NCBI RefSeq assembly: GCF_016632335.1
Contig: NZ_JAEPBG010000006.1
Span: forward strand, 124,001-188,000
Length of the DNA: 64,000 nucleotides
Source: Noviherbaspirillum pedocola
GTDB lineage: Bacteria > Pseudomonadota > Gammaproteobacteria > Burkholderiales > Burkholderiaceae_D
Direction: 5' to 3'
Shown: piece after piece, positions 1 to 64,000 of the stretch
Layout: each line of letters starts with the position of its first letter
Position numbering within the stretch: position 1 is the stretch's first letter
Program-made: the position numbers and the translations under genes
Notes under the pieces: model-generated
The model's database searches: none
What the model was told of the DNA's origin: nothing
Seen by the model: the letters and a program-made list of their open reading frames with translations, nothing else

Positions 1-267
1 CTGGGTGCCCGCAACACCGGCGGCCAACAAGGCGGCGACGACAGCTATGGCCAGCAGGAAGACAGCCAGCAGTATTCGACGCAGCTGCAGCGTCCGGCGC
101 AAGGGACGCAGCAGCGCTCGCAGCAGCAGCGCACTGCACCGGCCCCGCAACAGCGTCCCGCGCCGAACACCAACCGTGCCCCGGCGCCACGTCAAGCCCC
201 GCAGCAGGAGCCGGCGCTGGCCGGGGGCTACACCTCGGACGATCCGGACGGGGACATCCCGTTCTAG
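1..267 (+). CDS. ssb: Single-stranded DNA-binding protein, C-terminal part (5' end outside window)
   Basis: The reading frame is open from base 1 to a TAG at 265-267. It encodes a Gln/Pro/Ala-rich low-complexity linker followed by the acidic tip DDPDGDIPF. This is the conserved C-terminal peptide by which SSB proteins recruit replication and repair partners. The OB-fold DNA-binding domain lies upstream of the window, so only about 88 residues are seen. Its position ahead of a primase fits a plasmid replication and establishment block. An intrinsic terminator follows at 349-374. The call rests on the tail and linker composition. Confidence 0.88.
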   Translation: MGARNTGGQQGGDDSYGQQEDSQQYSTQLQRPAQGTQQRSQQQRTAPAPQQRPAPNTNRAPAPRQAPQQEPALAGGYTSDDPDGDIPF

Positions 268-276
268 GTCCGTTAA

Positions 277-323
277 AAATCAATGACTTATCACGCATAA
301 GATCGCGCGCTAGTCATTGATTT
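277..323. promoter_or_regulatory. Inverted repeat of the AAATCAATGACT box
   Basis: AAATCAATGACTT at 277-289 is mirrored by TAGTCATTGATTT at 311-323, matching at 12 of 13 positions. The same box occurs once upstream of the TraI/TraD operon (near 11840) and once, with one change, upstream of virB11 (near 59534). It is a candidate operator for a regulator shared by the ssb/primase region and the transfer operons. The binding protein is unknown. Confidence 0.55.
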
Positions 324-348
324 CAATCCTTTCACCCAACCCAACGTT

Positions 349-374
349 CGCCCCCTTCGGGGGGCGGCGTTTTT
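349..374 (+). terminator. Intrinsic terminator after ssb
   Basis: A CGCCCCC stem pairs with GGGGGCG around a TTCG tetraloop and is followed after GCG by a run of five T. It lies 82 bases after the ssb stop. Confidence 0.8.
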
Positions 375-500
375 CTTCGATCACTCCCCGATGTACGGGT
401 TTTCGTCATGCGCGCGCGGCTCGCATGACGAAAGCCTCGCCTGCTGTCGCGAGCGCCTGAGCTTCTTTTGTTAGCGCCGGTTTCCCGGCAAGGAGGCAAG

Positions 501-1787
501 ATGGAAGCAAAATACAATCAGCAGCAGGACAGAAAAAGGGACGACAACGAACGGCTCGACTTCACGTCGTTCGACTGGTACAGCGTGCTGCCCCAGTTCG
601 GCGTCGATCCGCGCTACCTCACCAAAAAGCACGGCCCCTGCCCGCTTTGCGCAATCAATGGCGCAGGCGGCAAAGCCGGCACGAACAAGGACCGCTTCAG
701 GTTCGACAACAAGTTCTTGATGGGGAATTACTGGTGCCAGACATGCGGCCCCGGCAATGCGTGGAACCTGATGCTGGCCTGCTCTGGCTTGCCCGAATCC
801 GAAATCATGGATCGCCTGCGCAAGATCAAGGGCTTTCAGCCGGTGGACTCTGTCGCCCGCCCTGTCGCTCCTGTTCGCGTCGATGCGGAATTGACAGAGA
901 AAGAAGTCGCGCAGAACCGAAAGCGGCTAAAGCAGGCCGAGTCCGGCGCGCGCGCCATCAAGCCAGGCGACCCGGTGTGGCAATACCTGTCCAAGCGGGT
1001 ACCGGGCGGCGATCTGCGCCGACTGTCCCCGTATATCCGCTTCAATCCCTCGATGGAGTTCTACGAGGACGAAGTGGTCAAGGTAGGGCCGGATCGGTAC
1101 GACACCAAGTCAGTATGCCGAGGCCGCTTTCCGGTGATGCTCGCCAAGGTCATCGACAGCGAGCGCAAAGGCGTGACGATGCATCGCACTTACCTGACCC
1201 CTCAGGGCGAGAAGGCGCCATTTGAGATGGTCAAAAAGCAGATGGCAGGAATTCGCAAGCTCAAGGGCGAAGCCATTCCCGTATGCGAGACGCCGGGCAG
1301 CCGTGTGTTGGGTGTGTGCGAAGGCATCGAGACGGCATGGGCCGTGGCAACCGCCTACCGCTACAGCATCAATGTCTGGGCCCTCCTGAACTGCGTCAAC
1401 CTGAGCGTTGCGGACATACCGGACGGGAAATTCGACAAGGTCATCATATTTGCCGACCACGATAAAATCGATCCTGTGACCGGCCACCGACCCGGCGAGC
1501 ACCGCGCCGCGATGCTCAAGGAAAAGCTCGAGGCCCGTGGCATTGCCTGCGAAATCCGCAAGCCACCCAAGGAAGGCACCGACTTTGCCGACGAATGGAT
1601 GGCGTTCTACCTCGCCCGCAAGGCGACGCGCCCTTACATCGAACAGCAGGCCAAAGGAAGCGATGCCGACCGCAGGCAGGAGCAATCATCCCGTCCCGCA
1701 TCGGCCGCGCCGCCAATAGCGGAAAACCCGCGACGGTCCTACCCGGCTCCCAACAGCGCCCGGGAAACCCATTCCAGATATCGCTGA
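501..1787 (+). CDS. Toprim-domain plasmid primase with P4-type zinc finger
   Basis: The start at 501 is chosen because AGGAGG lies just upstream; a longer frame opens at 468 but lacks a ribosome site. The 428-residue protein carries a zinc-binding motif of the primase-helicase type (CPLC near residue 45, then FRFDN, then CQTCG near 79). A Toprim fold follows, with the catalytic Glu in VCEGIETA (about 272) and the Asp pair in FADHDK (about 317). Such proteins synthesise RNA primers during plasmid or phage replication, or on the transferred strand. No helicase Walker motif is present, so this is a stand-alone primase. The last 50 residues are low complexity. It follows ssb and precedes nrdAB, a replication and nucleotide-supply context. 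Confidence 0.85.
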   Translation: MEAKYNQQQDRKRDDNERLDFTSFDWYSVLPQFGVDPRYLTKKHGPCPLCAINGAGGKAGTNKDRFRFDNKFLMGNYWCQTCGPGNAWNLMLACSGLPESEIMDRLRKIKGFQPVDSVARPVAPVRVDAELTEKEVAQNRKRLKQAESGARAIKPGDPVWQYLSKRVPGGDLRRLSPYIRFNPSMEFYEDEVVKVGPDRYDTKSVCRGRFPVMLAKVIDSERKGVTMHRTYLTPQGEKAPFEMVKKQMAGIRKLKGEAIPVCETPGSRVLGVCEGIETAWAVATAYRYSINVWALLNCVNLSVADIPDGKFDKVIIFADHDKIDPVTGHRPGEHRAAMLKEKLEARGIACEIRKPPKEGTDFADEWMAFYLARKATRPYIEQQAKGSDADRRQEQSSRPASAAPPIAENPRRSYPAPNSARETHSRYR

Positions 1788-2154
1788 GGCCGACTTGTCG
1801 TCTTCCGTGAAATGCTGGCAAACGTAGCTGCCGATTGCACCCGCACCGGCAGTCCGATCGTGAAACCATATAACCGAGTCTGCACCCACGCTTCTCGCGT
1901 GGGCGGCAGGCCGCCGCAAAGCAGTCCGTCTTCATTGCCACACCGGCCCCACCCGCGGCAGAAGTCCATCAGGCGCACCACCGCAAGGATGTTTCTCAAA
2001 GCGACCGCTTTGGAAAGCCTCTTTGGCTGGAGTGATTTTTCGCTGCCGAGCAATCGGCACAGGAACCAGGGCGACGCACTTCGCGCCGCTCGTGAACCGA
2101 AACGACAAGGCAAGCCATCTGGCGTGCCGCAACCAACACCCAACGAGGAAAATC
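1788..2154 (+). promoter_or_regulatory. Non-coding leader of nrdAB with several hairpins
   Basis: No convincing gene lies here. The stretch holds successive short inverted repeats. CCCACGC-TTCTC-GCGTGGG lies at 1885-1903, followed directly by GGCGGC/GCCGCC-type sequence. TGCCGA-GCAA-TCGGCA, a GNRA-capped stem, lies at 2044-2059. A TATAAC at 1869-1874 could be a -10 element a few bases before the first stem. I could not recognise an NrdR box or a known riboswitch. Confidence 0.45.
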
Positions 2155-4965
<2,811 letters not shown>

Positions 4966-5004
4966 ATCAACTATTCGTTACAATTCAACTTAACCATTAA
5001 GAGA

Positions 5005-5026
5005 GCCGCGCCCTTCGGGGTGCGGC
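5005..5026 (+). promoter_or_regulatory. UUCG-capped hairpin in nrdA-nrdB gap
   Basis: GCCGCGCCC pairs with GGGTGCGGC (one G-T pair) around a TTCG loop, 23 bases before the nrdB start. There is no T run, so it is unlikely to terminate. It belongs to the set of short stems preceding many genes in this window. Confidence 0.6.
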
Positions 5027-5049
5027 GCTACCCAACAAGGAGCAACATC

Positions 5050-6192
5050 ATGCAAGCGAATACCCTCTCGTGGGACGACGACGCCGCTTCCCTTCCTTCC
5101 GGCCAAGCCGCTGCACCCGCCATCAGTACGATTGTCGCCGCTGCGGTACCGTCGCCGGCAGCGGCCAACAGCGAACGTCGTGTCAACGCAGCCGACAAAC
5201 GCATCATCAATGGCGCCACCGACGTCAACCAGCTCGTACCTTTCAAGTATAAGTGGGCATGGGACAAGTACCTCGCCGGCTGCGCCAATCACTGGATGCC
5301 GCAGGAAATCAACATGCAGCGCGACATCGAGCTCTGGAAGAACCCGAACGGCCTGACGGATGATGAGCGTCGCCTCGTCAAACGCAACCTCGGCTTTTTC
5401 GTCACCGCCGATTCACTGGCGGCCAACAACATCGTGCTGGGCACCTACCGGCATATCACCGCGCCGGAATGCCGCCAGTACCTGCTGCGCCAGGCGTTCG
5501 AGGAAGCGATCCACACGCATGCGTATCAGTACATCGTGGAGTCGCTGGGGCTGGATGAAAGCGAAATCTTCAATGCGTACCATGAGGTCGCGTCAATCCG
5601 AGACAAAGATGAATTCCTTATCCCGTTCATCGATACGCTGACCGATCCGGCCTTCACGACCGGAACCGTGGAAAACGATCAGAAGCTGTTGAAGTCATTG
5701 ATCGTGTTCGCGTGCCTGATGGAAGGCCTGTTCTTCTATGTCGGCTTTACGCAGATCCTCGCGCTGGGCCGGCAGAACAAGATGATGGGCGCGGCGGAGC
5801 AATATCAGTACATCCTGCGCGACGAATCGATGCACTGCAATTTCGGCATCGACCTCATCAACACGGTCAAGCTGGAAAATCCGCACCTGTGGTCCAACGA
5901 GTTCAAGGAGGAAATCAAAGCCCTGTTTCATCGGGCCGTCGAACTCGAGTATCGCTATGCGGAAGACACCATGCCACGCGGCGTGCTGGGCCTGAATGCT
6001 CCGATGTTCAAAGGCTACCTGCGCTTCATCGCAAACCGCCGCGCGCAGCAGATCGGTCTCGATACCATGTTTGCGCAGGAGGAAAACCCCTTCCCCTGGA
6101 TGAGCGAAATGATCGATCTGAAGAAGGAGCGAAACTTTTTCGAAACACGCGTCATCGAGTACCAAACGGGTGGAAGTCTGAACTGGGACTGA
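5050..6192 (+). CDS. nrdB: Class Ia ribonucleoside-diphosphate reductase, small (beta) subunit
   Basis: NrdB houses the di-iron tyrosyl radical cofactor used by NrdA. The chosen start (5050) follows AAGGAGCAACATC; the frame opens 30 bases earlier without a ribosome site. The 380-residue protein has the ferritin-like helices with iron-ligand motifs, including [16 protein letters not shown] and [14 protein letters not shown]. The segment [10 protein letters not shown] resembles the radical-transfer helix. The first 40 residues are Ala/Pro-rich and poorly conserved. The C-terminus ([11 protein letters not shown]) fits the tail that docks into NrdA. A strong terminator follows at 6282. Confidence 0.95.
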
Positions 6193-6281
6193 AAAAAATA
6201 AAGTGTGAGATTCGACCTGTTCGAAATCACATGCTTGGCCAGCAAGGCGTCAATCCCGAAGAAAAGTATGTAATGCCCTCG

Positions 6282-6312
6282 CTCCTCCCGCACTGCGGGA
6301 GGAGTTTTTTTT
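6282..6312 (+). terminator. Intrinsic terminator of nrdAB
   Basis: CTCCTCCCGCACTGCGGGAGGAG forms a 10-bp stem with a 3-nt loop, followed directly by a run of nine T. Confidence 0.93.
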
Positions 6313-6387
6313 TGGGGCGCGCATATCGCGCCACTGCCACGTGGCTCTATCCGAGAAAAACTTCTTGTTGGCTGCAACATGAAAGTT

Positions 6388-6414
6388 TATAGTTCTAGGT
6401 GCCGCTACGCGGCA
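6388..6414 (+). promoter_or_regulatory. Promoter-proximal hairpin module (TATAGT box plus TGCCGC-TAC-GCGGCA)
   Basis: TATAGT at 6388-6393 is followed after six bases by the perfect stem TGCCGC-TAC-GCGGCA at 6400-6414. A transcript from this -10 element would begin at or just before the stem. No clear -35 is seen. The next gene starts 182 bases downstream. The same arrangement recurs near 29781, 38012 and 43363. Confidence 0.6.
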
Positions 6415-6595
6415 GGTTCACCCGCAAAGCACCACCCTCCCTGCAATCTTATAGAGAGTCATACCAGCGAAATCTTATCTCCCGCTGGCATGCCAAGACA
6501 CTCTGTCGTCTTTCCCGTACCCGTACCGGAAAGCCGTCACACCAACGGTCTCCGTTTTCGAACGCCGCTACGCGGCATCTATGGAGACGCTTGAA
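6415..6595 (+). promoter_or_regulatory. Structured leader before small membrane gene
   Basis: This non-coding stretch, after the module at 6388-6414, contains CCAGCG...CGCTGG (6464-6488), CTTTCC...GGAAAG (6510-6533), AACGG-TCT-CCGTT (6544-6556) and GCCGC-TAC-GCGGC (6564-6576). The last lies 19 bases before the start codon. No ORF in it looks real. Confidence 0.5.
6564..6576 (+). repeat. Start-proximal GCCGC-TAC-GCGGC hairpin
   Basis: A perfect 5-bp stem with a TAC loop, 19 bases upstream of the ATG at 6596. It is one copy of the recurrent short palindrome family. Confidence 0.75.
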
Positions 6596-6823
6596 ATGCA
6601 AACCGAAACCAACGCACGGAGCATAGGCGCAGCTGCTGCAGCAACTTTCGCGGCTTTCTTCATCTGCGGTCTGCTCCAGTCCTTCGGCTTCACGCCGAAG
6701 ATGCAATCGATCGGCACCTTCGTATCGTTCCTCGTTTGGTATGGCATGGTCCATACCGCGACGATGGCTGTACAGAAGCGCCGTCTGGCTCATGCGCATG
6801 TGCGCGTGGCCAGAGCAAGATAG
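6596..6823 (+). CDS. Small two-helix membrane protein, unknown function
   Basis: The 75-residue product is mainly two hydrophobic segments (about residues 9-31 and 36-59) and a basic Arg/His-rich tail, so it is probably an inner-membrane hairpin protein. ATG 6596 is preferred over 6581 because GGAG sits 9 bases upstream of it. No family is recognised. It begins the series of small genes with hairpin leaders. Confidence 0.55.
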   Translation: MQTETNARSIGAAAAATFAAFFICGLLQSFGFTPKMQSIGTFVSFLVWYGMVHTATMAVQKRRLAHAHVRVARAR

Positions 6824-6932
6824 TCCGTTCCGGCGTTGCGTATGCAGCGTCGGATCCCCTCCAAATCGACATGCTTTACCCGACGCTGTGGCGCCCGGTA
6901 AGGCTGAAACAGCCTTCTTCCTCTTTTCAACC

Positions 6933-6945
6933 ACCGCTACGCGGT
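6933..6945 (+). repeat. Start-proximal ACCGC-TAC-GCGGT hairpin
   Basis: A perfect 5-bp stem with TAC loop, 15 bases before the ATG at 6961. The flanking base pair is changed on both sides relative to other copies (A/T for G/C), a compensatory change that supports pairing. AAGGCTG-AAA-CAGCCTT at 6900-6916 is another stem just upstream. Confidence 0.75.
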
Positions 6946-6960
6946 AAAGAGGAGCTCGTT

Positions 6961-7380
6961 ATGAAAAGCCAACAGTCGCAAAATCACGGCCTGATGTACT
7001 ACGTGGCGTATGGTTTTCTGTTCATCCCAATCACGGTTTGCACTGCAGGTCCGAGACTGGTATGGATGGCTGGCTATACGCTGATGAAGTGGCTGGGCAT
7101 TGCGCTGTACATGACATGGAAGCACACGATCTGGAGCTTGCTGCGCTTGACCGTCAGTAAAATCGTCATCCCGGCGATCAAGCATGGCGCGACCGGTTCT
7201 CTGCAAGCGATCAAGGCTTTCGGCCCTGTCAGTCTGAAAGCTGCAAGCGATATCGGAAGCTCTACCAAGCAACGCTTCGTCCGCAAGGAAGTAGTGTTGC
7301 CCACGCCGTCGATTTTCCAAGGTGGCAGCGTGGCACGCGCTCGTGATTTCGACCTCGGCGCACTTAACAAGCAGTTCTGA
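6961..7380 (+). CDS. Putative membrane protein, unknown function
   Basis: A 139-residue product starts after GAGGAGCTCGTT. It has two hydrophobic stretches (about residues 11-32 and 36-62, separated by a short Gly/Arg turn). The C-terminal half is basic, ends in LNKQF and is probably cytoplasmic. The family is not recognised. It may be cotranscribed with the preceding small membrane gene (137-base gap with two hairpins). Confidence 0.6.
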   Translation: MKSQQSQNHGLMYYVAYGFLFIPITVCTAGPRLVWMAGYTLMKWLGIALYMTWKHTIWSLLRLTVSKIVIPAIKHGATGSLQAIKAFGPVSLKAASDIGSSTKQRFVRKEVVLPTPSIFQGGSVARARDFDLGALNKQF

Positions 7381-7397
7381 TCTGTAACGATGCACCC

Positions 7398-7425
7398 ATG
7401 ATCCTCGGCTTCGTGCCGGGGATCA
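7398..7425 (+). promoter_or_regulatory. 12-bp hairpin between genes
   Basis: ATGATCCTCGGC pairs with GCCGGGGATCAT (one G-T pair) around a TTCGT-type loop. The following sequence is not T-rich, so this is either a weak terminator or a leader structure of the lipoprotein gene. Confidence 0.5.
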
Positions 7426-7497
7426 TTCCTCAATTCATGCCGTCTTGCCCATGCCCCACATCGGCAAGCCGAGCTTCGGCGCCTCCTTTTATCCCAC

Positions 7498-7508
7498 CCG
7501 CTCAGCGG
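7498..7508 (+). repeat. Start-proximal CCGC-TCA-GCGG hairpin
   Basis: A 4-bp stem with TCA loop, 22 bases before ATG 7531. It is a shorter member of the recurrent palindrome family. Confidence 0.6.
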
Positions 7509-7530
7509 AAAAACGTAAAGGAGATCCACC

Positions 7531-8004
7531 ATGAAAACCATCGTCACCATCGCCCTGGCACTTGTCGTATCCGTTCTGACTGGCTGCGCCGGAATGCCGA
7601 TGATGAACGCGCAAAACGCAAACCCGAATGTCTATGGCCGCAATCAGGCAATGGCAGCGGGCTACGTCATCGAAGGCACCGTCGTTCAGGTCCGTCATGT
7701 CACGATCGCAGGATCGGGCAGCGGGCAGACCTACGGCGCCATTGCAGGCGGCGCAGCTGGTCTCTGGCTGGGTCGCAATACGTCCGGCGCTGTTCGCGCG
7801 CTGACCACGATCGCCGGCGCATTTGGCGGTTCTGAAGTCGGCCGCCGCGTCACCGCGTCGCAAGGCGAAGAAATCATCGTGCGCTTGGTCGACGGCACGA
7901 ACAAAGTGATCGTGCAGGAACCCGGCGCGATCAATGCACAAGTTGGCGAACGTGTTGCAGTGCTGATCAACGGCAGCCAAACGCGCATCGTCAGCCGCAT
8001 GTAG
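7531..8004 (+). CDS. SlyB-like glycine-zipper outer-membrane lipoprotein
   Basis: The first 20 residues form a lipoprotein signal peptide with lipobox LTGC, so the mature protein should begin at a lipidated Cys near residue 19. Residues 60-110 are Gly/Ala-rich with regularly spaced glycines (GQTYGAIAGGAAGLWLG and later GGSEVG), as in glycine-zipper 2TM (SlyB/PcpB-type) lipoproteins. A soluble beta-rich C-terminus follows. Such proteins affect envelope integrity. At 157 residues the length is typical of the family. The start has AAAGGAGATCCACC. A terminator at 8010-8052 closes the unit. Confidence 0.8.
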   Translation: MKTIVTIALALVVSVLTGCAGMPMMNAQNANPNVYGRNQAMAAGYVIEGTVVQVRHVTIAGSGSGQTYGAIAGGAAGLWLGRNTSGAVRALTTIAGAFGGSEVGRRVTASQGEEIIVRLVDGTNKVIVQEPGAINAQVGERVAVLINGSQTRIVSRM

Positions 8005-8009
8005 ACCTC

Positions 8010-8052
8010 GCCCCGCCTGCTCCCTCTCCAGGGACGGCGGGGCTTTTTTATT
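8010..8052 (+). terminator. Intrinsic terminator after lipoprotein gene
   Basis: GCCCCGCC at 8010-8017 pairs with GGCGGGGC at 8036-8043, followed by TTTTTTATTT. Confidence 0.88.
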
Positions 8053-8065
8053 TGTCGGGGTAGAA

Positions 8066-8308
8066 ATGGCGAAGAAAACTATTGAGCAAGCAGAGCGCGC
8101 ATTCGAGGACAGCGTGCGCGATTCGTTTTTGCGGGACCGAGAACTCAGGGCGTTGCAGACAGCAGCGCAAGAGGCGCTGGCGGCGTTGTATGCGCGTCAG
8201 GATGAACTTGTCAGGCAGGCCAAGGCAGAGCAGTACATCACGGGTTCGACGAATCTTGAGGATTGGCTCGCGTCGATCCGGATGCGCGTCGAGCTTCCGC
8301 GGCTTTAG
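8066..8308 (+). CDS. Hypothetical alpha-helical protein
   Basis: An 80-residue, mostly helical, charged protein (AERAFEDSVRDSFLRDRELRALQ...). The start follows CGGGGTAGAA. No membrane segment, cysteine cluster or recognised domain is seen. It lies just downstream of a terminator and convergent to the FlhC-like gene. Confidence 0.5.
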   Translation: MAKKTIEQAERAFEDSVRDSFLRDRELRALQTAAQEALAALYARQDELVRQAKAEQYITGSTNLEDWLASIRMRVELPRL

Positions 8309-8349
8309 TTTGCCCAAGAAAGCGCGGCGAGGACCGGGGCGCCGGAACG

Positions 8350-8381
8350 AAAAAAAACCTCCCGACACATCGAGAGGTTTT
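8350..8381 (-). terminator. Terminator of the flhD/flhC-like operon
   Basis: AAAACCTC (8354-8361) and GAGGTTTT (8374-8381) flank an inner CGA...TCG pair. On the minus strand the stem is followed by eight T. It sits 20 bases past the FlhC-like stop. Confidence 0.85.
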
Positions 8382-8400
8382 CGGACCGCAAGGAACGGGC

Positions 8401-8943
8401 TTATTTGTCGCAGCCGCAGTCATAGCTGACGTGGTGCGCCGCGACCAAGTGCGGCACCCGGCAGCGCCGACACGACATGATCTTCAAGTTGTCGTGATCG
8501 AAGGTGGTCGCAGCGCCGGTCGTAATTTGGCGCCAATTGCGCTCGAATCCCTTGCCGATCAACAGGTGCAAACGCTCGCCGGTCAGTTCATTGTCGGTGT
8601 CAGCGACCTGAGCGCCAAGCACTTGCCGGTACAGCTTATAAGCCAGCAGGAAGGCAATTCCGTTGGGATTGGGATGACGGCCTTCCCACGCATTGCGGTA
8701 CATGACGTACCAGAGGCAGAGAGCCGCGCCGTGCATGCGTCGGGTTTTGCTTTGCAAGAACCATTGATGGTAGGTTGGCGTCTGGCCGCTGGACGACTGC
8801 TTGCCGGTGACGCGGCGGAAAGTCTCCCGGGAGTCGGCGGGTTTCGTGCCGGCGACCTCGGAGATAGTGACTGCGCGCATTCCCATGCCGGCAAGCGCCT
8901 GGCCGATTGCGAGTTTGGCTGCGTAGACATCGCTGGTTTTCAT
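8401..8943 (-). CDS. FlhC-like transcriptional activator
   Basis: A 180-residue protein resembling FlhC, the partner that lets FlhD bind DNA in the FlhD4C2 master regulator. The segment FRRVTGKQSSSGQTP..WF aligns with the FlhC region RLYKE.RG.SPPKGMLP..WF. The central helices (ALCLWYVMYRNAW, AYKLYRQVL) match as well. A C-terminal CRRC followed by CGC replaces the usual two CxxC zinc pairs. ATG 8943 is favoured over GTG 8946 by GGGAG spacing. The gene is 14 bases downstream of an FlhD-like gene. In SXT/R391 and IncC elements, FlhC relatives (SetC, AcaC) activate conjugation genes. That role is the best inference here. Confidence 0.8.
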   Translation of the reverse strand: MKTSDVYAAKLAIGQALAGMGMRAVTISEVAGTKPADSRETFRRVTGKQSSSGQTPTYHQWFLQSKTRRMHGAALCLWYVMYRNAWEGRHPNPNGIAFLLAYKLYRQVLGAQVADTDNELTGERLHLLIGKGFERNWRQITTGAATTFDHDNLKIMSCRRCRVPHLVAAHHVSYDCGCDK

Positions 8944-8957
8944 CACTGCTCTCCCGG

Positions 8958-9323
8958 TTAGACCTGTTTGAGGGGTAAGGCATTTCCGAATGCGCGCATC
9001 ACGATCGGAAAAAGTTTGTCTTGGCTGTAGCCGCCTGCGGCGACCAAGTCGGCGACCGCCGACACCATCTCGTGCCGCAGTTCGAAGATCGGCACGCCGG
9101 TTTGAAACAGCGGCAGCATCTTGAGCTTGGGGATGTTGCTGAATTGCTGGAGCATTTCCGCATCCACGCCGAACAGCGCCGGACCGAGCGGATCATTACT
9201 GGCGGCGATTGCGCGAACCGCTTCCCATACCGCCTGATTGGCCTTCTCGATCAGATTGCGGGTAGCTGCCTGCGTGTCGAGCGCGAACTGCGAAGCCTGC
9301 GATGTGTTGATAGGGCTGCCCAT
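8958..9323 (-). CDS. FlhD-like transcriptional activator
   Basis: A 121-residue helical protein of FlhD length. The block DPLGPALFGVDAEMLQQFSNIPKLKMLPLFQTG corresponds to the FlhD region with pattern A-x-FRLG-x-xEE(M/V)A...L...Q...LA-x-TN, followed by a short strand (PIFELR) equivalent to (H/R)FRF. It should form the FlhD dimer core for the FlhC-like partner encoded next. The start has AAGGAG at good spacing and lies one base after the stop of the upstream coiled-coil gene, so translation is probably coupled. The N-terminal 25 residues differ from enteric FlhD. Confidence 0.72.
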   Translation of the reverse strand: MGSPINTSQASQFALDTQAATRNLIEKANQAVWEAVRAIAASNDPLGPALFGVDAEMLQQFSNIPKLKMLPLFQTGVPIFELRHEMVSAVADLVAAGGYSQDKLFPIVMRAFGNALPLKQV

Positions 9324-9324
9324 G

Positions 9325-10401
9325 TCACGCTCCTTGGAGTTGTTCGCCGGCGATCGTCAGCGCCTTGCCAAGTGCATGGATGGCGGCCTTGATTTCGGGG
9401 TCGGATTCGGTCAGAGAAGCCAGCAACGGGCGGGGAAACATCATCAGCAGCTCTTCAACCCGCTCCTGCAGCCTTTCGAAGGTGTCGGCGCCGGCGCGCT
9501 TGGCTTCGAGGCGCGAACGAACCTGCTCTTCCTGCTGGATAACTGCCTGCAGTTCATCCGACTTGCGACGCAACTCATCGCCCTTGTCGCGCAATTTGCG
9601 GTTGATGTCTTCGACTGCTTCCTGGACGCTTGTGTATCCCGCAGGCGGGACTTCCTTTTCGACGATGGTCTCAGTCGGCTTGACAGACTTGAGCCGGTCT
9701 TCCAGCGCCGCATATTCTTCAGCTAACGCGTCTTTCTCCGCGCGGAGATTCACTAAGCTCTCGGCCTGGCTCTCCGCCTGCAACCGCAACCGGGCGGTGT
9801 CAGATTGGTGCCTCTCTTCGGCGTCGCGCGCACGACGCCGTTCGAGGTCGAGCTCGGCGTTGAGCGCCGCGACGCTGGTATCGCTTTCCTTTTTACGCTG
9901 CTCGAGCAAGTCGCGCACCATTGCTTCAGTCACTTTGCCGGTCTTCGACATTTCACGGAGCTGGTCGACCACTTCGGTATCGGTGTCGTCGGCGAGCATC
10001 AACAGCGCAGACTTGGAAAAGTTCTGGATCTGGCCCGGATGGAACTTGCCATCGGCTTCGCTGAAATGCGCATCCAGCACGCGGTGTATCTTGAACATGC
10101 GCTCAACGCGCTTGCGATTCAGGCCGAAGGTCTCATCGGCAAACTTATAGAAGCGCTCCTTGCCGAGGATGTCCAACATGATTTGCAGGTTTTCGGCCAT
10201 CACATACATATTCGCGGTGATTGCCTGATTGGCCTGCGCAACCATGTGCGCTGCGGTGATGAGCGACCCATACTGGTCTGGCGTGAGGTCCGACAGGTTA
10301 ATCGATGAGGTGTTGATTGCTTCGCGATGCCGCCGGATGACGGTTCCGTCACGGGACAACAGTTCAGTGTTCTGCGTGTCGAGTGCGAGTGATGCGGACA
10401 T
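9325..10401 (-). CDS. Coiled-coil protein upstream of flhD/flhC-like pair (DUF3102-like N-terminus)
   Basis: This 358-residue protein has an N-terminal half with helical segments around FYKFADETFGLNRKRVERMFKI and VTEAMVRDLLEQRKK, reminiscent of DUF3102/ParB-like helix-turn-helix regions. A long heptad-rich coiled coil follows (about residues 165-310, rich in Ala, Glu, Arg and Leu), then a compact C-terminal helical part. Coiled-coil DNA-binding proteins of this layout (for example KfrA) organise or regulate plasmid DNA. The start has TTGGAG. The first gene of a three-gene operon, it may autoregulate or modulate the activator pair. The family assignment is tentative. Confidence 0.6.
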   Translation of the reverse strand: MSASLALDTQNTELLSRDGTVIRRHREAINTSSINLSDLTPDQYGSLITAAHMVAQANQAITANMYVMAENLQIMLDILGKERFYKFADETFGLNRKRVERMFKIHRVLDAHFSEADGKFHPGQIQNFSKSALLMLADDTDTEVVDQLREMSKTGKVTEAMVRDLLEQRKKESDTSVAALNAELDLERRRARDAEERHQSDTARLRLQAESQAESLVNLRAEKDALAEEYAALEDRLKSVKPTETIVEKEVPPAGYTSVQEAVEDINRKLRDKGDELRRKSDELQAVIQQEEQVRSRLEAKRAGADTFERLQERVEELLMMFPRPLLASLTESDPEIKAAIHALGKALTIAGEQLQGA

Positions 10402-10527
10402 GGAAATTCTCCAATGGGTTGTAGACTCGTTGGAAGAATTGGGCTACGGGCGCTTGCCGTGCAGACCAATTCTCCTACTGGTACCTCGATTGACAGAGAG
10501 AAACGTTTAATTCGCGCTTCCTTCTAC

Positions 10528-10788
10528 TCATTGCTCTGGCGCTATCCATTCTTTGTGTCGCGTTTTCGTCTGCCTGCTGGTCCCTGTTTCAAGTTTTTCT
10601 ACGAGCGCTCCCGGCCGCACATACATCAACTCGCCGTTCTTCCTATGGGCAACATATCGAACTCTTGCTGCCTGGGGCCGGACAGTCACCCCAATTGCTC
10701 TGTTTTTCCCGTCCGCTTTCGGCAAGTATTCTCCATTTTTCGTCTTGTGGCAACGTTGTTTCGCATTAATGTGCGTTTTTTTATCCAC
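10528..10788 (-). CDS. Small basic hypothetical protein
   Basis: An 86-codon frame from a GTG, rich in Lys and Arg. The central part (VRYVAHRKNGELMYVRPGALVEKLETG) looks like a small beta-rich fold. The only plausible start lacks a close Shine-Dalgarno (AGGAG is 17 bases away), so the true N-terminus is uncertain. Overlapping plus-strand frames are less protein-like. It could be the first gene transcribed towards the coiled-coil/flhDC-like operon. Confidence 0.4.
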   Translation of the reverse strand: MDKKTHINAKQRCHKTKNGEYLPKADGKNRAIGVTVRPQAARVRYVAHRKNGELMYVRPGALVEKLETGTSRQTKTRHKEWIAPEQ

Positions 10789-10921
10789 GAAAAGACGCGA
10801 TCCCGCTCCTAAAATGACTAGTTGCTAACTCTTTCTAAAAACGATTGCTCGGTTAGCGCCTTTCTTTTTGGCGCACGGTAAAATGTCGCTTCGTCTGGGA
10901 AAACTTTTAGAGAGCATGAAC

Positions 10922-11761
10922 ATGGCCGACATTCAAAAAACCAAGAATCCGATCACGGAAAACATCCGTGCCTTGATGCTGAAAAAGGGCGTGCCGAAAA
11001 AAGAACATTCCCGCGAAGTCGCGCGCATCCTTGGTCTCTCGGTCAGTCAGGCTTATAAGAAGTTCTCCGGGATGGCAGACTGGTCAATGGCGCAAATCCG
11101 CTGTATCGAAAAGGAATATGGGCAGCGTATCGGCGAACAAAGCGATTCGCCCGACGATCTCCGGTCCCAGACCGTGGACGTCACGCTGTACATGGGTTCG
11201 GAAGAAGTGCCTGCCTTCGCGGTGATCGGCCCGCTGGCGCTGTCGCGCCAACCCAAGGAATTCGTCGCCGTCGGCGGCGCTGGCAACTGGAAGGTCATGC
11301 GTGCGGAAGCCGTGCCGCCGGCCGAAGCGTTCTACTCGATCAAGTTCTTGGAGATCGAACTGCCGGAAGCCCGCCATTTTTCCGTGGCCATTCTGGACGA
11401 CGATCGCGCGATGGCCGATACCATCGCAGAGTTTCTCAATGCCAGCGGCACATACGAGGCGACGGCGTTCTATTCCCTCGATTCGCTCGACAAGGCGCTT
11501 GAGGATGAGCAGTACGACGCATACATACTCGACTGGAAAATCGGAAGCAAGACTTCGGAATCGCTTATCCAGAAGATCCGCGTTGGCGCCAATTCGGACG
11601 CGACCGTGTATCTGCTGACCGGACAGGTCGACACCGACCGCGAAGACGACATCGTGCGAATCCAGCGTGCCTACAAGGCGCATTATTTGGAGAAGCCAGT
11701 TCGCATGAAAATGCTGGCGGTGCAGATCGCCATGGATCTGGAAGCGCCGAAGGCCGGTTGA
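10922..11761 (+). CDS. HTH (BetR-like) plus receiver-domain response regulator
   Basis: This 279-residue protein has an N-terminal helix-turn-helix region (residues 15-65, AxILGLSVSQAYKKFSG), a middle linker domain and a C-terminal CheY-like receiver. The receiver has its acidic pair at D159/D160, phospho-acceptor D204 (YILDWKIG), T233 and K258 (EKP). All phosphotransfer residues are present. ATG 10922 is preferred over 10916 because AGAGAG is 7 bases upstream. The order (DNA-binding first, receiver last) is the reverse of most response regulators. No histidine kinase is encoded nearby. It sits immediately before the mobilisation operon and may control it in response to a chromosomal kinase. 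Confidence 0.75.
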   Translation: MADIQKTKNPITENIRALMLKKGVPKKEHSREVARILGLSVSQAYKKFSGMADWSMAQIRCIEKEYGQRIGEQSDSPDDLRSQTVDVTLYMGSEEVPAFAVIGPLALSRQPKEFVAVGGAGNWKVMRAEAVPPAEAFYSIKFLEIELPEARHFSVAILDDDRAMADTIAEFLNASGTYEATAFYSLDSLDKALEDEQYDAYILDWKIGSKTSESLIQKIRVGANSDATVYLLTGQVDTDREDDIVRIQRAYKAHYLEKPVRMKMLAVQIAMDLEAPKAG

Positions 11762-11837
11762 GGCGTTTGAGTTAAATTTGAGATGGATACGTGGGAAATA
11801 TGCATCTAATTTTCCGCGTTACCATGTACGCTATGCG

Positions 11838-11881
11838 CAAAATCAATGACTTAGCGCCGTAGCTTCTGGACAGTCTGTCCA
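11838..11881 (+). promoter_or_regulatory. Composite operator upstream of mobilisation operon
   Basis: A CAAAATCAATGACTTA box (ending at 11853) is followed after 13 bases by the perfect palindrome TGGACAG-T-CTGTCCA (11867-11881). The same two elements in the same order and almost the same spacing lie upstream of virB11 at 59532-59576. Confidence 0.7.
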
Positions 11882-11969
11882 AGATTCGTGCGCAGATGCG
11901 TAATGCTGCCGTGAATCGCACGGCGGATGTCGTCCCATCAAATCCTCACGGTTTTCCCCTTCCATTCAG

Positions 11970-11998
11970 GTTTGTCCAGGCAGTCCCATTGGACAAAC
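11970..11998 (+). promoter_or_regulatory. GTTTGTCCA / TGGACAAAC inverted repeat
   Basis: Nine-base arms (11970-11978 and 11990-11998) are separated by 11 bases and end 7 bases before the ATG at 12006. The arms share TGTCC/GGACA with the upstream palindrome. The repeat covers the ribosome-binding region, so it could act as an operator or as an RNA stem limiting translation of the TraI-like gene. Confidence 0.6.
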
Positions 11999-12005
11999 TT
12001 GATTC

Positions 12006-13274
12006 ATGGACGACTTTCTTCAGCCCGTTTCCCCCGCTTCGCTATTTGCGTCTTCCGCGCAGCAGATCGATGAAATCCGTACTGCCGCGGGATTCACCAA
12101 GGCGCAGTTCGATGCCGCCTTCATGCCACTACTGCACGAGTACGCATGCCAGGTGCAGCAGCTTCCCTTGTCGACAAAGGTCTATCGTGAACCGGGTGGC
12201 GCATGGTCTTTTGGCCTGTTCGTATCGGTGCTCACGCTGCGGGTTTCCGCCACACGCATGTTCTTTCCCACGCTGGATTCGACACAGCGCCGAACGCTCG
12301 AAGTGCAAGCTCGCTTCGCCGCGTTCGCCGCCGGCCTCGCTTCGGGCGTCGCCGTACTCGCGCAGAATGTCGCGCTGTCGAGCCGCGATGGCGGATACCA
12401 CCCTCTCTCGGCGACCGGCAGTCTGCGTGACTGGCTTGCCGCCGCGCGCGAGCCCAGATTCGCGTGGACCACCAACGAACCCCCTCTAAGCCCGACGGAA
12501 TGCGCCGCTGTTGCCGCGCGCTTCATTCCCGGTAGGCTCGTGCAGGTATTCGACATGCGCATCGTTCGCATGATTTACAACGCGATCTATCCGCAGGCGG
12601 CACCGAACGCGCTGGAAACGACACTGGGCCGGGTAGTACGAGAATCAATCGACGCGTGTGCGAATTACTATCTCGAGAAGGCGGAGGCGACGTACGACAA
12701 GCAACAGCAACAGATTGCCTTGCCCACGGCGACCGAAGCGAACCGGCTCGCAAGCGATATGGCAGAGGAGGCATCGGGCGAGATCGTAGCCAACCCTCTA
12801 GACGCGCCGGACGCACTGCCCGCACCGCCTGCACCTACAGCTTCATCTGCGCCAGCTGCGCCGGCCACGCCGGCCACGCCGCATCCGGGCGACGCTGCTT
12901 CAGGCGGGAGCGCCTTTCTGGCCAAGCATAACCTGAAGCTCAAATCGGCCCTGACTGCTGCGCCTGTGCCCGAGGAACAAAGCGCCCCTGCGCTCACGCA
13001 TGAAGCGCTGCTCGCCGCAGCCGACCCGGCGCTGCAGGACTGGTTCCGCGCGCTTCGCACCCATGAGAAATTCGACCGCTTAGCGCAGCAGCTGAAAATG
13101 ACTGAAGACGGCATCGAGGTACCGAGCTCGCTCATCGGCAGTTTGGGACTGAACCTGACCACTGTGCTGACATTGATGGAAGCGGCGGGGATGATCGTGC
13201 GGCGCGGTAAGGGAGGTCAGCACGTCTATCTACACACCGCGTTGCAGCCGCTCTTTTTCGACAACGACGCCTGA
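12006..13274 (+). CDS. TraI_2 (MobH-type relaxase) homologue with degenerate HD motif
   Basis: The 422-residue protein is collinear with the N-terminal relaxase region of SXT-type TraI. It shares the pattern ...GFT..F....P....YA..V..LP....., then a GG motif and SL.DW. In active MobH proteins the positions after LP(A/L)S read HHH-R-x-x-GGL-x-x-H; here they read TKVYREPGGAWSFGL. The later HD-x-GK motif is replaced by SGVAV. The metal-binding His and Asp residues are therefore missing. A Pro/Ala linker (about residues 265-305) leads to a C-terminal winged-helix-like domain resembling TraI C-termini. It may be a non-catalytic relaxosome component or a divergent nickase. It is first in an operon with traD. 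Confidence 0.72.
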   Translation: MDDFLQPVSPASLFASSAQQIDEIRTAAGFTKAQFDAAFMPLLHEYACQVQQLPLSTKVYREPGGAWSFGLFVSVLTLRVSATRMFFPTLDSTQRRTLEVQARFAAFAAGLASGVAVLAQNVALSSRDGGYHPLSATGSLRDWLAAAREPRFAWTTNEPPLSPTECAAVAARFIPGRLVQVFDMRIVRMIYNAIYPQAAPNALETTLGRVVRESIDACANYYLEKAEATYDKQQQQIALPTATEANRLASDMAEEASGEIVANPLDAPDALPAPPAPTASSAPAAPATPATPHPGDAASGGSAFLAKHNLKLKSALTAAPVPEEQSAPALTHEALLAAADPALQDWFRALRTHEKFDRLAQQLKMTEDGIEVPSSLIGSLGLNLTTVLTLMEAAGMIVRRGKGGQHVYLHTALQPLFFDNDA

Positions 13275-13287
13275 CTCGGAGAGCGCC

Positions 13288-15183
13288 ATGCCCCGCACCT
13301 ATAACGACCTGTTCCGCCCGGCTTTCGAGACCCCGGCGTGCGCCGGATGGGCGCTGTCCTGTATCGGCCTGGCGGCAACGAATCCACCTTTCTGGCCCCT
13401 GTTTGCCGTCGGGTCACTTGGCATGGCCGCGCTGCGCGCCAAGGAAGCCATGGAGCTATACCGCTTCCGCGCATCGATTTCCTCATACCCGGTCGAGGTC
13501 CTGCCCAGCCGGGACATGATCCAAATTGCTCGGCGCCATTACGAAGCGCCGCCAGCCGACAAGCAGGCCTTTTTTCTAGGACGCGGCTTTCGCTGGACGC
13601 AGCAGCATGCAGAGACGGCGCGCACGATAATGTGGCGCGATCCGGGCGAGCTGCCGACGCTTCCGAAATGGATGCCCAATGCAGTCAAGGCGCGCATCAT
13701 CCCGAAAAATGCGAAGGCGTTGAAGGAGGAATTCGACGACAACATGATCGGCGTGCGCTGGATCCATGGTCTGGAACCGGAAGAGCAGGAGCTACGTCTG
13801 CCGATCGCCGCCTTGCCCGGCCATACCCTTGTGGTCGGCACCACCCGGGCCGGCAAGACCCGTTTATACGAACTGCTCACGACCCAAATCGTTCACCGCG
13901 GCAACGTCCTTATCATCCTCGACCCGAAAGGCGACCGGGATTGGGAAAACCGGGTGCGACTGGAGTGCAAGCGCGCCGGTAGGCGCTTCCTCTACTTCCA
14001 TCCGGCGCATCCCGAGAAGTCCATCCGTATCAATCCCCTGGCGAACTGGAACACACTATCCGAACCTGCAACTCGCATTGGCCAGCTGATCGATGCCGAA
14101 GGCACTTTCGCCGCATTTGCATGGAAGACGCTGTTTCGCGTCATGCGCGGCATCATGGCAGACGGCGAGCGCCCGACGATTAAGTCCGCGAAGGAGTATG
14201 TACAGCAGGGCATCGAGGAAATGCTCGAGCGGTTGGTGCGCAAGGCGCTGTATGCGCGGGAGGGTGCGAAGTGGGAAAACGATCTGCAAAACTATCAGCA
14301 GGCTGCCAAGCCGGCGGGAAAGAAAGGCGCGGCGCCCGCCAACCCTGCTGAAGACCGCTTAAACATGATGATCGCCAAATTCCAGCACCTTGGAATCCAG
14401 GATGAGACGATCAGCTCGCTGGTGGCGATGCACAACCACTCCAAAGAGCATTACTCCAAGATGATTCAGGTGCTCGAGCCGATCCTTGAGATGCTCGGCT
14501 CCGACGAATTGGGCAAAATGCTCTCCCCGGATCCGCTGGACCTGTCTGACACCCGCCCAATCTATGACACAACGAAGATCATCGAAGAGGACGCGGTGCT
14601 GTATGTGGGGCTGGATTCACTTTCGAACAAGACGATAGGCAGCGCGATCGGCTCGATCTTTCTGGCCGACTTCGCGTCGGTGGCCGGCGCGATCTATAAC
14701 TTCCGCGAGAAGAAGGACATCTACCTCATCGTCGACGAAGCCGCCGAGGTGATGAACGAACAGGCGATCCAGATTCTCAACAAGGGCGGCGGCGCCGGCA
14801 TCAAAGCATTCATCGCCACGCAGACCATTGCCGACTTCGACGCAGTTTTTGGCGCGGCCGCGCGAACAAAGCAGGCCTTAGGCAACCTGAACAATGTCAT
14901 CTGCCTTCGCGTCAAAGATCCGGAAATGGCGAAGTGGATCGCCGAGAGCTTCGGCAAGACTAGCGCACGCAACGTCAGCACATCGCAGTCGACCGGCTCG
15001 GGCTCCAGCGCGGCCTTCCTCGAATTCAGCGGATCGACGTCGCGCTCTATGTCCGAAACCGAAATTCCGTTTGTTGCACCGGACCTGCTGACGCGCCTGC
15101 CGGCGCTACAGTATTTCGCATTCCTGGCAGGAAGTACGCTCTACAAGGGCCGCTTGCCGGTACTTAGTGAGGAGGCGGCATGA
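13288..15183 (+). CDS. traD: TraD-type conjugative coupling protein ATPase
   Basis: TraD (T4CP) links the relaxosome to the secretion channel and pumps DNA. The 631-residue protein has N-terminal hydrophobic segments (about 17-50) for inner-membrane anchoring. Its Walker A is GTTRAGKT (184-191), with DPKGD just downstream. A Walker B lies in IYLIVDEAAE, and the late motif ATQTIADF matches the coupling-protein pattern. Size and motif spacing fit the SXT/R391 TraD group. The start has CGGAGAGCGCC. It lies 13 bases after the TraI-like gene, and its stop overlaps the next start (ATGA), so the operon is tightly coupled. Confidence 0.9.
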   Translation: MPRTYNDLFRPAFETPACAGWALSCIGLAATNPPFWPLFAVGSLGMAALRAKEAMELYRFRASISSYPVEVLPSRDMIQIARRHYEAPPADKQAFFLGRGFRWTQQHAETARTIMWRDPGELPTLPKWMPNAVKARIIPKNAKALKEEFDDNMIGVRWIHGLEPEEQELRLPIAALPGHTLVVGTTRAGKTRLYELLTTQIVHRGNVLIILDPKGDRDWENRVRLECKRAGRRFLYFHPAHPEKSIRINPLANWNTLSEPATRIGQLIDAEGTFAAFAWKTLFRVMRGIMADGERPTIKSAKEYVQQGIEEMLERLVRKALYAREGAKWENDLQNYQQAAKPAGKKGAAPANPAEDRLNMMIAKFQHLGIQDETISSLVAMHNHSKEHYSKMIQVLEPILEMLGSDELGKMLSPDPLDLSDTRPIYDTTKIIEEDAVLYVGLDSLSNKTIGSAIGSIFLADFASVAGAIYNFREKKDIYLIVDEAAEVMNEQAIQILNKGGGAGIKAFIATQTIADFDAVFGAAARTKQALGNLNNVICLRVKDPEMAKWIAESFGKTSARNVSTSQSTGSGSSAAFLEFSGSTSRSMSETEIPFVAPDLLTRLPALQYFAFLAGSTLYKGRLPVLSEEAA

Positions 15184-15707
15184 AGCCAATGACCCATGAA
15201 AAACGCCTGCTGCGCGACCTCGCGCGCGATGCTCACCTGCTGCCGCAACTGCTGCGCATCTGGCGTACCCATCCGCTGCTGCAGCAGATTTCGTGCCGCA
15301 TGGCAGAGTACATCAGTCTGTATCCGCAGGACGGTGACGGCCATCCGCTGATGCAAACGGCGTTGATCGGTGCGATCTCGGAATACGAGCGTTGCTGCCG
15401 GCAGACCGACAGCACGGCCGCGTGTGACGCTTATACCCGAGCGCTCATTGGCACGGCGGAACAGGTGTTCTCGCAAGAGATCTGCGCAGATATCGAGAAT
15501 GGCACGGTGCGGTGGATGCCGCTGGAGGAATCGGCGACTGCGTTCCTGCAGAAGCATCCGAACGCCACGGTGCATGTGATGCGCTGCCCGCGCTGGCTTT
15601 CCCGACGCATGGCGATCTGCGCGATCATCCTGCAGACAGTGCCACATGCCTTGCTGGACGCGATCGCCAGCGACACGATCTTCGATGAACTCTGCGGGAC
15701 CGCATAA
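15180..15707 (+). CDS. Hypothetical protein between TraD and DUF4400 genes
   Basis: A 175-residue, Cys- and His-containing soluble protein without recognised motif or signal peptide. It starts inside the traD stop (ATGA) and its own stop overlaps the next ATG (TAATG). It is therefore translated as part of the mobilisation operon and is probably an accessory to the coupling protein. I do not recognise the family. Confidence 0.65.
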   Translation: MKPMTHEKRLLRDLARDAHLLPQLLRIWRTHPLLQQISCRMAEYISLYPQDGDGHPLMQTALIGAISEYERCCRQTDSTAACDAYTRALIGTAEQVFSQEICADIENGTVRWMPLEESATAFLQKHPNATVHVMRCPRWLSRRMAICAIILQTVPHALLDAIASDTIFDELCGTA

Positions 15708-16348
15708 TGGCTATCCATCCGGCGGGCATCAAGAACTCGCACACATCGCAACTGGTGTTCTGGACGCTGTTCCTGCCGCTGCTCACGCTCATCTTCCTGC
15801 CGCTCTTTCATGTGAGCCCGGACATCGACCCCGCCGAAATCGAGATGGTGCAGCGCGCCGGCGTGCAAATCGATGCGGTCTCGGAAAAAACGCAGGATCA
15901 GTTTAAGCGGTGGTTCATCGATACCGGCGCAATGCAAGTCAGCACCGGCTTCTTTCAGGGCAGCGGCGACTATACCGGGCGCACCCAGCTGGTGAGCAAC
16001 CTTAGCGCCATGGCAAGCGACTGGATGAGAAGCGTATGGGGATTAATCTACAAGTACCTATGGCGGTTGCACGCGCTCGCCTATGTCTATGTCGCGGCAA
16101 TCACAGCGGTATGCTTGCCAGCACTGGTGGACGGCATCTGCGTGCGTGCGCGAAAGCGATATCAGTTTCAGGCGTCGAATCCGCTTGTCTTCAACGTCTC
16201 CACGCACACTGCGGTCATGGTGATCGGCTTGCTTGTCTATATCCCGCTGATCCCATTCGCGCTCACTCCGGTGCCGGTAGCTGCCTTCATGGGATTTCTC
16301 GGGCTTGCGCTGTGGTGGGCAGCAGCTAATTTCCAGACCGGGGTTTAG
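15707..16348 (+). CDS. DUF4400 integrating-conjugative-element membrane protein
   Basis: This 213-residue membrane protein has an N-terminal helix (residues 16-34), a periplasmic region and further helices near 120-140, 165-185 and 190-208. The pattern matches DUF4400 proteins, encoded immediately after traD in SXT/R391-like and related elements. Its role is presumed to be in assembling or regulating the coupling protein at the membrane. It overlaps the upstream gene and ends convergent with the minus-strand gene at 16326. Confidence 0.75.
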   Translation: MAIHPAGIKNSHTSQLVFWTLFLPLLTLIFLPLFHVSPDIDPAEIEMVQRAGVQIDAVSEKTQDQFKRWFIDTGAMQVSTGFFQGSGDYTGRTQLVSNLSAMASDWMRSVWGLIYKYLWRLHALAYVYVAAITAVCLPALVDGICVRARKRYQFQASNPLVFNVSTHTAVMVIGLLVYIPLIPFALTPVPVAAFMGFLGLALWWAAANFQTGV

Positions 16349-16778
16349 CGAGGCTGTCGAGCACGCGTTTACGACGTACGGCCTGCGCAACGGCCTCATT
16401 CCACGTCAACCGCGCATTCGTCTGCGCTTCGATCATGGCGGCTTGAGCGGCAAGCGCCGGCTCACCGTACAACGTTATAAGCTCGGGCATGCCATCTTCA
16501 GCCGCGTCGACATGCTCGGATATCGACACCGCACCTGGCTGGAGCGTGGCTTCTTCCCGCGCCACCACCTGCCCGCGCATCCGCGGCCATTGCACGTAAA
16601 TGCAGGCGCCGGCAAGCAGCATTATGGACGCCGCGATAATGACGCTTTCAGGTGCTGCGAGCTTGCGAGCCACCTGCATGGCGACGACTCCCGGCAGAAT
16701 GCATATGGCCAGGCGAAGCGCAACTTGATTGTCCATCCGATAAAGCAGGCGCAGCAGCGGTTCGCGGAATTTGTTCAT
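16326..16778 (-). CDS. Putative membrane protein convergent with DUF4400 gene
   Basis: A 150-residue product from ATG 16778 (GAGGA five to six bases upstream). Two hydrophobic segments near the N-terminus (about 18-38 and 44-62) are followed by a charged helical tail. Its last 23 bases overlap the DUF4400 gene on the other strand. No family is recognised. The reading frame is well supported by codon composition rather than homology. Confidence 0.5.
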   Translation of the reverse strand: MNKFREPLLRLLYRMDNQVALRLAICILPGVVAMQVARKLAAPESVIIAASIMLLAGACIYVQWPRMRGQVVAREEATLQPGAVSISEHVDAAEDGMPELITLYGEPALAAQAAMIEAQTNARLTWNEAVAQAVRRKRVLDSLAKPRSGN

Positions 16779-16941
16779 CATGGTCCTCAGTGCAATTTCA
16801 AAAATGAAGTGCCAGCATTTCGGCTGGCCTGAGCCGAGTCGGGCGAGCATCTAGGATTGTGCCGAACGCGATCCCGCAATCTTTGGAAATCCTGTACTGA
16901 AAGCCGTAGGAATAATCGCAACGTACCGCACTCGACACCTG

Positions 16942-17769
16942 TTACTCGTCTTCTTTCCGTCCTTGTGTGATCTGTGCAAGCGCCGCTGCAGACCGCTTGA
17001 CGCTTTGCTTTCTGCGGTCGACTACGTTTTCAAGATCGGTTAGGCGCGGGTCGGTCGTGAAATTGATTTTCCGAAGGATCTGCGCGGCGCGGGAAGCGCT
17101 ATGTACACCATGCGTCCCCGCACTAACAATCATCTCGACGACATCGGCTCTGCCGCTTAACAAGTCTGTCGCGAATCTAACCATGAGCACGTCAACAATC
17201 CGGTTAAGCGACAGGCCCGTGGCCTCGCGAAGAGCCTGTGCCATTTCCAACGTCTCCGGCTTAAGTCGGGCCGACAGGAACGTGAGACGTTGCTTCGTCC
17301 AGACGACACCCCACTCTTCTGCCGAAATTTCACGATATCTGCCATACAGCCTGGAGAGCTTTTTCGCATCCAGATTAGGAATAACCTTCTTTGCAACGAG
17401 ATCGAATTCATTTCGCGTACAGGGGCAAGTTCCGTAGCGCGCACGTACGGCCTCGGCAAGCACGTTCATGATGCCGTGCCGCCTTTTGGAAGGCACTACC
17501 GCATCCAACCCGCGCCCAGGCGTAGCGCGCTCCTCGGCTTGTACCTCACGAAATCGACCGTAGAAATGCCGTGCCATTTTATTGCCGGGATGAAGCCGCT
17601 CGAAAATTTCCGAAAATTGATCGAGTCCGACCGGATGCGTTCCGAACTTCTCGAGCATGCTTTTTAGCATTGTGCGCACCTGCGTGCGACTTAACGCCCG
17701 TTTTGGCACATCGTTCGCGGATGCGTCGCTTGCTTGCCCCTCATTTTGTTTGGTCATAGTTTTCCGCAC
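16942..17769 (-). CDS. Hypothetical protein with tandem-duplicated module
   Basis: A 275-residue basic protein. GTG 17769 is chosen because GAGGAGG lies 7 bases upstream; ATG 17757 is an alternative. Two stretches of about 45 residues repeat. One has the pattern FGTHP...F..I...L.....A..FYGRFREVQAEE; the other YGTCP...F..V...I.....A..LYGRYREISAEE. The second is followed by a helical region containing TGLSLNRIVDVLMVRFATDLL, which has a ribbon-helix-helix feel. A DNA-binding or relaxosome-accessory role is possible but unproven. Confidence 0.6.
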   Translation of the reverse strand: MRKTMTKQNEGQASDASANDVPKRALSRTQVRTMLKSMLEKFGTHPVGLDQFSEIFERLHPGNKMARHFYGRFREVQAEERATPGRGLDAVVPSKRRHGIMNVLAEAVRARYGTCPCTRNEFDLVAKKVIPNLDAKKLSRLYGRYREISAEEWGVVWTKQRLTFLSARLKPETLEMAQALREATGLSLNRIVDVLMVRFATDLLSGRADVVEMIVSAGTHGVHSASRAAQILRKINFTTDPRLTDLENVVDRRKQSVKRSAAALAQITQGRKEDE

Positions 17770-17874
17770 GAATCGACCTCCTCGAATGGCGACGAAAATC
17801 CGCAAGCATTGAACCTGGCGAATTGCGCTACGGGCGCGACCATATTGCATTCCCTGTCGATGAACGAGGTCGCA

Positions 17875-18141
17875 ATGCAAACCCGCAAATTGTCCGGCAT
17901 GATTCTGTTCCTTGAAGTTGCACTCATAGCTGGCGTTGTTCTTGGCCTGATGGCTGCGGGCGGGTATTTCGAGCCGAAATACGCCTGCATGCTCTCCCGT
18001 TCGCAGGAGTCCAACGTCGCCTCGGTGGTTGCCTTGGTACTGATCGCCGGCAGCCTCGCCGGCTTGTCTCCGCTTAACCGCGCGCGCAAGGCAGTCATCG
18101 CTGCCTCACAAAGTCTTGCGGGGTCAGCTGGGTCAGCTTGA
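17875..18141 (+). CDS. Small two-helix membrane protein
   Basis: An 88-residue product from ATG 17875 (GAGG 6 bases upstream). It has hydrophobic segments at about 8-28 and 45-63, with a Cys-containing loop between, and a basic Ala/Ser tail. Its end overlaps the convergent RecG-like gene by 47 bases. The family is not recognised. Confidence 0.45.
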   Translation: MQTRKLSGMILFLEVALIAGVVLGLMAAGGYFEPKYACMLSRSQESNVASVVALVLIAGSLAGLSPLNRARKAVIAASQSLAGSAGSA

Positions 18142-20083
18142 ACGTCGTTTCCGTCACGCCTGTCTGCAACTCGCCCGCGACTTCACCGAAGCCGCGCAGC
18201 TTCAAATCTTCTTCGGCCAGCTTGAATCCATTGTTGATGTTCTTAACGATCGTCAGGCGCTGCAACTGCTTCTTGTTAAGCGCCTTCTTGGTGTACATGA
18301 CGAAGTCGCAATGACCGCCATCGCGTGCTCCCCGTCCGCGGATCTGGTGAAGCTGGAACATCGATAGCCGATCAGGATCGTTGACAACGACCAGTCGCAC
18401 GCCCGGTGTATCCACACCGACCTCGACTGCCGTGGTCGACATCAGGATCGGCATTGCGCCTTCATGAAATGACTGCAACTGCGCCGCCGCTTCTTCGGCG
18501 CGCATCTGGCCGTGCACGAGCGCGACCTTGCCGGGGAAATGCTGCTGCACTTCAGCGTAGGCAACCGTCACGGCGCGCGCGTCTTCCGCCTTGACTTTCG
18601 GCTTGCCCTTATCCTTCTTTCCCTTGCCGCCCTTCTTCGGCGCGACGTTTTCGGTGGCCGATACATCGCTCGCAGCTTCCGGTTTCGGCTTGGCCTGATT
18701 CACCGACGCATAGACCAGCAGGACCTTCTTTCCGGCGGCAAGCGCGGCACGCATCAGGTCGACCACGATGCTGCGCTTGCTCGCGTCCAGCAGATGCGAG
18801 CGTATCTGCCGCGACACCGGCGGGGTCGGGATATTGGCGAGCACACAATCGCCGTAGAGCGCCGAGGCCATTGTCTGCGGGATTGGCGTTGCCGTCGCTT
18901 CAAGAAGATGGGTATGGGCAGAGAGCATCTGCAGGCGCTGGCTCTTGGAGAACTTGTGCTGCTCATCGACTACGACCAGGGCCATTTCCGGCCGGTCCTT
19001 CGCATGCAGCAGTGCGGTGGTGCCAATCCATACCAGCGCGTCCTCCGGACCCTCGACGATACCTTCGCCCAGATAGCGGCAGGACAGGCCCGGGAAGCGG
19101 CGGGTGACGTTGCCGTAGATCTGGCGGGCGACTGCGCCACGCGGCGCCATGATGGCACTACGCATGCCCAGCTTGGCGAAACCAGCGACGATGCATAGGA
19201 ACGGCAGTGTTTTTCCCGAACCGACGTCGCCATTGATCAGCACCCATTCAGGCTTCGTGCCGGACAGCGCCGGAACAGCCAGTTTCAGGGCCGCGAGCTG
19301 TCCAGGGCTCAATTGCTCGGGCTGCGACTGCGCCGCATCCCATACCGCCCGGCGCAGACCGGGCTGCGCGTCAATGACCGCTGTCTCCTGCCGGTTCATT
19401 CGGCTGGCCAGCCGCACCTCGTAGACGCACAGACGGCGCGCAATATCCAGTGCCGCACGCGCCTGGCTCATGTCGGCCGGCGCATGGATCGCCAGGAACA
19501 GGTCTTTCGTGTCTCCCCAATGTCGCTGCACCATCGCGTCAAGCTGCGGATGCTCCTGCGCCAGCCATTGCGCTGCTCCTCTCACCGCTTGCGTATCCAT
19601 GGCCGCTGACTGCGCAGCCATCATCACGCGCTCGCCGGCGACCTTTCCGGATACGCCCTTATAATCCGCCCTTGGCTCGGCACGGCAGGTTTCGCGCACC
19701 GGATCGGACAACGACAGGCCGGAGTCGGGGAAATAGCGCACCTTGCAGTGAATCGTAAGCACGTCGCCCGGCTCGACGCGCTTCCAGTCGGAGATACTGA
19801 ACGACTCGCACGGCAATTCGTAGGTGCCGTCGGACAGCACCATCGAAATGATCTGCGGGAACGGGCTGCCCGTTGGCTTGCGGTCGCGTGTCAGGCCTTG
19901 CACGCTCACCACGCGGCCACGCACAAGTGCCGTGCCGCCACGCCCCTCTAGTTCGGCAAAATCCGTAACAAGGCGGGAAAGGTCGGTGTACTGATGCGGC
20001 AGCAGGTACAGCGCCTGCCACGGCTCGGTCACGCCAAGCTCCGGCACCAGCACGAATTCGGGGGTCAAGTCATTGGGTTTCAT
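18095..20083 (-). CDS. RecG-like superfamily 2 DNA helicase
   Basis: This 662-residue protein has an N-terminal OB-like wedge region (about 45-140). The helicase core has Walker A GDVGSGKT (about 284-291), DEQH box (VVVDEQHKF) and motif III ATATPIPQT. Motif VI HQIRGRGAR and a C-terminal RGFGE.AG.LQTG segment are strongly RecG-like. RecG remodels stalled forks, Holliday junctions and R-loops. A Lys/Gly-rich insertion (about residues 490-515) interrupts the second helicase domain. The gene starts 4 bases after the upstream UvrD/FBH1-like helicase, so they form an operon. It is diverged enough that chromosomal recG function should not be assumed. Confidence 0.85.
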   Translation of the reverse strand: MKPNDLTPEFVLVPELGVTEPWQALYLLPHQYTDLSRLVTDFAELEGRGGTALVRGRVVSVQGLTRDRKPTGSPFPQIISMVLSDGTYELPCESFSISDWKRVEPGDVLTIHCKVRYFPDSGLSLSDPVRETCRAEPRADYKGVSGKVAGERVMMAAQSAAMDTQAVRGAAQWLAQEHPQLDAMVQRHWGDTKDLFLAIHAPADMSQARAALDIARRLCVYEVRLASRMNRQETAVIDAQPGLRRAVWDAAQSQPEQLSPGQLAALKLAVPALSGTKPEWVLINGDVGSGKTLPFLCIVAGFAKLGMRSAIMAPRGAVARQIYGNVTRRFPGLSCRYLGEGIVEGPEDALVWIGTTALLHAKDRPEMALVVVDEQHKFSKSQRLQMLSAHTHLLEATATPIPQTMASALYGDCVLANIPTPPVSRQIRSHLLDASKRSIVVDLMRAALAAGKKVLLVYASVNQAKPKPEAASDVSATENVAPKKGGKGKKDKGKPKVKAEDARAVTVAYAEVQQHFPGKVALVHGQMRAEEAAAQLQSFHEGAMPILMSTTAVEVGVDTPGVRLVVVNDPDRLSMFQLHQIRGRGARDGGHCDFVMYTKKALNKKQLQRLTIVKNINNGFKLAEEDLKLRGFGEVAGELQTGVTETTFKLTQLTPQDFVRQR

Positions 20084-20087
20084 ACAT

Positions 20088-21500
20088 TCAGGTTACCGCG
20101 GCAAGGAACTCGCGCAACTGCGTATTGATCTCCAAATTCATCACTGGTCGGGTGACGGACACGTACAGCAAATTAACTTCCTGCTCGTCGAGTGACTGCG
20201 GCTCGATGCGGCCATCTTCGTCCGTCAGATCGAGGAAATCGTTATCCAGCTCCACACGGGGCAGCGTCATCCCCTTGGATTGATGCGCCGTGGTCAGCGT
20301 CAGCGCCGCCTCCTGACTGCCCGCTGCTCTCTCAAGGCGCGATAGCGCGTCGATGAGGCGTGGCAGACGGTCGCCATACTCACCTACGGTACGCACCATG
20401 AGGCGCGCATCCGCGTCCGAGGTGTCTTCGGCGTACTGCTCGAACTGGCCCCAGGTGCGAAAGCCGCGCAAGAAAGCATCGCGCACGCGGTCATCCTCGC
20501 TGCAACGCAGGTAGTAGGCATCGAGCATCCTGGCGAATGGATAGCGCCGACTGCCGCCGACAAAGGCGACCGGCTGATTGTTCTCGACCGCCTGCACCGC
20601 GCGCCGGAACACGCCGGCCTTGGTCCGGCACAGGACATAGCGCGGGCCCTGGAACCGGCCGACTTCGGTATCGAAGCCAGCGCCTACAACTGCACGGCTC
20701 GCGCCCTTGCACCCGGCGAGAATGCTATTGGCGATATCGGCCACGCGCGGGCCGAAGCGAAAACTGTCCGATAGATCAAAGCTGCGGTCTGCCGGGATGG
20801 CCAACGCGTTCACACACGCACGGAAGCGGTAGATCGATTGATTCGGGTCACCCACGAGATAAATCGGACAATCCTGCGCCAGCACGATGGCCAGCATCAC
20901 CGGATTGATGTCCTGCCCTTCATCCAACAGAATCAGCCCATAGGGCAGTTTCGGGCGACTCAGATGGAAGAGTTTCAGGTAGCCGTCGTGCACCATGCCC
21001 ACGTCCATCGAGCGCGGATTGCACATTTTCGACCACAGATCCCGCGCCAGGACCGCAACCCGCTTAAGATATGGCTCGTCGCCAGCCACAGTGCGGTCGG
21101 GCGCAATGGCGCGCACCGGGAAGTCGATCAAATCGGATGCGCAGTAGGCCATCAGGCAGTCGACCACATCCCGACCCAAACGGAAATCATCGTCCAGGCC
21201 AAGTACGCGCATGACATCGGTTACCCGCAACGCGTCGGTGAGCTTCTTCCAGTAGCGCGCACCGAATCGGGCGTAGGCCATCTTGTGGAAGGTCATGCAG
21301 GTGACGTTCGGCGGAAATCGTTGTGCAGTCTCCGCTGCCATCGACGTGTTGTAGACCAGATAGAGGATGTTCAAGTCGCCGTGGCGCTGCGCCTTTTGTT
21401 CGAGCGTGTGGGTCTTACCCGTGCCGGCGCCGGCATTGACGATGGTGAGGTGCGCGTCGAGCGCGGAATCGATGATCGGCTGCTGCTGGCTTGAGTTCAT
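20088..21500 (-). CDS. UvrD/FBH1-like superfamily 1 DNA helicase
   Basis: The 470-residue helicase starts at ATG 21500; a longer in-frame extension to 21596 lacks a ribosome site. Motifs are Walker A GAGTGKT (24-30), DEGQD (motif II), GDPNQSIYRFR (motif III), TTAHQSKGM (motif V region) and VSVTR (motif VI). The short length and the DEGQDINPVM segment resemble the FBH1 branch rather than full UvrD/Rep. Such enzymes dismantle recombinase filaments or unwind DNA. It is the first gene of a two-gene operon with the RecG-like helicase, suggesting a joint recombination-control function on the element. Confidence 0.82.
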   Translation of the reverse strand: MNSSQQQPIIDSALDAHLTIVNAGAGTGKTHTLEQKAQRHGDLNILYLVYNTSMAAETAQRFPPNVTCMTFHKMAYARFGARYWKKLTDALRVTDVMRVLGLDDDFRLGRDVVDCLMAYCASDLIDFPVRAIAPDRTVAGDEPYLKRVAVLARDLWSKMCNPRSMDVGMVHDGYLKLFHLSRPKLPYGLILLDEGQDINPVMLAIVLAQDCPIYLVGDPNQSIYRFRACVNALAIPADRSFDLSDSFRFGPRVADIANSILAGCKGASRAVVGAGFDTEVGRFQGPRYVLCRTKAGVFRRAVQAVENNQPVAFVGGSRRYPFARMLDAYYLRCSEDDRVRDAFLRGFRTWGQFEQYAEDTSDADARLMVRTVGEYGDRLPRLIDALSRLERAAGSQEAALTLTTAHQSKGMTLPRVELDNDFLDLTDEDGRIEPQSLDEQEVNLLYVSVTRPVMNLEINTQLREFLAAVT

Positions 21501-21794
21501 GATTTCCCGTCGCGAGAAAATGGATCGGGATAACGTAACAATAAAATTTCGTTGCGCAACGGATTTTCCGCGAAAAACGGGATAGAATCCGCTCACGCGG
21601 GTAAAAAAAGCAACTTTTTACCCGAACGCATCAAGGTTTTACCGTAGTGCCGCTCCGCGGCAGGTTCACCATCCGACGCAGGTCTTGCCTGCGCATCAAA
21701 AGCATCTCTCCCGCTTTCCTGATGCATGCGCATCAAGAAAGCCAGTTCCTGGCTCGTCTTCTTTGTTCGCCGGTCCCCGGCAAAAGGAGAACGT
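21501..21794 (+). promoter_or_regulatory. Divergent region with long hairpin and palindrome module
   Basis: A perfect 10-bp stem CGGGTAAAAA / TTTTTACCCG (21598-21624, 7-base loop) is followed by TGCCGC-TCC-GCGGCA at 21648-21662. The downstream bases GGTTCACC are the same as after the 6400 copy. Further leader stems include AGCCAG-TTC-CTGGCT and GCCGG-TCC-CCGGC, the latter just before the ribosome site of the 21795 gene. A TTTTAC at 21637 could be a weak -10. Confidence 0.5.
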
Positions 21795-22274
21795 ATGCCG
21801 CACCCTCAAACCGTGCTGTTGCCCTGTCCTTCCGTGGGCCACAGGGCATTTGAAAAATCCCTGAAGTCCATCCGTATCGAAGACACCGATACGCCGCAGC
21901 AAATCACGAAGTTCGTCCGACCGACGCTATGCCTGACCGATACGCTCGGCGCAGGCTACCTCGAAGGCGAGCTGCAACGCACGGACCTGACCGCCGCTTT
22001 GGGAATGTTTCATTACCCGAAGTTCATCGAGCGCTGCTTCGCCGCGCACCGCGAATTGTTCACGGTCGCGCAATGCCGGATCTATCAATTCCAGACGATC
22101 CCGGCGAAGTCAGGCGTGCCATTCGTGTTCGGACTGTTCATCACCGACGATCAGCACAATTTGGTCGACTTCTGCGTCGACACCCAGCAGCGCGAAAAGC
22201 GCCGCGGTGTCCTGCTGCGCCTGATTCGCGCCGTGTGCACGCCCACTTCGGTCAACCGCAAACTCTCACACTGA
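21795..22274 (+). CDS. Hypothetical protein
   Basis: The 159-residue product begins at ATG 21795 after AAAAGGAGAACGT; an in-frame ATG at 21726 lies in the structured leader and is not favoured. The protein is soluble, with no signal peptide, membrane segment or recognised domain. It opens a run of accessory genes (21.8-29.7 kb) transcribed together on the plus strand. Confidence 0.6.
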   Translation: MPHPQTVLLPCPSVGHRAFEKSLKSIRIEDTDTPQQITKFVRPTLCLTDTLGAGYLEGELQRTDLTAALGMFHYPKFIERCFAAHRELFTVAQCRIYQFQTIPAKSGVPFVFGLFITDDQHNLVDFCVDTQQREKRRGVLLRLIRAVCTPTSVNRKLSH

Positions 22275-22283
22275 AAGAAAACC

Positions 22284-22871
22284 ATGCGTAACAACAACAA
22301 ACCGCGCCCCCAGGCGCGCGGAGGCAACTTCGCCGTTCCCGATCACACTTTTATCGACGCCCGTTGCGACTTCATCGACATGCAACCGCTGGGGAATTTC
22401 GACTGTGGCGCATCGAGCATGCCGCCATGGGCACCCGATCCCGGCTGCGAGGATGTCCCGTACCAGGATGTCCCGGCGCTCCCCGCTCCGGACCACCACG
22501 CTGCCCTCGATGTTGCCGGATCGCCGCTTCTGGAAGAGCGCCGTCCAATCAGCGTCGTGCAGTTCCAGACCGCGCCGACGGAAAACGACTTCGTGACCGT
22601 CGCAATGGCGCGATCGATTGTCGGCAACCGCGAGGTCTGCCTGGTGAGCGAACGCTCATTCGGCCAGCACAGCCGCTACGCCATCCACATCATCGGCGTG
22701 CAGGACCGCAGCAAGCACGTCACTCCGATCACCGAGCGCCGCGACGATGCCGAGGTCGCACTTGACCTGGACTTCGCCAAGGTCGCATTCGAAGAAACCG
22801 TCAAACGGGAATTCGCCGCTTCCAAGCTCTCAAGCGGCAAGGAAGTCCCGACATTCATCCGGCTGCTGTAA
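22284..22871 (+). CDS. Hypothetical protein
   Basis: A 195-residue soluble protein, only 9 bases after the preceding gene. The N-terminal 90 residues are Pro/Asp-rich and probably disordered. The C-terminal half (about 95-195) has alternating strand and helix character. No motif is recognised. The tight spacing with neighbours suggests an operon with the DUF932 gene that follows. Confidence 0.6.
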   Translation: MRNNNKPRPQARGGNFAVPDHTFIDARCDFIDMQPLGNFDCGASSMPPWAPDPGCEDVPYQDVPALPAPDHHAALDVAGSPLLEERRPISVVQFQTAPTENDFVTVAMARSIVGNREVCLVSERSFGQHSRYAIHIIGVQDRSKHVTPITERRDDAEVALDLDFAKVAFEETVKREFAASKLSSGKEVPTFIRLL

Positions 22872-22913
22872 CGCGGCCGACAAACGAACATCAATCTCGA
22901 AAAGGAAATCATC

Positions 22914-23891
22914 ATGGCTCACGAACTCACCCTGCGCGCCAACGGCTTTGCGGAAATGGCTTATGTCGGCGCTGTGCCCTGGCACGGACTCGGCCAGCAA
23001 CTCACCGAGCACGCAACCATCGAAGAATGGCAGATCGCCGCTGGCCTGAACTGGCGCATCATGCGCTCGCCGGTCAACTTCTTCGGCAATGCGCAGATGC
23101 ATACCTGGGACAAACAGGAAGTGCTGTACCGCAGCGACACGCTGGCGCCGCTGCATATCGTCGCCAACGGCTACAACATCGTGCAACCCGCCGACGTGCT
23201 CGAGTTCTTCCGCGACCTCGTGGCCGACCAGGGCTATACGATCGAAACCGCTGGAACGTTGAAGGGCGGCCGCCGCATCTGGGCGCTGGCCCGCACAAAC
23301 CTCGATGGCGAAGTGGTCGATGGCGACACCATCAAAACCTACCTGCTGCTCGTCACGAGCTGCGACCAGAAGCTGTGCACCATCGTGCGTTTCACCTCGG
23401 TGCGCGTGGTCTGCAACAACACGCTGCAAATGGCCCTGTACATGGATGGCGACAACGCCGGCCAGATCAAGGTCCGTCATAGCGTGGAATTCAATGCCGA
23501 CGCAGTCAAGGCCGGGCTCGGCCTGAACGCGAAGGCGGTCTACGACAACTTCCTCAACCGCATGCGCGCGCTGGCAGAAGTTTCCCTGTCCGGCGACATG
23601 GCAGCCGAAATCATCGAAAACCTGTTCGAAGACGAAGGCGTCACCGGCGGCGTCAAAGGCGTGCGCAGCTCCCGCGGCTTCAAGTCCGTCATGGATTTGT
23701 TCAATGGCGGCGGCAAGGGTTCGCTGATCGAAGGCGTAGCCGGCACCGGTTGGGGCCTGCTCAACGCGGTTACCGAGTTCACCGACTTCCATGCGAAGGC
23801 GGCCAACAACGACAACCGCCTGACCAGCGCGTGGTTCGGCGCAGGTTTGCAACGCAAGGACAAGATTCTCGATTTGGTGGAGAACTTCTGA
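22914..23891 (+). CDS. DUF932 (phage/plasmid-like protein) family
   Basis: The 325-residue protein opens with the family signature AYVGAVPWHGLGQ. Its YRSDTLAPLHIVANGYNIVQPADVLEFF block and the TSVRVVCNNTL segment are likewise typical of DUF932 proteins on phages and large plasmids. Biochemical function is unknown for the family. The start follows AAAAGGAAATCATC, a ribosome-site style shared by many genes here. A weak terminator-like hairpin follows at 23919-23940. Confidence 0.85.
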   Translation: MAHELTLRANGFAEMAYVGAVPWHGLGQQLTEHATIEEWQIAAGLNWRIMRSPVNFFGNAQMHTWDKQEVLYRSDTLAPLHIVANGYNIVQPADVLEFFRDLVADQGYTIETAGTLKGGRRIWALARTNLDGEVVDGDTIKTYLLLVTSCDQKLCTIVRFTSVRVVCNNTLQMALYMDGDNAGQIKVRHSVEFNADAVKAGLGLNAKAVYDNFLNRMRALAEVSLSGDMAAEIIENLFEDEGVTGGVKGVRSSRGFKSVMDLFNGGGKGSLIEGVAGTGWGLLNAVTEFTDFHAKAANNDNRLTSAWFGAGLQRKDKILDLVENF

Positions 23892-23918
23892 TCCTGCCGA
23901 TTCGCTCCAGCGAATCAG

Positions 23919-23940
23919 GAAACCCTACGGGGTTTTCTTG
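23919..23940 (+). terminator. Possible intrinsic terminator after DUF932 gene
   Basis: GGAAACCC-TACG-GGGTTTTC is followed by TT. A second stem (GATTCGC...GCGAATC, 23900-23917) precedes it. The T run is short, so termination may be partial. Confidence 0.6.
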
Positions 23941-24025
23941 TGCCGAGCGCACAGGAAAGCCACCCGGCCCAAGCGCCGCCTCGTCACTGGGGTCGCGCGA
24001 TTGATTCGACCACCACGGAGGCGCC

Positions 24026-24277
24026 ATGGTCTCGCTGATCGTCCTCAGAAAGGGGTTTCACTACCCGCCAGAATTCCGGGAGCGGGTACGGCAGTTCAAC
24101 AACAGTCTCGTCAACGACAATGCCCGCTTCATTGCAGACCTGATCAAGTCCACCCCCGGCATGCGACTGCACCATTTCGATGTCGACGGCCCGGCAGCCA
24201 GCGAGAGCGAACAGCACGATGCGCTTAAAGCCGAGCGAGACGCGCTGCACCAGCAAAGCCTTGGCCTGGCCGCGTAG
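24026..24277 (+). CDS. Small hypothetical protein
   Basis: An 83-residue product with a strong GGAGG ribosome site. It is predicted to be helical and soluble. No family is recognised. It is followed by a 200-base leader with GGAGCGCG-TAG-CGCGCTCC (24297-24315) and GTTCTGG-TCATG-CCAGAAC (24347-24365) ahead of the next gene. Confidence 0.55.
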   Translation: MVSLIVLRKGFHYPPEFRERVRQFNNSLVNDNARFIADLIKSTPGMRLHHFDVDGPAASESEQHDALKAERDALHQQSLGLAA

Positions 24278-24296
24278 ACCGGCAATCCATCTGAAG

Positions 24297-24365
24297 GGAG
24301 CGCGTAGCGCGCTCCTTCCCTTTCCCACAACCGGTCCGACGGCAGCGTTCTGGTCATGCCAGAAC
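24297..24365 (+). promoter_or_regulatory. Paired leader hairpins before the 24479 gene
   Basis: Two perfect stems: an 8-bp stem with TAG loop (24297-24315) and a 7-bp stem with 5-base loop (24347-24365). TGCC..GGCA follows. Neither has a T run, so a leader role is more likely than termination. Confidence 0.5.
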
Positions 24366-24478
24366 GGTGCCCTCCCGGCACATGGTCTTCTTGCGCCCTG
24401 AACAGGGCAAAGACGATTGGCAGGCATGTTGCCCGCCTCTACCACCTACACGGCGAACGCCGTACAGGGAAAATCATC

Positions 24479-25978
24479 ATGACCATGAAAATGTCCATTC
24501 TGTCGCAACGTACCGCTCAAGGCGGCCAGCAGAAAGCCGGCGGCAAGATCCGCCCCGGCATCAAAGTCCTGACCCGCAAGGCGATGGAAGACAAGCGCGC
24601 TGTCGCGATCTACGACAGGGGCGTGGCGGCACAAACGAAGTTTTCGGACATCGAAAAGCAGATTACGGAAGTCACGGGTATGAAAAACCCGATGTACCCG
24701 CGCAACACGCCGTACTTCAGCGTGGCGGCATCCGACTTCGGCATGCCGGAACTGGCAGCAATCATCGTCGAGAAGTATGGCGAACCGCGCGACAACGATC
24801 CGGTGAAAAGGCTGTACCGCTTCCCGGTGGTGTTTCACTCCGACGATCTGGGCGAAATCTATCCGAACGAATTTCGCCGCTACGGTGGCGAACCCGGCTA
24901 CGAGTCGCATTACGGCGACGACGGCCAGCGGTACTGCCGCTATCTGCCGGAAGTCACGCGGCAGATGATCGAAGACCAGAAGATGCGCCGCATCAAGCGC
25001 GCGCCGCGCCGCGAGAAGGTTATTCGCGGGCTGTGCGATCCGTACACCTGCCCGGAATATCTGCAGGGGCAGTGCAAGTTCCGTGGCAAGCTGCAGTTCT
25101 ACATCCCGGGCATTCCGACAACGGTGCCGCTGGTGATGGAGACCACTTCGGAGATTGCAGCCGAAGCGATCTACGCGGACCTGGAACGCATCCACAAGGT
25201 GTTCGGCGGCATTCCGCGCACGAACCCGAACAAGCCGGGCAAGCCAATTTTCTACATCACCAAGGTGCGCGAAACGCGGACCTACTTTGATGAAGACGGC
25301 AAGAAGAAAACCGGCGAGCAGTGGGTGCCGAAGCTGCAGGCCGATATCGACCTGGGTACGCTCTTGCAGGATGCGAGCATTCCGCAGCTTTCGCATACAG
25401 CGCCGGTAGCATGGCTCGCTGCACCGAAGGCCATGCCGGATGCGGCAATGCTGCCGCCAGCGGCCGCGATGCCGGAGACGGGTAATGCCGATGGCGAAGT
25501 TGTCGTCGGCGAGGCCGGTGTGGATGCAGCTGCACAGGAGCATGGCGAAGGCGAAGCGCAGTCCATGGATATCGACGGCATGCTGTCGAACCTGTCGGAC
25601 CTGGTTGCCAGCGCGGGTGTCGAAGACGAAGTGGCTTTCAGCTATTTCGATTTGAAGCTGGGCGCGTCGTGGGATAAGAACCCCGAGACCGTCACGCAAG
25701 CCATCGGCATCATGAACGCGATGGCGAAACGAAACGTGGTCGGCCTCGCGTCGATCATGGGCATCAGCGTTTTGATCAACAGCCTTGGCGTGAGCGAAGA
25801 AGACTTCAAGAAGTACGCTCGCATCAAGTTCGGCCAAGGCTACTCGCGCGACGTCAAGCTGCTCGGCGCCGTACTGGAAAACCTGACCGAACTGTCCGCA
25901 AGCGGCAAGGAAAGCGCGCTTGCGTTCATCAAGGCCGAGATCCTTAACGGCCAGGCCTCCGCTCCCGCGGCAGCCTGA
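24479..25978 (+). CDS. RDF/Gp3-like or metal-binding protein, function uncertain
   Basis: A 499-residue protein from ATG 24479, preceded by AGGGAAAATCATC. The N-terminal 290 residues (GGKIRPGIKVLTRKAM..., PVVFHSDDLGEIYPNEFRRYG, and a CDPYTCPEYLQGQCKFRG cysteine cluster near 183-196) resemble the Gp3-like family. That family includes recombination directionality factors and proteins annotated as hydrolase or metal-binding. An acidic Ala-rich linker precedes a helical C-terminal domain (about 360-495). If it is an RDF it would need a serine integrase, and none is in this window. I rate the family match moderate and the function low. Confidence 0.55.
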   Translation: MTMKMSILSQRTAQGGQQKAGGKIRPGIKVLTRKAMEDKRAVAIYDRGVAAQTKFSDIEKQITEVTGMKNPMYPRNTPYFSVAASDFGMPELAAIIVEKYGEPRDNDPVKRLYRFPVVFHSDDLGEIYPNEFRRYGGEPGYESHYGDDGQRYCRYLPEVTRQMIEDQKMRRIKRAPRREKVIRGLCDPYTCPEYLQGQCKFRGKLQFYIPGIPTTVPLVMETTSEIAAEAIYADLERIHKVFGGIPRTNPNKPGKPIFYITKVRETRTYFDEDGKKKTGEQWVPKLQADIDLGTLLQDASIPQLSHTAPVAWLAAPKAMPDAAMLPPAAAMPETGNADGEVVVGEAGVDAAAQEHGEGEAQSMDIDGMLSNLSDLVASAGVEDEVAFSYFDLKLGASWDKNPETVTQAIGIMNAMAKRNVVGLASIMGISVLINSLGVSEEDFKKYARIKFGQGYSRDVKLLGAVLENLTELSASGKESALAFIKAEILNGQASAPAAA

Positions 25979-25991
25979 TCATTGATGTTTT

Positions 25992-26021
25992 AGCCACCCT
26001 GCAGTATGCAGGGGGCTTTTT
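25992..26021 (+). terminator. Intrinsic terminator, overlapping an alternative hairpin
   Basis: AGCC-A-CCCTGCA pairs with TGCAGGGGGCT around GTA (one bulged A), ending in TTTTT at 26017-26021. Its 3' arm and T run are also the 5' arm of a perfect 13-bp stem at 26014-26047, so the two structures exclude each other. Confidence 0.8.
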
Positions 26022-26047
26022 GATGCCAGCACCAGCATCAAAAAGCC
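26014..26047 (+). promoter_or_regulatory. 13-bp perfect stem overlapping the terminator (possible attenuator)
   Basis: GGCTTTTTGATGC (26014-26026) pairs with GCATCAAAAAGCC (26035-26047) across an 8-base loop. Formation would sequester the GGCT arm and T run of the upstream terminator. Confidence 0.65.
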
Positions 26048-26070
26048 TTCACAGCACCTCCTTTGCAACC

Positions 26071-26083
26071 GCCGCAATGCGGC
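26071..26083 (+). repeat. Start-proximal GCCGC-AAT-GCGGC hairpin
   Basis: A perfect 5-bp stem with AAT loop, 19 bases before ATG 26103. It belongs to the recurrent palindrome family, with the stem conserved and the loop changed. Confidence 0.75.
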
Positions 26084-26102
26084 AATTCACTGGAGAACAA
26101 CC

Positions 26103-26993
26103 ATGAGCATTCTTTCGTATCCGCAGCGCGGTCCGTGGGGTAGCGCGAGCTGGAGAGGCAATATGTCCGGGCACGTGTATCAGGACCTCTTCCGGCAACT
26201 GAAGCCGCGCCTGTTCGTCGATCCGATGATGGGTTCTGGCTCGAGCATCGAAGCCGCCCGTGAAATGGGTATCGACGCGGTGGGCCTCGACCTTCATGCG
26301 GGATTCAACATCCTGCGCGACTCGATTCTGGCCGCAGTGGGCAAGCATGCCGACGTGGTGTGCTCGCACCCGCCGTACGGTGGCCAGATCAAGTATTCCG
26401 GTCCCGGTGGCATGTGGGGCGATATCGCGCACCCCGACGACCTGTCGCATTGCATCGACGACGCTGATTTCAACGAGAAGATGCAGATCGCGCTGTTGAA
26501 CCAACGCGAGGCGACACGGCCCGGCGGCCACTATGCGGTGATCATCGGCGACTGGCGGCGCGACGGGAAATATTCTTCTTACCAGGCCGAGTGCATTGCC
26601 CGCATGCCGGCAGACGAACTTGTCAGCGTGCTGATCAAGCAGCAGCACAACACGAGCTCGTCCCGCAAAGCTTACGGCACGATGAAATATCCTTTCATCA
26701 CGCACGAATACATCCTCGTGTGGTGCCGCAGGCAGAAGAGCACGTTTCTGCTGCTGGCGACGCTGGCGCGGGAGCAGTCGCAGCGGCTGCGCGGCACATG
26801 GCGCGCGATCATTCGCAATGTCGTCATGACGCTGGGCGGCAAGGCCGACCTGAAATCCATTTACGCGGCAGTGGCCAACGGTTGCCCCGAGCGGCTGAAG
26901 GCAAACCCGAGCTGGAAAGATAAGGTGCGGCAGGTGCTCAATTCTTCCGGTGAGTACGTGTCCGAGGCGCGCGGCATCTGGGCGCTGGCCTGA
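26103..26993 (+). CDS. Orphan DNA methyltransferase (N4/N6-amino type)
   Basis: This 296-residue protein has the SAM-binding motif VDPMMGSGSS (about 39-48) and the catalytic motif SHPPYGG (88-94), a DPPY/NPPY variant. Amino-methyltransferases of adenine or cytosine use this arrangement. The C-terminal third (about 215-296) is basic and could contact DNA. No restriction endonuclease gene is adjacent, so it is probably an orphan plasmid methylase for protection from host restriction or for regulation. The start has TGGAGAACAACC downstream of the nested hairpins. Confidence 0.8.
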   Translation: MSILSYPQRGPWGSASWRGNMSGHVYQDLFRQLKPRLFVDPMMGSGSSIEAAREMGIDAVGLDLHAGFNILRDSILAAVGKHADVVCSHPPYGGQIKYSGPGGMWGDIAHPDDLSHCIDDADFNEKMQIALLNQREATRPGGHYAVIIGDWRRDGKYSSYQAECIARMPADELVSVLIKQQHNTSSSRKAYGTMKYPFITHEYILVWCRRQKSTFLLLATLAREQSQRLRGTWRAIIRNVVMTLGGKADLKSIYAAVANGCPERLKANPSWKDKVRQVLNSSGEYVSEARGIWALA

Positions 26994-27014
26994 ACGAAAC
27001 CATCCTGCTTTTCT

Positions 27015-27032
27015 GATCCCCCGCCGGGGATC
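27015..27032 (+). promoter_or_regulatory. GATCCCC-CGCC-GGGGATC hairpin
   Basis: A perfect 7-bp stem with 4-base loop between the methylase and the next gene, without a T tail. A similar GATCC..GGGATC stem lies at 7398-7425. Confidence 0.5.
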
Positions 27033-27065
27033 GGCAAGGCTTGCAGCCCGACTCCTTTCTCAACC

Positions 27066-27076
27066 CCGCTACGCGG
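27066..27076 (+). repeat. Start-proximal CCGC-TAC-GCGG hairpin
   Basis: A 4-bp stem with TAC loop, 18 bases before ATG 27095, immediately upstream of the AGGAG ribosome site. Confidence 0.65.
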
Positions 27077-27094
27077 CAAAGACAGGAGCCCTCC

Positions 27095-27892
27095 ATGACC
27101 AGCATCTATTCCTACGACATCGAAAACATCAGCCAAGGCGAATTCGCCTTGCGCGCCAACGGCACACCGATCGGCCGCATTGCCGGTGGCAACGGGCACT
27201 GGAAAGCCGAAGTCGACAGCCCGAAGATCAATCCGATCGAAGCGAAGTCGCTTTGCGCTGACATGATTCTCGGACTGGCGCACAGCGGCGCGGACAGCAT
27301 CCGCACACAGATGGCCGCGATCATCGAAGCACACCCGATGCGGCGCGATGCGAAGCAGGACTTCTATATCGAGGATTCCCGTTTCCTTGCCAAGTGGGCC
27401 GGCGCGACGAACCTGATCTGGATCGTCACGAACAATGCGACCCATCTTCACCCGCTGGACTTTCCAAACAGCGCGGACGAAATCAGCGATGCGCTCGATC
27501 GGCTGTTCCCGGAGGACGATGCACCGCAGGCAACGCTGTACCTGCTGGACTTCACCACAAACCGCGTCTCGGAAATCAGCGTCGAGGCAGTGCGCTCGCT
27601 GCTGTTCTATACGCCGAAATACGAACTGGAACAGGCAACGGTCAAGCGTCACGGACGAAGCCTCGCCACAATCGTCACCCGCCCGTCTCACCGGACGGGA
27701 TACGGCCATGCACAGTTGTGCCATGTAACGGTGGAATGCGAGAGCGAACCGGATGCGGCCGATGTGGTCGTGCTCAGTGCGCTCGCGTTCATCTTCCCGC
27801 GCCGGTACGAAGGCAACCGCTACGCGGCGCCGGAGTCTATCGAGGTGCGGAACGCTACCAGCATTCTGTATCGCTGGAAGTCGTCCATCTAA
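27095..27892 (+). CDS. Hypothetical protein
   Basis: A 265-residue soluble protein starting at ATG 27095 (CAGGAGCCCTCC); an upstream in-frame ATG lies before the hairpin. It contains no signal peptide or recognised motif. The sequence has mixed strand/helix character with a WIVTNNATHLHPLDF segment. It is the fourth gene in the series with a CCGC-TAC-GCGG stem directly before its ribosome site. Confidence 0.6.
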   Translation: MTSIYSYDIENISQGEFALRANGTPIGRIAGGNGHWKAEVDSPKINPIEAKSLCADMILGLAHSGADSIRTQMAAIIEAHPMRRDAKQDFYIEDSRFLAKWAGATNLIWIVTNNATHLHPLDFPNSADEISDALDRLFPEDDAPQATLYLLDFTTNRVSEISVEAVRSLLFYTPKYELEQATVKRHGRSLATIVTRPSHRTGYGHAQLCHVTVECESEPDAADVVVLSALAFIFPRRYEGNRYAAPESIEVRNATSILYRWKSSI

Positions 27893-27900
27893 AAGCCGAT

Positions 27901-27928
27901 ACGCCGCCGACCCTCTGGTTGGCGGCGT
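27901..27928 (+). terminator. Possible weak terminator hairpin
   Basis: ACGCCGCC (27901-27908) pairs with GGCGGCGT (27921-27928) over a 12-base loop. The following CTCCCGC is not T-rich, so this may only pause polymerase. Confidence 0.4.
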
Positions 27929-28034
27929 CTCCCGCATTCCGGGCGCTTTACGGCGAACACAAGCAAGCCAGCGATCTCGCAACGCTTCTGCATGCAAGCC
28001 ATGCGAAAGCCCTACCACGGTCCCGATTTACAAC

Positions 28035-28047
28035 GCCGCTCCGCGGC
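28035..28047 (+). repeat. GCCGC-TCC-GCGGC leader hairpin
   Basis: A perfect 5-bp stem, 53 bases before ATG 28101. The loop is TCC, as in the 21648 copy. Confidence 0.7.
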
Positions 28048-28100
28048 TTCATTGACCACACGATGCGGTGCAGCCTACGCTGTATCCGCAAGGAAAAATC

Positions 28101-28376
28101 ATGGACCTCTCAGAAATCGGCCACTTGGGCCTGCTTGAAGAAGCCGAACCGCCCTTTGGCGCATACCGCTACCGCATCGGGCCGCAGAATCCGATGGCAC
28201 GCTATGGCGTGTGCGAAGTCTGCTGCCGTCCGGTGCAAGCCCTGTATTTCCAGGCCGAAGAACGCTACTTCTCCCGCGAAGAAGGCTGGACCGGATATCA
28301 CTGCTCGCGGCTGTACGGCCACGACAAATGCCTGCGCGCCATGCGCAAGCCAGCCCGCGAAGACCGGGCGCTCTAA
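28101..28376 (+). CDS. Small putative zinc-binding protein
   Basis: A 91-residue protein from ATG 28101 (CAAGGAAAAATC). It has a CEVCC cluster near residues 39-43 and later Cys/His positions (YHCSRLYGHDKC) that could complete a zinc site. No family is recognised. Small zinc-ribbon proteins of this sort are common in plasmid and phage accessory regions. Confidence 0.55.
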   Translation: MDLSEIGHLGLLEEAEPPFGAYRYRIGPQNPMARYGVCEVCCRPVQALYFQAEERYFSREEGWTGYHCSRLYGHDKCLRAMRKPAREDRAL

Positions 28377-28411
28377 CTCACCGCCCGAGCCGCCACACCT
28401 ACCATTTTCCA

Positions 28412-28433
28412 TGTCGGGAAGTCCTTCCCGACA
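28412..28433 (+). promoter_or_regulatory. TGTCGGGAA-GTCC-TTCCCGACA hairpin
   Basis: A perfect 9-bp stem with a 4-base loop, 31 bases before ATG 28465. No T run follows. Confidence 0.55.
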
Positions 28434-28464
28434 GGGTTGGCTTTCCGCGAAACAGGAGCCGACC

Positions 28465-29106
28465 ATGCAAGACACTACCCATCCCATCAACGAGGTCGCC
28501 CGTATCGTCGTCGTGATTCCGGGTTCCTACCACCGCCATCGCCACATGGTGATCGTGCGCGACGCTGGCGCCGGCCTGTGCGTCATCGGCCAGGAGCCAA
28601 CGTCCTATCCCTTCAACAGCGGCGAGTGCGCCGTCGGAACCATGTGCAGCTACCGCGCAGCGCTGACCGTGCGCGGCAGGCTGCTTCTGAACGGGGAACG
28701 CGTCACGCCCGAGTATTACCTGCGGACCTGGCGCGCAGTCGTACCCACCAGTCCCGAAGATCTGCGGCAGCGCCACGGCGTCGAGGCGTTCGCCCGCATC
28801 GCCGTCAACCTCGCTGCCGAGCGTGCAAAGAGCTGGCGCCACACCGAGGAAGGCAGTCGCGTGCATAACCTCGACAGCTTTTTCGCCACCTATCCGCTCG
28901 ACGACGCCGGCATCGTGACCGTCCCGCTCGATACCGTGAAGGCCTTCGCCGACCTCGAGACCTGGCGCAGCAACTGCGCCCGGGAGACTGGCGGCAACTA
29001 CCTCGCGCTATCCCCGGTGACGTTTCTCGCAAGCGACGTCGACACTGCCGGCGAGGCGCGCGGCGCGTCCTGCACCTACGCCTATCAGCAAGCAGAACTC
29101 ATCTGA
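28465..29106 (+). CDS. Hypothetical protein
   Basis: A 213-residue soluble protein from ATG 28465 (AACAGGAGCCGACC). The frame is open far upstream (to 27394), but that extension runs through two other genes and hairpins and is not credible. The N-terminal 75 residues are strand-rich and the remainder helical. No recognised domain is seen. It is followed after 11 bases by another unknown gene, probably cotranslated. Confidence 0.6.
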   Translation: MQDTTHPINEVARIVVVIPGSYHRHRHMVIVRDAGAGLCVIGQEPTSYPFNSGECAVGTMCSYRAALTVRGRLLLNGERVTPEYYLRTWRAVVPTSPEDLRQRHGVEAFARIAVNLAAERAKSWRHTEEGSRVHNLDSFFATYPLDDAGIVTVPLDTVKAFADLETWRSNCARETGGNYLALSPVTFLASDVDTAGEARGASCTYAYQQAELI

Positions 29107-29117
29107 GGAATTTCAAC

Positions 29118-29666
29118 ATGAGCCATCACATCGAATACCGCTATCTGGCGGTACGCATTCCCGGCAAGGATCTCGCCGACAACATGGACCGCTTCTTTGT
29201 CTGCATCGAATGCGGCGACAGCAACGAATACGAGGGCCCCGGCCACGGCGCACGCCGCGCGCGCCGGTGGAGCGTCAAGATGCTCGGCACGCTCGAAGAC
29301 ATTCTCGAACAGGCTTGCTACTACGCGGTGGCATGCGAAACCGAAAGCATGCGCCCGCTGGCGCGGGACTGTACCGCCGAAGCTTACATCCGGCGTATCC
29401 GCTCGTTGGTGGATAGCGCCCGTGTCACGGACGGGTCCGTGTACGCCACGCCGATTGCGCTCAGCTACGAATGCGCCGTCGGCAGCGACGACGATATCCT
29501 GTTGCAGGGAAAAGGGGTGTCCCGCGAAGTGGATGGAAATGTCCGCTATGCCTTCCTCAGCACGGATGGCACCACAGACTACCGTACGTTCTTCGAGGTG
29601 TATCCCCTGCTAGGCAGGCGGCACCAGCATGCGTGGTGCTTCGCAAAATGCCGCGGCCAGCGGTAG
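29118..29666 (+). CDS. Hypothetical protein
   Basis: A 182-residue soluble protein starting 11 bases after the previous gene (GAGGAATTTCAAC). It has scattered cysteines (CIECGD near 31-36) but no complete metal site, and no recognised family. It is the last gene before the PRTRC cassette leader. Confidence 0.58.
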   Translation: MSHHIEYRYLAVRIPGKDLADNMDRFFVCIECGDSNEYEGPGHGARRARRWSVKMLGTLEDILEQACYYAVACETESMRPLARDCTAEAYIRRIRSLVDSARVTDGSVYATPIALSYECAVGSDDDILLQGKGVSREVDGNVRYAFLSTDGTTDYRTFFEVYPLLGRRHQHAWCFAKCRGQR

Positions 29667-29780
29667 AGGTGGCTGCGACTGAACCAACCGCAATATCAAG
29701 GCACAGCGCCGCGGGGAAATCCCTGCGGCCGCTGGCGCCACCGTCCACACAAAAGAGTTCCGCATCGTAATTTTTTGCGG

Positions 29781-29806
29781 TATATTGCTTTTGCCGCTAC
29801 GCGGCA
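29781..29806 (+). promoter_or_regulatory. Promoter-proximal hairpin module upstream of PRTRC parB
   Basis: TATATT at 29781-29786 is followed after five bases by TGCCGC-TAC-GCGGCA (29792-29806). A TTCCGC 17 bases before the TATATT could serve as -35. The leader to parB is 151 bases and includes GCGTC-TTT-GACGCACCTAC (29885-29903). Confidence 0.6.
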
Positions 29807-29884
29807 GCGTCACGAATTTTCTCCTCCGAAATCTGTGGATCGACTCTGTGAGCACTCGCCTGCTTCCGAAGTCGTTTTTCCCAT

Positions 29885-29903
29885 GCGTCTTTGACGCACC
29901 TAC
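29885..29903 (+). promoter_or_regulatory. Second conserved leader element GCGTC-NNN-GACGC-ACCTAC
   Basis: GCGTC-TTT-GACGC forms a 5-bp stem followed by ACCTAC. The same element with a TAC loop is at 43445-43463, downstream of an equivalent promoter-hairpin module. Confidence 0.5.
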
Positions 29904-29920
29904 GCAAGCCACAACAGACA

Positions 29921-29942
29921 AGCACCCAACGGGTGCTTTTTT
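29921..29942 (+). terminator. Intrinsic terminator inside the parB leader
   Basis: AGCACCC-AAC-GGGTGCT is followed by TTTTTT (to 29941) and ends only 15 bases before the parB ATG. There is no room for a promoter between them, so transcripts reaching parB must pass this terminator. This suggests attenuation. Confidence 0.75.
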
Positions 29943-29957
29943 CTTTGGAGAAAAGAA

Positions 29958-31712
29958 ATGACCGAAGCAATCCTCGAACGGCCGGTATCCGCTCAATCCG
30001 AACAGCCCAAGCAAGCGCAGCAAGCTGAGCAAGCAACCTTCCTTCCCCTGTCGTCGCTGCGCGTCAAGCCGGGCCACAACCCGCGCACCTACTTCGACGC
30101 CAAGGCGCAGGCAGATTTCGTCGAAGACATCCGCGAAAACGGCATCCTGCAGTCGATCCTGGTGCGTCCGGTCGAAGACCACTACCAGATCGTTGCCGGC
30201 GAGCGCCGCTACCGTGCCGCTCTCGAAGCGCATGGACCGGAATATCAGGTCCCGGCGCTGATCCGCCAGATGACCGACGAACAGGCCGATCTGTTCGCGC
30301 TCATGGAAAACCTCCAGCGCGAAGGCATGTCCCCGATCGAGGAAGCCGCTCAGGCCGCCAAGATCCTCGGACGGCTCAAAGGCGACCGCGAGGAAGCCGC
30401 ACGGCTACTGAAATGGTCGCTGCCTGTCCTCAACAGCCGCCTGGCGCTGCTGCAGTGCTCGGACGCGGTGCGTACCGCCCTGAACGAGCGCAAGCTGAAG
30501 TTGGGTCATGCCGAGCTGCTTGCCGCCCTTGCCAAGCCCAAGCAGGACATCCTGCTGCCGAAGATCCTGCAGCACAACATCAGCGTGCAGATCCTGAAGG
30601 CGGAAATCGACAAGGCTGCCTGCAAGCTCGATGCAGCCGTGTTCGACAAAACCGATTGCGCCGGATGCCCGCACAATTCCAGCGTTCAGGGCACGATGTT
30701 TTCGGAGGCGATCTCCGGGGGCCACTGCACGAACAAGGAATGCTACGGCGAGAAGACCGAGGCCAAAATCAATCAGGTCGCGGAAGGCCTGAAAGATGAC
30801 TACCCGACGATCCGCATCGTGCGCGTTGGCGACAACGAAACGCGCACGAAGCTGGAAGCAGCGGGTAACAAGGGCGTCGGCGAGGAACAGGCGCAAGCCT
30901 GCCGCGCCTGTGCCAACTTCGGCGCCGCGGTGTCCGCGTTGCCGGGTTCGGAGTCGCAGGTGTTCCATAGCCAGTGCTTCGACACCGCCTGCAACAGCAA
31001 GAAGATTGCCACGCGCATCAAGGGCGAGCAGGAAGCCGAAGCGGCCACCAAGGCGCAACAGGCAATCGCCCAGGCCGGCGCTCAACCCGCCGCGCAGGGT
31101 GCAACCACGGCAACGCCCGCAACAGCCAGCGCAAAGCCGGCTGAAAAGGCAGTCACTTCGGTTTCGGAAACGGACCGCGTGAAGGCCTATCGCGAGAACG
31201 TGTGGCGTGTGGCCATGACGAAAGAGATCGCCAACGAACCCGTTCTGTCGCGGCAATACCTGATCGCGCTGTGCATGAATGGCTGCGCGCGTAATATTAG
31301 CGACACCAAGCTGAAAACGGTCTTCGGCAAGATGACGAAGACCGATGCGACGAAGTATGACCTTGGCGAACAGGTCAAGTCGGTGCAGGAGCAGGAAGCG
31401 CAGGTGCAACAGGGCCTGCTGACCATGCTGGCGGCAACGGCAATGGAAGCGCTGGAGCTGCACAAGCTCAAGCAGCTGGCGACGTTCCACCAGCTCGACC
31501 TCACCAAGCACTGGAAGCTCGACAAGGAGCTTCTCGATATTCTGACGAAGTCGGAGATCAAGGTGCTGGCTACCGAGGTCGGCCTCGATAAGGCCGCTGG
31601 CGACAAGTTCAACAAGTTGTTCAGCGAGAAGAAGGATGATCTGATCAAGGCGCTGCTTGCGGTGGAAGGCTTCAACTATTCCGCCGTCATCCCGAAAGTC
31701 ATGCAGTACTGA
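29958..31712 (+). CDS. PRTRC-system ParB-family protein
   Basis: The first gene of the PRTRC (ParB-related, ThiF-related cassette). The 584-residue protein has a ParB/Srx-like N-terminal domain (about 25-120) with the signature NPR..FD and the phosphate-binding GERRYRA (near 85). A helix-turn-helix region follows. Cysteine clusters (CAGCPHNSS near 237-240, CRACANF near 315-318) suggest zinc binding. A long Ala-rich linker precedes a helical C-terminus. Size and extra domains distinguish it from the chromosome-partition ParB, and no ParA is encoded nearby. The start is ATG 29958 with TTGGAGAAAAGA. It may act as a CTPase/DNA clamp or nuclease; its actual role is unknown. Confidence 0.88.
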   Translation: MTEAILERPVSAQSEQPKQAQQAEQATFLPLSSLRVKPGHNPRTYFDAKAQADFVEDIRENGILQSILVRPVEDHYQIVAGERRYRAALEAHGPEYQVPALIRQMTDEQADLFALMENLQREGMSPIEEAAQAAKILGRLKGDREEAARLLKWSLPVLNSRLALLQCSDAVRTALNERKLKLGHAELLAALAKPKQDILLPKILQHNISVQILKAEIDKAACKLDAAVFDKTDCAGCPHNSSVQGTMFSEAISGGHCTNKECYGEKTEAKINQVAEGLKDDYPTIRIVRVGDNETRTKLEAAGNKGVGEEQAQACRACANFGAAVSALPGSESQVFHSQCFDTACNSKKIATRIKGEQEAEAATKAQQAIAQAGAQPAAQGATTATPATASAKPAEKAVTSVSETDRVKAYRENVWRVAMTKEIANEPVLSRQYLIALCMNGCARNISDTKLKTVFGKMTKTDATKYDLGEQVKSVQEQEAQVQQGLLTMLAATAMEALELHKLKQLATFHQLDLTKHWKLDKELLDILTKSEIKVLATEVGLDKAAGDKFNKLFSEKKDDLIKALLAVEGFNYSAVIPKVMQY

Positions 31713-31722
31713 CGTTGACGCT

Positions 31723-31750
31723 CCCCTGGCAACAGGGGGGCGGCTTTTTA
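31723..31750 (+). terminator. GNRA-capped terminator between parB and PRTRC E
   Basis: CCCCTG-GCAA-CAGGGG (31723-31738) is followed by GGCGGC and TTTTT. It would reduce expression of the downstream PRTRC genes relative to parB. Confidence 0.65.
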
Positions 31751-31822
31751 CCGCGATCATCATGGTTCACCCATGCCACCGGCATAGGCGAGCTGTTCCC
31801 CGACGCTCCGATGTTTCTCAAC

Positions 31823-31835
31823 GCCGCACAGCGGC
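31823..31835 (+). repeat. Start-proximal GCCGC-ACA-GCGGC hairpin
   Basis: A perfect 5-bp stem with ACA loop, 20 bases before ATG 31856. Confidence 0.72.
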
Positions 31836-31855
31836 ACCAATCGGAGACCTTCACA

Positions 31856-32380
31856 ATGTTTTCAGCACTCAAAGAACTGCTCGGCGACTGCGGCGAGCTC
31901 AAACTGATCCTGAAGGCGGATGGCGACAAGATGAAAGTCTTCGTCTGCCCGCCCGCTGCAGCCGCCGGCAAAGGCGTCGAAGCCGCCCTGTCGCGCACCC
32001 TGCCCCTCATCGCCACACCCGAGGAACTCGATGCCGGCTTCGTGGGCGCCGTGGCCAGCTTCCGAGCCAGCCGCAAATCGCTCGCGGAACAGGTCGAGGC
32101 AACGTCGACGATCCTCAAGGCAGCAGAGAAGGACCAGGCCAAGAAGGCAACGCGCCCGGCCGCTAAGTCTGTGAAAGGCGCAAGCAGCAAGCCGGACATC
32201 GATGTCCCGCTTCCGGCCAACGCCACGGATGATGACCATGGCGACGACGATACATCTTCGGACGACGATGCAGACGCTTCCAATGGCGCGGCATCCGGTT
32301 CCGCAACCGTCACGCTGCCCGCATCGTCCGAACCCACCTCAAACGAACAAGCCGGCTTTGATCTCGGCGCTCTGCTCTAA
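31856..32380 (+). CDS. PRTRC system protein E
   Basis: A 174-residue protein in the position of PRTRC protein E, between ParB and protein C. The N-terminal 85 residues (MFSALKELLGDCGELKLILK, then LPLIATPEELDAGFVGAV) match what I know of that family. The C-terminal half is a Lys/Ala/Asp/Ser-rich disordered tail. Function is unknown. GGAG lies 9-10 bases before the chosen ATG. Identification leans on cassette order as well as sequence. Confidence 0.78.
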   Translation: MFSALKELLGDCGELKLILKADGDKMKVFVCPPAAAAGKGVEAALSRTLPLIATPEELDAGFVGAVASFRASRKSLAEQVEATSTILKAAEKDQAKKATRPAAKSVKGASSKPDIDVPLPANATDDDHGDDDTSSDDDADASNGAASGSATVTLPASSEPTSNEQAGFDLGALL

Positions 32381-32391
32381 AGGAGACAATC

Positions 32392-32601
32392 ATGGCAATC
32401 GAAGTGATGCAACTCAACCGCACCTTTTCTTTCAACGGCGTGGACCTGCCCGACCCTGGCCAGGAGTTCACGCCGGAAGAGGTCAAGGAAGTTTACGCAA
32501 ACCAGTATCCCGATCTGCTTACCGCAGTCATCGACGGCCCGAAAATCGTCGGCGACAAGGAAGCCTATACCTTCGTGCGCAACGTCGGCACCAAGGGATA
32601 G
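32392..32601 (+). CDS. PRTRC system protein C (ubiquitin-like, ends in Gly)
   Basis: A 69-residue protein with AAAGGAGACAATC before the ATG. Its pattern (MxxExMxLxRxFxFxGVxLPDPG, YANQYPDLLTA) fits PRTRC protein C. Length and strand pattern suit a beta-grasp ubiquitin-like fold, and the chain ends in VGTKG with a C-terminal Gly69, as expected of a protein activated by an E1 enzyme. An E1-like (ThiF), an E2-like (B) and a JAMM peptidase (A) are encoded in the same operon. Conjugation to targets is inference. Confidence 0.82.
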   Translation: MAIEVMQLNRTFSFNGVDLPDPGQEFTPEEVKEVYANQYPDLLTAVIDGPKIVGDKEAYTFVRNVGTKG

Positions 32602-32604
32602 CAA

Positions 32605-32805
32605 ATGGAAAGGGAAAAGCTGATGGCAGTTTTGGACGGCAAGTTGCCGGCCAAGACCTTCGCCGGCAGAAACGTCACGATGGTGGTGTACGACAACGGC
32701 GAAATGAAGCAGATCGCCAGCGTCATCCAACGCCTGGCCGCCAAGCCGATCAAGAGGCAGCGGCCCCTGCAAATCCGATCAAGCATGCTGCCGCCCTGCT
32801 TCTAG
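32605..32805 (+). CDS. Small hypothetical protein within PRTRC cassette
   Basis: A 66-residue frame starting 3 bases after protein C (in-frame ATGs at 32605 and 32623). It has a short strand-rich centre (TFAGRNVTMVVYDNGEMK) and a basic tail. It is not one of the named PRTRC components I recognise. The tight spacing makes translation plausible. Confidence 0.5.
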   Translation: MEREKLMAVLDGKLPAKTFAGRNVTMVVYDNGEMKQIASVIQRLAAKPIKRQRPLQIRSSMLPPCF

Positions 32806-32822
32806 GCGCTTGCTGACTTACC

Positions 32823-32864
32823 ACAACCCCTTCGGGGGTTGTCTCATGTTTGCGAGCATGAGAC
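32823..32864 (+). promoter_or_regulatory. Two adjacent strong hairpins before PRTRC F
   Basis: ACAACCCC-TTCG-GGGGTTGT (32823-32842, UUCG loop) is followed without gap by GTCTCATG...CATGAGAC (32841-32864). The two stems share two bases, so they compete at the junction. Neither has a T run. Confidence 0.6.
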
Positions 32865-32892
32865 AGCCCACCCCGCTCCTTGGTTTATGTAC

Positions 32893-32903
32893 CCGCTACG
32901 CGG
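32893..32903 (+). repeat. Start-proximal CCGC-TAC-GCGG hairpin
   Basis: A 4-bp stem with TAC loop, 22 bases before ATG 32926 and just upstream of the CAGGAG site. Confidence 0.65.
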
Positions 32904-32925
32904 AAACCATCCACAGGAGTGCATC

Positions 32926-34017
32926 ATGCAAACAGCTATCGCCGATCGGCCATCAGGCCAACTCGGCTTTCAACTTCCCTCGCTGCACATCGACATTCCC
33001 GTTCGTACCGTTTTGATCGAGCCGGCGTTTCAGGACGCCGATCCGATGGCCAAGGCGCTTGTTGAACTGGGCGTCATCGACCCGGAAACGATCAGCGACA
33101 GCGCCGAAACGCCCCGCGACGTTCTGAAGCAGGGTTTAGCAGCATGGATTGAGAAGCGCATCGGCAGACTGGAGCGCCTCCATTTAACGTTCGGCATCCG
33201 GTCGCCCGGACAAGCGAACCTTTTTGTGGACACGCTGCAGGACGCCGACTGCAAACTGGAGTACACCCGCCCCGTGCTGTGCATCGGACAAACGGGTGAA
33301 GAGCATCCCTACCTGATCGATGAAGCCGCGGAACTGCTTGAAACGTGTCACGCCGGCTTGTTCAGCGTCATCTGGAAGACCGTTTACGCCGCCCAAGCGC
33401 CAACGGTACCGGTGCGCACCCCGGAAGAGTTCTTCTGCCACTTTTGCCATAACTGGTACGAGTGCGACGAAAGCGAGCTCGAAACGCCCGAGGGCGTCGA
33501 GCAGGCCCTCGAATCGCTGAAGGAGCGTTTTGAAGACGCGATCGAGAAGGACTACTACCCGGAAAATGCGCGGCGGGTATTCGGAATGGATTATCTGCGC
33601 CGAACGAACAGCATGGCTGAGGATGCGCTAAGCGATGAGGAGATCCTGTCTCGCGCCTATGCGACCGGAAACGCCTATGCATGCAAGGTAATCGACGCTG
33701 CGGCCCGCCTGCGGGAGAGCATCGATGCCGCCGATGCCGTCGAAGCAAGTCTGCCTGACATGACGGATATCCATGGCGGCTGGCCTGTTCATCAAGGCTC
33801 GACGCTGGTTTTCCAGGACCACGAGTTCACCTGGCAGATCCTCGACGACGAAATCGAGATGGCTTACCAAGCCGGCGACAACACTGACCTGATGGGACTG
33901 CGCGAGTTGCCTGCCGACCGCGAAGCCCTGAACACATTCTTCACCAAGCTCGATATCGCCCTGGTCGTTCTGCGGCGCTTCGACGCGCTTCTCAAACTTA
34001 TTTCCCAACCACACTGA
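32926..34017 (+). CDS. PRTRC system protein F
   Basis: A 363-residue acidic protein between proteins C and B, the usual place of PRTRC protein F. ATG 32926 follows CACAGGAGTGCATC; the frame opens 87 bases earlier inside the hairpin leader. It contains a CHFC pair (near 172-175) and long helical stretches. No enzymatic motif is seen and the function is unknown. The identification uses cassette order plus overall size and composition. Confidence 0.75.
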   Translation: MQTAIADRPSGQLGFQLPSLHIDIPVRTVLIEPAFQDADPMAKALVELGVIDPETISDSAETPRDVLKQGLAAWIEKRIGRLERLHLTFGIRSPGQANLFVDTLQDADCKLEYTRPVLCIGQTGEEHPYLIDEAAELLETCHAGLFSVIWKTVYAAQAPTVPVRTPEEFFCHFCHNWYECDESELETPEGVEQALESLKERFEDAIEKDYYPENARRVFGMDYLRRTNSMAEDALSDEEILSRAYATGNAYACKVIDAAARLRESIDAADAVEASLPDMTDIHGGWPVHQGSTLVFQDHEFTWQILDDEIEMAYQAGDNTDLMGLRELPADREALNTFFTKLDIALVVLRRFDALLKLISQPH

Positions 34018-34028
34018 AGGAGACTGCC

Positions 34029-34784
34029 ATGCAATTCGACTTGGAAGACGGCGCCGTTGATGCGACCCTCACCCGCGCAATCCTGCTTTACGAAACCAAA
34101 GCCAACTACGCGCAGTCAGCCACCACGGTGCTCGCGACAGTTCATGATGTTGCTGATGTTGGCACCGCGGCACGGCCGAACGTGCAGATCATGCCGGGCT
34201 TGCCGATCACGAAGGACGCGCTGGTTCATGCGCTCGGTACCATGGCCGAGGAATACCTGGTCTGTACCGACCTGCTGCCCGAGCGCCTGCTAGGGTTCTC
34301 GCCCAAGCACCTGTTCTGGTGGCGGCCTGCTGGCAAATCACGCGTCTTTTTCCGCTGCAAGGAACTGGGCCAGCGCGCGGCGATCGTGCCGCATCCGCCA
34401 CTGGCGTTCATCGTGTCAGGCAACGCCTGGTACGTTTTCGCTCTCGCGGAAAACAAGCGCCCCACGCTGGAAACGGAGCTGTTTCATGCCCCGTATTTCA
34501 ATGTGTACGACACCGGCAGCATCTGCATCGGATCGGCGAACATCCCCGACAAACTGCAGCCGGGGACTCTCCCGCTGTGGGAATCGGCGTTCTTCGATTC
34601 CGAGTTCACCCATGTCAACGGCTCGGTGCGCAAGGTCGCGCATGAACGCGGCGAATACGCGTTCTGGAAAGAGATGCTCGACGGCGCCTACGACGAATTT
34701 CCAACCGATCTGCTCGTGCCGCAGAAGAAGACCGTCAAAAATCTTCTGGACGCGGTTGCGGCACGAGGAGGCGCACGTGGATAA
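34029..34784 (+). CDS. PRTRC system protein B (E2-like fold candidate)
   Basis: A 251-residue protein, 11 bases after F. The segment PHPPLAFIVSGNAWYVFAL (His122-Pro-Pro) followed by APYFNVYDTGSICIGSA, with Cys166, parallels the HPN-like and catalytic-Cys layout of prokaryotic E2-like (Prok-E2 family D) proteins. That family includes PRTRC protein B. A ubiquitin-conjugating-like role with protein C as cargo is inferred. Its stop overlaps the GTG start of protein A by 8 bases, so translation is coupled. Confidence 0.8.
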   Translation: MQFDLEDGAVDATLTRAILLYETKANYAQSATTVLATVHDVADVGTAARPNVQIMPGLPITKDALVHALGTMAEEYLVCTDLLPERLLGFSPKHLFWWRPAGKSRVFFRCKELGQRAAIVPHPPLAFIVSGNAWYVFALAENKRPTLETELFHAPYFNVYDTGSICIGSANIPDKLQPGTLPLWESAFFDSEFTHVNGSVRKVAHERGEYAFWKEMLDGAYDEFPTDLLVPQKKTVKNLLDAVAARGGARG

Positions 34785-35379
34785 GCGAGACGTGGCAATG
34801 CAGGCGTCGATGCCCTCCATGATGGTGCCGCGCTATGGAAAGCTTCAAGCGGCCGAGACTTTCGGCGAGCGCTTGTTGATCGCATCCAACGGCGTGTTCC
34901 TTGAGGTGAACCGCGTCTGGGCCCGGTTTATCCGTCGCGTTTCCTCGTCCATCGCCACGCCGCTTCCCTACGGGGAGCAGCAGTCGACGACGGAATGGAA
35001 GATCGAAGGAATACCGAAGCATCTGCTGCGGCAGTTCAACGACATGGCGCGTGCGCAGTCACACCGGGAAATCGGCGGCTGCATCATCTGGAATGAAAAA
35101 ACCGGCTACCGCCTGTCTCCCGTAATCACCCTTGAATCCAGTGGTGCGCATCTGCGCTACCAGCCTCCGCCAATGGAAGCCGGTGACCATCTGATCATTG
35201 ACTGCCATTCGCACGCGCGTTTCGGCGCCTGCTTTTCCAAAACAGACGATGCGGACGACGCATGGAGCGTGAAGCTGGCCTATGTCGTGGGCAACTGCGA
35301 CCGGCAAGAGCAAAGCGTAGCCATGCGCCTGTGCATCAAGGGCATTTTCGAAACAACCCAACTTGAGGAGAAATCATGA
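34777..35379 (+). CDS. PRTRC system protein A (JAMM/MPN metallopeptidase)
   Basis: The 200-residue product begins at GTG 34777, chosen for GAGGAGG 6 bases upstream. Residues E98 (HREIGG), H144-S-H146, S154 and D157 form a complete JAMM zinc-protease signature (E ... HxH-x7-S-x2-D). The domain should therefore be catalytically competent. In ubiquitin-like systems such enzymes process or remove the modifier. It is fused to an extra N-terminal region of about 90 residues. Its last codons overlap the ThiF-like gene (ATGA). Confidence 0.87.
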   Translation: MDKRDVAMQASMPSMMVPRYGKLQAAETFGERLLIASNGVFLEVNRVWARFIRRVSSSIATPLPYGEQQSTTEWKIEGIPKHLLRQFNDMARAQSHREIGGCIIWNEKTGYRLSPVITLESSGAHLRYQPPPMEAGDHLIIDCHSHARFGACFSKTDDADDAWSVKLAYVVGNCDRQEQSVAMRLCIKGIFETTQLEEKS

Positions 35380-36284
35380 AAGTCATTCACAAAATCGATC
35401 CAAACTTGCTTCGGCGTAGTGTCAACGTGACCGTGGTCGGCGCCGGCGGAACAGGCTCTGCCCTGCTGCCGCGTCTCATGCAACTGCACCATGCGTTGAT
35501 CGCGCTTGGGCATCCCGGTGGTCTGGATGTCTGCGTCTATGACGGTGACACCGTTTCCGAAGCCAACATCGGCCGCCAAGGGTTCTTCCCGAGCGACGTC
35601 GGCCAATACAAGGCTACCGTGCTCGTGAACCGGCTCAATATGTGCTGGGGAACGCAATGGGAAGCCTATCCCCAACGCATCAACAAGTCCGACCGCATCC
35701 GCACCGACATCATCATCGGCTGTGTGGACACGCGGAAGGCGCGCGCGGCAATCCTGGGATGCGTGGCCAACGCGCATGTCTATTACCTCGACTGCGGCAA
35801 TGGTCAGAACTCCGGCCAAGTCGTCATCGGGGAAATCGGCGGGCCCAGCACGATGAAACGCTGCGATCGTCTGCCGTCAGTGGCGGACCTGTTTCCCGAG
35901 GCGGTAAATCCCGATCTGGACGCAACCGACGACGCACCGAGCTGCTCGGTCGCAGAAGCTCTCGAAAAGCAAAGCCTGGTCGTGAACATGGCCATGGCGA
36001 CCGCAGCCTTCAACCTGCTGTGGACGCTATTCCGTGAAGGCGGCCTTAACTACTCGGGCCAGTTCATCAACCTGAAAACTGGCATGACCGCACCGATCCG
36101 GATGGATACGGCGGTCTGGGAACGCTTGGGATACAAAGCGCCCGTGCCGAAGCAGCGTGTGCGCAGGAAGGTGCTGAAGGTGGCTGAAGTAGGTACAGCC
36201 CCGGAAGGCGCCGGGCCGACTGAAGCCGCTGTCACAAATGAAGATGCAGTCCCAGCACCAGAAGAAATGGCGCTGGCTGCTTGA
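35376..36284 (+). CDS. PRTRC system ThiF-family E1-like adenylyltransferase
   Basis: This 302-residue E1-like enzyme has the nucleotide-binding loop GAGGTG (22-27), D56-G-D58, N64-x2-R67-Q68, K79 and D118. A conserved Cys190 lies in PSCSVAEALEKQ, the position used for thioester formation in E1 enzymes. All adenylation residues are present. It should adenylate a C-terminal glycine, and PRTRC protein C is the obvious substrate. A Thr/Glu/Pro-rich tail follows residue 265. It is the last gene of the cassette, closed by a terminator. Confidence 0.9.
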   Translation: MKVIHKIDPNLLRRSVNVTVVGAGGTGSALLPRLMQLHHALIALGHPGGLDVCVYDGDTVSEANIGRQGFFPSDVGQYKATVLVNRLNMCWGTQWEAYPQRINKSDRIRTDIIIGCVDTRKARAAILGCVANAHVYYLDCGNGQNSGQVVIGEIGGPSTMKRCDRLPSVADLFPEAVNPDLDATDDAPSCSVAEALEKQSLVVNMAMATAAFNLLWTLFREGGLNYSGQFINLKTGMTAPIRMDTAVWERLGYKAPVPKQRVRRKVLKVAEVGTAPEGAGPTEAAVTNEDAVPAPEEMALAA

Positions 36285-36290
36285 AGATAT

Positions 36291-36324
36291 GCCGAAGTCC
36301 GTAAGGGCTTCGGCTTTTTTTATT
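36291..36324 (+). terminator. Terminator of the PRTRC cassette
   Basis: GCCGAAG...CTTCGGC forms a 7-bp stem over a 10-base loop, followed by TTTTTTTATTT. Confidence 0.9.
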
Positions 36325-36499
36325 TGAGCCTTCAACTGGCTTGTAGGATTACTCGAAAATCGTGCACAATCCCCACGAAATTACGTCCGAGAAATAGACG
36401 CTATCAGGGGCATTTTGATCATGCGCAGGTCTCCAATCTATTCTCGCCTCGTCTTCCCAAAGCCCTCGGGACAGGGTTCTACTTTAGAAATACTTAAAA

Positions 36500-37540
36500 A
36501 TGATGATGCAACCGGAACACGAAGATCCAAGCAAGGAAGTTCGAACGATAATTCAGAAAGATAATAGTGGCAAAATCTTAATCACAACGGTTTCGAGTAA
36601 ACCGGAAGATTGGACTTGGAACGGAATAAAAGAATTTGGAAAGAATTTTAAAGAGGGTATCGCGTATTTGATTAGGAACGCGAAAGGACATATTGAGGTA
36701 AAAAAGAAATTAAAAACCACATTGGAAAATAAGGTACTCACTGACGCGGTACTCAAGCATGTCGGAATAGACCCCACAAAAATTACGCCCAACTTATGGA
36801 CATCTCTACCACCCGAAGTGGCTGACGCGGTTAAAAAGATTTTCGCTGAGTCATGTGATAATGCCAAGAATCAGGTGGTTACCTCGAGTGAAGGAAAGCT
36901 CTGCGGTACGATTTTCAATCGTAGCGGCGAAATTAAATCGGGGGGGTGGACCATCAGGTATGGCAACGTTGAATTCTCATCAGTCGCAAAAGAAAAGCCC
37001 ACGGGAACAGACATAGCAATTTTGCTTCATGTAACCGATGAATATGGCGCTGCCTCTATCAAAACAATTTGGCTTCAAGCCAAAAAGGATGTGTCGGGGA
37101 AGACCCCTCTATCAGATCTTAAAGATTTGAAGGGGCAGTTCGATGATATGCGGAAGATTACAAGCGAATCTTTTCCATTGATTATCACCCCAAGAAATGT
37201 GTATGTACCAGAGGATCTTTCGGGTAACGCGATACATGAATTTCCAGATTTTATGGCTGACACTGTGCGATGCAAGCATGGCGATCAGACAAGAGAAATG
37301 TATGCAGAATCCATTGATAGAAAGACGATATTCGAAGTCGCGATAAAAAAAGGGACGCCTGCACCGAAATCCAAAAAGCACAAAGCGCCGGCAGTCAAAA
37401 AAACGGCTGCGAAAAAAGTGGCTTCCAAGGCAGCCGCTGCCAAAAAGCCCAGCACTAATGAGGCGGCTGCAAAAAAAACGGCAGCAAAGAAAACCGCTGC
37501 AACCAAAACGGCAGAAGGAAAATCTGTGCCTAAAAAATAA
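36500..37540 (+). CDS. Putative PD-(D/E)XK nuclease-like protein with Lys/Ala-rich tail, AT-rich
   Basis: A 346-residue protein with base composition and codon use clearly more AT-rich than its neighbours, implying recent acquisition. Residues E165, D171 and Q193-x-K195 (EKPTGTD ... IWLQAKK) match the E...TG(A/T)D...(L)QAKK pattern of PD-(D/E)XK-type nuclease domains. The C-terminal 60 residues are KKTAAKK-type repeats like histone H1 tails and probably bind DNA. Three in-frame ATGs occur at 36500, 36503 and 36506, with no good ribosome site. It could be a defence nuclease, toxin or nucleoid protein; no partner is evident. Confidence 0.65.
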   Translation: MMMQPEHEDPSKEVRTIIQKDNSGKILITTVSSKPEDWTWNGIKEFGKNFKEGIAYLIRNAKGHIEVKKKLKTTLENKVLTDAVLKHVGIDPTKITPNLWTSLPPEVADAVKKIFAESCDNAKNQVVTSSEGKLCGTIFNRSGEIKSGGWTIRYGNVEFSSVAKEKPTGTDIAILLHVTDEYGAASIKTIWLQAKKDVSGKTPLSDLKDLKGQFDDMRKITSESFPLIITPRNVYVPEDLSGNAIHEFPDFMADTVRCKHGDQTREMYAESIDRKTIFEVAIKKGTPAPKSKKHKAPAVKKTAAKKVASKAAAAKKPSTNEAAAKKTAAKKTAATKTAEGKSVPKK

Positions 37541-37579
37541 GGACAATTATGTGCGTATTCGCGCATGTCGAGCTAGGCA

Positions 37580-37598
37580 CCCTTCCTCTGCGGAAGGG
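37580..37598. terminator. Bidirectional hairpin between convergent genes
   Basis: CCCTTCC-TCTGC-GGAAGGG is a perfect 7-bp stem between the stops of the plus-strand 36500 gene and the minus-strand 37605 gene. The T runs are weak. Confidence 0.45.
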
Positions 37599-37604
37599 CG
37601 AGGC

Positions 37605-37874
37605 TCAAACATTGCGTGTTCCTCGCGCTGCGGCCTGCAGGAGCTTCAGGTTCAGCACAAAGTTCTTGAGCACCACCTTTGTGAGCGTGGAAACAATGAC
37701 GTAGTCGCGCTGCTTCGGCTCAATGGGGAGGATACCCCTCTCGTAATGTTCCAGCACTGATGATGTGATGAGCGCCATGGCCTGCTCTTCATCGACATCG
37801 AGCATTCCCCAATCGATCGGGTCGGCTATGTCGATCTCCCTGACCATGTCTGCTACCACCTTCGGATTCAACAT
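37605..37874 (-). CDS. Small hypothetical protein
   Basis: An 89-residue acidic-to-neutral helical protein from ATG 37874 (CAGGGGACGAGA upstream). An in-frame ATG at 37919 would add 15 basic residues but has a poorer context. The sequence PKVVADMVREIDIADPIDW and the hydrophobic C-terminal helix look like a genuine fold. No family is recognised. Its upstream region is shared divergently with the promoter of the large methylase-helicase gene. Confidence 0.5.
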   Translation of the reverse strand: MLNPKVVADMVREIDIADPIDWGMLDVDEEQAMALITSSVLEHYERGILPIEPKQRDYVIVSTLTKVVLKNFVLNLKLLQAAARGTRNV

Positions 37875-38345
37875 TCTCGTCCCCTGCCTCTGAACTCCAT
37901 TCCGCGCAGATAGCGGCATGGACGCATCGTAGCCCGGTCCATACCAGCCGATTGCGGCGAAAGCACAGCATTAGTGATAGGCAAATGCTTCCTCGGGGAA
38001 AGGTTTGCTGCTATATTGACCAGTGCCGCCACGCGGCAGATCCAACCGCAATCATCTGCAGTCCTGCGCGCCTGAGCCGGGATTCGCCAGCAATCAATAC
38101 TCCTTCGCACGTCCCGGCCGGCGCTCGCTCTCAGCCGCCGCTACTTCCGACATCCGCTCGCCCTTTCGAATAGCCGCTTGCTGTTCCGAACGGTTTCATC
38201 ACGCACCTACGGTGCATGTTCGACAAATGCCTCCCGCTACACGCGAGAGCCATTGCCATTCGACTCCAACCAGCAATTTCCGAAGGGACCGCTTCTATCC
38301 CTTCGGGGTAGCTGCGCGCCCGACGGATTCTCGAAAGGAAATCCC
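37875..38345 (+). promoter_or_regulatory. Promoter and 300-nt structured leader of the methylase-helicase gene
   Basis: TATATT at 38012-38017 (with TTCCTC 17 bases upstream as possible -35) is followed after six bases by TGCCGC-CAC-GCGGCA at 38024-38038. The remaining leader to ATG 38346 contains GCACC-TAC-GGTGC at 38203-38215 inside ACGCACCTACGG, related to the second leader element. I see no credible gene here on either strand. Confidence 0.55.
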
Positions 38346-41300
38346 ATGCGAGCAGCAGTGCAAAACCCATTCGGCGAACTCGTCCAAGCCCAACTGAGCT
38401 TTCTGTTCGATGACGACGCCCCTGTGGCGCCGGTTATCCCGTTTCCCAAAAAGCCTGCAGTCGAAGCGGTGCAGACCGTCATCGCCCCGCCCAAACCCGC
38501 GCCCGAGATCGTGCGCAACTACTTCCAGCTTCACAACCAGCTCGACAACCTCGGCTCCAACGAAGCTAAGGCTGAGCACAACATCCGCGCCATTACCCTG
38601 CTGAAGTCCCTGAAGGAAGAAAAGCGCACCCCGACCGAAACGGAAATGGATGTTCTGGTCCGCTACACCGGCTTTGGCGGCATTCCCCATGTCTTCGTCG
38701 AAGGTGACGAATGCAAGATGCCCAAGCAACGCGACTCCCTGAAGGCGCTCCTGACCGACAAGGAATGGAGCGAGGCGCGCGCCAGCACGCTTAACGCGCA
38801 CTTCACGCCGACCGAGGTCATCGACTTCGTGTGGAAGTCCATCGCCAAGATGGGTTTCGAAGGCGGCAAGATCCTCGAGCCTGCGGTCGGCACCGGCAAC
38901 TTCATCGGCCGCATGCCGCTGGAGATGCGCAAGAAGAGCGAAGTCGCCATGGTCGAGCCCAACAGCGTTGCCGCCGGCATCGCCAAGGCGCTCTATCCGG
39001 AAGCGATGTGCCTGGTTGACGGCATCGAGAAATCAGCCTTCGTCCCCGGCAGCTTCGACTTGGTAGTGTCGAATGTGCCTTTCGGTGACTACCGGGTCTA
39101 CGACAAGGACCTGGACCGCCTGAAGTTCATGATCCATGACTACTTCTTCGCCAAGGCGCTGACCCTGGTGCGTGCAGGCGGCCTGATCGCCTTTATCACC
39201 ACTCACGGCACGCTCGACAAGCGAACCGCGAACGTGCGCAAGTACATCGCGGACAAGGCAGAGATGGTAGGTGCATTCCGTCTCGCCTCCGGCGCATTCC
39301 ACGCCATGGCGAACACGGAGGTCGTTGCCGACATCATCCTGCTGCGCAAGCTGAACGTCGGCGAGCAACAGCCGGAAACGGACTGGACCGAGATCAGTTA
39401 TGACTCGCGGGCCACCCAGTCGTACAACTACTACTTCCAGCAGCGGCCGAATCATGTCGCAGGCCGCATCACTTCAACCAGCAACCGGTTCGGCGGCACT
39501 TCCCTCGCCGTCAAGCCAACCGAAAGGAGTTTTTCAGAGCATGCCCGCATCTGGCTTGACGCCATCCCTGCCGGCATTTACAAGCCCGACACGCGCAAGC
39601 GTTCGGTTTATCGCAACGCCAGCAGTAACACGCTGGAAGAGACCACGTCGCTGCCGATCGGCTCGTTCGTGATCGACCAGGGCGAGATCAAGGTCACCGT
39701 CAGCAGTTCGATGGCGGAACCCAAGATTGGCCTTGGTGCGAAAGTCACACAGCGCATCACCGGCATGATTGCGATTCGCGACACCGTGCGCGAGCTGCTC
39801 CGTGCAGACCGCATGAAAGCGGATTCGTCCATGCTGCGTCGCCAGCTGAACCACCTGTACGACAACTTCGTGCGCCAGCACGGCTATCTCAGCGACCGGG
39901 CTAACCGCCTGGTGTTCAGGGACGATCCGTCGTTCCCGCTGATCCTCTCGCTCGAATATTTCGACGATGAGGACGCCGACAAGCCGGTGCGCAAGGCCGA
40001 TATCTTCGAGAAATGCACGGTGTCCCATCGGGAAATCGGCACCTCGGCGGATACGGTCGGGCATGCGGTGGCGCTGTCTCTGAACCAGCATGCTGAACTG
40101 AATCTTTCGTTCATGGCCACGGCCATGGGTATCACGGAAGAAGAGGTACAGGCACAGCTATTCGAGGCGGATCTGGCCTATCTCGATCCGGCGAAGCAGC
40201 AGCTCGTCTGCAAGGACGAATACCTGAGCGGCAACGTTCGGGTGAAGCTGGCACAAGCGCGCATGCAGGCGGAAGCCAACGGCGCGTATGAGCGCAACGT
40301 GAAGGCGCTGGAGACCGTTCTGCCGGTGGATCTGCAACCGGACCAGATCGAAATTCAGGTCGGCGCCTCCTGGCTTGCACCATCGATCATCGAGGATTTC
40401 ATCGAGTCGGTGACTGGCAAGCGTAGGTCGGTCAGCTATGCGGCAGTTTCAGCAACCTGGACCGTGGATGTCAGCCGGGTCTATGACGATGCAGCGGCAA
40501 CGAAGCTGTACGGCACGGACGAACTCAATTTTTATGAACTGATGGAGCGCATGCTCAATGCGCAGGATTTGACCATCATCGATCTCGTCGTGGAGGACGG
40601 AAAAGAAAAGCGCATCGTGAACAACGTTGCGACCGCCGGCGTGCGCGAAAAGGCCGAGGCGGTAACGGAGCGCTTCAAGAAGTGGCTCTGGGAGGACGCG
40701 GACCGCGCCAACTACCTGACCAATCTGTACAACGAGCTATACAACTCGGTGGTCAACCGCAAGTACGACGGCAGCCACCTGGTGATCCCGGGCCTGTCTG
40801 CGGCAATCGAATTGCGCGACGCACAGAAAGATTCGGTATGGCGCATTCTCACCAGCGGCAACACGCTGCTGGCGCTGGCAGTCGGTGGCGGTAAGACCTT
40901 AATCCAGATCGTCGCCGCCATGGAAGCAAAGCGTCTCGGCCTCGCCGCGAAACCGGTGCTGGCCGTGCCCAACCACATGCTCGAGCAATTCAGCGCAGAG
41001 TTCATGAGGGCATATCCGGGCGCGACGCTCTTGGCCGCCTCGAAAGAGGATCTGGTCAAGGACCGCCGGCGCCTGATGCTGGCGCGAATCGCAACGGGCA
41101 ACTGGGACGCCATTGTCATCACCCACAGCTCGTTCGAAAAGCTGCCGTTGGGCGAGGAACGGGTCAAGGGCTTCATTGCGCAGAACCTGCGTGAAATCGA
41201 CGATGCAATTCTCGAAGTCGACGACACGCGCCTGGTGAAGCAGTTGGAAAGCCAGAAGAAGCGTATTGAAAAGCGTCTGGAGTCGCTGCTTAACCGCTCG

Positions 41301-43268
41301 GCAAAGGATAACCATCTTGCATTCGAGGACCTCGGTATTGACCTTCTCATGGTCGACGAAGCCCACTTGTTCAAGAATCTGTACTTCGCAACGAAGCGGG
41401 CCCGCGTCTCGGGAATTTCGCAGGCGGCCTCCATGCGCGCTTTCGACATGTACCTGAAGACCAAGATCGTGCAGGAATCGCGCGGCAACGATGGGCACGG
41501 TATCGTGATGGCGACTGCCACCCCGATCGCCAACGCTATCGGCGAGATGTACACGATGCAGCGCTATGTGCAGGAAGACACCCTGCATGCCATGAAGGTC
41601 GGCACGTTCGATGCGTGGGCCAACAATTTCGCAAGGGAGGTCACGTCGATTGAAGTCGCACCTGACGGCAGCGGCTACCGGATGCATACCCGGTTCGCCA
41701 AATACGTCAACGTGCCTGACCTGATGCGGATTTTTAAAGAGGTGGCAGAAATTCGCACCAAGCGGATGCTCGCGCTGCCGGAACCTAAACTCAACGGAGG
41801 TAAGCACACAATCGTCAGTTTGAAACCTTCGGCGCAGCTGAAGGATTACGTCGCAGGCTTGGTAGCGCGCGCGGAGAAGATCCGTAATCGTGAGGTCGAG
41901 CCGCATGAGGACAATATGCTGTGCGTCACCAATGATGGCCGGAAGGCGGCATTGGATTTGCGACTGGTGGGCTGCTTCGACACGCTCGATGTGCCAACCA
42001 AGATCGACGCCTGCGTGGATAACATTTTCCGCATCTGGGAATCTACCCACGAAACGCGTGCAACGCAGATCGCTTTCTGCGACCTGTCGACGCCGTCCGA
42101 CGTAAAGTTCTCCTGCTACAACCAGTTGCGCGAAGACCTGGTGTATCGAGGCATTCCGCTCGAACAGATCGCATTCATCCATGACTACAACACCGATCTG
42201 CAGAAGGCAGCGCTGTTCCGGCAAGTCCGTTCTGGCAAGATACGCGTTCTTCTGGGCAGCACACAGAAGATGGGGGTCGGCACGAATATTCAGGATTTGC
42301 TAATTGCAGAGCACCATCTGGATGCGCCGTGGCGTCCTGCCGATGTCGAGCAGCGCGACGGCCGCATTCTGCGCCAGGGAAATAAAAACGAGTACATCTG
42401 GATCTTCCGGTATGTCACCGAAGGGTCGTTCGATGCGTACATATGGCAGACGCTGGAGACGAAAGCCTCTTTCATTGCGCAAGTGATGGAGGGGAAGACC
42501 GATCTGCGCGTCGTCGAAGATGTGGACGTGGCGGCGCTGTCGTATGCGGAAGTCAAGGCGCTTGCGTCGGGAAATCCGATCGTTATCGAAAAGGCGGGCG
42601 TGGACAACGAAGTGGCGAAGCTGTCACTGCTGCGTCGCTCGTTCAAGGACCGGGTCTACGAACTGCGTTCGGACATTCGCCGTTCCGAAGCCGATATTGA
42701 GCGCGGTCTGGATTTCATCAGCCGCGCCGAGAAGGACATTGCAACCGTCGAACAGACAACCGCAGCATTCGTCGTCAACGGCATCTCGTATTCCGATCCG
42801 AAGGTCGGGGGGCTCGCGATGTATGACACCTTCCTCAACCTGCCGCGTAAGTGCGACTCGATTGTCGGGCAGTACCGTGGCATACCTGTCGTCGTGCGCA
42901 AGGAAGACTGGGGCGATAAGCTGGAAGCGAAGGTGAATGTTTACCTGCGGGGCGCGGCATCGTTCGAACTGACTCCGTTCACTACCGGAAGCGGCGTCGA
43001 GATGAAGCTGCGTCATGCGGTGGAAAACATCCCGGAGCATATCGCCCGCAAGCACAAGATGATCGAAAACGCGCGGGCCCAGCTGGTCATTTACCGTGAA
43101 GAGCTGGATAAGCCGTGGGAGCACGAAGAAAAGCTGCAAACGCTGCTGAAACGCCAGGCCGAGATCGATGATGCACTCGGCCTGATGGAAAATGCAGTTG
43201 GCGCAGAGAGTTTGGGCGAGTCGCCCGCGGACGAATCCACTCCTGTGGAAGAAGTCGCGGAGGCTTGA
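38346..43268 (+). CDS. DNA methyltransferase-SNF2/SF2 helicase fusion (DarB-like)
   Basis: A single 1640-residue protein. The N-terminal part holds an N6-adenine-type methyltransferase with SAM motif EPAVGTGNF (about 177-185) and catalytic NVPFG (about 242-246, an NPPY variant). The C-terminal half is a SNF2-like helicase: Walker A VGGGKT (about 845-850), DEAH (about 1003), ATATPIAN and the motif VI region EQRDGRILRQGN. Coiled-coil segments follow. The layout resembles phage P1 DarB and related plasmid proteins, which protect incoming DNA from restriction. The start has GAAAGGAAATCCC. An antirestriction role during conjugation is the best inference; no specificity subunit or nuclease is adjacent. 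Confidence 0.85.
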   Translation: MRAAVQNPFGELVQAQLSFLFDDDAPVAPVIPFPKKPAVEAVQTVIAPPKPAPEIVRNYFQLHNQLDNLGSNEAKAEHNIRAITLLKSLKEEKRTPTETEMDVLVRYTGFGGIPHVFVEGDECKMPKQRDSLKALLTDKEWSEARASTLNAHFTPTEVIDFVWKSIAKMGFEGGKILEPAVGTGNFIGRMPLEMRKKSEVAMVEPNSVAAGIAKALYPEAMCLVDGIEKSAFVPGSFDLVVSNVPFGDYRVYDKDLDRLKFMIHDYFFAKALTLVRAGGLIAFITTHGTLDKRTANVRKYIADKAEMVGAFRLASGAFHAMANTEVVADIILLRKLNVGEQQPETDWTEISYDSRATQSYNYYFQQRPNHVAGRITSTSNRFGGTSLAVKPTERSFSEHARIWLDAIPAGIYKPDTRKRSVYRNASSNTLEETTSLPIGSFVIDQGEIKVTVSSSMAEPKIGLGAKVTQRITGMIAIRDTVRELLRADRMKADSSMLRRQLNHLYDNFVRQHGYLSDRANRLVFRDDPSFPLILSLEYFDDEDADKPVRKADIFEKCTVSHREIGTSADTVGHAVALSLNQHAELNLSFMATAMGITEEEVQAQLFEADLAYLDPAKQQLVCKDEYLSGNVRVKLAQARMQAEANGAYERNVKALETVLPVDLQPDQIEIQVGASWLAPSIIEDFIESVTGKRRSVSYAAVSATWTVDVSRVYDDAAATKLYGTDELNFYELMERMLNAQDLTIIDLVVEDGKEKRIVNNVATAGVREKAEAVTERFKKWLWEDADRANYLTNLYNELYNSVVNRKYDGSHLVIPGLSAAIELRDAQKDSVWRILTSGNTLLALAVGGGKTLIQIVAAMEAKRLGLAAKPVLAVPNHMLEQFSAEFMRAYPGATLLAASKEDLVKDRRRLMLARIATGNWDAIVITHSSFEKLPLGEERVKGFIAQNLREIDDAILEVDDTRLVKQLESQKKRIEKRLESLLNRSAKDNHLAFEDLGIDLLMVDEAHLFKNLYFATKRARVSGISQAASMRAFDMYLKTKIVQESRGNDGHGIVMATATPIANAIGEMYTMQRYVQEDTLHAMKVGTFDAWANNFAREVTSIEVAPDGSGYRMHTRFAKYVNVPDLMRIFKEVAEIRTKRMLALPEPKLNGGKHTIVSLKPSAQLKDYVAGLVARAEKIRNREVEPHEDNMLCVTNDGRKAALDLRLVGCFDTLDVPTKIDACVDNIFRIWESTHETRATQIAFCDLSTPSDVKFSCYNQLREDLVYRGIPLEQIAFIHDYNTDLQKAALFRQVRSGKIRVLLGSTQKMGVGTNIQDLLIAEHHLDAPWRPADVEQRDGRILRQGNKNEYIWIFRYVTEGSFDAYIWQTLETKASFIAQVMEGKTDLRVVEDVDVAALSYAEVKALASGNPIVIEKAGVDNEVAKLSLLRRSFKDRVYELRSDIRRSEADIERGLDFISRAEKDIATVEQTTAAFVVNGISYSDPKVGGLAMYDTFLNLPRKCDSIVGQYRGIPVVVRKEDWGDKLEAKVNVYLRGAASFELTPFTTGSGVEMKLRHAVENIPEHIARKHKMIENARAQLVIYREELDKPWEHEEKLQTLLKRQAEIDDALGLMENAVGAESLGESPADESTPVEEVAEA

Positions 43269-43278
43269 TCGACTTATA

Positions 43279-43301
43279 GGAGGGCGGCAGTATCGCCCTC
43301 C
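43279..43301 (+). promoter_or_regulatory. 8-bp hairpin after methylase-helicase gene
   Basis: GGAGGGCG-GCAGTAT-CGCCCTCC is a perfect stem without T run, preceding the terminator at 43313. Confidence 0.5.
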
Positions 43302-43312
43302 TGCTCCTTACA

Positions 43313-43342
43313 GGGCGCGGCTATGCCGCGTCCTTTTTCTTT
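43313..43342 (+). terminator. Intrinsic terminator with TAT loop
   Basis: GGGCGCGGC-TAT-GCCGCGTCC (one G-T pair) is followed by TTTTTCTTTT. Confidence 0.82.
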
Positions 43343-43362
43343 TCCTGCGCGGCGAACCGCAG

Positions 43363-43387
43363 TATAGTTACCAGGCCGCTACGCGGC
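43363..43387 (+). promoter_or_regulatory. Promoter-proximal hairpin module (TATAGT plus GCCGC-TAC-GCGGC)
   Basis: TATAGT at 43363-43368 is followed after six bases by GCCGC-TAC-GCGGC at 43375-43387. It sits directly downstream of a terminator, which supports it being a real promoter. The downstream leader contains GATCGACTCT, also present in the parB leader. Confidence 0.65.
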
Positions 43388-43444
43388 AGATCGACTCTCA
43401 TCCTGTTGCGAAAGGCGACTCCTTTCCCAACACGACTTTCAAGC

Positions 43445-43493
43445 GCGTCTACGACGCACCTACCCAACCCGGCCGGGACTCTTCCCGACCGGG
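43445..43493 (+). promoter_or_regulatory. Leader element GCGTC-TAC-GACGC-ACCTAC and long stem
   Basis: GCGTC-TAC-GACGC (43445-43457) plus ACCTAC repeats the parB leader element at 29885. It is followed by an 11-bp stem CCCGGCCGGGA / TCCCGACCGGG (43468-43493, one mismatch-tolerant G-T pair, CTCT loop). Confidence 0.5.
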
Positions 43494-43527
43494 GAGCGTT
43501 CCGGCCTCTGATTTTGAGAGGTCGATC

Positions 43528-43794
43528 ATGCAAACCCTTCACCCCCGCTTTGGCATCAACCAGCATAACAAGCCGGTCGACGCCGTCATGCGGCATCCGC
43601 AAATCACCTGCGGCTGCATCGTGTGCACCGAAGTCGAACTGCTCGGCAATGCCGTGTCGGTTCCCAAGGGAACCCGCTGCAAGGTTCTGTCCCGCACCAC
43701 GTTCCTGGCTGAAGTCGAAATCGAAGGCCAGATGCAGTGCGGTCCGGTGCAAGTGCCGTTGTGTGCGGTGCATAACGAAACGCAAATGTCCTGA
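43528..43794 (+). CDS. Small Cys-rich hypothetical protein
   Basis: An 88-residue protein with a CGCIVC cluster (about 28-33) and further cysteines near 51, 70 and 78, which may bind a metal. Its start follows GAGAGGTCGATC. No family is recognised. It is the first gene of a plus-strand set (43.5-46.5 kb) driven by the 43363 promoter module. Confidence 0.55.
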   Translation: MQTLHPRFGINQHNKPVDAVMRHPQITCGCIVCTEVELLGNAVSVPKGTRCKVLSRTTFLAEVEIEGQMQCGPVQVPLCAVHNETQMS

Positions 43795-43814
43795 ACCAGT
43801 GGAAGGAGAATGCC

Positions 43815-44012
43815 ATGTTCCATTCCTTTCACTACCGCGGCGGCACTATCCACATCAGCATCCTGGACCGCTGCGAACGTATCCGCGTGCAGTATTACGC
43901 ACCGGGCAGTTCACGATTTAGCCTGCGTGATGCCAAGAGCGTCCATGCCGCAAAGTGCTTCCTTACCCGGCACGCCGGGATATGCCAGCAGCACAACGGA
44001 GTTGCGGAATGA
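43815..44012 (+). CDS. Small hypothetical protein, coupled to PP-loop gene
   Basis: A 65-residue basic protein with GGAAGGAGAATGCC before the ATG. It ends with ATGA overlapping the start of the PP-loop enzyme, so the two are translationally coupled. It contains two cysteines near the C-terminus; no family is recognised. A functional link to the downstream enzyme is inferred from the overlap only. Confidence 0.55.
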   Translation: MFHSFHYRGGTIHISILDRCERIRVQYYAPGSSRFSLRDAKSVHAAKCFLTRHAGICQQHNGVAE

Positions 44013-45034
44013 ACGCGGTCGTCGACCTCGGGGCGCTCCTTACGGAAGCTGCCCGCGAGGAACAGACAATCGACCTGCACAGCTACGACCACTACTACGT
44101 GGCCGTCAGCGGCGGCAAGGATTCCTTGGCTCTCGTGCTCTACCTGCTGGACCATGGCGTGCCGACGGAAAAAATCGAGATCCACCACCACAGCATCGAC
44201 GGTGAGAACGAAGGCAGCTTCATGGACTGGCCGGTGACGAACTCGTACGTCGAGGCGTTTGCCCGTCACTTTGGCCTGAAGTTCTTCAAGTCGTACCGCA
44301 TGGGCGGATTCGAGCGCGAAATGCTGCGCGAGAATTCGCTGACCGCGCCGGTGGCCTTCGACAGCGAAGCCGGTACGGTGAAGGTACGCGGGGGCAAGCG
44401 CGGCGAGCTTTCAACGCGGCGCAAGTATCCGCAGGTGACGTCGGATTTGCAAAAGCGCTATTGCTCGCCTGCGCTGAAGATCGACGTTGCGAAGATCATG
44501 CTCTGCAACGAGCCGCGGTTTCGCAATAGCCGCACGCTGGTGCTGACCGGCGAGCGCGCCGAGGAGAGCGCTTCGCGTGCAACCTATCGCAAGTTCGAAC
44601 GCCATCGCGCCGACAAGCGCGACAGCCCAAAGTTGCGGCGCCACGTCGACGTGCTGCGCGCGGTACATGACTGGCCCGAGGCAATGGTGTGGGACATCAT
44701 GCGCCGTTACCGCATCCGGCCGCATCCGGCTTACCAGCTTGGCTGGAGCCGGTGCAGCTGCAGGACGTGCATCTTCGGCGACAAGGACCAATGGGCGACC
44801 GTTCGGGAATACTTTCCCCTCGCCTTCAACAAAGTGGCGGGATACGAACGCGAGTTCGGCGTCACGATCCACCGCAAGCTCACAGTCAACCAGCAGGCCG
44901 ATCTCGGCACGCCGTACGACTGCGACCCGGAAATCGTGGCGCTGGCGAACTCAACCGTCTACACGCCTTCAATCATCTGGGAAGACTGGCAGCTGCCGGC
45001 GGGAGCATTCAGGAATGGCTGCGGGCCGACCTGA
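44009..45034 (+). CDS. PP-loop ATP pyrophosphatase, PAPS-reductase/DndC-like
   Basis: The 341-residue enzyme has the PP-loop VSGGKDSLA near residues 32-40, which binds ATP and releases pyrophosphate. Later motifs GERAEES and a CSCRTC cluster (near 249-254) fit PAPS reductase-like proteins, which include DndC-type DNA sulfur-modification enzymes and phage homologues. The frame begins earlier (43955), but ATG 44009 is coupled to the upstream stop. No DndA, DndD or DndE, and no sulfate-assimilation neighbours, are present. The substrate is unknown; nucleic-acid thiolation is one possibility. Confidence 0.72.
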   Translation: MNAVVDLGALLTEAAREEQTIDLHSYDHYYVAVSGGKDSLALVLYLLDHGVPTEKIEIHHHSIDGENEGSFMDWPVTNSYVEAFARHFGLKFFKSYRMGGFEREMLRENSLTAPVAFDSEAGTVKVRGGKRGELSTRRKYPQVTSDLQKRYCSPALKIDVAKIMLCNEPRFRNSRTLVLTGERAEESASRATYRKFERHRADKRDSPKLRRHVDVLRAVHDWPEAMVWDIMRRYRIRPHPAYQLGWSRCSCRTCIFGDKDQWATVREYFPLAFNKVAGYEREFGVTIHRKLTVNQQADLGTPYDCDPEIVALANSTVYTPSIIWEDWQLPAGAFRNGCGPT

Positions 45035-45137
45035 CCCGCCGCCGAAGAACCTGAAACGCTTCACCACCCCTTCAAGCAAACCGCCGCCATGCCACGTTCG
45101 AGCGGCCTGGCGGCATTTACCCAACAAGGAAGACACT

Positions 45138-45692
45138 ATGCCCAGCAAGGACGAAATCATCCGTTTCGCCGAACAGCACTACATCGAGCACGGTTACCTA
45201 AACCAGGGATTCATCACGCCGGCGTGCGTCGCACGCGAATTCCAGATCCGCATGGCCGAGGCCGTGACGCTGTTCCTCGCACTGGAGGCTGATGGCCTCC
45301 TGAAGCGACGCAACTGCAACATGGACTGGACTTTCGAGCTGCCGGTGGCGCGTCGCCGCTGCCTTATCGATGAGAACGACCTCGCGCAGCTGTGGGACAC
45401 CAATGGCGGCCGATGCTTCTACCCGAGCGATCCGCAGTATGGCGAAATCACGAAGGTCATGGCCGCTACCGCGCCGACGCAACCGGCCGCCGACAAGGCG
45501 GTGGTCATCTACGGTTTCGGCGAAGCGCCACGGGCGAAAGCGCTTGGCTACACGATGAAAGAAGTCATCCACGGCACACCCGAGGACATACGCCGAAAGT
45601 TTCATGGCGAGGATGTGATCGCGGTAACAGGCGCGGCCTTACACGGTAAGCCGCATCAGCACGAATACGCCATCTTCAGGCCCGGCGCGTAA
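45138..45692 (+). CDS. Hypothetical protein with winged-helix-like N-terminus
   Basis: A 184-residue protein from ATG 45138 (CAAGGAAGACACT). Residues 1-60 (FITPACVAREFQIRMAEAVTLFLALEADGLLKRR) have the character of a winged helix-turn-helix similar to FtsK-gamma-type domains. The C-terminal half is of unknown fold. It may be a small DNA-binding protein; the family is not identified. Confidence 0.55.
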   Translation: MPSKDEIIRFAEQHYIEHGYLNQGFITPACVAREFQIRMAEAVTLFLALEADGLLKRRNCNMDWTFELPVARRRCLIDENDLAQLWDTNGGRCFYPSDPQYGEITKVMAATAPTQPAADKAVVIYGFGEAPRAKALGYTMKEVIHGTPEDIRRKFHGEDVIAVTGAALHGKPHQHEYAIFRPGA

Positions 45693-45729
45693 CGCCGCGG
45701 CATCCAATTCAGCAATCAAGGAGAAGCAC

Positions 45730-45978
45730 ATGTCGCAGAACGGAAATTTTGTGGAGGATGACTCGGACATCGTCACGCTCGAGGCCGCAAGCGGCAACAG
45801 CGAGCGAACCGGCTGGGTCAACGTCGGCGTCCACGCGGTATGTCTGAAGCTAACCGCGTGCGGCAGCCTCTTCATCGAGGTAGAGCCTCGCGGAAACGAA
45901 GGTACGAAGGTTCTCGGCCGTCTCGTCGTCCACAAGCAGGATGCGGTCAACGCCGGCGGCAGCGACCCCGACGCCTGA
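45730..45978 (+). CDS. Small hypothetical protein
   Basis: An 82-residue acidic, strand-rich protein with AAGGAGAAGCAC before the ATG. No motif or family is recognised. It is followed by the stem CCCCGAAGG...CCTTCGGGG (45994-46021), 34 bases ahead of the next gene. Confidence 0.55.
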   Translation: MSQNGNFVEDDSDIVTLEAASGNSERTGWVNVGVHAVCLKLTACGSLFIEVEPRGNEGTKVLGRLVVHKQDAVNAGGSDPDA

Positions 45979-46055
45979 CACCACACTCATTCTCCCCGAA
46001 GGGCGTTTCTGTCCTTCGGGGCCGGCGTGCCCTTTTTTCCATCAAAGGTCATTCC

Positions 46056-46487
46056 ATGCAAGACTTTTTCTTCGAGCTCACGCCGTACTCTCCCGAAGAC
46101 TGCGAGGAGCCTCCAGTTATCCCTGTGACGCTGCGCCTCACACAGCGCCAATTCGAAAACAAGCAACTCCTCGACCGGCTCCTCGAACGGGAAGCCGCAA
46201 CGCTGGGCATCTCTCCGCTGGCGTGGTGGCACGAACGCCCGCCCGTGGCAGATGAACTCGTCGCGAGAATACGCGCTGCGATTGGCTGTCCGAAGGAAGC
46301 AACGGTCATCTTCTACTACCCCGCGCGCATCACAAGCCGACATTTCAGCAGCGTGATCGTCGACGGAGCGACCTACTGCTACAGCAATTTTCCCGGCAGC
46401 CTGGTTATCAAGGTCGTACCGGCCCTACCAGTAACCGCCCGTCCGGTGCCGACGCCACAATCTGGCGCCGTCGCTTTACCGGCATAA
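46056..46487 (+). CDS. Hypothetical protein
   Basis: A 143-residue protein from ATG 46056 (CAAAGGTCATTCC). Earlier in-frame codons run through another gene's coding sequence and are rejected. The N-terminal part is acidic and the middle is helical (LTQRQFENKQLLDRLLEREAATLG). A Pro-rich tail ends the chain. The family is not recognised. A strong terminator follows. Confidence 0.55.
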   Translation: MQDFFFELTPYSPEDCEEPPVIPVTLRLTQRQFENKQLLDRLLEREAATLGISPLAWWHERPPVADELVARIRAAIGCPKEATVIFYYPARITSRHFSSVIVDGATYCYSNFPGSLVIKVVPALPVTARPVPTPQSGAVALPA

Positions 46488-46516
46488 CCTCCCGTTTCAC
46501 CGATGCTATGCATCCC

Positions 46517-46551
46517 TGCCCTCCTGCCGATCGCAGGGGGGCATTTTTTTT
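46517..46551 (+). terminator. Strong intrinsic terminator
   Basis: TGCCCTCCTGC pairs with GCAGGGGGGCA (G-T wobble) over a CGATC loop, followed by eight T. It separates the accessory block from fliG. Confidence 0.9.
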
Positions 46552-46743
46552 GTCCGCACGAAAACCCACATCGATGCTTTCGAGATGGAAACAATCAGCG
46601 CGAATTCTTCGGTGGTTTCGGCGTCGCGCGTGTATGTCGGCTCGCCATAATCGCCTTTGGTAAAACTTCCGAAGGGCGGGATATGAAACCGAGCATGGCC
46701 AGCGTACTCAGGTGGGTATGCAAGCCGCTGGCAGGGCAGCGCG

Positions 46744-47739
46744 ATGAGTGAGTCCGGCACGTACAAGGCCGCGGTACTGATGCTCGCCTTGGGAGAGGAA
46801 CAGGCGGCCGAAGTGCTCAAGCACCTGGGACCGAGGGAAGTTCAGAAGCTCGGCGGCACGATGTCCACCATGAAACCGCTGCAATCTACCGAACTCAATA
46901 CCGTCCTGCATGAATTTAACCGGAAATCCGGCGAAACCACGTCATTCGGCATCGACAACGACGAATACATCCGCAGCGTCATGACGGCCGCTCTGGGCGA
47001 CGACAAGGCGTCGACGCTGCTGAACCGCATCATCGGCCAGCGTGATGCCTCCGGCATCGAGCAGCTGAAATGGATGGACTCGCAGTCGGTGGCCGACCTG
47101 ATCTACAACGAGCATCCGCAGATCATCGCAACCATCCTGGTGCACCTGGAACGCGTGCATGCATGCGAGGTGTTGAACTGCTTCGTCGAGCGCTTGCGCC
47201 ACGATGTGATGCTGCGCATTGCCACGCTGGACGGCGTACAGCCGGCCGCGCTGCGCGAACTGAACGAGGTGCTTACTCGCCTCTTGTCCGGCAACGAGAG
47301 CGTCAACAAGAAGCCCATGGGCGGCATACGGACCGCGGCCGAGATTATGAACTTTTTCACCGGGGACACGGAAATGGCTGTCGTATCCCATCTGCGCGCT
47401 TACGATGAAACGATGGCGCAGGAGATCCTCGATGAGATGTTCGTGTTCGAGAACATCTTCGATATCGATGACCGCGGCATCCAGACCATCCTGAAGGAAG
47501 TGCAGTCCGAATCCCTGATCATTGCGCTGAAGGGAACGTCGGACCAGATGCGCGAGAAGATTTTCAAGAACATGTCGCAGCGCGCGGCGCAGATGATGCG
47601 CGAAGACCTCGAAGCCAAAGGCCCGGTCCGTCTATCCGAAGTCGAGGAAAAGCAGAAGGAAATCCTGCAGATCGTGCGACGCTTGGCGGACGAAAAGCAG
47701 ATCCAGCTCGGCTCGAAAGGCGAAGACGCTTACGTCTGA
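46744..47739 (+). CDS. fliG: Flagellar motor switch protein FliG (solitary copy)
   Basis: A 331-residue protein, exactly the usual FliG length, with N-terminal, middle (EHPQ motif: YNEHPQIIATILVHLE) and C-terminal domains. The rotor charged helix is present (REKIFKNMSQRAAQMMREDLEAKGPVRLSEVE), including the Arg, acidic pair and Arg that face MotA. It should be a functional torque-generating rotor subunit or a decoy. No other flagellar structural gene is present. The only flagellum-related neighbours are the FlhD/FlhC-like genes 35 kb away. The ribosome site is weak (GCAGGGCAGCG). Confidence 0.92.
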   Translation: MSESGTYKAAVLMLALGEEQAAEVLKHLGPREVQKLGGTMSTMKPLQSTELNTVLHEFNRKSGETTSFGIDNDEYIRSVMTAALGDDKASTLLNRIIGQRDASGIEQLKWMDSQSVADLIYNEHPQIIATILVHLERVHACEVLNCFVERLRHDVMLRIATLDGVQPAALRELNEVLTRLLSGNESVNKKPMGGIRTAAEIMNFFTGDTEMAVVSHLRAYDETMAQEILDEMFVFENIFDIDDRGIQTILKEVQSESLIIALKGTSDQMREKIFKNMSQRAAQMMREDLEAKGPVRLSEVEEKQKEILQIVRRLADEKQIQLGSKGEDAYV

Positions 47740-47911
47740 CCCGCTCTATCCCCGACGGCGCGCTTACCGAACAGTGATCCCCAGCAGACGGTGCCCGACG
47801 TTCGATATAATTGTCGTTCAGAAACATTATGCGTTTCTCCCGCGTGATTCGCTGTCCATCGACTCAACCGGTCTCAACGGCGGCGCACTACGCGTCGAGC
47901 GCACCTGCGCG

Positions 47912-49063
47912 ATGTCGAGCACTTTCAAGGTTCCATTCGGTAGAAAAGACGGACGATTAGTCGAACCGGGCGATCTGCCGTCGGGCCTGGATCGACATTG
48001 TGTATGCCCCGGCTGCGGAGACGCGCTGGTTGTACGCCGCGGCAGTAAGCAACCGCACTTCGCCCACTACCGGTACGCGCCCACCGACAGTTGCGTCGAG
48101 ACCGCCCTTCACCAAGCTGCCAAGCAGGCGCTGCTCGATGAGCGCTACATTGTTCTGCCTGGCGTTGCGGCCGAGGCCATCGTCACCTACAACCACAAGC
48201 CGCGCCGGCGCAGAAAAGTGCTCGTCGAAGCCAATACCCGCCTTGCATTCACCGAATGCCACGCCGAAGTGGGAATGGACGCGGTGCGGCCTGATGTCGT
48301 CGCCCATTTCGCTGAAGGCCATGACCTGCCGGGCAGCGCGATCGCCATTGAGATTCGCGTTACGCACAAGGCCGACTCGAAAAAGCGGGAGAAGCTACGG
48401 GCCATGGAGCTGATGGCCATCGAAGTGGATATGCGCGGCGCCCGCGGCCATACCGATCTTGCGGTCATCCGTGCGCTTGTGCTGGAAGAAGTGAAAAACA
48501 AGACATGGCTTCACTTCCCCAAGCTTGAGGAGATCCGCGCGCAGATGCAGGCCGAAATGGATGCGATCGTAGAAGCGCACCTTGAACGCGAAGCCAACGA
48601 TAAGGCCCGGTATGCGGAAGCCGAGCGCATATTGCGTGAGAAGCTTGCTGCACAGGCGGGGGAAAATAAGGCCAAGCAACACGCCGAGGAAATGCGGCGG
48701 GACGATTTCCGGCGCTTGTCCGTTGAAGGCAAGGAACGACGACTGCGCAAATGGCTCGCGATTGACGGCGACTGGCCTGCACTTTTGAATTTTCCCCACA
48801 GGGCGAACAGTGCAATTCCAGTCCCCGCTTATCTTTGGCAAGCGGGATTCTTCCGGCGCTACTACCGGCTGGACAAGGCACAGATGCAGTCCATGGAGCA
48901 GGTCATGGAATGGCTCGACGCGCTTTTCGGACCCATCTCCGATCAGCGCCGGGCGGGCGAAGCTGTCACTGCATTTATTGCTCATCTGAGCGAGGCTGGC
49001 CACTATTGCAGGCGGCTCGTGGATGGTTCGGTCATATTTCTTGCTGCGACAGGACTACGGTAG
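47912..49063 (+). CDS. CoiA-like nuclease/competence family protein
   Basis: A 383-residue protein. The N-terminal zinc-ribbon-like CVCPGCGDALVVRRG (C32, C35) followed by PHFAHYR is the hallmark of the CoiA family. A nuclease-like core follows (VRPDVVAHF...AIAIEIRVTH, a D...ExR-type pattern), then a long helical segment and a C-terminal domain. CoiA is required for DNA processing in Gram-positive competence; its role in proteobacterial elements is unclear. ATG 47912 has a weak ribosome site and the frame is open to 47774, so the start is uncertain. Confidence 0.7.
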   Translation: MSSTFKVPFGRKDGRLVEPGDLPSGLDRHCVCPGCGDALVVRRGSKQPHFAHYRYAPTDSCVETALHQAAKQALLDERYIVLPGVAAEAIVTYNHKPRRRRKVLVEANTRLAFTECHAEVGMDAVRPDVVAHFAEGHDLPGSAIAIEIRVTHKADSKKREKLRAMELMAIEVDMRGARGHTDLAVIRALVLEEVKNKTWLHFPKLEEIRAQMQAEMDAIVEAHLEREANDKARYAEAERILREKLAAQAGENKAKQHAEEMRRDDFRRLSVEGKERRLRKWLAIDGDWPALLNFPHRANSAIPVPAYLWQAGFFRRYYRLDKAQMQSMEQVMEWLDALFGPISDQRRAGEAVTAFIAHLSEAGHYCRRLVDGSVIFLAATGLR

Positions 49064-49079
49064 CCATAGCTGCGCCGCT

Positions 49080-50384
49080 TCAGGTGCGCGGACGTTCGAT
49101 GATCGATTCCGACACAATGCGCCACTGGTTGTCCTCAACGGTCCAGTACTGGCGCCGGCGAACGGTTTGCTTCGTCTTCCCAGACGTGAGCGTCTGAAGG
49201 AACGATATTGCGACCAGGTTGCTCTGGCCGGGATAGTCGAACGCCTCCAATTCGGACACACCGATCTGGACTTTTCCCGGCCCGCTGAGCGTGGCCTGCG
49301 TCTTCTTCAGCCAATCGTCGGCACTCTCGCCATCGGCAGACTTGAACGCCTTGGCATAGCGGCTGCGCAGGCGTTGTAGCGGCATAATCTCTGCATCCTG
49401 CCGCCACTGCTCCACCAGCATGAGCGCCCGGGTGCGTTCGGCCGCCCACTTTTCCTTGGTGATGAATTCCTCGCGGTCGCTGATGATCACCGGCGTATTG
49501 TTCACGTCGACCGTATCCACCAGCTGCGACATGTCCCGGTTCGTCATCACCACGCAACCGTCCGAAGATCGCGGCGCGCGGCTGAACGTGTCCGATGGCG
49601 TGCCATGCAACCATATCCCGTGCCCGGTGCGGCCCTGCAGCCTGTCCCAATCGTTCGGGTAGCTGATCGGCAGCGCGCCGGAGCCGTAGAAATCGGACAG
49701 GTTCTTGGGTTCGATGCGGGTGACTACGTGATAGACGCCTAGCGGCGTCTTCTTGTCGCCCTCACGCTCCTTCTTCACACCGAGCTTGCCCTGGCTGATG
49801 TAGAAATCCTTCACCAGTTCGAGCCGGCTATCGGTGTTCTTGTACAGGTACATCCGCGAACGGCTGGCGTCGACCAGCAGCGCGAATTTCTGATCGTTGG
49901 CGAGGTTCAGTATGGATCGTGGCAGCAGGTCCGGGTTCGGCCGCTCGGTCAACGCGGCGAGCCGTTTCGCCGCTTCGTCGCGCAGATCCTTGGTTCCGGC
50001 TGCCGTGGCGACGTTCGACAGGGTCGAGTTCATCCCCGCAAGGCTGTTGACTGGATCATGATGCATCAGCAGCAGGTCGCCGCGCAGCATCTGGCCGAGC
50101 GCGAAGTTGGGATAGGCGGCCACCAGCGCGTTAGCTTGTGCCTCGGCGTCGGCGAGCCTGCCGATGCGCAGTGTCTTGTAGATGTAGAGCAGGAGCACTT
50201 CCGGATCGACAGGCGATGCCGGTACCGGCTTGGGCTTTGACATGGCCATGCGCAGCATGTGCGGCCGCTTCTTCGGATGCCGGTGCTTGCGGGCCGCTTG
50301 CGCCGGCGCGGAAACGATCAGACCGCAGAGGCACCATGCCAGCACCCGCGCAAGGCGGCGTGTACGGCCATTTTCGAAATTCAT
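49080..50384 (-). CDS. L,D-transpeptidase (YkuD family) with C-terminal NTF2-like domain
   Basis: A 434-residue exported protein: N-terminal signal segment (about 10-30) ending near AQA, a helical TPR-like region, then a YkuD catalytic domain with HGTP...SSDGCV (catalytic Cys near residue 275). This enzyme class crosslinks peptidoglycan or attaches proteins to it in the periplasm. The C-terminal 110 residues resemble the NTF2-like domain at the end of the adjacent TPR protein. The ATG at 50384 overlaps the stop of that upstream gene (TGATG), so the two are co-translated and probably act together at the cell wall. Confidence 0.87.
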   Translation of the reverse strand: MNFENGRTRRLARVLAWCLCGLIVSAPAQAARKHRHPKKRPHMLRMAMSKPKPVPASPVDPEVLLLYIYKTLRIGRLADAEAQANALVAAYPNFALGQMLRGDLLLMHHDPVNSLAGMNSTLSNVATAAGTKDLRDEAAKRLAALTERPNPDLLPRSILNLANDQKFALLVDASRSRMYLYKNTDSRLELVKDFYISQGKLGVKKEREGDKKTPLGVYHVVTRIEPKNLSDFYGSGALPISYPNDWDRLQGRTGHGIWLHGTPSDTFSRAPRSSDGCVVMTNRDMSQLVDTVDVNNTPVIISDREEFITKEKWAAERTRALMLVEQWRQDAEIMPLQRLRSRYAKAFKSADGESADDWLKKTQATLSGPGKVQIGVSELEAFDYPGQSNLVAISFLQTLTSGKTKQTVRRRQYWTVEDNQWRIVSESIIERPRT

Positions 50385-51607
50385 CAGCTGCTCGATACCT
50401 CGGAGATGATGCGCCATGCACCGCCGACCTTTTTGAACGTCAGCGTCTTCATGCCATCGGAATGGACACTGTCGCCGTCGTAGATCTGCCTGAATTCAGC
50501 CTTGGCAGTATCGCCCTGCACCGTCACCGACGGCTTTTCAACGATCAGGCGAATCGAACGCTTGCCGACGATACGGCTGCGCCGTTCGGATAGCCATCCC
50601 GAATGGGACTTCGCCGCGCCCTTGAAGTTCGGCTCATAGGTAGCGGCGTAAGCGAGCAGATCCTTTCCTTCCCACGCATGCGACCAGTCGTCGATTACAG
50701 CCAACACCTGCTGGGATTCGGACATGGCGGGCGCTGCAGCGGGAGCCACAGCAGCCGCCTTCGCAGGCGCAGCGGAGGCCACCTGCGGGGACGCTGTAGC
50801 CGGGCTTGCTGCGGGCGCGGGTGCGGGTGCCGGCGCCGGGGCCGGCGCAGCAGGTCCGCCGGTCGCGCCGCGCGCCGCGGCGATCGCTGCCGCAACCTGC
50901 GCGTTGCTGGCGCTGCTGGCCGGCGCTCCGGGGCGCGCTGCGGCTGCGGCTGCGTTTGCCTGCGCGGCGCCGTTCGCTGCAGCGATGACGCCGTGGGGCA
51001 CTCCGGTCCCGGCCGCCGCCACGCTGTTCGCCCTGGCCGGCATCGGCGCGATGCCGAGCGTGCGCAGTATCGTCAGCTTCGATTTGACGGCGCTGTCCGA
51101 ATTAAGGTTGAGCGCTTTGTCGTAAGCTTGTGCCGCCATGCGCGCATGGACGTCGCCCAGGTTTTCATAGGCAGTGGCGTATGACGAATTCGTTTTGATT
51201 GCCATGTTGAGCGCAGCTCTGGCCTTTTCATACTGCCCCTCCTGTGAGTACAGCACTGCAAGGTTGTTGTATGGCTCGGGCAGATTCGGGAACTCCTCGC
51301 TGAGCTTCAGGAAGATCGCGATCGCTTCCTGGGAGCGCTTCTGCTCGGTATAGATGACACCCTGCGCAAAGCGCAGCTGCGGATCGTGCGGATCAGCCTT
51401 CAGGCCCGCCTCGAGCATAGCCATCGCTTCTGTCTGCTTACCGCTTTTCATCAGCGCGGTGACATCGGAGATATTGACCGTCGCGGCGAAAGCGCCCGAC
51501 GCGAACAGCGCAAAAGCCAGCGCCGACAGCATGCCGGTACGTCTGGCGTGCCGAACAGGGGCCTGGGAAACCGCACAAGCGGGGATTCGTTCTATTCGCA
51601 TGATCAT
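50384..51607 (-). CDS. Exported TPR protein with NTF2-like C-terminus
   Basis: The 407-residue product has an N-terminal signal sequence (about 25-42, ending AFA-A), tetratricopeptide repeats (about 45-165) and a long Ala/Pro linker. The C-terminal domain of about 110 residues (VLAVIDDWSHAWEGKDLLAYAATYEPNF..., W..R...) is of the NTF2/Cds-type. It is likely periplasmic. ATG 51607 and 51601 are both possible starts. Coupled to the L,D-transpeptidase, it probably scaffolds or regulates it. Confidence 0.82.
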   Translation of the reverse strand: MIMRIERIPACAVSQAPVRHARRTGMLSALAFALFASGAFAATVNISDVTALMKSGKQTEAMAMLEAGLKADPHDPQLRFAQGVIYTEQKRSQEAIAIFLKLSEEFPNLPEPYNNLAVLYSQEGQYEKARAALNMAIKTNSSYATAYENLGDVHARMAAQAYDKALNLNSDSAVKSKLTILRTLGIAPMPARANSVAAAGTGVPHGVIAAANGAAQANAAAAAARPGAPASSASNAQVAAAIAAARGATGGPAAPAPAPAPAPAPAASPATASPQVASAAPAKAAAVAPAAAPAMSESQQVLAVIDDWSHAWEGKDLLAYAATYEPNFKGAAKSHSGWLSERRSRIVGKRSIRLIVEKPSVTVQGDTAKAEFRQIYDGDSVHSDGMKTLTFKKVGGAWRIISEVSSS

Positions 51608-51739
51608 CCGTCTTCAGAAAGTGAGGGCCGCGGCACAGCGGTGAGGCATCGGAAATCGGGAAGGCGTACCCGACGCAAGCACATCGGAAATAAAGGTGGG
51701 TCTGGAGGTCGAAGCCGTAGGCATCATCAAGGCGTCCGC

Positions 51740-52978
51740 TCAGGTCACCGCCGGGGGCTCGCTGGGCACGGGCGTCGGCGGCGGGACGGGAGCGGCTTCG
51801 TACATCTGCACGCGGTTTCTGCCGCCGCGCTTGGCCTGGTAGAGCGCGTCATCGGCACGCTTCAGCATGCGCTCAACGGTATCCTGCACTGCGATTTTTT
51901 CCGTGACACCCACGGAGATCGTGAAGCGCGGAACATCCTTCTCCGCGGTCTCCTCGATGCGTTTGCGCAGGCTCTCCGCGACGATCGTGGCGCCGCGCCC
52001 GTCGGAGTTCGGCAGCGCGATGACGAATTCCTCGCCGCCCATGCGCGCCACGATATCGCTCTCGCGCAGGTTTTCGTTCAGGATGCGGGCCAGCAGCCGC
52101 AACGCATCGTCGCCCTTGTCGTGGCCGAACGTGTCGTTGATTTTCTTGAAATGATCGATGTCGAGCATGATCACGGAGAAGGCATGGTTGTAGCGGCGCG
52201 AAGCCGACTGCACCCGGGTCGCAAAATCGAAGAAGGCGCGACGGTTCAACAGGCCCGTGAGCGGATCGCGCGTGGCATGCTCGTACAGGCGGGTGGCGTA
52301 CAGGACGATGCGTCGCACCAGAGGTCGGAAGATGAACACGCCTTCGAGCGCCAGCGTCAGCAGCAGGATGACGACAACGCATTTCTGGATGGCGCGCAGG
52401 CGCTCGATGCGGGCGTTGGCCTCCATTGCGATATCCCGCGCCACGGTCTCGGCAAGATTGAGCATGTTCTTGCGCGCCTCGGTGCGCAGGTACAGCAACG
52501 CTTCCGGGTCCTTGGTGCTGGCGACCTTCTCGGCCGCGGCGATGAACTGGCGGGTTCGGCGGTCGAAGTCCTGGCTCGTGCCGTAGTAGACGTCGCGCAC
52601 ACTCGTAGACAGCTCGAAGAACGTGTCAGAGTTGAAGCCGCCGGTCATCAGGAACGTATGGTTCCTTCGGAAACTCTTGATGGCGTCTTCCAGGCGCTCG
52701 CGTGCTTCCGGATCACCGCCCTCGACATACTCCATGGCCGAGTAGGTAATGCGCTGGGGGTACATCGACTGCTGGCCGGCCACGTGCAGGACATTGGCGG
52801 AATTGAGCTGCTCGTTGATGACGCTGTCGAGCACCAGGTGCGCGGCCACGGAAAGAAAGGCAACCAGCGTCAGGGCAAGAAGATACGCGGAGGTCATCCG
52901 CGTGCCGAGCCGGACATCCGGCAAGTCCTCTGTCAGATCTTCTGAAAACGACCGCAGCAGTGATCCCAGTCTCAACAT
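51740..52978 (-). CDS. Membrane diguanylate cyclase (PilJ-type sensor plus GGDEF)
   Basis: The 412-residue protein has two membrane helices (about 30-50 and 200-220) flanking a periplasmic PilJ-type four-helix sensor (HVAGQQSMYPQRITYSA). A cytoplasmic GGDEF domain follows, with active-site GGEEF (about 312) and an inhibitory RxxD site (RESD) five residues earlier. It should synthesise c-di-GMP with product inhibition, linking an envelope signal to motility or biofilm. It is 15 bases downstream of the cold-shock-domain gene on the same strand. GAGGATGT precedes the ATG. Confidence 0.88.
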   Translation of the reverse strand: MLRLGSLLRSFSEDLTEDLPDVRLGTRMTSAYLLALTLVAFLSVAAHLVLDSVINEQLNSANVLHVAGQQSMYPQRITYSAMEYVEGGDPEARERLEDAIKSFRRNHTFLMTGGFNSDTFFELSTSVRDVYYGTSQDFDRRTRQFIAAAEKVASTKDPEALLYLRTEARKNMLNLAETVARDIAMEANARIERLRAIQKCVVVILLLTLALEGVFIFRPLVRRIVLYATRLYEHATRDPLTGLLNRRAFFDFATRVQSASRRYNHAFSVIMLDIDHFKKINDTFGHDKGDDALRLLARILNENLRESDIVARMGGEEFVIALPNSDGRGATIVAESLRKRIEETAEKDVPRFTISVGVTEKIAVQDTVERMLKRADDALYQAKRGGRNRVQMYEAAPVPPPTPVPSEPPAVT

Positions 52979-52993
52979 ACATCCTCGATATTG

Positions 52994-53803
52994 CTACGTC
53001 ATCACGCTGATGTCCTCTGCAGCAGGGCCATTGCGGCCGGACACCGGCTTGAACTTGACTTGCTGATCCCGGTTCAAGCGCATTGCGCCCCCCTGGATCT
53101 GCGAGCCCCTGAAATGCCTCTCGATGCCGTCAGCGCACCGGATGAAACCAAACCGCTTGGCTTCGTCGTAGAACTTGATCCAGCCAACTTCCATGCCGTC
53201 TTCCGCTGCAACGCCGAACGAATCTTCGTCGGCGTGGACTGCTGCGGCGTGCATCAGCGGCCGCATCATGTCTTCAGCTGCCTGGTAGCGTCCCATGGAC
53301 CGGCTTACCCCGGTCAAGGCGCGCACCTTGTCCAAATCACGCGATGACGTCGGCGCGGTGACCATGCTTTGGCTTCCGGCGAAGCCCTTCAGGTTTTCCG
53401 CCATCGCCCGCACCACGCCATCCACCGGCGCCATCGCCATCACGAAGCGCTCGGAATCCTTACCGAAAGCCACGCTGACAATATCCGCGCCCCACACCCG
53501 CAGCGTCGCATCCTCGATTCGCACCACCGTCGAGCGCGACCGCGCATTGCCGGTGATCTGGTTGCCGATATCAATTTCCGACGACTGGTAGGTGCCACTG
53601 ACTTCCACCCAGATCAGGCGCGACTTGAAGTACATGCGCGACCACAGAACATGCCCGATCCGGAAGGCCAGAAGCGTCGAGGTTTGCAGAGCGATCAGCG
53701 TCAGTAGCGAACGCGAGATTTCAAACCGGCTCATTGCCGCGAAATTCCGCGTCCAGTACCACGCCAGAATTGCAGCACCTGCCGCCATCGCGCATGCCCA
53801 CAT
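52994..53803 (-). CDS. Membrane protein with cold-shock-like C-terminal domain
   Basis: The product has N-terminal hydrophobic helices (about 1-20 and 27-47), a middle cytoplasmic region and a C-terminal domain (about 205-268). The latter has the pattern GWIKFYDEAKRFGFIRCADG...HFRGSQIQGG, a cold-shock OB-fold. The start is ambiguous: ATG 53803 and TTG 53812 lack ribosome sites. The frame is open upstream for 25 more codons to a TAG that is the stop of the preceding gene, in the same frame. The coding-like linker raises the possibility of readthrough or of a non-standard start. Function is unknown. Confidence 0.6.
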   Translation of the reverse strand: MWACAMAAGAAILAWYWTRNFAAMSRFEISRSLLTLIALQTSTLLAFRIGHVLWSRMYFKSRLIWVEVSGTYQSSEIDIGNQITGNARSRSTVVRIEDATLRVWGADIVSVAFGKDSERFVMAMAPVDGVVRAMAENLKGFAGSQSMVTAPTSSRDLDKVRALTGVSRSMGRYQAAEDMMRPLMHAAAVHADEDSFGVAAEDGMEVGWIKFYDEAKRFGFIRCADGIERHFRGSQIQGGAMRLNRDQQVKFKPVSGRNGPAAEDISVMT

Positions 53804-53887
53804 GCCGAGCAAAGCCAGATACCGCGATTGCTTCGTGCGCAGCGCCTCCTGGACACTACCGAGCTCGATAATATGCGTCGGTGTCGG

Positions 53888-54904
53888 CTATGTTTCCTCA
53901 AGAACACTTCCATTAAAAGAACCTTTTGACGCCGCGGCGTCCGGCAACACTTTGGAGTAGGAGCGGTTCGGGATACCGCGCTCCCACGTGGTCTGGAAAT
54001 CGCGGTCGATGGCCGCCCACAGTTGGGCCGGTTGGCAGTGCATGCTGATCGTGGTCTGCTCGCAGGACACGGCGGTCTGCGGAGCGCTATCGATGCGTGA
54101 GAGCACGGCAGCGAAGAACAATCCCGACGCGCCAATCGATCCCAGCAGCAGGCACACCGGTGCAATCCACATCGGCGGGATCGCCAGCGCCGGTACGAAT
54201 CGGGGCAGCATTGCCGGCCCCATGACTGCGAAGACAGCAAGGGCGGCCATGCGCATCATGATCAGGCGTGAGTCTTTCGGCGGCTCGTTCTCGTCGGCGC
54301 GCATGAAAGGCTTGATCAGCGTGAGGCCGGTCAGCGGCAGGTATGCCCATGAAACGATGCCCTCGTGCGGTTGGCCGGAAAACAGCACATAGGACACCGC
54401 CAGGGACAGCAACACGCTCACCATGCCAATGAGCGACTCGAAATGACGCTGAGCTGCGTACTGGATCGTCGGCGGCGCACCGATCAATGGCTTCATCAGC
54501 GCGTACAGTAGACCGGCCAGCGGACCTCTCGGCTCAACGAAGTGCAGCGCCCGCTCACGCATCTGGCGTTCAAGATGCGTAGCACTATCGGAGGTGCCCT
54601 GCTCGTTGTGCTCGAGCTGCTCGGCCAGGCCGATCGGGAAATTGCGGCCGAAGATAAACCGGAGCTGCGAGAACGCCTGGATCGACAGCTTGACCGACGC
54701 GCCCAGCATGGTTAGCGCGGCAAAGGCGGCCGATGCGGCATAGCCGTCCTGATGCGACTGCATGAAGCCGCGGGCAATGAATAGGGAGTAGATGCCGCCG
54801 GCGAAGTAAATGGTGTCGGCCAGAAGCAGGAACCGGTTCTCGATACGGAACGGGTTCGGGTATTCGTTTGCCACCTGGTCGGCGGCGTTAAAGTCATAAC
54901 TCAT
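53888..54904 (-). CDS. Polytopic membrane protein, unknown function
   Basis: A 338-residue protein with about six hydrophobic segments (roughly residues 28-50, 57-80, 160-180, 187-205, 220-245 and 250-275) and a charged loop containing NEQGTSDSATHLERQMRER. ATG 54904 and ATG 54937 are both possible, neither with a good ribosome site. Its location in a minus-strand run near the secretion genes suggests an envelope or transfer-accessory role. I do not recognise the family. Its TAG stop is in frame with the next gene. Confidence 0.55.
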   Translation of the reverse strand: MSYDFNAADQVANEYPNPFRIENRFLLLADTIYFAGGIYSLFIARGFMQSHQDGYAASAAFAALTMLGASVKLSIQAFSQLRFIFGRNFPIGLAEQLEHNEQGTSDSATHLERQMRERALHFVEPRGPLAGLLYALMKPLIGAPPTIQYAAQRHFESLIGMVSVLLSLAVSYVLFSGQPHEGIVSWAYLPLTGLTLIKPFMRADENEPPKDSRLIMMRMAALAVFAVMGPAMLPRFVPALAIPPMWIAPVCLLLGSIGASGLFFAAVLSRIDSAPQTAVSCEQTTISMHCQPAQLWAAIDRDFQTTWERGIPNRSYSKVLPDAAASKGSFNGSVLEET

Positions 54905-54977
54905 GGCGTGTTGAGGGCGAGTAAGGAACGCCCCCATTACACCACTGCACTTTTGGCGTGCAACCGCCGTTTTCCCG

Positions 54978-55514
54978 TCAGTCTCTGACCTTATTTGCCA
55001 GCGATGCCGCTACCGCATCGACATCGGTCAGCAAGCCGGTATTGGCAACCCATATCAGGCGACCCGTCTTTCGCGCCCGCAGCGCAACTTCGGACAGCAT
55101 GGCGTCGCGCTCAGAATGTCGGCCCGGTGTCCAGGCTCGCACCGTGGTCTGTGCACGTTCGGCCAACCGCTTATCGAGCTGCGGCCGCGGCGCCCACACG
55201 TAGACGATCCGGCTGTCAGGCGGCAGCATGTCGATATGGCGTGTGCAGGCGGGAAAGCCGTCGATGACGCAATGCTTGGTCTCGTGCGCATAACCGAGCA
55301 CCTTTGCCGCGACGTCATCGGGCAAAGGCTGTCCGGCGCGTACCCGCTTGAGCATCATCATCAGAGAAAACGGCACATCGCTGGGAAATGTGCCGTTCTG
55401 CGCGAGCCTTCGCAGCACGCCGACACTGATGTGTCGAAAACCGTGGGCGCGCATCTCGCGCCCGATAGTGGATTTGCCGCTGCCGTGCCGGCCGATCAGG
55501 CAAATTATTGGCAC
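54978..55514 (-). CDS. Adenylate-kinase-like P-loop nucleotide kinase
   Basis: The 178-residue enzyme has P-loop GRHGSGKST (8-16), the segment RHISVGVLRR and GQPLPDDV as in NMP kinases. VIDGFPACTRHIDML corresponds to the adenylate kinase (D)GFPR...Q motif, with Arg replaced by Ala-Cys-Thr-Arg spacing. It may phosphorylate a nucleotide or be a regulatory ATPase. Its start overlaps the upstream small gene by 10 bases, so it belongs to the minus-strand operon of envelope genes, an unusual context for a nucleotide kinase. Confidence 0.75.
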   Translation of the reverse strand: MPIICLIGRHGSGKSTIGREMRAHGFRHISVGVLRRLAQNGTFPSDVPFSLMMMLKRVRAGQPLPDDVAAKVLGYAHETKHCVIDGFPACTRHIDMLPPDSRIVYVWAPRPQLDKRLAERAQTTVRAWTPGRHSERDAMLSEVALRARKTGRLIWVANTGLLTDVDAVAASLANKVRD

Positions 55515-55762
55515 GTCGCGCCGAGGTCGTATGTTGGAGAGTTCGTATTCGTCTCCGCCACAGTAATGTTGTCGGGCTTGAATTTCGCCTCGAGTTGCTT
55601 CAACTGCTCGCGCACGCGCAGGATATCCTGTACGACGCCAGCGAACTGAGGTGTCGTGTCTGGAAACTTGCGGGTAACGCGCTTGAGGTTGGCAAGGCTG
55701 TCCGTCATGCAGTCAGCGGATGAGGCGATGTGTTCGCGTGCTTCGGTTGCCGAAAAGGTCAT
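55505..55762 (-). CDS. Small coiled-coil protein
   Basis: An 85-residue helical protein with a heptad-like central part (ILRVREQLKQLEAKF). It overlaps both neighbours (ATGA with the upstream gene, 10 bases with the kinase gene), so translation is coupled. No family is recognised. Confidence 0.6.
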   Translation of the reverse strand: MTFSATEAREHIASSADCMTDSLANLKRVTRKFPDTTPQFAGVVQDILRVREQLKQLEAKFKPDNITVAETNTNSPTYDLGATCQ

Positions 55763-56022
55763 TTCTTCTCTCCAGGGTGGTGAGTTACTGAACTTCCGTC
55801 GGATAAATCTGTTTTAGAGCAGGACGCAGTGGCCTGCGTCGCTTCCATCTTCCTGATGTCGTCCATTACGGCATTCGCCGTTGAGACCGCCTTGGCGATT
55901 TCCTGGCCGACCGGCCTGAAATTGCCCGAGTAAGCCATGTACGCGCAGGCGCCGAGCACCGCGACCATGCGGAAGCACGAGAACCACAGCGGTGTCGGTC
56001 GCAGCAATACGCGGCGCAGCAT
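55759..56022 (-). CDS. Small single-pass membrane protein
   Basis: An 87-residue protein with one hydrophobic helix (about 14-36) and a charged C-terminal helix. ATG 56022 is preferred over 56025 because GGAG is then five bases away. The start codon overlaps the stop of the upstream gene (ATGATG). No family is recognised. Confidence 0.6.
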   Translation of the reverse strand: MLRRVLLRPTPLWFSCFRMVAVLGACAYMAYSGNFRPVGQEIAKAVSTANAVMDDIRKMEATQATASCSKTDLSDGSSVTHHPGEKK

Positions 56023-56597
56023 CATTGCTCCAAAAGGCTTAGGCTTCCCTGCCACGGCGCGGTGGCCTGCGTGTCGGGGCCGGAGTCGAGTTGCGGCATG
56101 GCTTCGACCGGCGACGATTTCGTGTCCACAACTGCCGGCGCAGCGCTGAATGGCTCCTTCGCTTGCGGCCTTGCCGGCAAGGACTTCCCCTTCATCTTCG
56201 GTGGTATCGCTAGTGGTAAAGGCGGCCGGACATTGTCGGGCGGGCGCAGCATGTCCAGCGCGAACTTCAGTTCTGGCGCCAGACCCGGCTGCACAGCGGC
56301 GGCTAAATCTGGCGCGGCCTCTGCAGGATGCACCGCCAGCGGCACGCTTGGTGCGACGGCAGATGCCGTTGCTACCGGCGAAGCCGCGGCGATCGCTGGT
56401 TTCGGCGCCTGCTGAACCGCCGACTTCTCCTTCGACGATTCCACCTGTTTGCGAAGCTGCATAAGCTCAGCATGCAATTGGCGGTTTTCGACGCGCACCT
56501 GGTTCAGTGCCGCACATCCCAGTACCGCGCAGGCAGACAACGCCCCAACAACGACGCCTCTTACCGTCTGTCTGTCAAAAATCGCCGTGTCGCCCAT
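56022..56597 (-). CDS. Membrane-anchored coiled-coil, Pro/Ala-rich protein
   Basis: The 191-residue product has a hydrophobic N-terminal segment (about 13-30, with a lipobox-like VLGC) and a short coiled coil (QVRVENRQLHAELMQLRKQVESS). A long Pro/Ala/Lys-rich region probably spans the periplasm. GAGG precedes the ATG. It is the first gene of the minus-strand operon and is divergent from the AcaB-like gene. A role in a trans-envelope complex is plausible; the family is unknown. Confidence 0.6.
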   Translation of the reverse strand: MGDTAIFDRQTVRGVVVGALSACAVLGCAALNQVRVENRQLHAELMQLRKQVESSKEKSAVQQAPKPAIAAASPVATASAVAPSVPLAVHPAEAAPDLAAAVQPGLAPELKFALDMLRPPDNVRPPLPLAIPPKMKGKSLPARPQAKEPFSAAPAVVDTKSSPVEAMPQLDSGPDTQATAPWQGSLSLLEQ

Positions 56598-56846
56598 CGG
56601 AATGCCTCGAAGATTTCTCTGAGGCTCAATATTAAGTATCCGAGTTTTTCCATGTAACAGAATCGTGCGTTAAAAGTGCAGGGATTTGTCATCCGATTAA
56701 CGCGAAGCAAGTGTATGCCGTAGGGAAATGCGTGGTTGGGTGAACGGGTGGCAGAAATCGGCTCAGAAAACGCCACGCTTTTATAGCAGTACCAGCGAGC
56801 GTCGACGGCAGCATAAGGGCTCTTTCACTCAATCGACGGAGCCACC
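56598..56846. promoter_or_regulatory. Divergent intergenic region between minus operon and AcaB-like gene
   Basis: About 250 bases containing the start regions of two divergent operons. I see no conserved operator or strong hairpin here; a GGACGG-type ribosome site closes the right end. Confidence 0.4.
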
Positions 56847-57635
56847 GTGAACGCCAGTGTTTCCCAATTTACCAAGACCGATGCTGAAGCGGCATTGGCC
56901 GAAGTGCGCGAGGTACAGCAAGGCTTTGCCAGCAGCGAAGATGGTGTCGTCGCCGCCGTGGACGCGGACGTTCCTTCCGCAGAACAGGTCGAAGCCTTCC
57001 GGGCCCGCGCCCAGAAACAGCGCCAGCGCGGCAAGCGCGACCTCGAGCGGCGCCACAGCGGCGTCGCATCGGTGCTGAAAACAGTGGTCCTCAACGAGCG
57101 CGTGATCGGCAGCTCATTCCAGCGCTATTTCTCCAGTATCGAGAACGGCATCTATGTGATCGGCCGGCGCGGCGAAATCTTCGTCGGCGAAGCGGCTGCG
57201 GCGAAGATCGTCGAAAAGATCGAAGACATGCTCGAAAGCATCAGCCAGGAACTGGTGTCGGAAGAAGAAGCGATCAAGATTCAGTACGAGGTCGCCTCGA
57301 CGGCCACCGGCTTCGTCAAGCCCGACTACATCGGCGCAGCCGCCGAGCATGAAGTGCAGATCCGTACCCGCTCCGGCTTGAAAGCTGTCGGCCTGTTCAT
57401 GCGCTACGACGCGCTGCTGCAAAAGGTGCAGGCGATGTACTGGAACGGCCACATCGAAGACACCTACGTGCAGGACATCGAGCTGCGCTGTAAGCGCCAG
57501 TTCCAGAAACTGTTCAACTTTATCCGCAGCTCCATCAACGGCATGTACCGCAAGGGCACGGCCGTCAAGAGCGCGGCGCCGGCTGGAAGTGCTGCTGCAC
57601 TGGTGTCGGAAGGAGCCCAAGCGGAGGCCGCTTGA
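56847..57635 (+). CDS. DUF1845 / AcaB-like putative transfer regulator
   Basis: A 262-residue protein from GTG 56847 (CGACGGAGCCACC). The block NGIYVIGRRGEIFVGEAAAAKIVEKIEDML, the EHEVQIRTRSGLKA segment and the helical C-terminal stretch KRQFQKLFNFIRSSINGMYRKG match DUF1845 proteins, a family that includes AcaB of IncC plasmids. AcaB acts with the FlhDC-like AcaCD to activate transfer. The stop overlaps the TTG start of a helicase gene. The coexistence of FlhD/FlhC-like and AcaB-like genes supports an IncC-like transfer-activation circuit. Confidence 0.75.
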   Translation: MNASVSQFTKTDAEAALAEVREVQQGFASSEDGVVAAVDADVPSAEQVEAFRARAQKQRQRGKRDLERRHSGVASVLKTVVLNERVIGSSFQRYFSSIENGIYVIGRRGEIFVGEAAAAKIVEKIEDMLESISQELVSEEEAIKIQYEVASTATGFVKPDYIGAAAEHEVQIRTRSGLKAVGLFMRYDALLQKVQAMYWNGHIEDTYVQDIELRCKRQFQKLFNFIRSSINGMYRKGTAVKSAAPAGSAAALVSEGAQAEAA

Positions 57636-59488
57636 TCGACTCAGATCCACTAGCCGGCCTGAACCCGGAGCAGCGCGCTGCCGCGCTGTCCCGGCGCCAC
57701 ACACTGGTCATCGCCTGCCCCGGTTCAGGCAAGACCAAGACCGTCGCCGCGAAAGCGGCGCTTTTTTTACGTGAAGGCGCAAGGGTCGCTGCAGCCACCT
57801 TCACGCGCGATGCCGCAATGGAGCTGCGCGAGCGCATCGTCAAGGAAGCTGGCGCCGGTTGCCAGTCGCGCCTGTTGGTAGGCACCTTCCACTCCATAGA
57901 CCTGCTCATGGCGTTTCCAACACGCCGCCAATCCGAATTCGGCAGCGCGATCCTGAAGGACATGAAGTCGCCCTTCTCAACGCCATGGAAGATTATCGAT
58001 GAGGGCGACCGGCGCGGCTATGTGATACGCGCCATGAACGCAGCCAATGTTACTGGCATGCAGCTCGATGAAGCCATGCGCATTATCGAAGTCGCAAAGG
58101 CAACCAAGGCGACGGCGACGATGGAGCCCTCCCACGTCGAAATGGTGGCGATGTACCGCGAACTGCTCCAGCGCGCAGGAAAGATCGATCTGCAGGACAT
58201 CATCCTGCTGACCAATGACGCGCTGGCCGACGGGTCGATGTCCCCGCTTCCGGTGGACTACCTGATGATCGATGAATTCCAGGACACCGACCGCATGGGC
58301 TTTTCGTGGGCTGCCGCGCATGCGAAAGCGGGTGTGGCGGTCACGGTCGTTGGTGACGATGACCAATCGATCTATTCATTCCGCGATGCGCTGGGCTTCG
58401 ATGGTCTGCGTCAGTTCGAAACAATGTTCCAGGCCCAACGCATCCTGCTCGACACCAACTATCGCTGTCATGCAGAGATTCTTGGCTCGGCGTCCCATCT
58501 CATCCGCGTCAATACCGAGCGGATTGAAAAGTCGCTGGTCGCGGCCAAGGGACCTGGCGGCAGTGTTGGGTGGGCATCCTATGAAGACACGTTCGCAGAA
58601 GCTGGCGCCGCGGCCAAGGAAGCAAAGGAACATATCGAGCGCGGCGCAACCTTCGCCATCATTGCCCGTACCAACCGCCGCCTCGATGAAGTGCAGGCCG
58701 AACTGATCCAACAAAAGATTCCGCACCGCCGCTCGGATGGCTCGTCCATCTTCAACCTGCCTGAGGTGCAGGTCTATGGCGCAGCGCTACGCACAGTGAT
58801 CCAGCCCACCGCAACCGATGTCGACGAAGTCCTGTCGTGGGCTGGCGCGGGCGAAGAAGACCTCGCGGCGATTCACCGCAAGGTAGGCGAGAACATCTAC
58901 ATTGGTGCGGCTGGAGATTTCGCGGACGCCGACGTCTCCGCCAAAGGGCTGGAGATCTGGCGCTCCTTCGCCAAACGTCATGCAGCGTGGCAAAAGCTCA
59001 ACAAGATTGCCGGATACAGCATGCTCAATCTGAGCGTGCGCGAATGGTTGGAAGATCACCTTCGCAAGCCCTATCAGGCGCAGAACCTGTACAAGGGGCA
59101 CGCGCTATATGCCACACGGGGCGAGAGCCTCGAGGAGCGCCTAAAGAGCGTCGGGCTGGCCGAGCGGTCCTCAAAGACACGGGACAAAAAGGGCGACGAA
59201 AAGAAAGCTGACGACGCCGCGCACGTCACGCCGGTAGACCTGATCACTGCACATGGCTCCAAGGGATTGGAATACGACGGCGTATTCATTATCGGCCTGG
59301 AAGAAGGCGTCTTCCCGAGCAAGGACACCGGCATCGAGGAAGAGCGCCGGCTAATGTTCGTCGGCATGACCCGTGCCAGAAAGACCCTATTCCTGGGATC
59401 GGTCAAGACCGCCAAGCCAAGCATCTTTCTTGCGGAAAGCGGCGTAGCAAATGCTCGCACACCAACAACTCATTTGATGAATACATAG
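57632..59488 (+). CDS. UvrD/Rep-like superfamily 1 helicase
   Basis: A 618-residue helicase starting at TTG 57632, chosen because GGAGG lies 6-7 bases upstream and the codon overlaps the previous stop (TTGA). Motifs are CPGSGKT (about 30-36), IDEFQDT, GDDDQSIYSFR, DTNYRC, HGSKGLEYD and FVGMTRAR, a complete set for a 3'-5' DNA helicase. It lacks the long C-terminal region of chromosomal UvrD. Coupling to the AcaB-like gene suggests a role in transfer or in replication of the received strand. Confidence 0.87.
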   Translation: MIDSDPLAGLNPEQRAAALSRRHTLVIACPGSGKTKTVAAKAALFLREGARVAAATFTRDAAMELRERIVKEAGAGCQSRLLVGTFHSIDLLMAFPTRRQSEFGSAILKDMKSPFSTPWKIIDEGDRRGYVIRAMNAANVTGMQLDEAMRIIEVAKATKATATMEPSHVEMVAMYRELLQRAGKIDLQDIILLTNDALADGSMSPLPVDYLMIDEFQDTDRMGFSWAAAHAKAGVAVTVVGDDDQSIYSFRDALGFDGLRQFETMFQAQRILLDTNYRCHAEILGSASHLIRVNTERIEKSLVAAKGPGGSVGWASYEDTFAEAGAAAKEAKEHIERGATFAIIARTNRRLDEVQAELIQQKIPHRRSDGSSIFNLPEVQVYGAALRTVIQPTATDVDEVLSWAGAGEEDLAAIHRKVGENIYIGAAGDFADADVSAKGLEIWRSFAKRHAAWQKLNKIAGYSMLNLSVREWLEDHLRKPYQAQNLYKGHALYATRGESLEERLKSVGLAERSSKTRDKKGDEKKADDAAHVTPVDLITAHGSKGLEYDGVFIIGLEEGVFPSKDTGIEEERRLMFVGMTRARKTLFLGSVKTAKPSIFLAESGVANARTPTTHLMNT

Positions 59489-59531
59489 GAAAAGTGCATC
59501 ACGTTTTCGCTACGACCATCTCCACATCTCT

Positions 59532-59576
59532 AAAAATCAATGAGTTACGCGCCGCGACTTTGGACAGTTTGTCCGA
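59532..59576 (+). promoter_or_regulatory. Composite operator upstream of virB11 operon
   Basis: AAAAATCAATGAGTTA is followed by TTGGACAGTTTGTCCGA (GGACA-N3-TGTCC palindrome) with the same order and spacing as the site at 11838-11881. Both are followed by (A/G)AGATT. It sits about 140 bases before the virB11 ATG. Confidence 0.7.
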
Positions 59577-59713
59577 GATTTCGCGCTCATATTTGCCAGT
59601 TGCGATAGGTCGGGCACGTCAATAAAACGGTGCGGTTTTGGCATTGCATTCAATCCAAAGCGTGCATAGGTGACCCCCACAATTTCTCCATTCATCAGGC
59701 TTCGCAGCATGCA

Positions 59714-60700
59714 ATGGACAATCAACAGTACATCTACGACGAACTGGCTCACGATCTGGGACCGATCCGCCCGTTCCTCGATGATCCTGACGTCACTGAG
59801 ATCATGATCAACCCAGGCGGCTTGGTTTTCGTCGAAGCCGCGGGGAGGATGCATGCCAAAGGCGCCATCATCACGCAGGATGCGGTGAAGATGGCCATTC
59901 GCGCCATCGCAGATCTGACGAAACGCGAATCCAAAAGTGGCGACAAGTCCGCCCTTGTGAACGGCTCATTCAGCGACTTCCGCGTAGCTGCCGCAGTTGA
60001 AGGCGTTTCGCCAGATGGCTATTTCATGAGCATTCGCAAGCACCAGGACAAGTCAAAGCGCCCCACCCTGGAAGATCTGATGAGGCGCGGCGCATTGACC
60101 GCGCGACAAGCCGACAAGTTGATCGAACTGATCGTCCATGAGCGCAAGAACTGCATCATCGCCGGAGCAACAGGCTCGGGCAAAACCACGCTCACTAATG
60201 CGCTGCTGAGCAAGGTCCCGTCCTATGAACGGATTGTCCTGATTGAAGATGTCCGCGAGTTGCATGTGACCGTCGATAACTTCGTGACGATGGTCACCAA
60301 TCCGGATACCGGCCTGTATGCGCAAGACCTGGTGAAGCATGCCATGCGCATGCGCCCCGACCGTCTGGTGCTCGGCGAGACGCGCGGCGGCGACACGTTC
60401 GATTTGATCCGCGCCTTCTCCTCGGGTCACCCCGGATCGATATCGACCCTGCACGCCAACAGCGGACGCGATGCGCTGGAATCGCTCGGAATGCTTTACC
60501 AGCAAAGCATTCCGGCCGGGGCATCGATCAGTACCGATTCGATGGTGCGCAATATCGCCGGCGCCGTCCATGTCGTGATCTTCGCCGGGCGCAATTTGCG
60601 TGAAGTCGACGGCGAGGTGGTGATTCAGCGGCGAGTGGAAGAAATCCTCCTCGTCAAGGGCGCGAAGGACGGTCAATACCTGTACGAAAACCTCGAATAA
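59714..60700 (+). CDS. virB11: VirB11/TrbB-type secretion ATPase
   Basis: The 328-residue hexameric ATPase energises pilus assembly and substrate transfer at the inner membrane. Motifs are Walker A GATGSGKT (151-158), LIEDVREL (Asp box), MRMRPDRLVLGETRGGD (Walker B region) and GHPGSISTLHANS (His box). The frame is open from 59630; ATG 59714 gives the family's usual N-terminus but has no strong ribosome site. It is followed by the pilin, VirB3-like and VirB4-like genes, the order found in trbBCDE operons. Confidence 0.92.
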   Translation: MDNQQYIYDELAHDLGPIRPFLDDPDVTEIMINPGGLVFVEAAGRMHAKGAIITQDAVKMAIRAIADLTKRESKSGDKSALVNGSFSDFRVAAAVEGVSPDGYFMSIRKHQDKSKRPTLEDLMRRGALTARQADKLIELIVHERKNCIIAGATGSGKTTLTNALLSKVPSYERIVLIEDVRELHVTVDNFVTMVTNPDTGLYAQDLVKHAMRMRPDRLVLGETRGGDTFDLIRAFSSGHPGSISTLHANSGRDALESLGMLYQQSIPAGASISTDSMVRNIAGAVHVVIFAGRNLREVDGEVVIQRRVEEILLVKGAKDGQYLYENLE

Positions 60701-60852
60701 GAGTTCGCCCGAAGTCGGTCGAGAGCCGGCCTCGGGAAAGGAATGCAGCAGCGCGGCCAGCCGCACCCGCCTGCTGCAGAAGTGGTACTACCCGCGGCAG
60801 CAAGAGCAGCTTGATTCCCCGACAGCAGTACCTCAACGTAATGGAGCACGCA

Positions 60853-61185
60853 ATGGAGCGCATCGAGAACCCGCAGCAAAATCCCTGGTACGCGAAGTAC
60901 GCGCTACTGGCTCTTGTGGTGATGACAGCCATGATGCCGGAATTGGCCTTCGCGCAGACCGGCGGCAACGGCACGAACATGTTTTGCTACCTGGCGAAGT
61001 ATTTCCATGACATCGTCGGCGCCGCCGTGCTGCTCGTGATCATGATGTGGGGCATCGAGCACATCTTCGGCGTGGCCAAGCTGCACGACATGGTCATCAA
61101 GGTCGGCGTCGTGTGCGGCATCATCGTGCTGGCGGTGACCATCATCACCCAGAGCGGCCTGACGGTTACCTGCACCGGCATGTAA
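60853..61185 (+). CDS. virB2: VirB2/TrbC-type pilin
   Basis: The 110-residue pre-pilin has a signal sequence ending near AFAQ (about residue 36), a conserved short loop and two hydrophobic helices (about 47-70 and 78-100). ATG 60853 has GGAG at good spacing, while ATG 60841 and TTG 60811 do not. Mature VirB2 is the major conjugative pilus subunit. Cysteines near residue 46 and at the C-terminus (TCTGM) could form a disulfide. Its stop is immediately followed by the next ATG. Confidence 0.83.
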   Translation: MERIENPQQNPWYAKYALLALVVMTAMMPELAFAQTGGNGTNMFCYLAKYFHDIVGAAVLLVIMMWGIEHIFGVAKLHDMVIKVGVVCGIIVLAVTIITQSGLTVTCTGM

Positions 61186-61515
61186 ATGCGCCGTACTTAC
61201 GTCAACCAGGCGCTGAGAGCGCCACGCCTGTCATCAGGCATGACGACCAAAGCCCGCGGGACGATATGGGGGCCGGGCGCGCTGATCGTCTTTTGGCTCG
61301 GCTCCTCTATCGGCTGGAAATATGTAATTCCCGTGATCATCCTGCTCGTGCTCACGCACATGATCGTGGCGTACCTGTTCCGCAAGGACCATCGGTATTT
61401 CGAAATCGCCGCCAAGTACGAGCAACTCGCCGATCGATACCAGCCGCACGCAAGAGAAAAGCTGCCGGCCCCCTTCGAGCGTCCCGAGGGCATGGGCCGC
61501 AATTTGCGCATATAG
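61186..61515 (+). CDS. virB3: VirB3/TrbD-type membrane protein
   Basis: A 109-residue protein starting directly after the pilin stop (TAAATG). It has two hydrophobic segments (about 26-44 and 46-64) and a C-terminal soluble part with YFEIAAKYEQLADR, typical of VirB3/TrbD. The family docks with VirB4 at the base of the secretion apparatus. Identification is by position, size and topology. Confidence 0.82.
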   Translation: MRRTYVNQALRAPRLSSGMTTKARGTIWGPGALIVFWLGSSIGWKYVIPVIILLVLTHMIVAYLFRKDHRYFEIAAKYEQLADRYQPHAREKLPAPFERPEGMGRNLRI

Positions 61516-61524
61516 GAAGTCAAC

Positions 61525-63996
61525 ATGCTGCCTCTCCGATTCCGTGAACCCGAAGCCGAACACCCGACCCAGGAGGTCGCGCCGTGGCTGACCTTTTTGC
61601 GCCCGAACGTCATCCTGTGCAAAGACGGCTCCCTTCTCGCCGGGTTCGAATATGAAGGCCTCGATCCGGAATCGGTATCCGCCGAGGAAGCCGATAAGGC
61701 GACCGAGATGCTCGAAAATGCGTACAACCAGTTCGACGATCGCGTCACTGCGTGGTGGATCGTCGATAAGCGCCGCGATCCGACTTACTCCTTTACCGAG
61801 TCGGAAAATCCGGCATCCGTCGCTGTAGACCGGGAGTACAGCAAGCAATTCACCAGCGGCAAAACATTTAAGATTCGGTATCAGCTGTACATCCTCTATA
61901 CCCCGCCGAAAGGATCGGACAAGTTTTTTGACCGGGTTGGCGCACTGCAGGCCTCAGGAAAGGCCATTGGGGCGGCCATCATGCACGCCTTGAAGGAATC
62001 GCTATCGACTCGTGCCGCGCTCACGCGCGACATGCAGAGCATGGACGAACACGTGATCTCGCTGACGCGCATCCTTCAGGGATTCCGGTCAGCGGCGCCG
62101 CTGCGCCTTATCCCGTTGCAGGGCGACGGATTCACCGATGCTCTCTCCGCCCTGCTCAACCGAGCCCGCTCTCCGATGCATCGTGCCAAGCCGATGCGCG
62201 CCATGATCGATTCCTGGCTTCCGACCGATGAGATCGAGACCGGCGAAGACGTGATGCGATTTAAATGCAATCGGCAGACGACCTATGTTGCAGCGCTTGG
62301 CCTGAAGACGTGGCCTGAAGAGACCACACCACGATTTTTCGAATCCCTCCTGAAAGCGCCCATCGAACTGACGATCTGCCAGATCGTGCGCTTCCTCGGT
62401 CGGGTGCGCAGCCGCGCCGAGATCAACAAGGCTATTGAATATTACCGCCTGACGCAGTACCCGATGATCGCGCACATGATTGCCAAGGCCAAGCACGAGG
62501 AAACCGCGCCGTCCGCCGGCAAGGCCGCTCTCTTGGCGCAATGCGAGGCGGCAAAGGAAGAAATCGAATCCACCAACACCAATTACGTCTACCACTCGTG
62601 CACGGTGTTTGTTTCCGCAGGCAGTCTCAAACAGCTTGAAGAAGACGTTCTTACGGCGTCTGAGCAACTCGCTCTGCTCGCCTTCACGTCAGTGCGAGAG
62701 AGTAAGAACCTCGCGCCATCGTTCTTTTCGATGCTTCCCGCTCAGTGGTCGCAGCAGACACGTTACGAGGCGCTGTCCGTAGCGAACGTGGCCGACTGCA
62801 GCCCGCTGTGGACGATGCTGCCGGGCCCGGAGCACCACCCGTTCTTTTCGAAAGACCTCTACCAACGTCCGGTTCCGGCCCTCGGCGTTTTCACAAACTG
62901 CTATGGCGGCAGGACGAATTTTGCATCGCACGTCGGGCAGGTTGGGCACATGCTTATCGTCATGCCCACCGGCGGTGGCAAGACGACGTTCGTCAACCTC
63001 GCAGCAAGCTTTTTCCAACGATACCCGAATTGCAACACATTCATTTTTGACCGTAACAAGTCATGCATGATCACGACTGAACTGCATGGCGGTACCCATA
63101 TCGACATCAAGGCCAAGCGCGCGAAGTTCAACCCCTTTTTCGCGATGATGTCCGATCAGCCGGACGGTAAGCACTGGGTTCGTGAATTCATCCTGCGCCG
63201 TCTCGAAGAGGGAAATTTCGTTGCCACCGCCGAGGATCGTCGTGCGATCGATGAGGCATTGAATGACCTGGAAGCGGGCTACGCGGTAAACAAGCGACCG
63301 CTGCGCTTGAGCAGATTTGTACTCGCCCTCGGATCAGCGCGGCTGAAGCAGGAGCTGGCTGAGTGGAAGGAAGGAGCGCCCTACGGGATGTTCGACACGG
63401 AAGTCGACGACTTCTCGTTGAATTCCTGGACCACGATCGAGATGCGCGAAATTATGCAGGTCGAGCGGCTGAACCGTGCCTTCCTCGACTACGCGTTCCG
63501 CAAGATCTACGAATCCCTGGACGGACGGCCTACGCTCATTTATCTGGAGGAAGCATCGTTCCTGCTTGCGGATGGCAAGTTCGCGTCGATGATCGATGAC
63601 TGGCTCAAGACCTTCCGGAAGAAGAACGCCTTTATATGGCTGACGCTGCAAAGCCCCGAGTCCATCACCGACTCGACCATGGCTGCGACTCTGCTCGACA
63701 ACGTTCCGTCGATGCTTTTTGGCGTGAACCAGAAAATCGAGTCGCATCGCGGGGTATACACGAAGATGTTCGGGCTTGAAAACCACCAGGTCGACATGAT
63801 CGCCAATTTGAAGCCGCAGCGCGATTACCTGCTGATTCAGGGGCGCAATTCACGCGTGCTGCAGACGCATCTGAATCCACAATGTCTGGCGTACCTTCGA
63901 TCGGAGCCGAAGGTGCTCGAGCTTTATGAAAAGTTCAGGGCCAGCGGTGAGCCCGATTGGCAACAGCAGTATCTCGCCGCAGTCGCTATGCAGTGA
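61525..63996 (+). CDS. virB4: VirB4/TrbE-type secretion ATPase
   Basis: The complete 823-residue ATPase ends at a TGA four bases before the window end. The N-terminal CagE/TrbE region (about 1-400) precedes a P-loop MPTGGGKTT (about 480-488), a DRNKS element and a Walker B-like LIYLEEASFLL segment. The C-terminal FxWLTLQSPESITDS and DYLLIQGRNSR motifs are typical. VirB4 is the universal conjugation ATPase, so a mating-pair formation system is encoded and continues beyond the window. AGGAAGTCAAC precedes the ATG. Confidence 0.93.
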   Translation: MLPLRFREPEAEHPTQEVAPWLTFLRPNVILCKDGSLLAGFEYEGLDPESVSAEEADKATEMLENAYNQFDDRVTAWWIVDKRRDPTYSFTESENPASVAVDREYSKQFTSGKTFKIRYQLYILYTPPKGSDKFFDRVGALQASGKAIGAAIMHALKESLSTRAALTRDMQSMDEHVISLTRILQGFRSAAPLRLIPLQGDGFTDALSALLNRARSPMHRAKPMRAMIDSWLPTDEIETGEDVMRFKCNRQTTYVAALGLKTWPEETTPRFFESLLKAPIELTICQIVRFLGRVRSRAEINKAIEYYRLTQYPMIAHMIAKAKHEETAPSAGKAALLAQCEAAKEEIESTNTNYVYHSCTVFVSAGSLKQLEEDVLTASEQLALLAFTSVRESKNLAPSFFSMLPAQWSQQTRYEALSVANVADCSPLWTMLPGPEHHPFFSKDLYQRPVPALGVFTNCYGGRTNFASHVGQVGHMLIVMPTGGGKTTFVNLAASFFQRYPNCNTFIFDRNKSCMITTELHGGTHIDIKAKRAKFNPFFAMMSDQPDGKHWVREFILRRLEEGNFVATAEDRRAIDEALNDLEAGYAVNKRPLRLSRFVLALGSARLKQELAEWKEGAPYGMFDTEVDDFSLNSWTTIEMREIMQVERLNRAFLDYAFRKIYESLDGRPTLIYLEEASFLLADGKFASMIDDWLKTFRKKNAFIWLTLQSPESITDSTMAATLLDNVPSMLFGVNQKIESHRGVYTKMFGLENHQVDMIANLKPQRDYLLIQGRNSRVLQTHLNPQCLAYLRSEPKVLELYEKFRASGEPDWQQQYLAAVAMQ

Positions 63997-64000
63997 TCAA

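Follow-up and report, generated by a model that had tools for sequence, protein, structure and literature searches.

Type II CBASS operons use E1-E2 and JAMM chemistry through Cap2 and Cap3, with the E1 and E2 fused, and are not known to include a separate ubiquitin-like protein. In PRTRC cassettes, whose naming includes a protein D, the E1-like and E2-like proteins are instead separate genes, although the PRTRC ThiF family profile matches solved E1 enzymes, Cap2 chains among them. No published test of PRTRC function was found in the literature searched. The Bil operon (BilABCD) resembles PRTRC in encoding a ubiquitin-like protein, an E2, a JAMM peptidase (BilC, which trims BilA and exposes its glycine) and an E1 (PMC11354881); it is classed as an immune pathway (PMC13373217). 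Bil comprises four genes, with ParB, E, F and S not named in the passages cited, and BilA has two ubiquitin-like domains (PMC11354881) where the C protein studied here has one Prok_Ub domain in 69 residues. In Iyer 2006 (PMC1779556), an operon 'type 6d' is described for which ubiquitin-like conjugation was predicted; it contains a small Gly-ended ubiquitin-like protein, a JAB peptidase with an extra N-terminal domain that is stated to be always fused or adjacent, an E1-like protein without rhodanese domain, an E2-like protein with a conserved Cys and a His downstream of it, and an alpha-helical protein.

The window, a 64,000-nucleotide stretch of the Noviherbaspirillum pedocola contig NZ_JAEPBG010000006.1, carries the same genes, and its cassette matches type 6d (PMC1779556). 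ParB, E, C, F, B, A and ThiF lie in one run, all seven above NCBIfam curated cut-offs, so the seven-gene PRTRC cassette claimed in the first-pass annotation is confirmed; Pfam is concordant (Prok_Ub, Prok-E2_D, DUF2016 plus Prok-JAB, ThiF, alpha-hel2), with the PRTRC_E score for E falling under the Pfam cut-off. The features are:

29958..31712, + strand: PRTRC ParB-family protein, ParB_N plus HTH_ParB (TIGR03734 7.1e-213, PF02195, PF17762)
31856..32380, + strand: PRTRC protein E, C-terminal tip ..FDLGALL (TIGR03741 5.7e-24, scanned from 31715; start codon by sequence reading)
32392..32601, + strand: PRTRC protein C, ubiquitin-like (Prok_Ub), 69 aa, last residue Gly69 (PF14454 1.5e-25, TIGR03738 3.1e-27)
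32605..32805, + strand: small protein 'S' (name coined here), 66 aa, C-terminus SSMLPPCF (ORF by position)
32834..32872, strand unassigned: strong stem-loop between S and F (fold z -4.26 over 32800-32925)
32926..34017, + strand: PRTRC protein F, alpha-hel2 (TIGR03742 2.6e-21, PF14456 2e-08, scanned from 32839; start by sequence reading)
34029..34784, + strand: PRTRC protein B, E2-like (Prok-E2_D), Cys166 (PF14460 9.5e-47, TIGR03737 1.5e-67)
34777..35379, + strand: PRTRC protein A, DUF2016 plus JAMM peptidase, GTG start (PF09436 1.9e-26, PF14464 1.4e-15; NCBIfam PRTRC A 8.7e-56)
35376..36284, + strand: PRTRC ThiF, E1-like, Cys190 (TIGR03736 4.1e-97)

The single gene order noted earlier stands, but overlapping starts are confined to B/A (8 nt) and A/ThiF (4 nt), the other gaps measuring 3-143 nt. 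In the window ThiF, the ThiF domain alone exceeds the Pfam cut-off and rhodanese is absent, which together with the alpha-hel2 match of F (2e-08) fits the type 6d E1-like protein and its alpha-helical partner. In A, DUF2016 (residues 2-74) precedes Prok-JAB, and from its place we infer that it is the extra N-terminal alpha+beta domain of that paper. The reading of a Gly-terminal ubiquitin-like C with ThiF, E2-like B and JAMM A is thus not new (Iyer 2006, PMC1779556), while the type 6d text, in the portion available, is silent on the S gene, C-S fusions, JAMM-less forms, phage cassettes of this type and the relation between C tails and JAMM set out below. Among 10 + 2 further window ORFs scanned with NCBIfam, none was named PRTRC D. 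A further copy of the cassette lies on a different contig of the same genome, and plasmid pMOL28 of Cupriavidus metallidurans CH34 also has one.

The comparison set comprised 135 cassettes from 132 distinct places on plasmids, genomes and phage contigs (58 plasmid/genome and 77 phage cassettes), three rows (L177, L178, L179) being duplicate contigs of L157, L150 and L160. Nine of 144 loci, lacking ThiF/B or C, were excluded (L086, L089, L101, L139, L151, L152, L155, L156, L176), and L055, whose stretch opens at the record start and has A but lacks C, B and ThiF, was left out. A first viral scan with the window ThiF as sole query gave no match; the L010 ThiF gave eight against 50,697 phage records, one of them spanning at least 80% of its length, and one scan of genome contigs returned a single locus.

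Gly69, Cys190 and Cys166, on whose conservation the first-pass annotation had staked its reading, are conserved among relatives. C ends in ..GTKG, with Gly69 present in 41/41 and 26/26 sequences of two C alignments, Cys190 of ThiF is found in all 133 rows with letters there, and Cys166 of B is invariant (135/135). The JAMM signature of A (E98, H144, H146, S154, D157, numbered from the GTG start at 34777) is likewise present, its E/H/H/D being kept in all 81 JAMM-containing cassettes. The HPP of B, noted alongside Cys166, is rejected as an E2 motif: relatives keep its first Pro but not its His, and the His that they do share, H195 (116/135), follows Cys166 in the sequence.

Predicted folds bear on the same assignments. 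A model of the L124 homologue of C, of moderate quality (pLDDT 81-85 in blocks, residues 11-60; pTM 0.40), shows the beta-beta-alpha-beta-beta order expected of the suggested beta-grasp, but none of its 75 Foldseek matches reached E<=0.001, and ubiquitin, PB1, FERM and Atg12 chains appeared amid mostly unrelated rows. The B model is good (pLDDT 88.6) and gave no significant E2 match, with a TSG101 UEV chain at rank 44; the B profile matched no solved chain, and searching solved structures with C and B, whether by profile or by single sequence, yielded nothing useful.

Residues beyond the conserved Gly of C occur in 60 of the 81 cassettes with JAMM and in none of the 54 without, 'without' meaning none in the examined stretch, so that a JAMM elsewhere in the genome is possible. 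Counted as JAMM with tail, JAMM without tail, tail without JAMM and neither, the 135 cassettes divide 60/21/0/54, the 132 distinct places 60/21/0/51, and single representatives of ThiF groups 46/17/0/48 (<90% identity) or 23/12/0/36 (<70% identity). The Gly was located by pattern, as a G that follows K, R, L or N close to where it was expected, or, in 11 rows (L065, L087, L088, L090-L096, L140), by hand, and the observation that tail-less C ends in Gly (75/75) is therefore true by construction, unlike the lack of any residue after Gly in 54/54 JAMM-less cassettes. A model that makes tail change dependent on JAMM outperforms the independent one on the ThiF tree (LR 23.5, p 8e-6) and on the B tree (LR 18.8, p 8e-5); an independent-pair test did not reach significance, there being too few supported pairs. 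The isolated phage BgVeeders33, outside the comparison set, also has a JAMM-containing cassette in which C is tailed.

Such a pattern would be expected if a JAMM peptidase exposes the Gly, as in ubiquitin processing, and the trimming of BilA by BilC offers a precedent (PMC11354881). It speaks, at the level of sequence, for Gly maturation of C and not for conjugation, of which it is no proof since sulfur carriers may undergo like maturation. C could be a ThiS/MoaD-like sulfur carrier, adenylated by ThiF and thiocarboxylated at its Gly, with A only maturing C; B would then assist the transfer of sulfur, or a step in cofactor synthesis or use, instead of conjugation. The E1 is of ThiF type, C terminates in a single Gly after Lys, and the tail rule fits equally well, because JAB cutting ThiS/MoaD free of fused proteins is suggested in Iyer 2006 (PMC1779556). 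Against this, ThiF lacks a rhodanese domain, the Cys of B is invariant, and no constant sulfur gene appears among annotated neighbours, a PAPS reductase-like gene lying only beside L013 and L018; we consider a sulfur carrier unlikely, if not negligibly so.

Some tails of C match the small protein S. The S gene, overlooked in the first-pass annotation, begins 3 nt past the C stop in the window, with an AAGGGA stretch directly upstream of its ATG, and its product has no match in Pfam, NCBIfam, PHROG or PADLOC. An ORF occupies this position in 109/135 cassettes, and a long C tail replaces S in 24. Manual curation discarded ORF candidates at 12 loci: L021, L036, L039, L040, L051, L059, L085, L109 and L112 each had two, of which one was dropped, and L038, L107 and L140 lost their sole candidate and were scored as fused. 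Eighteen of the 24 tails match S. The S profile does not recognise the other six (L038, L053, L056, L065, L097 and L140). In pairwise comparison the tails of L038 and L065 each match the S of a relative, and those of L053 and L056 match one another; the L056 tail shows no similarity to the S of L060 (232/500 shuffles as good). In related phages, S is separate in L125 and fused to C in L124 (0/500 shuffles equally similar). Fifteen other cassettes combine a C tail unrelated to S with a separate S downstream.

A bare ORF here proves little, because an S-like ORF arises in 41% of shuffles. The case for S rests on its place, on purifying selection (dN/dS 0.14-0.73 in 18 measurable pairs of 19) and on a C-terminal motif found in 80/111 versus 3.6% of shuffles, with a pattern drawn up after the termini were inspected. 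S as one proven sequence family was not upheld: a profile from training rows <40% identical recognised 24/109 held-out S (2/1090 shuffles), the window S not among them (E 0.41). In eukaryotic ubiquitin-ribosomal protein fusions, a ubiquitin-like protein likewise carries a small protein fused behind its Gly, for a peptidase to release; S differs in having no family match.

The tie to ParB, which the first-pass annotation had suggested as a possible substrate, is weakened. ParB accompanies 36/58 plasmid/genome cassettes, some absences reflecting stretches that start just before E (e.g. L019, L043, L064), versus 1/77 phage cassettes at E 1e-10; a looser E of 1e-3 gives three phage cassettes, of which L146 and L175 have ParB behind ThiF. 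As nearly all phage cassettes lack it, ParB is rejected as a generally necessary partner. A plasmid partition module, in which C, B and A would modify ParB for segregation or copy number control, would suit those 36 cassettes and the position of ParB as first gene of the window cassette, but given the phage counts, and because L011 (Bacteroidota) and L020 (Deinococcus) likewise showed no ParB next to their cassettes, we regard it as very improbable. Slighter still are the chances that the cassette defends against phages in the manner of CBASS, Bil or Bub: the kinds of enzyme are alike and ThiF weakly matches PADLOC E1-E2 models (best 1.3e-4), yet none of the other eight window proteins scanned matches PADLOC, no effector gene was recognised on reading the annotation of the neighbourhoods, and phage contigs themselves carry the cassette, 34/77 with a DnaB-like helicase within the stretch.

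Of the initial proposal, the part in which ThiF activates a Gly-ended ubiquitin-like C, accompanied by an E2-like B and a JAMM A, is backed by the invariant residues and the tail rule. The cassette is probably a self-contained ubiquitin-like protein system of mobile elements, for which we infer the cleavage site, adenylation, thioesters, conjugation and target as follows. C would be the modifier, acting via its C-terminal Gly; ThiF would adenylate that Gly and then carry C on Cys190, and B would accept C on Cys166 and hand it to a target. Where present, A would cleave C directly after Gly, so that the C gene can include a tail, whether a few residues, the downstream S or other small cargo; in cassettes lacking A, C would have to be encoded with Gly as its end. 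Since C of the window already ends at Gly as encoded, its production would not require A, which would instead work on conjugates or stay in reserve.

As to what is modified, dnaN adjoins the cassette in L056, L058, L039 and L097, the stretches of 34/77 phage cassettes include a DnaB-like helicase, and E ends in a hydrophobic tip (..LDLF, ..SLF) in 55/69 E from JAMM cassettes versus 1% of shuffles, by a pattern written after the termini were seen, and in 7/53 from JAMM-less ones. This tip may be a sliding-clamp motif. A speculative and rather improbable extension is that PRTRC serves the plasmid or phage replication fork, C-S being in some cassettes a polyprotein split by JAMM, the tip of E docking the sliding clamp, and C being put on the clamp or fork proteins.

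The tail rule turns a guess, that C works via its Gly and is matured by JAMM, into a pattern across plasmids, genomes and phage contigs. Natural C-S fusions are ready substrates with which cleavage could easily be tested, and any reconstitution should include S. ParB-less cassettes in phage replication regions point to replication and away from partition and, if true, the replication-fork reading would make PRTRC a bacterial counterpart of PCNA ubiquitination.

The cassette in the window comprises genes for ParB, E, C, S, F, B, A and ThiF, all on the + strand at 29958-36284. Seven of the eight encode PRTRC proteins exceeding the NCBIfam cut-offs, among them the Ub-like C, the E2-like B, the JAMM protein A and the E1-like ThiF; the eighth, which we call S, was overlooked in the first-pass annotation. 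The gene set corresponds to type 6d of Iyer 2006 (PMC1779556), which comprises E2-like and E1-like proteins, a JAB protein, an alpha-helical protein and a small Ub-like protein whose C-terminal Gly is highly conserved; that paper predicts Ub-like transfer for such systems. The window cassette is thus of a known, predicted kind and, judged from its sequence, intact.

We compared 135 cassettes (58 from plasmids and genomes, 77 from phages), these being the loci, out of 144, in which B, ThiF and C were all present. Twenty-nine annotated plasmid regions were picked for diversity from the records that tblastn matched to C (217), A (120) and a B from Bacteroidota (83); genome cassettes came mainly from PF14460 searches of 398, 399, 4, 248 and 199 genomes, and phage cassettes from IMG/VR contigs by ThiF alignment (the best 80 of 137, plus 9 more, of which 4 were new loci). 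Genes were found with our own profiles for C, B, A, ThiF, ParB, E and F. The residues expected to matter are conserved as follows: Gly69 of C is kept in 41/41 and 26/26 rows of two alignments, Cys166 and His195 of B in 135 and 116 of the 135 cassettes, Cys190 of ThiF in all 133 rows reaching that position (of 135 cassettes), and the JAMM residues E98, H144, H146 and D157 of A in 81/81, with S154 in 80/81.

Among the 81 JAMM-containing cassettes, C carries residues beyond the conserved Gly (a tail) in 60 and none in 21; the window is among the 21, its C being encoded already mature, with nothing beyond Gly69. No tail occurs in the 54 cassettes lacking JAMM, where absence means no A-profile match within the stretch examined and where B and ThiF lie more than 150 nt apart (up to 543) in 10. 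Counting distinct places only, JAMM with tail, JAMM without tail, tail without JAMM and neither number 60, 21, 0 and 51; with one row per ThiF group these become 46, 17, 0 and 48 (<90% identity; Fisher 4e-17) or 23, 12, 0 and 36 (<70% identity; Fisher 3e-10), the Fisher test ignoring kinship in both cases. JAMM state and tail require at minimum 7 and 10 changes on a quick ThiF tree, and 8 and 11 on a B tree. On both trees (111 rows), letting the rates of tail gain and loss vary with JAMM state fitted better than treating the two traits as independent (ThiF, LR 23.5, p 8e-6; B, LR 18.8, p 8e-5); the fits were run in our own code with a flat root prior, and rates hit their bounds. The treekit independent-pair test of tail against JAMM found only 1 and 5 supported pairs, too few for a verdict. 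The tail rule strongly supports exposure of the Gly by JAMM. It fits conjugation and sulfur transfer alike and does not separate them.

The tails are of two sizes: 21 of the 60 comprise 1-9 residues of variable sequence and 39 comprise 48-97 residues, and the first residue beyond the Gly is Ala in 35 of all 60. In 24 of the long tails the extension occupies the position of S, with no separate S (3 of these after manual exclusion of an ORF in another frame), and in the other 15 it is other cargo followed by a separate S. A profile trained solely on separate S matches 18 of the 24 S-position tails at E<=0.0012, and none of the 15 other-cargo tails or of 39 reversed tails; a Pfam scan of 6 of the 15 gave nothing at cut-off. 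Both states are found in related phages, with C, a stop and then S in locus L125 and ..GTKG running directly into S in L124. Tail and S are alike in the pairs L107/L099, L038/L057 and L065/L063 (0/500 shuffles equally good for each); L056/L060 showed no similarity in the shuffle comparison.

The features around S in the window are as follows.

32605-32805, + strand: S, 66 aa, starting 3 nt past the C stop, with an AAGGGA stretch ahead of its ATG
32824-32841: inverted repeat CAACCCCTTCGGGGGTTG, near the stem-loop, occurring once in the window
32834-32872: strong stem-loop in the S-F interval (fold z of the region -4.26; 0/200 shuffles as stable)

Attenuation or RNA processing are possible roles for the stem-loop. 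Window S has no family match in Pfam, NCBIfam, PHROGs or PADLOC. An S-like ORF lies 3' of C in 109 of the 135 cassettes, a long tail takes its place in 24, and 2 (L146, L175) have neither; a bare S-like ORF could be chance, because 41% of shuffles also yield one. A C-terminal Pro/hydrophobic motif, defined after the sequences were seen, occurs in 80/111 against 3.6% of shuffles, and dN/dS is 0.14-0.73 in the 18 measurable of 19 pairs. A deep common origin of all S was not recovered, a held-out test recognising only 24/109 rows and giving window S E 0.41. In the L124 fusion model, the S portion forms some helices, followed by a C-terminal tail modelled with very low confidence.

The link of ThiF to E1 enzymes is firm: among solved structures, the ThiF profile hits E1 enzymes and Cap2, at 4.5e-9 for the best. 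Structural models make a beta-grasp fold for C and an E2 fold for B plausible. C of L124 is modelled in the order beta-beta-alpha-(alpha)-beta-beta, with pLDDT 81-85 in blocks across residues 11-60 (overall 67; pTM 0.40); none of its 75 Foldseek matches reached E<=0.001, PB1, diubiquitin, FERM and Atg12 chains appearing among mostly unrelated rows. The window B model (pLDDT 88.6, pTM 0.76) runs from strands through the Cys166 loop into helices. Strands, a Cys loop and then helices are the arrangement of E2 enzymes. Foldseek gave no significant match for this model, with a TSG101 UEV chain only at rank 44.

ParB is present in 36 of the 58 plasmid/genome cassettes, and in 1 of 77 phage cassettes at E 1e-10 (3 at 1e-3). 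A DnaB-like helicase lies in the stretch of 34/77 phage cassettes (31/74 distinct), L113 being an example with DnaB and a Lin1244-type protein; both phage counts refer to the best 80 of 137 IMG/VR matches plus 9. No such helicase was found in the stretches of the 58 plasmid/genome cassettes. dnaN adjoins the cassette in L039, L058, L097 and, by annotation, L056 (weaker matches in L132, L164 and L180), and ssb comes after ThiF in L053 and L056. E ends in a hydrophobic tip in 55/69 cassettes with JAMM vs 7/53 without (122 E proteins; shuffles 1-2%), which recalls, by analogy, sliding-clamp binding motifs. The tip reads ..LDLF, ..SLF or ..DLASLL, for instance, and window E (31856-32380) is one of the proteins concerned. 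An isolated Burkholderia gladioli phage, BgVeeders33, carries E-C-S-F-B-A-ThiF with a tailed C, such phages being rare among phage records.

OK665841.1, 16779-32945: BgVeeders33 cassette (L181), all genes but ThiF annotated hypothetical

The window belongs to contig C56 of a 7.2 Mb genome in 80 contigs. It also encodes a MobH-like relaxase, which scores under its NCBIfam cut-off, and the coupling protein TraD, which scores over its own, so that it probably lies within a conjugative element. Two other genes share the window with these conjugation genes.

46744-47739: FliG-like flagellar gene
51740-52978: diguanylate cyclase gene

ThiF is followed by the gene at 36500-37540, whose 346-aa product has no known function and a Lys/Ala-rich C-terminus resembling histone H1 (under cut-offs). 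On contig C7 of this genome (G000:C7, 95000-107000; L036) lies another PRTRC cassette, diverged from that of the window, which has a ParB, a JAMM and an S-like ORF of its own. In Deinococcus proteolyticus pDEIPR02 (L064), a single locus contains two PRTRC ThiF genes, at 3830-4528 and 6544-7242, whose neighbours differ.

The route proposed in the first-pass annotation, from C through ThiF and B to a target, seems the most likely one on these sequences. JAMM would expose the Gly of C where needed; ThiF would adenylate C and then hold it on Cys190, from which it would be handed on to Cys166 of B and joined to the target, and JAMM may also take C off again. No reported function for PRTRC was found in the titles and opening parts of abstracts searched, nor was the tail rule met in that literature; this comparative result makes the Ub-like prediction directly testable.
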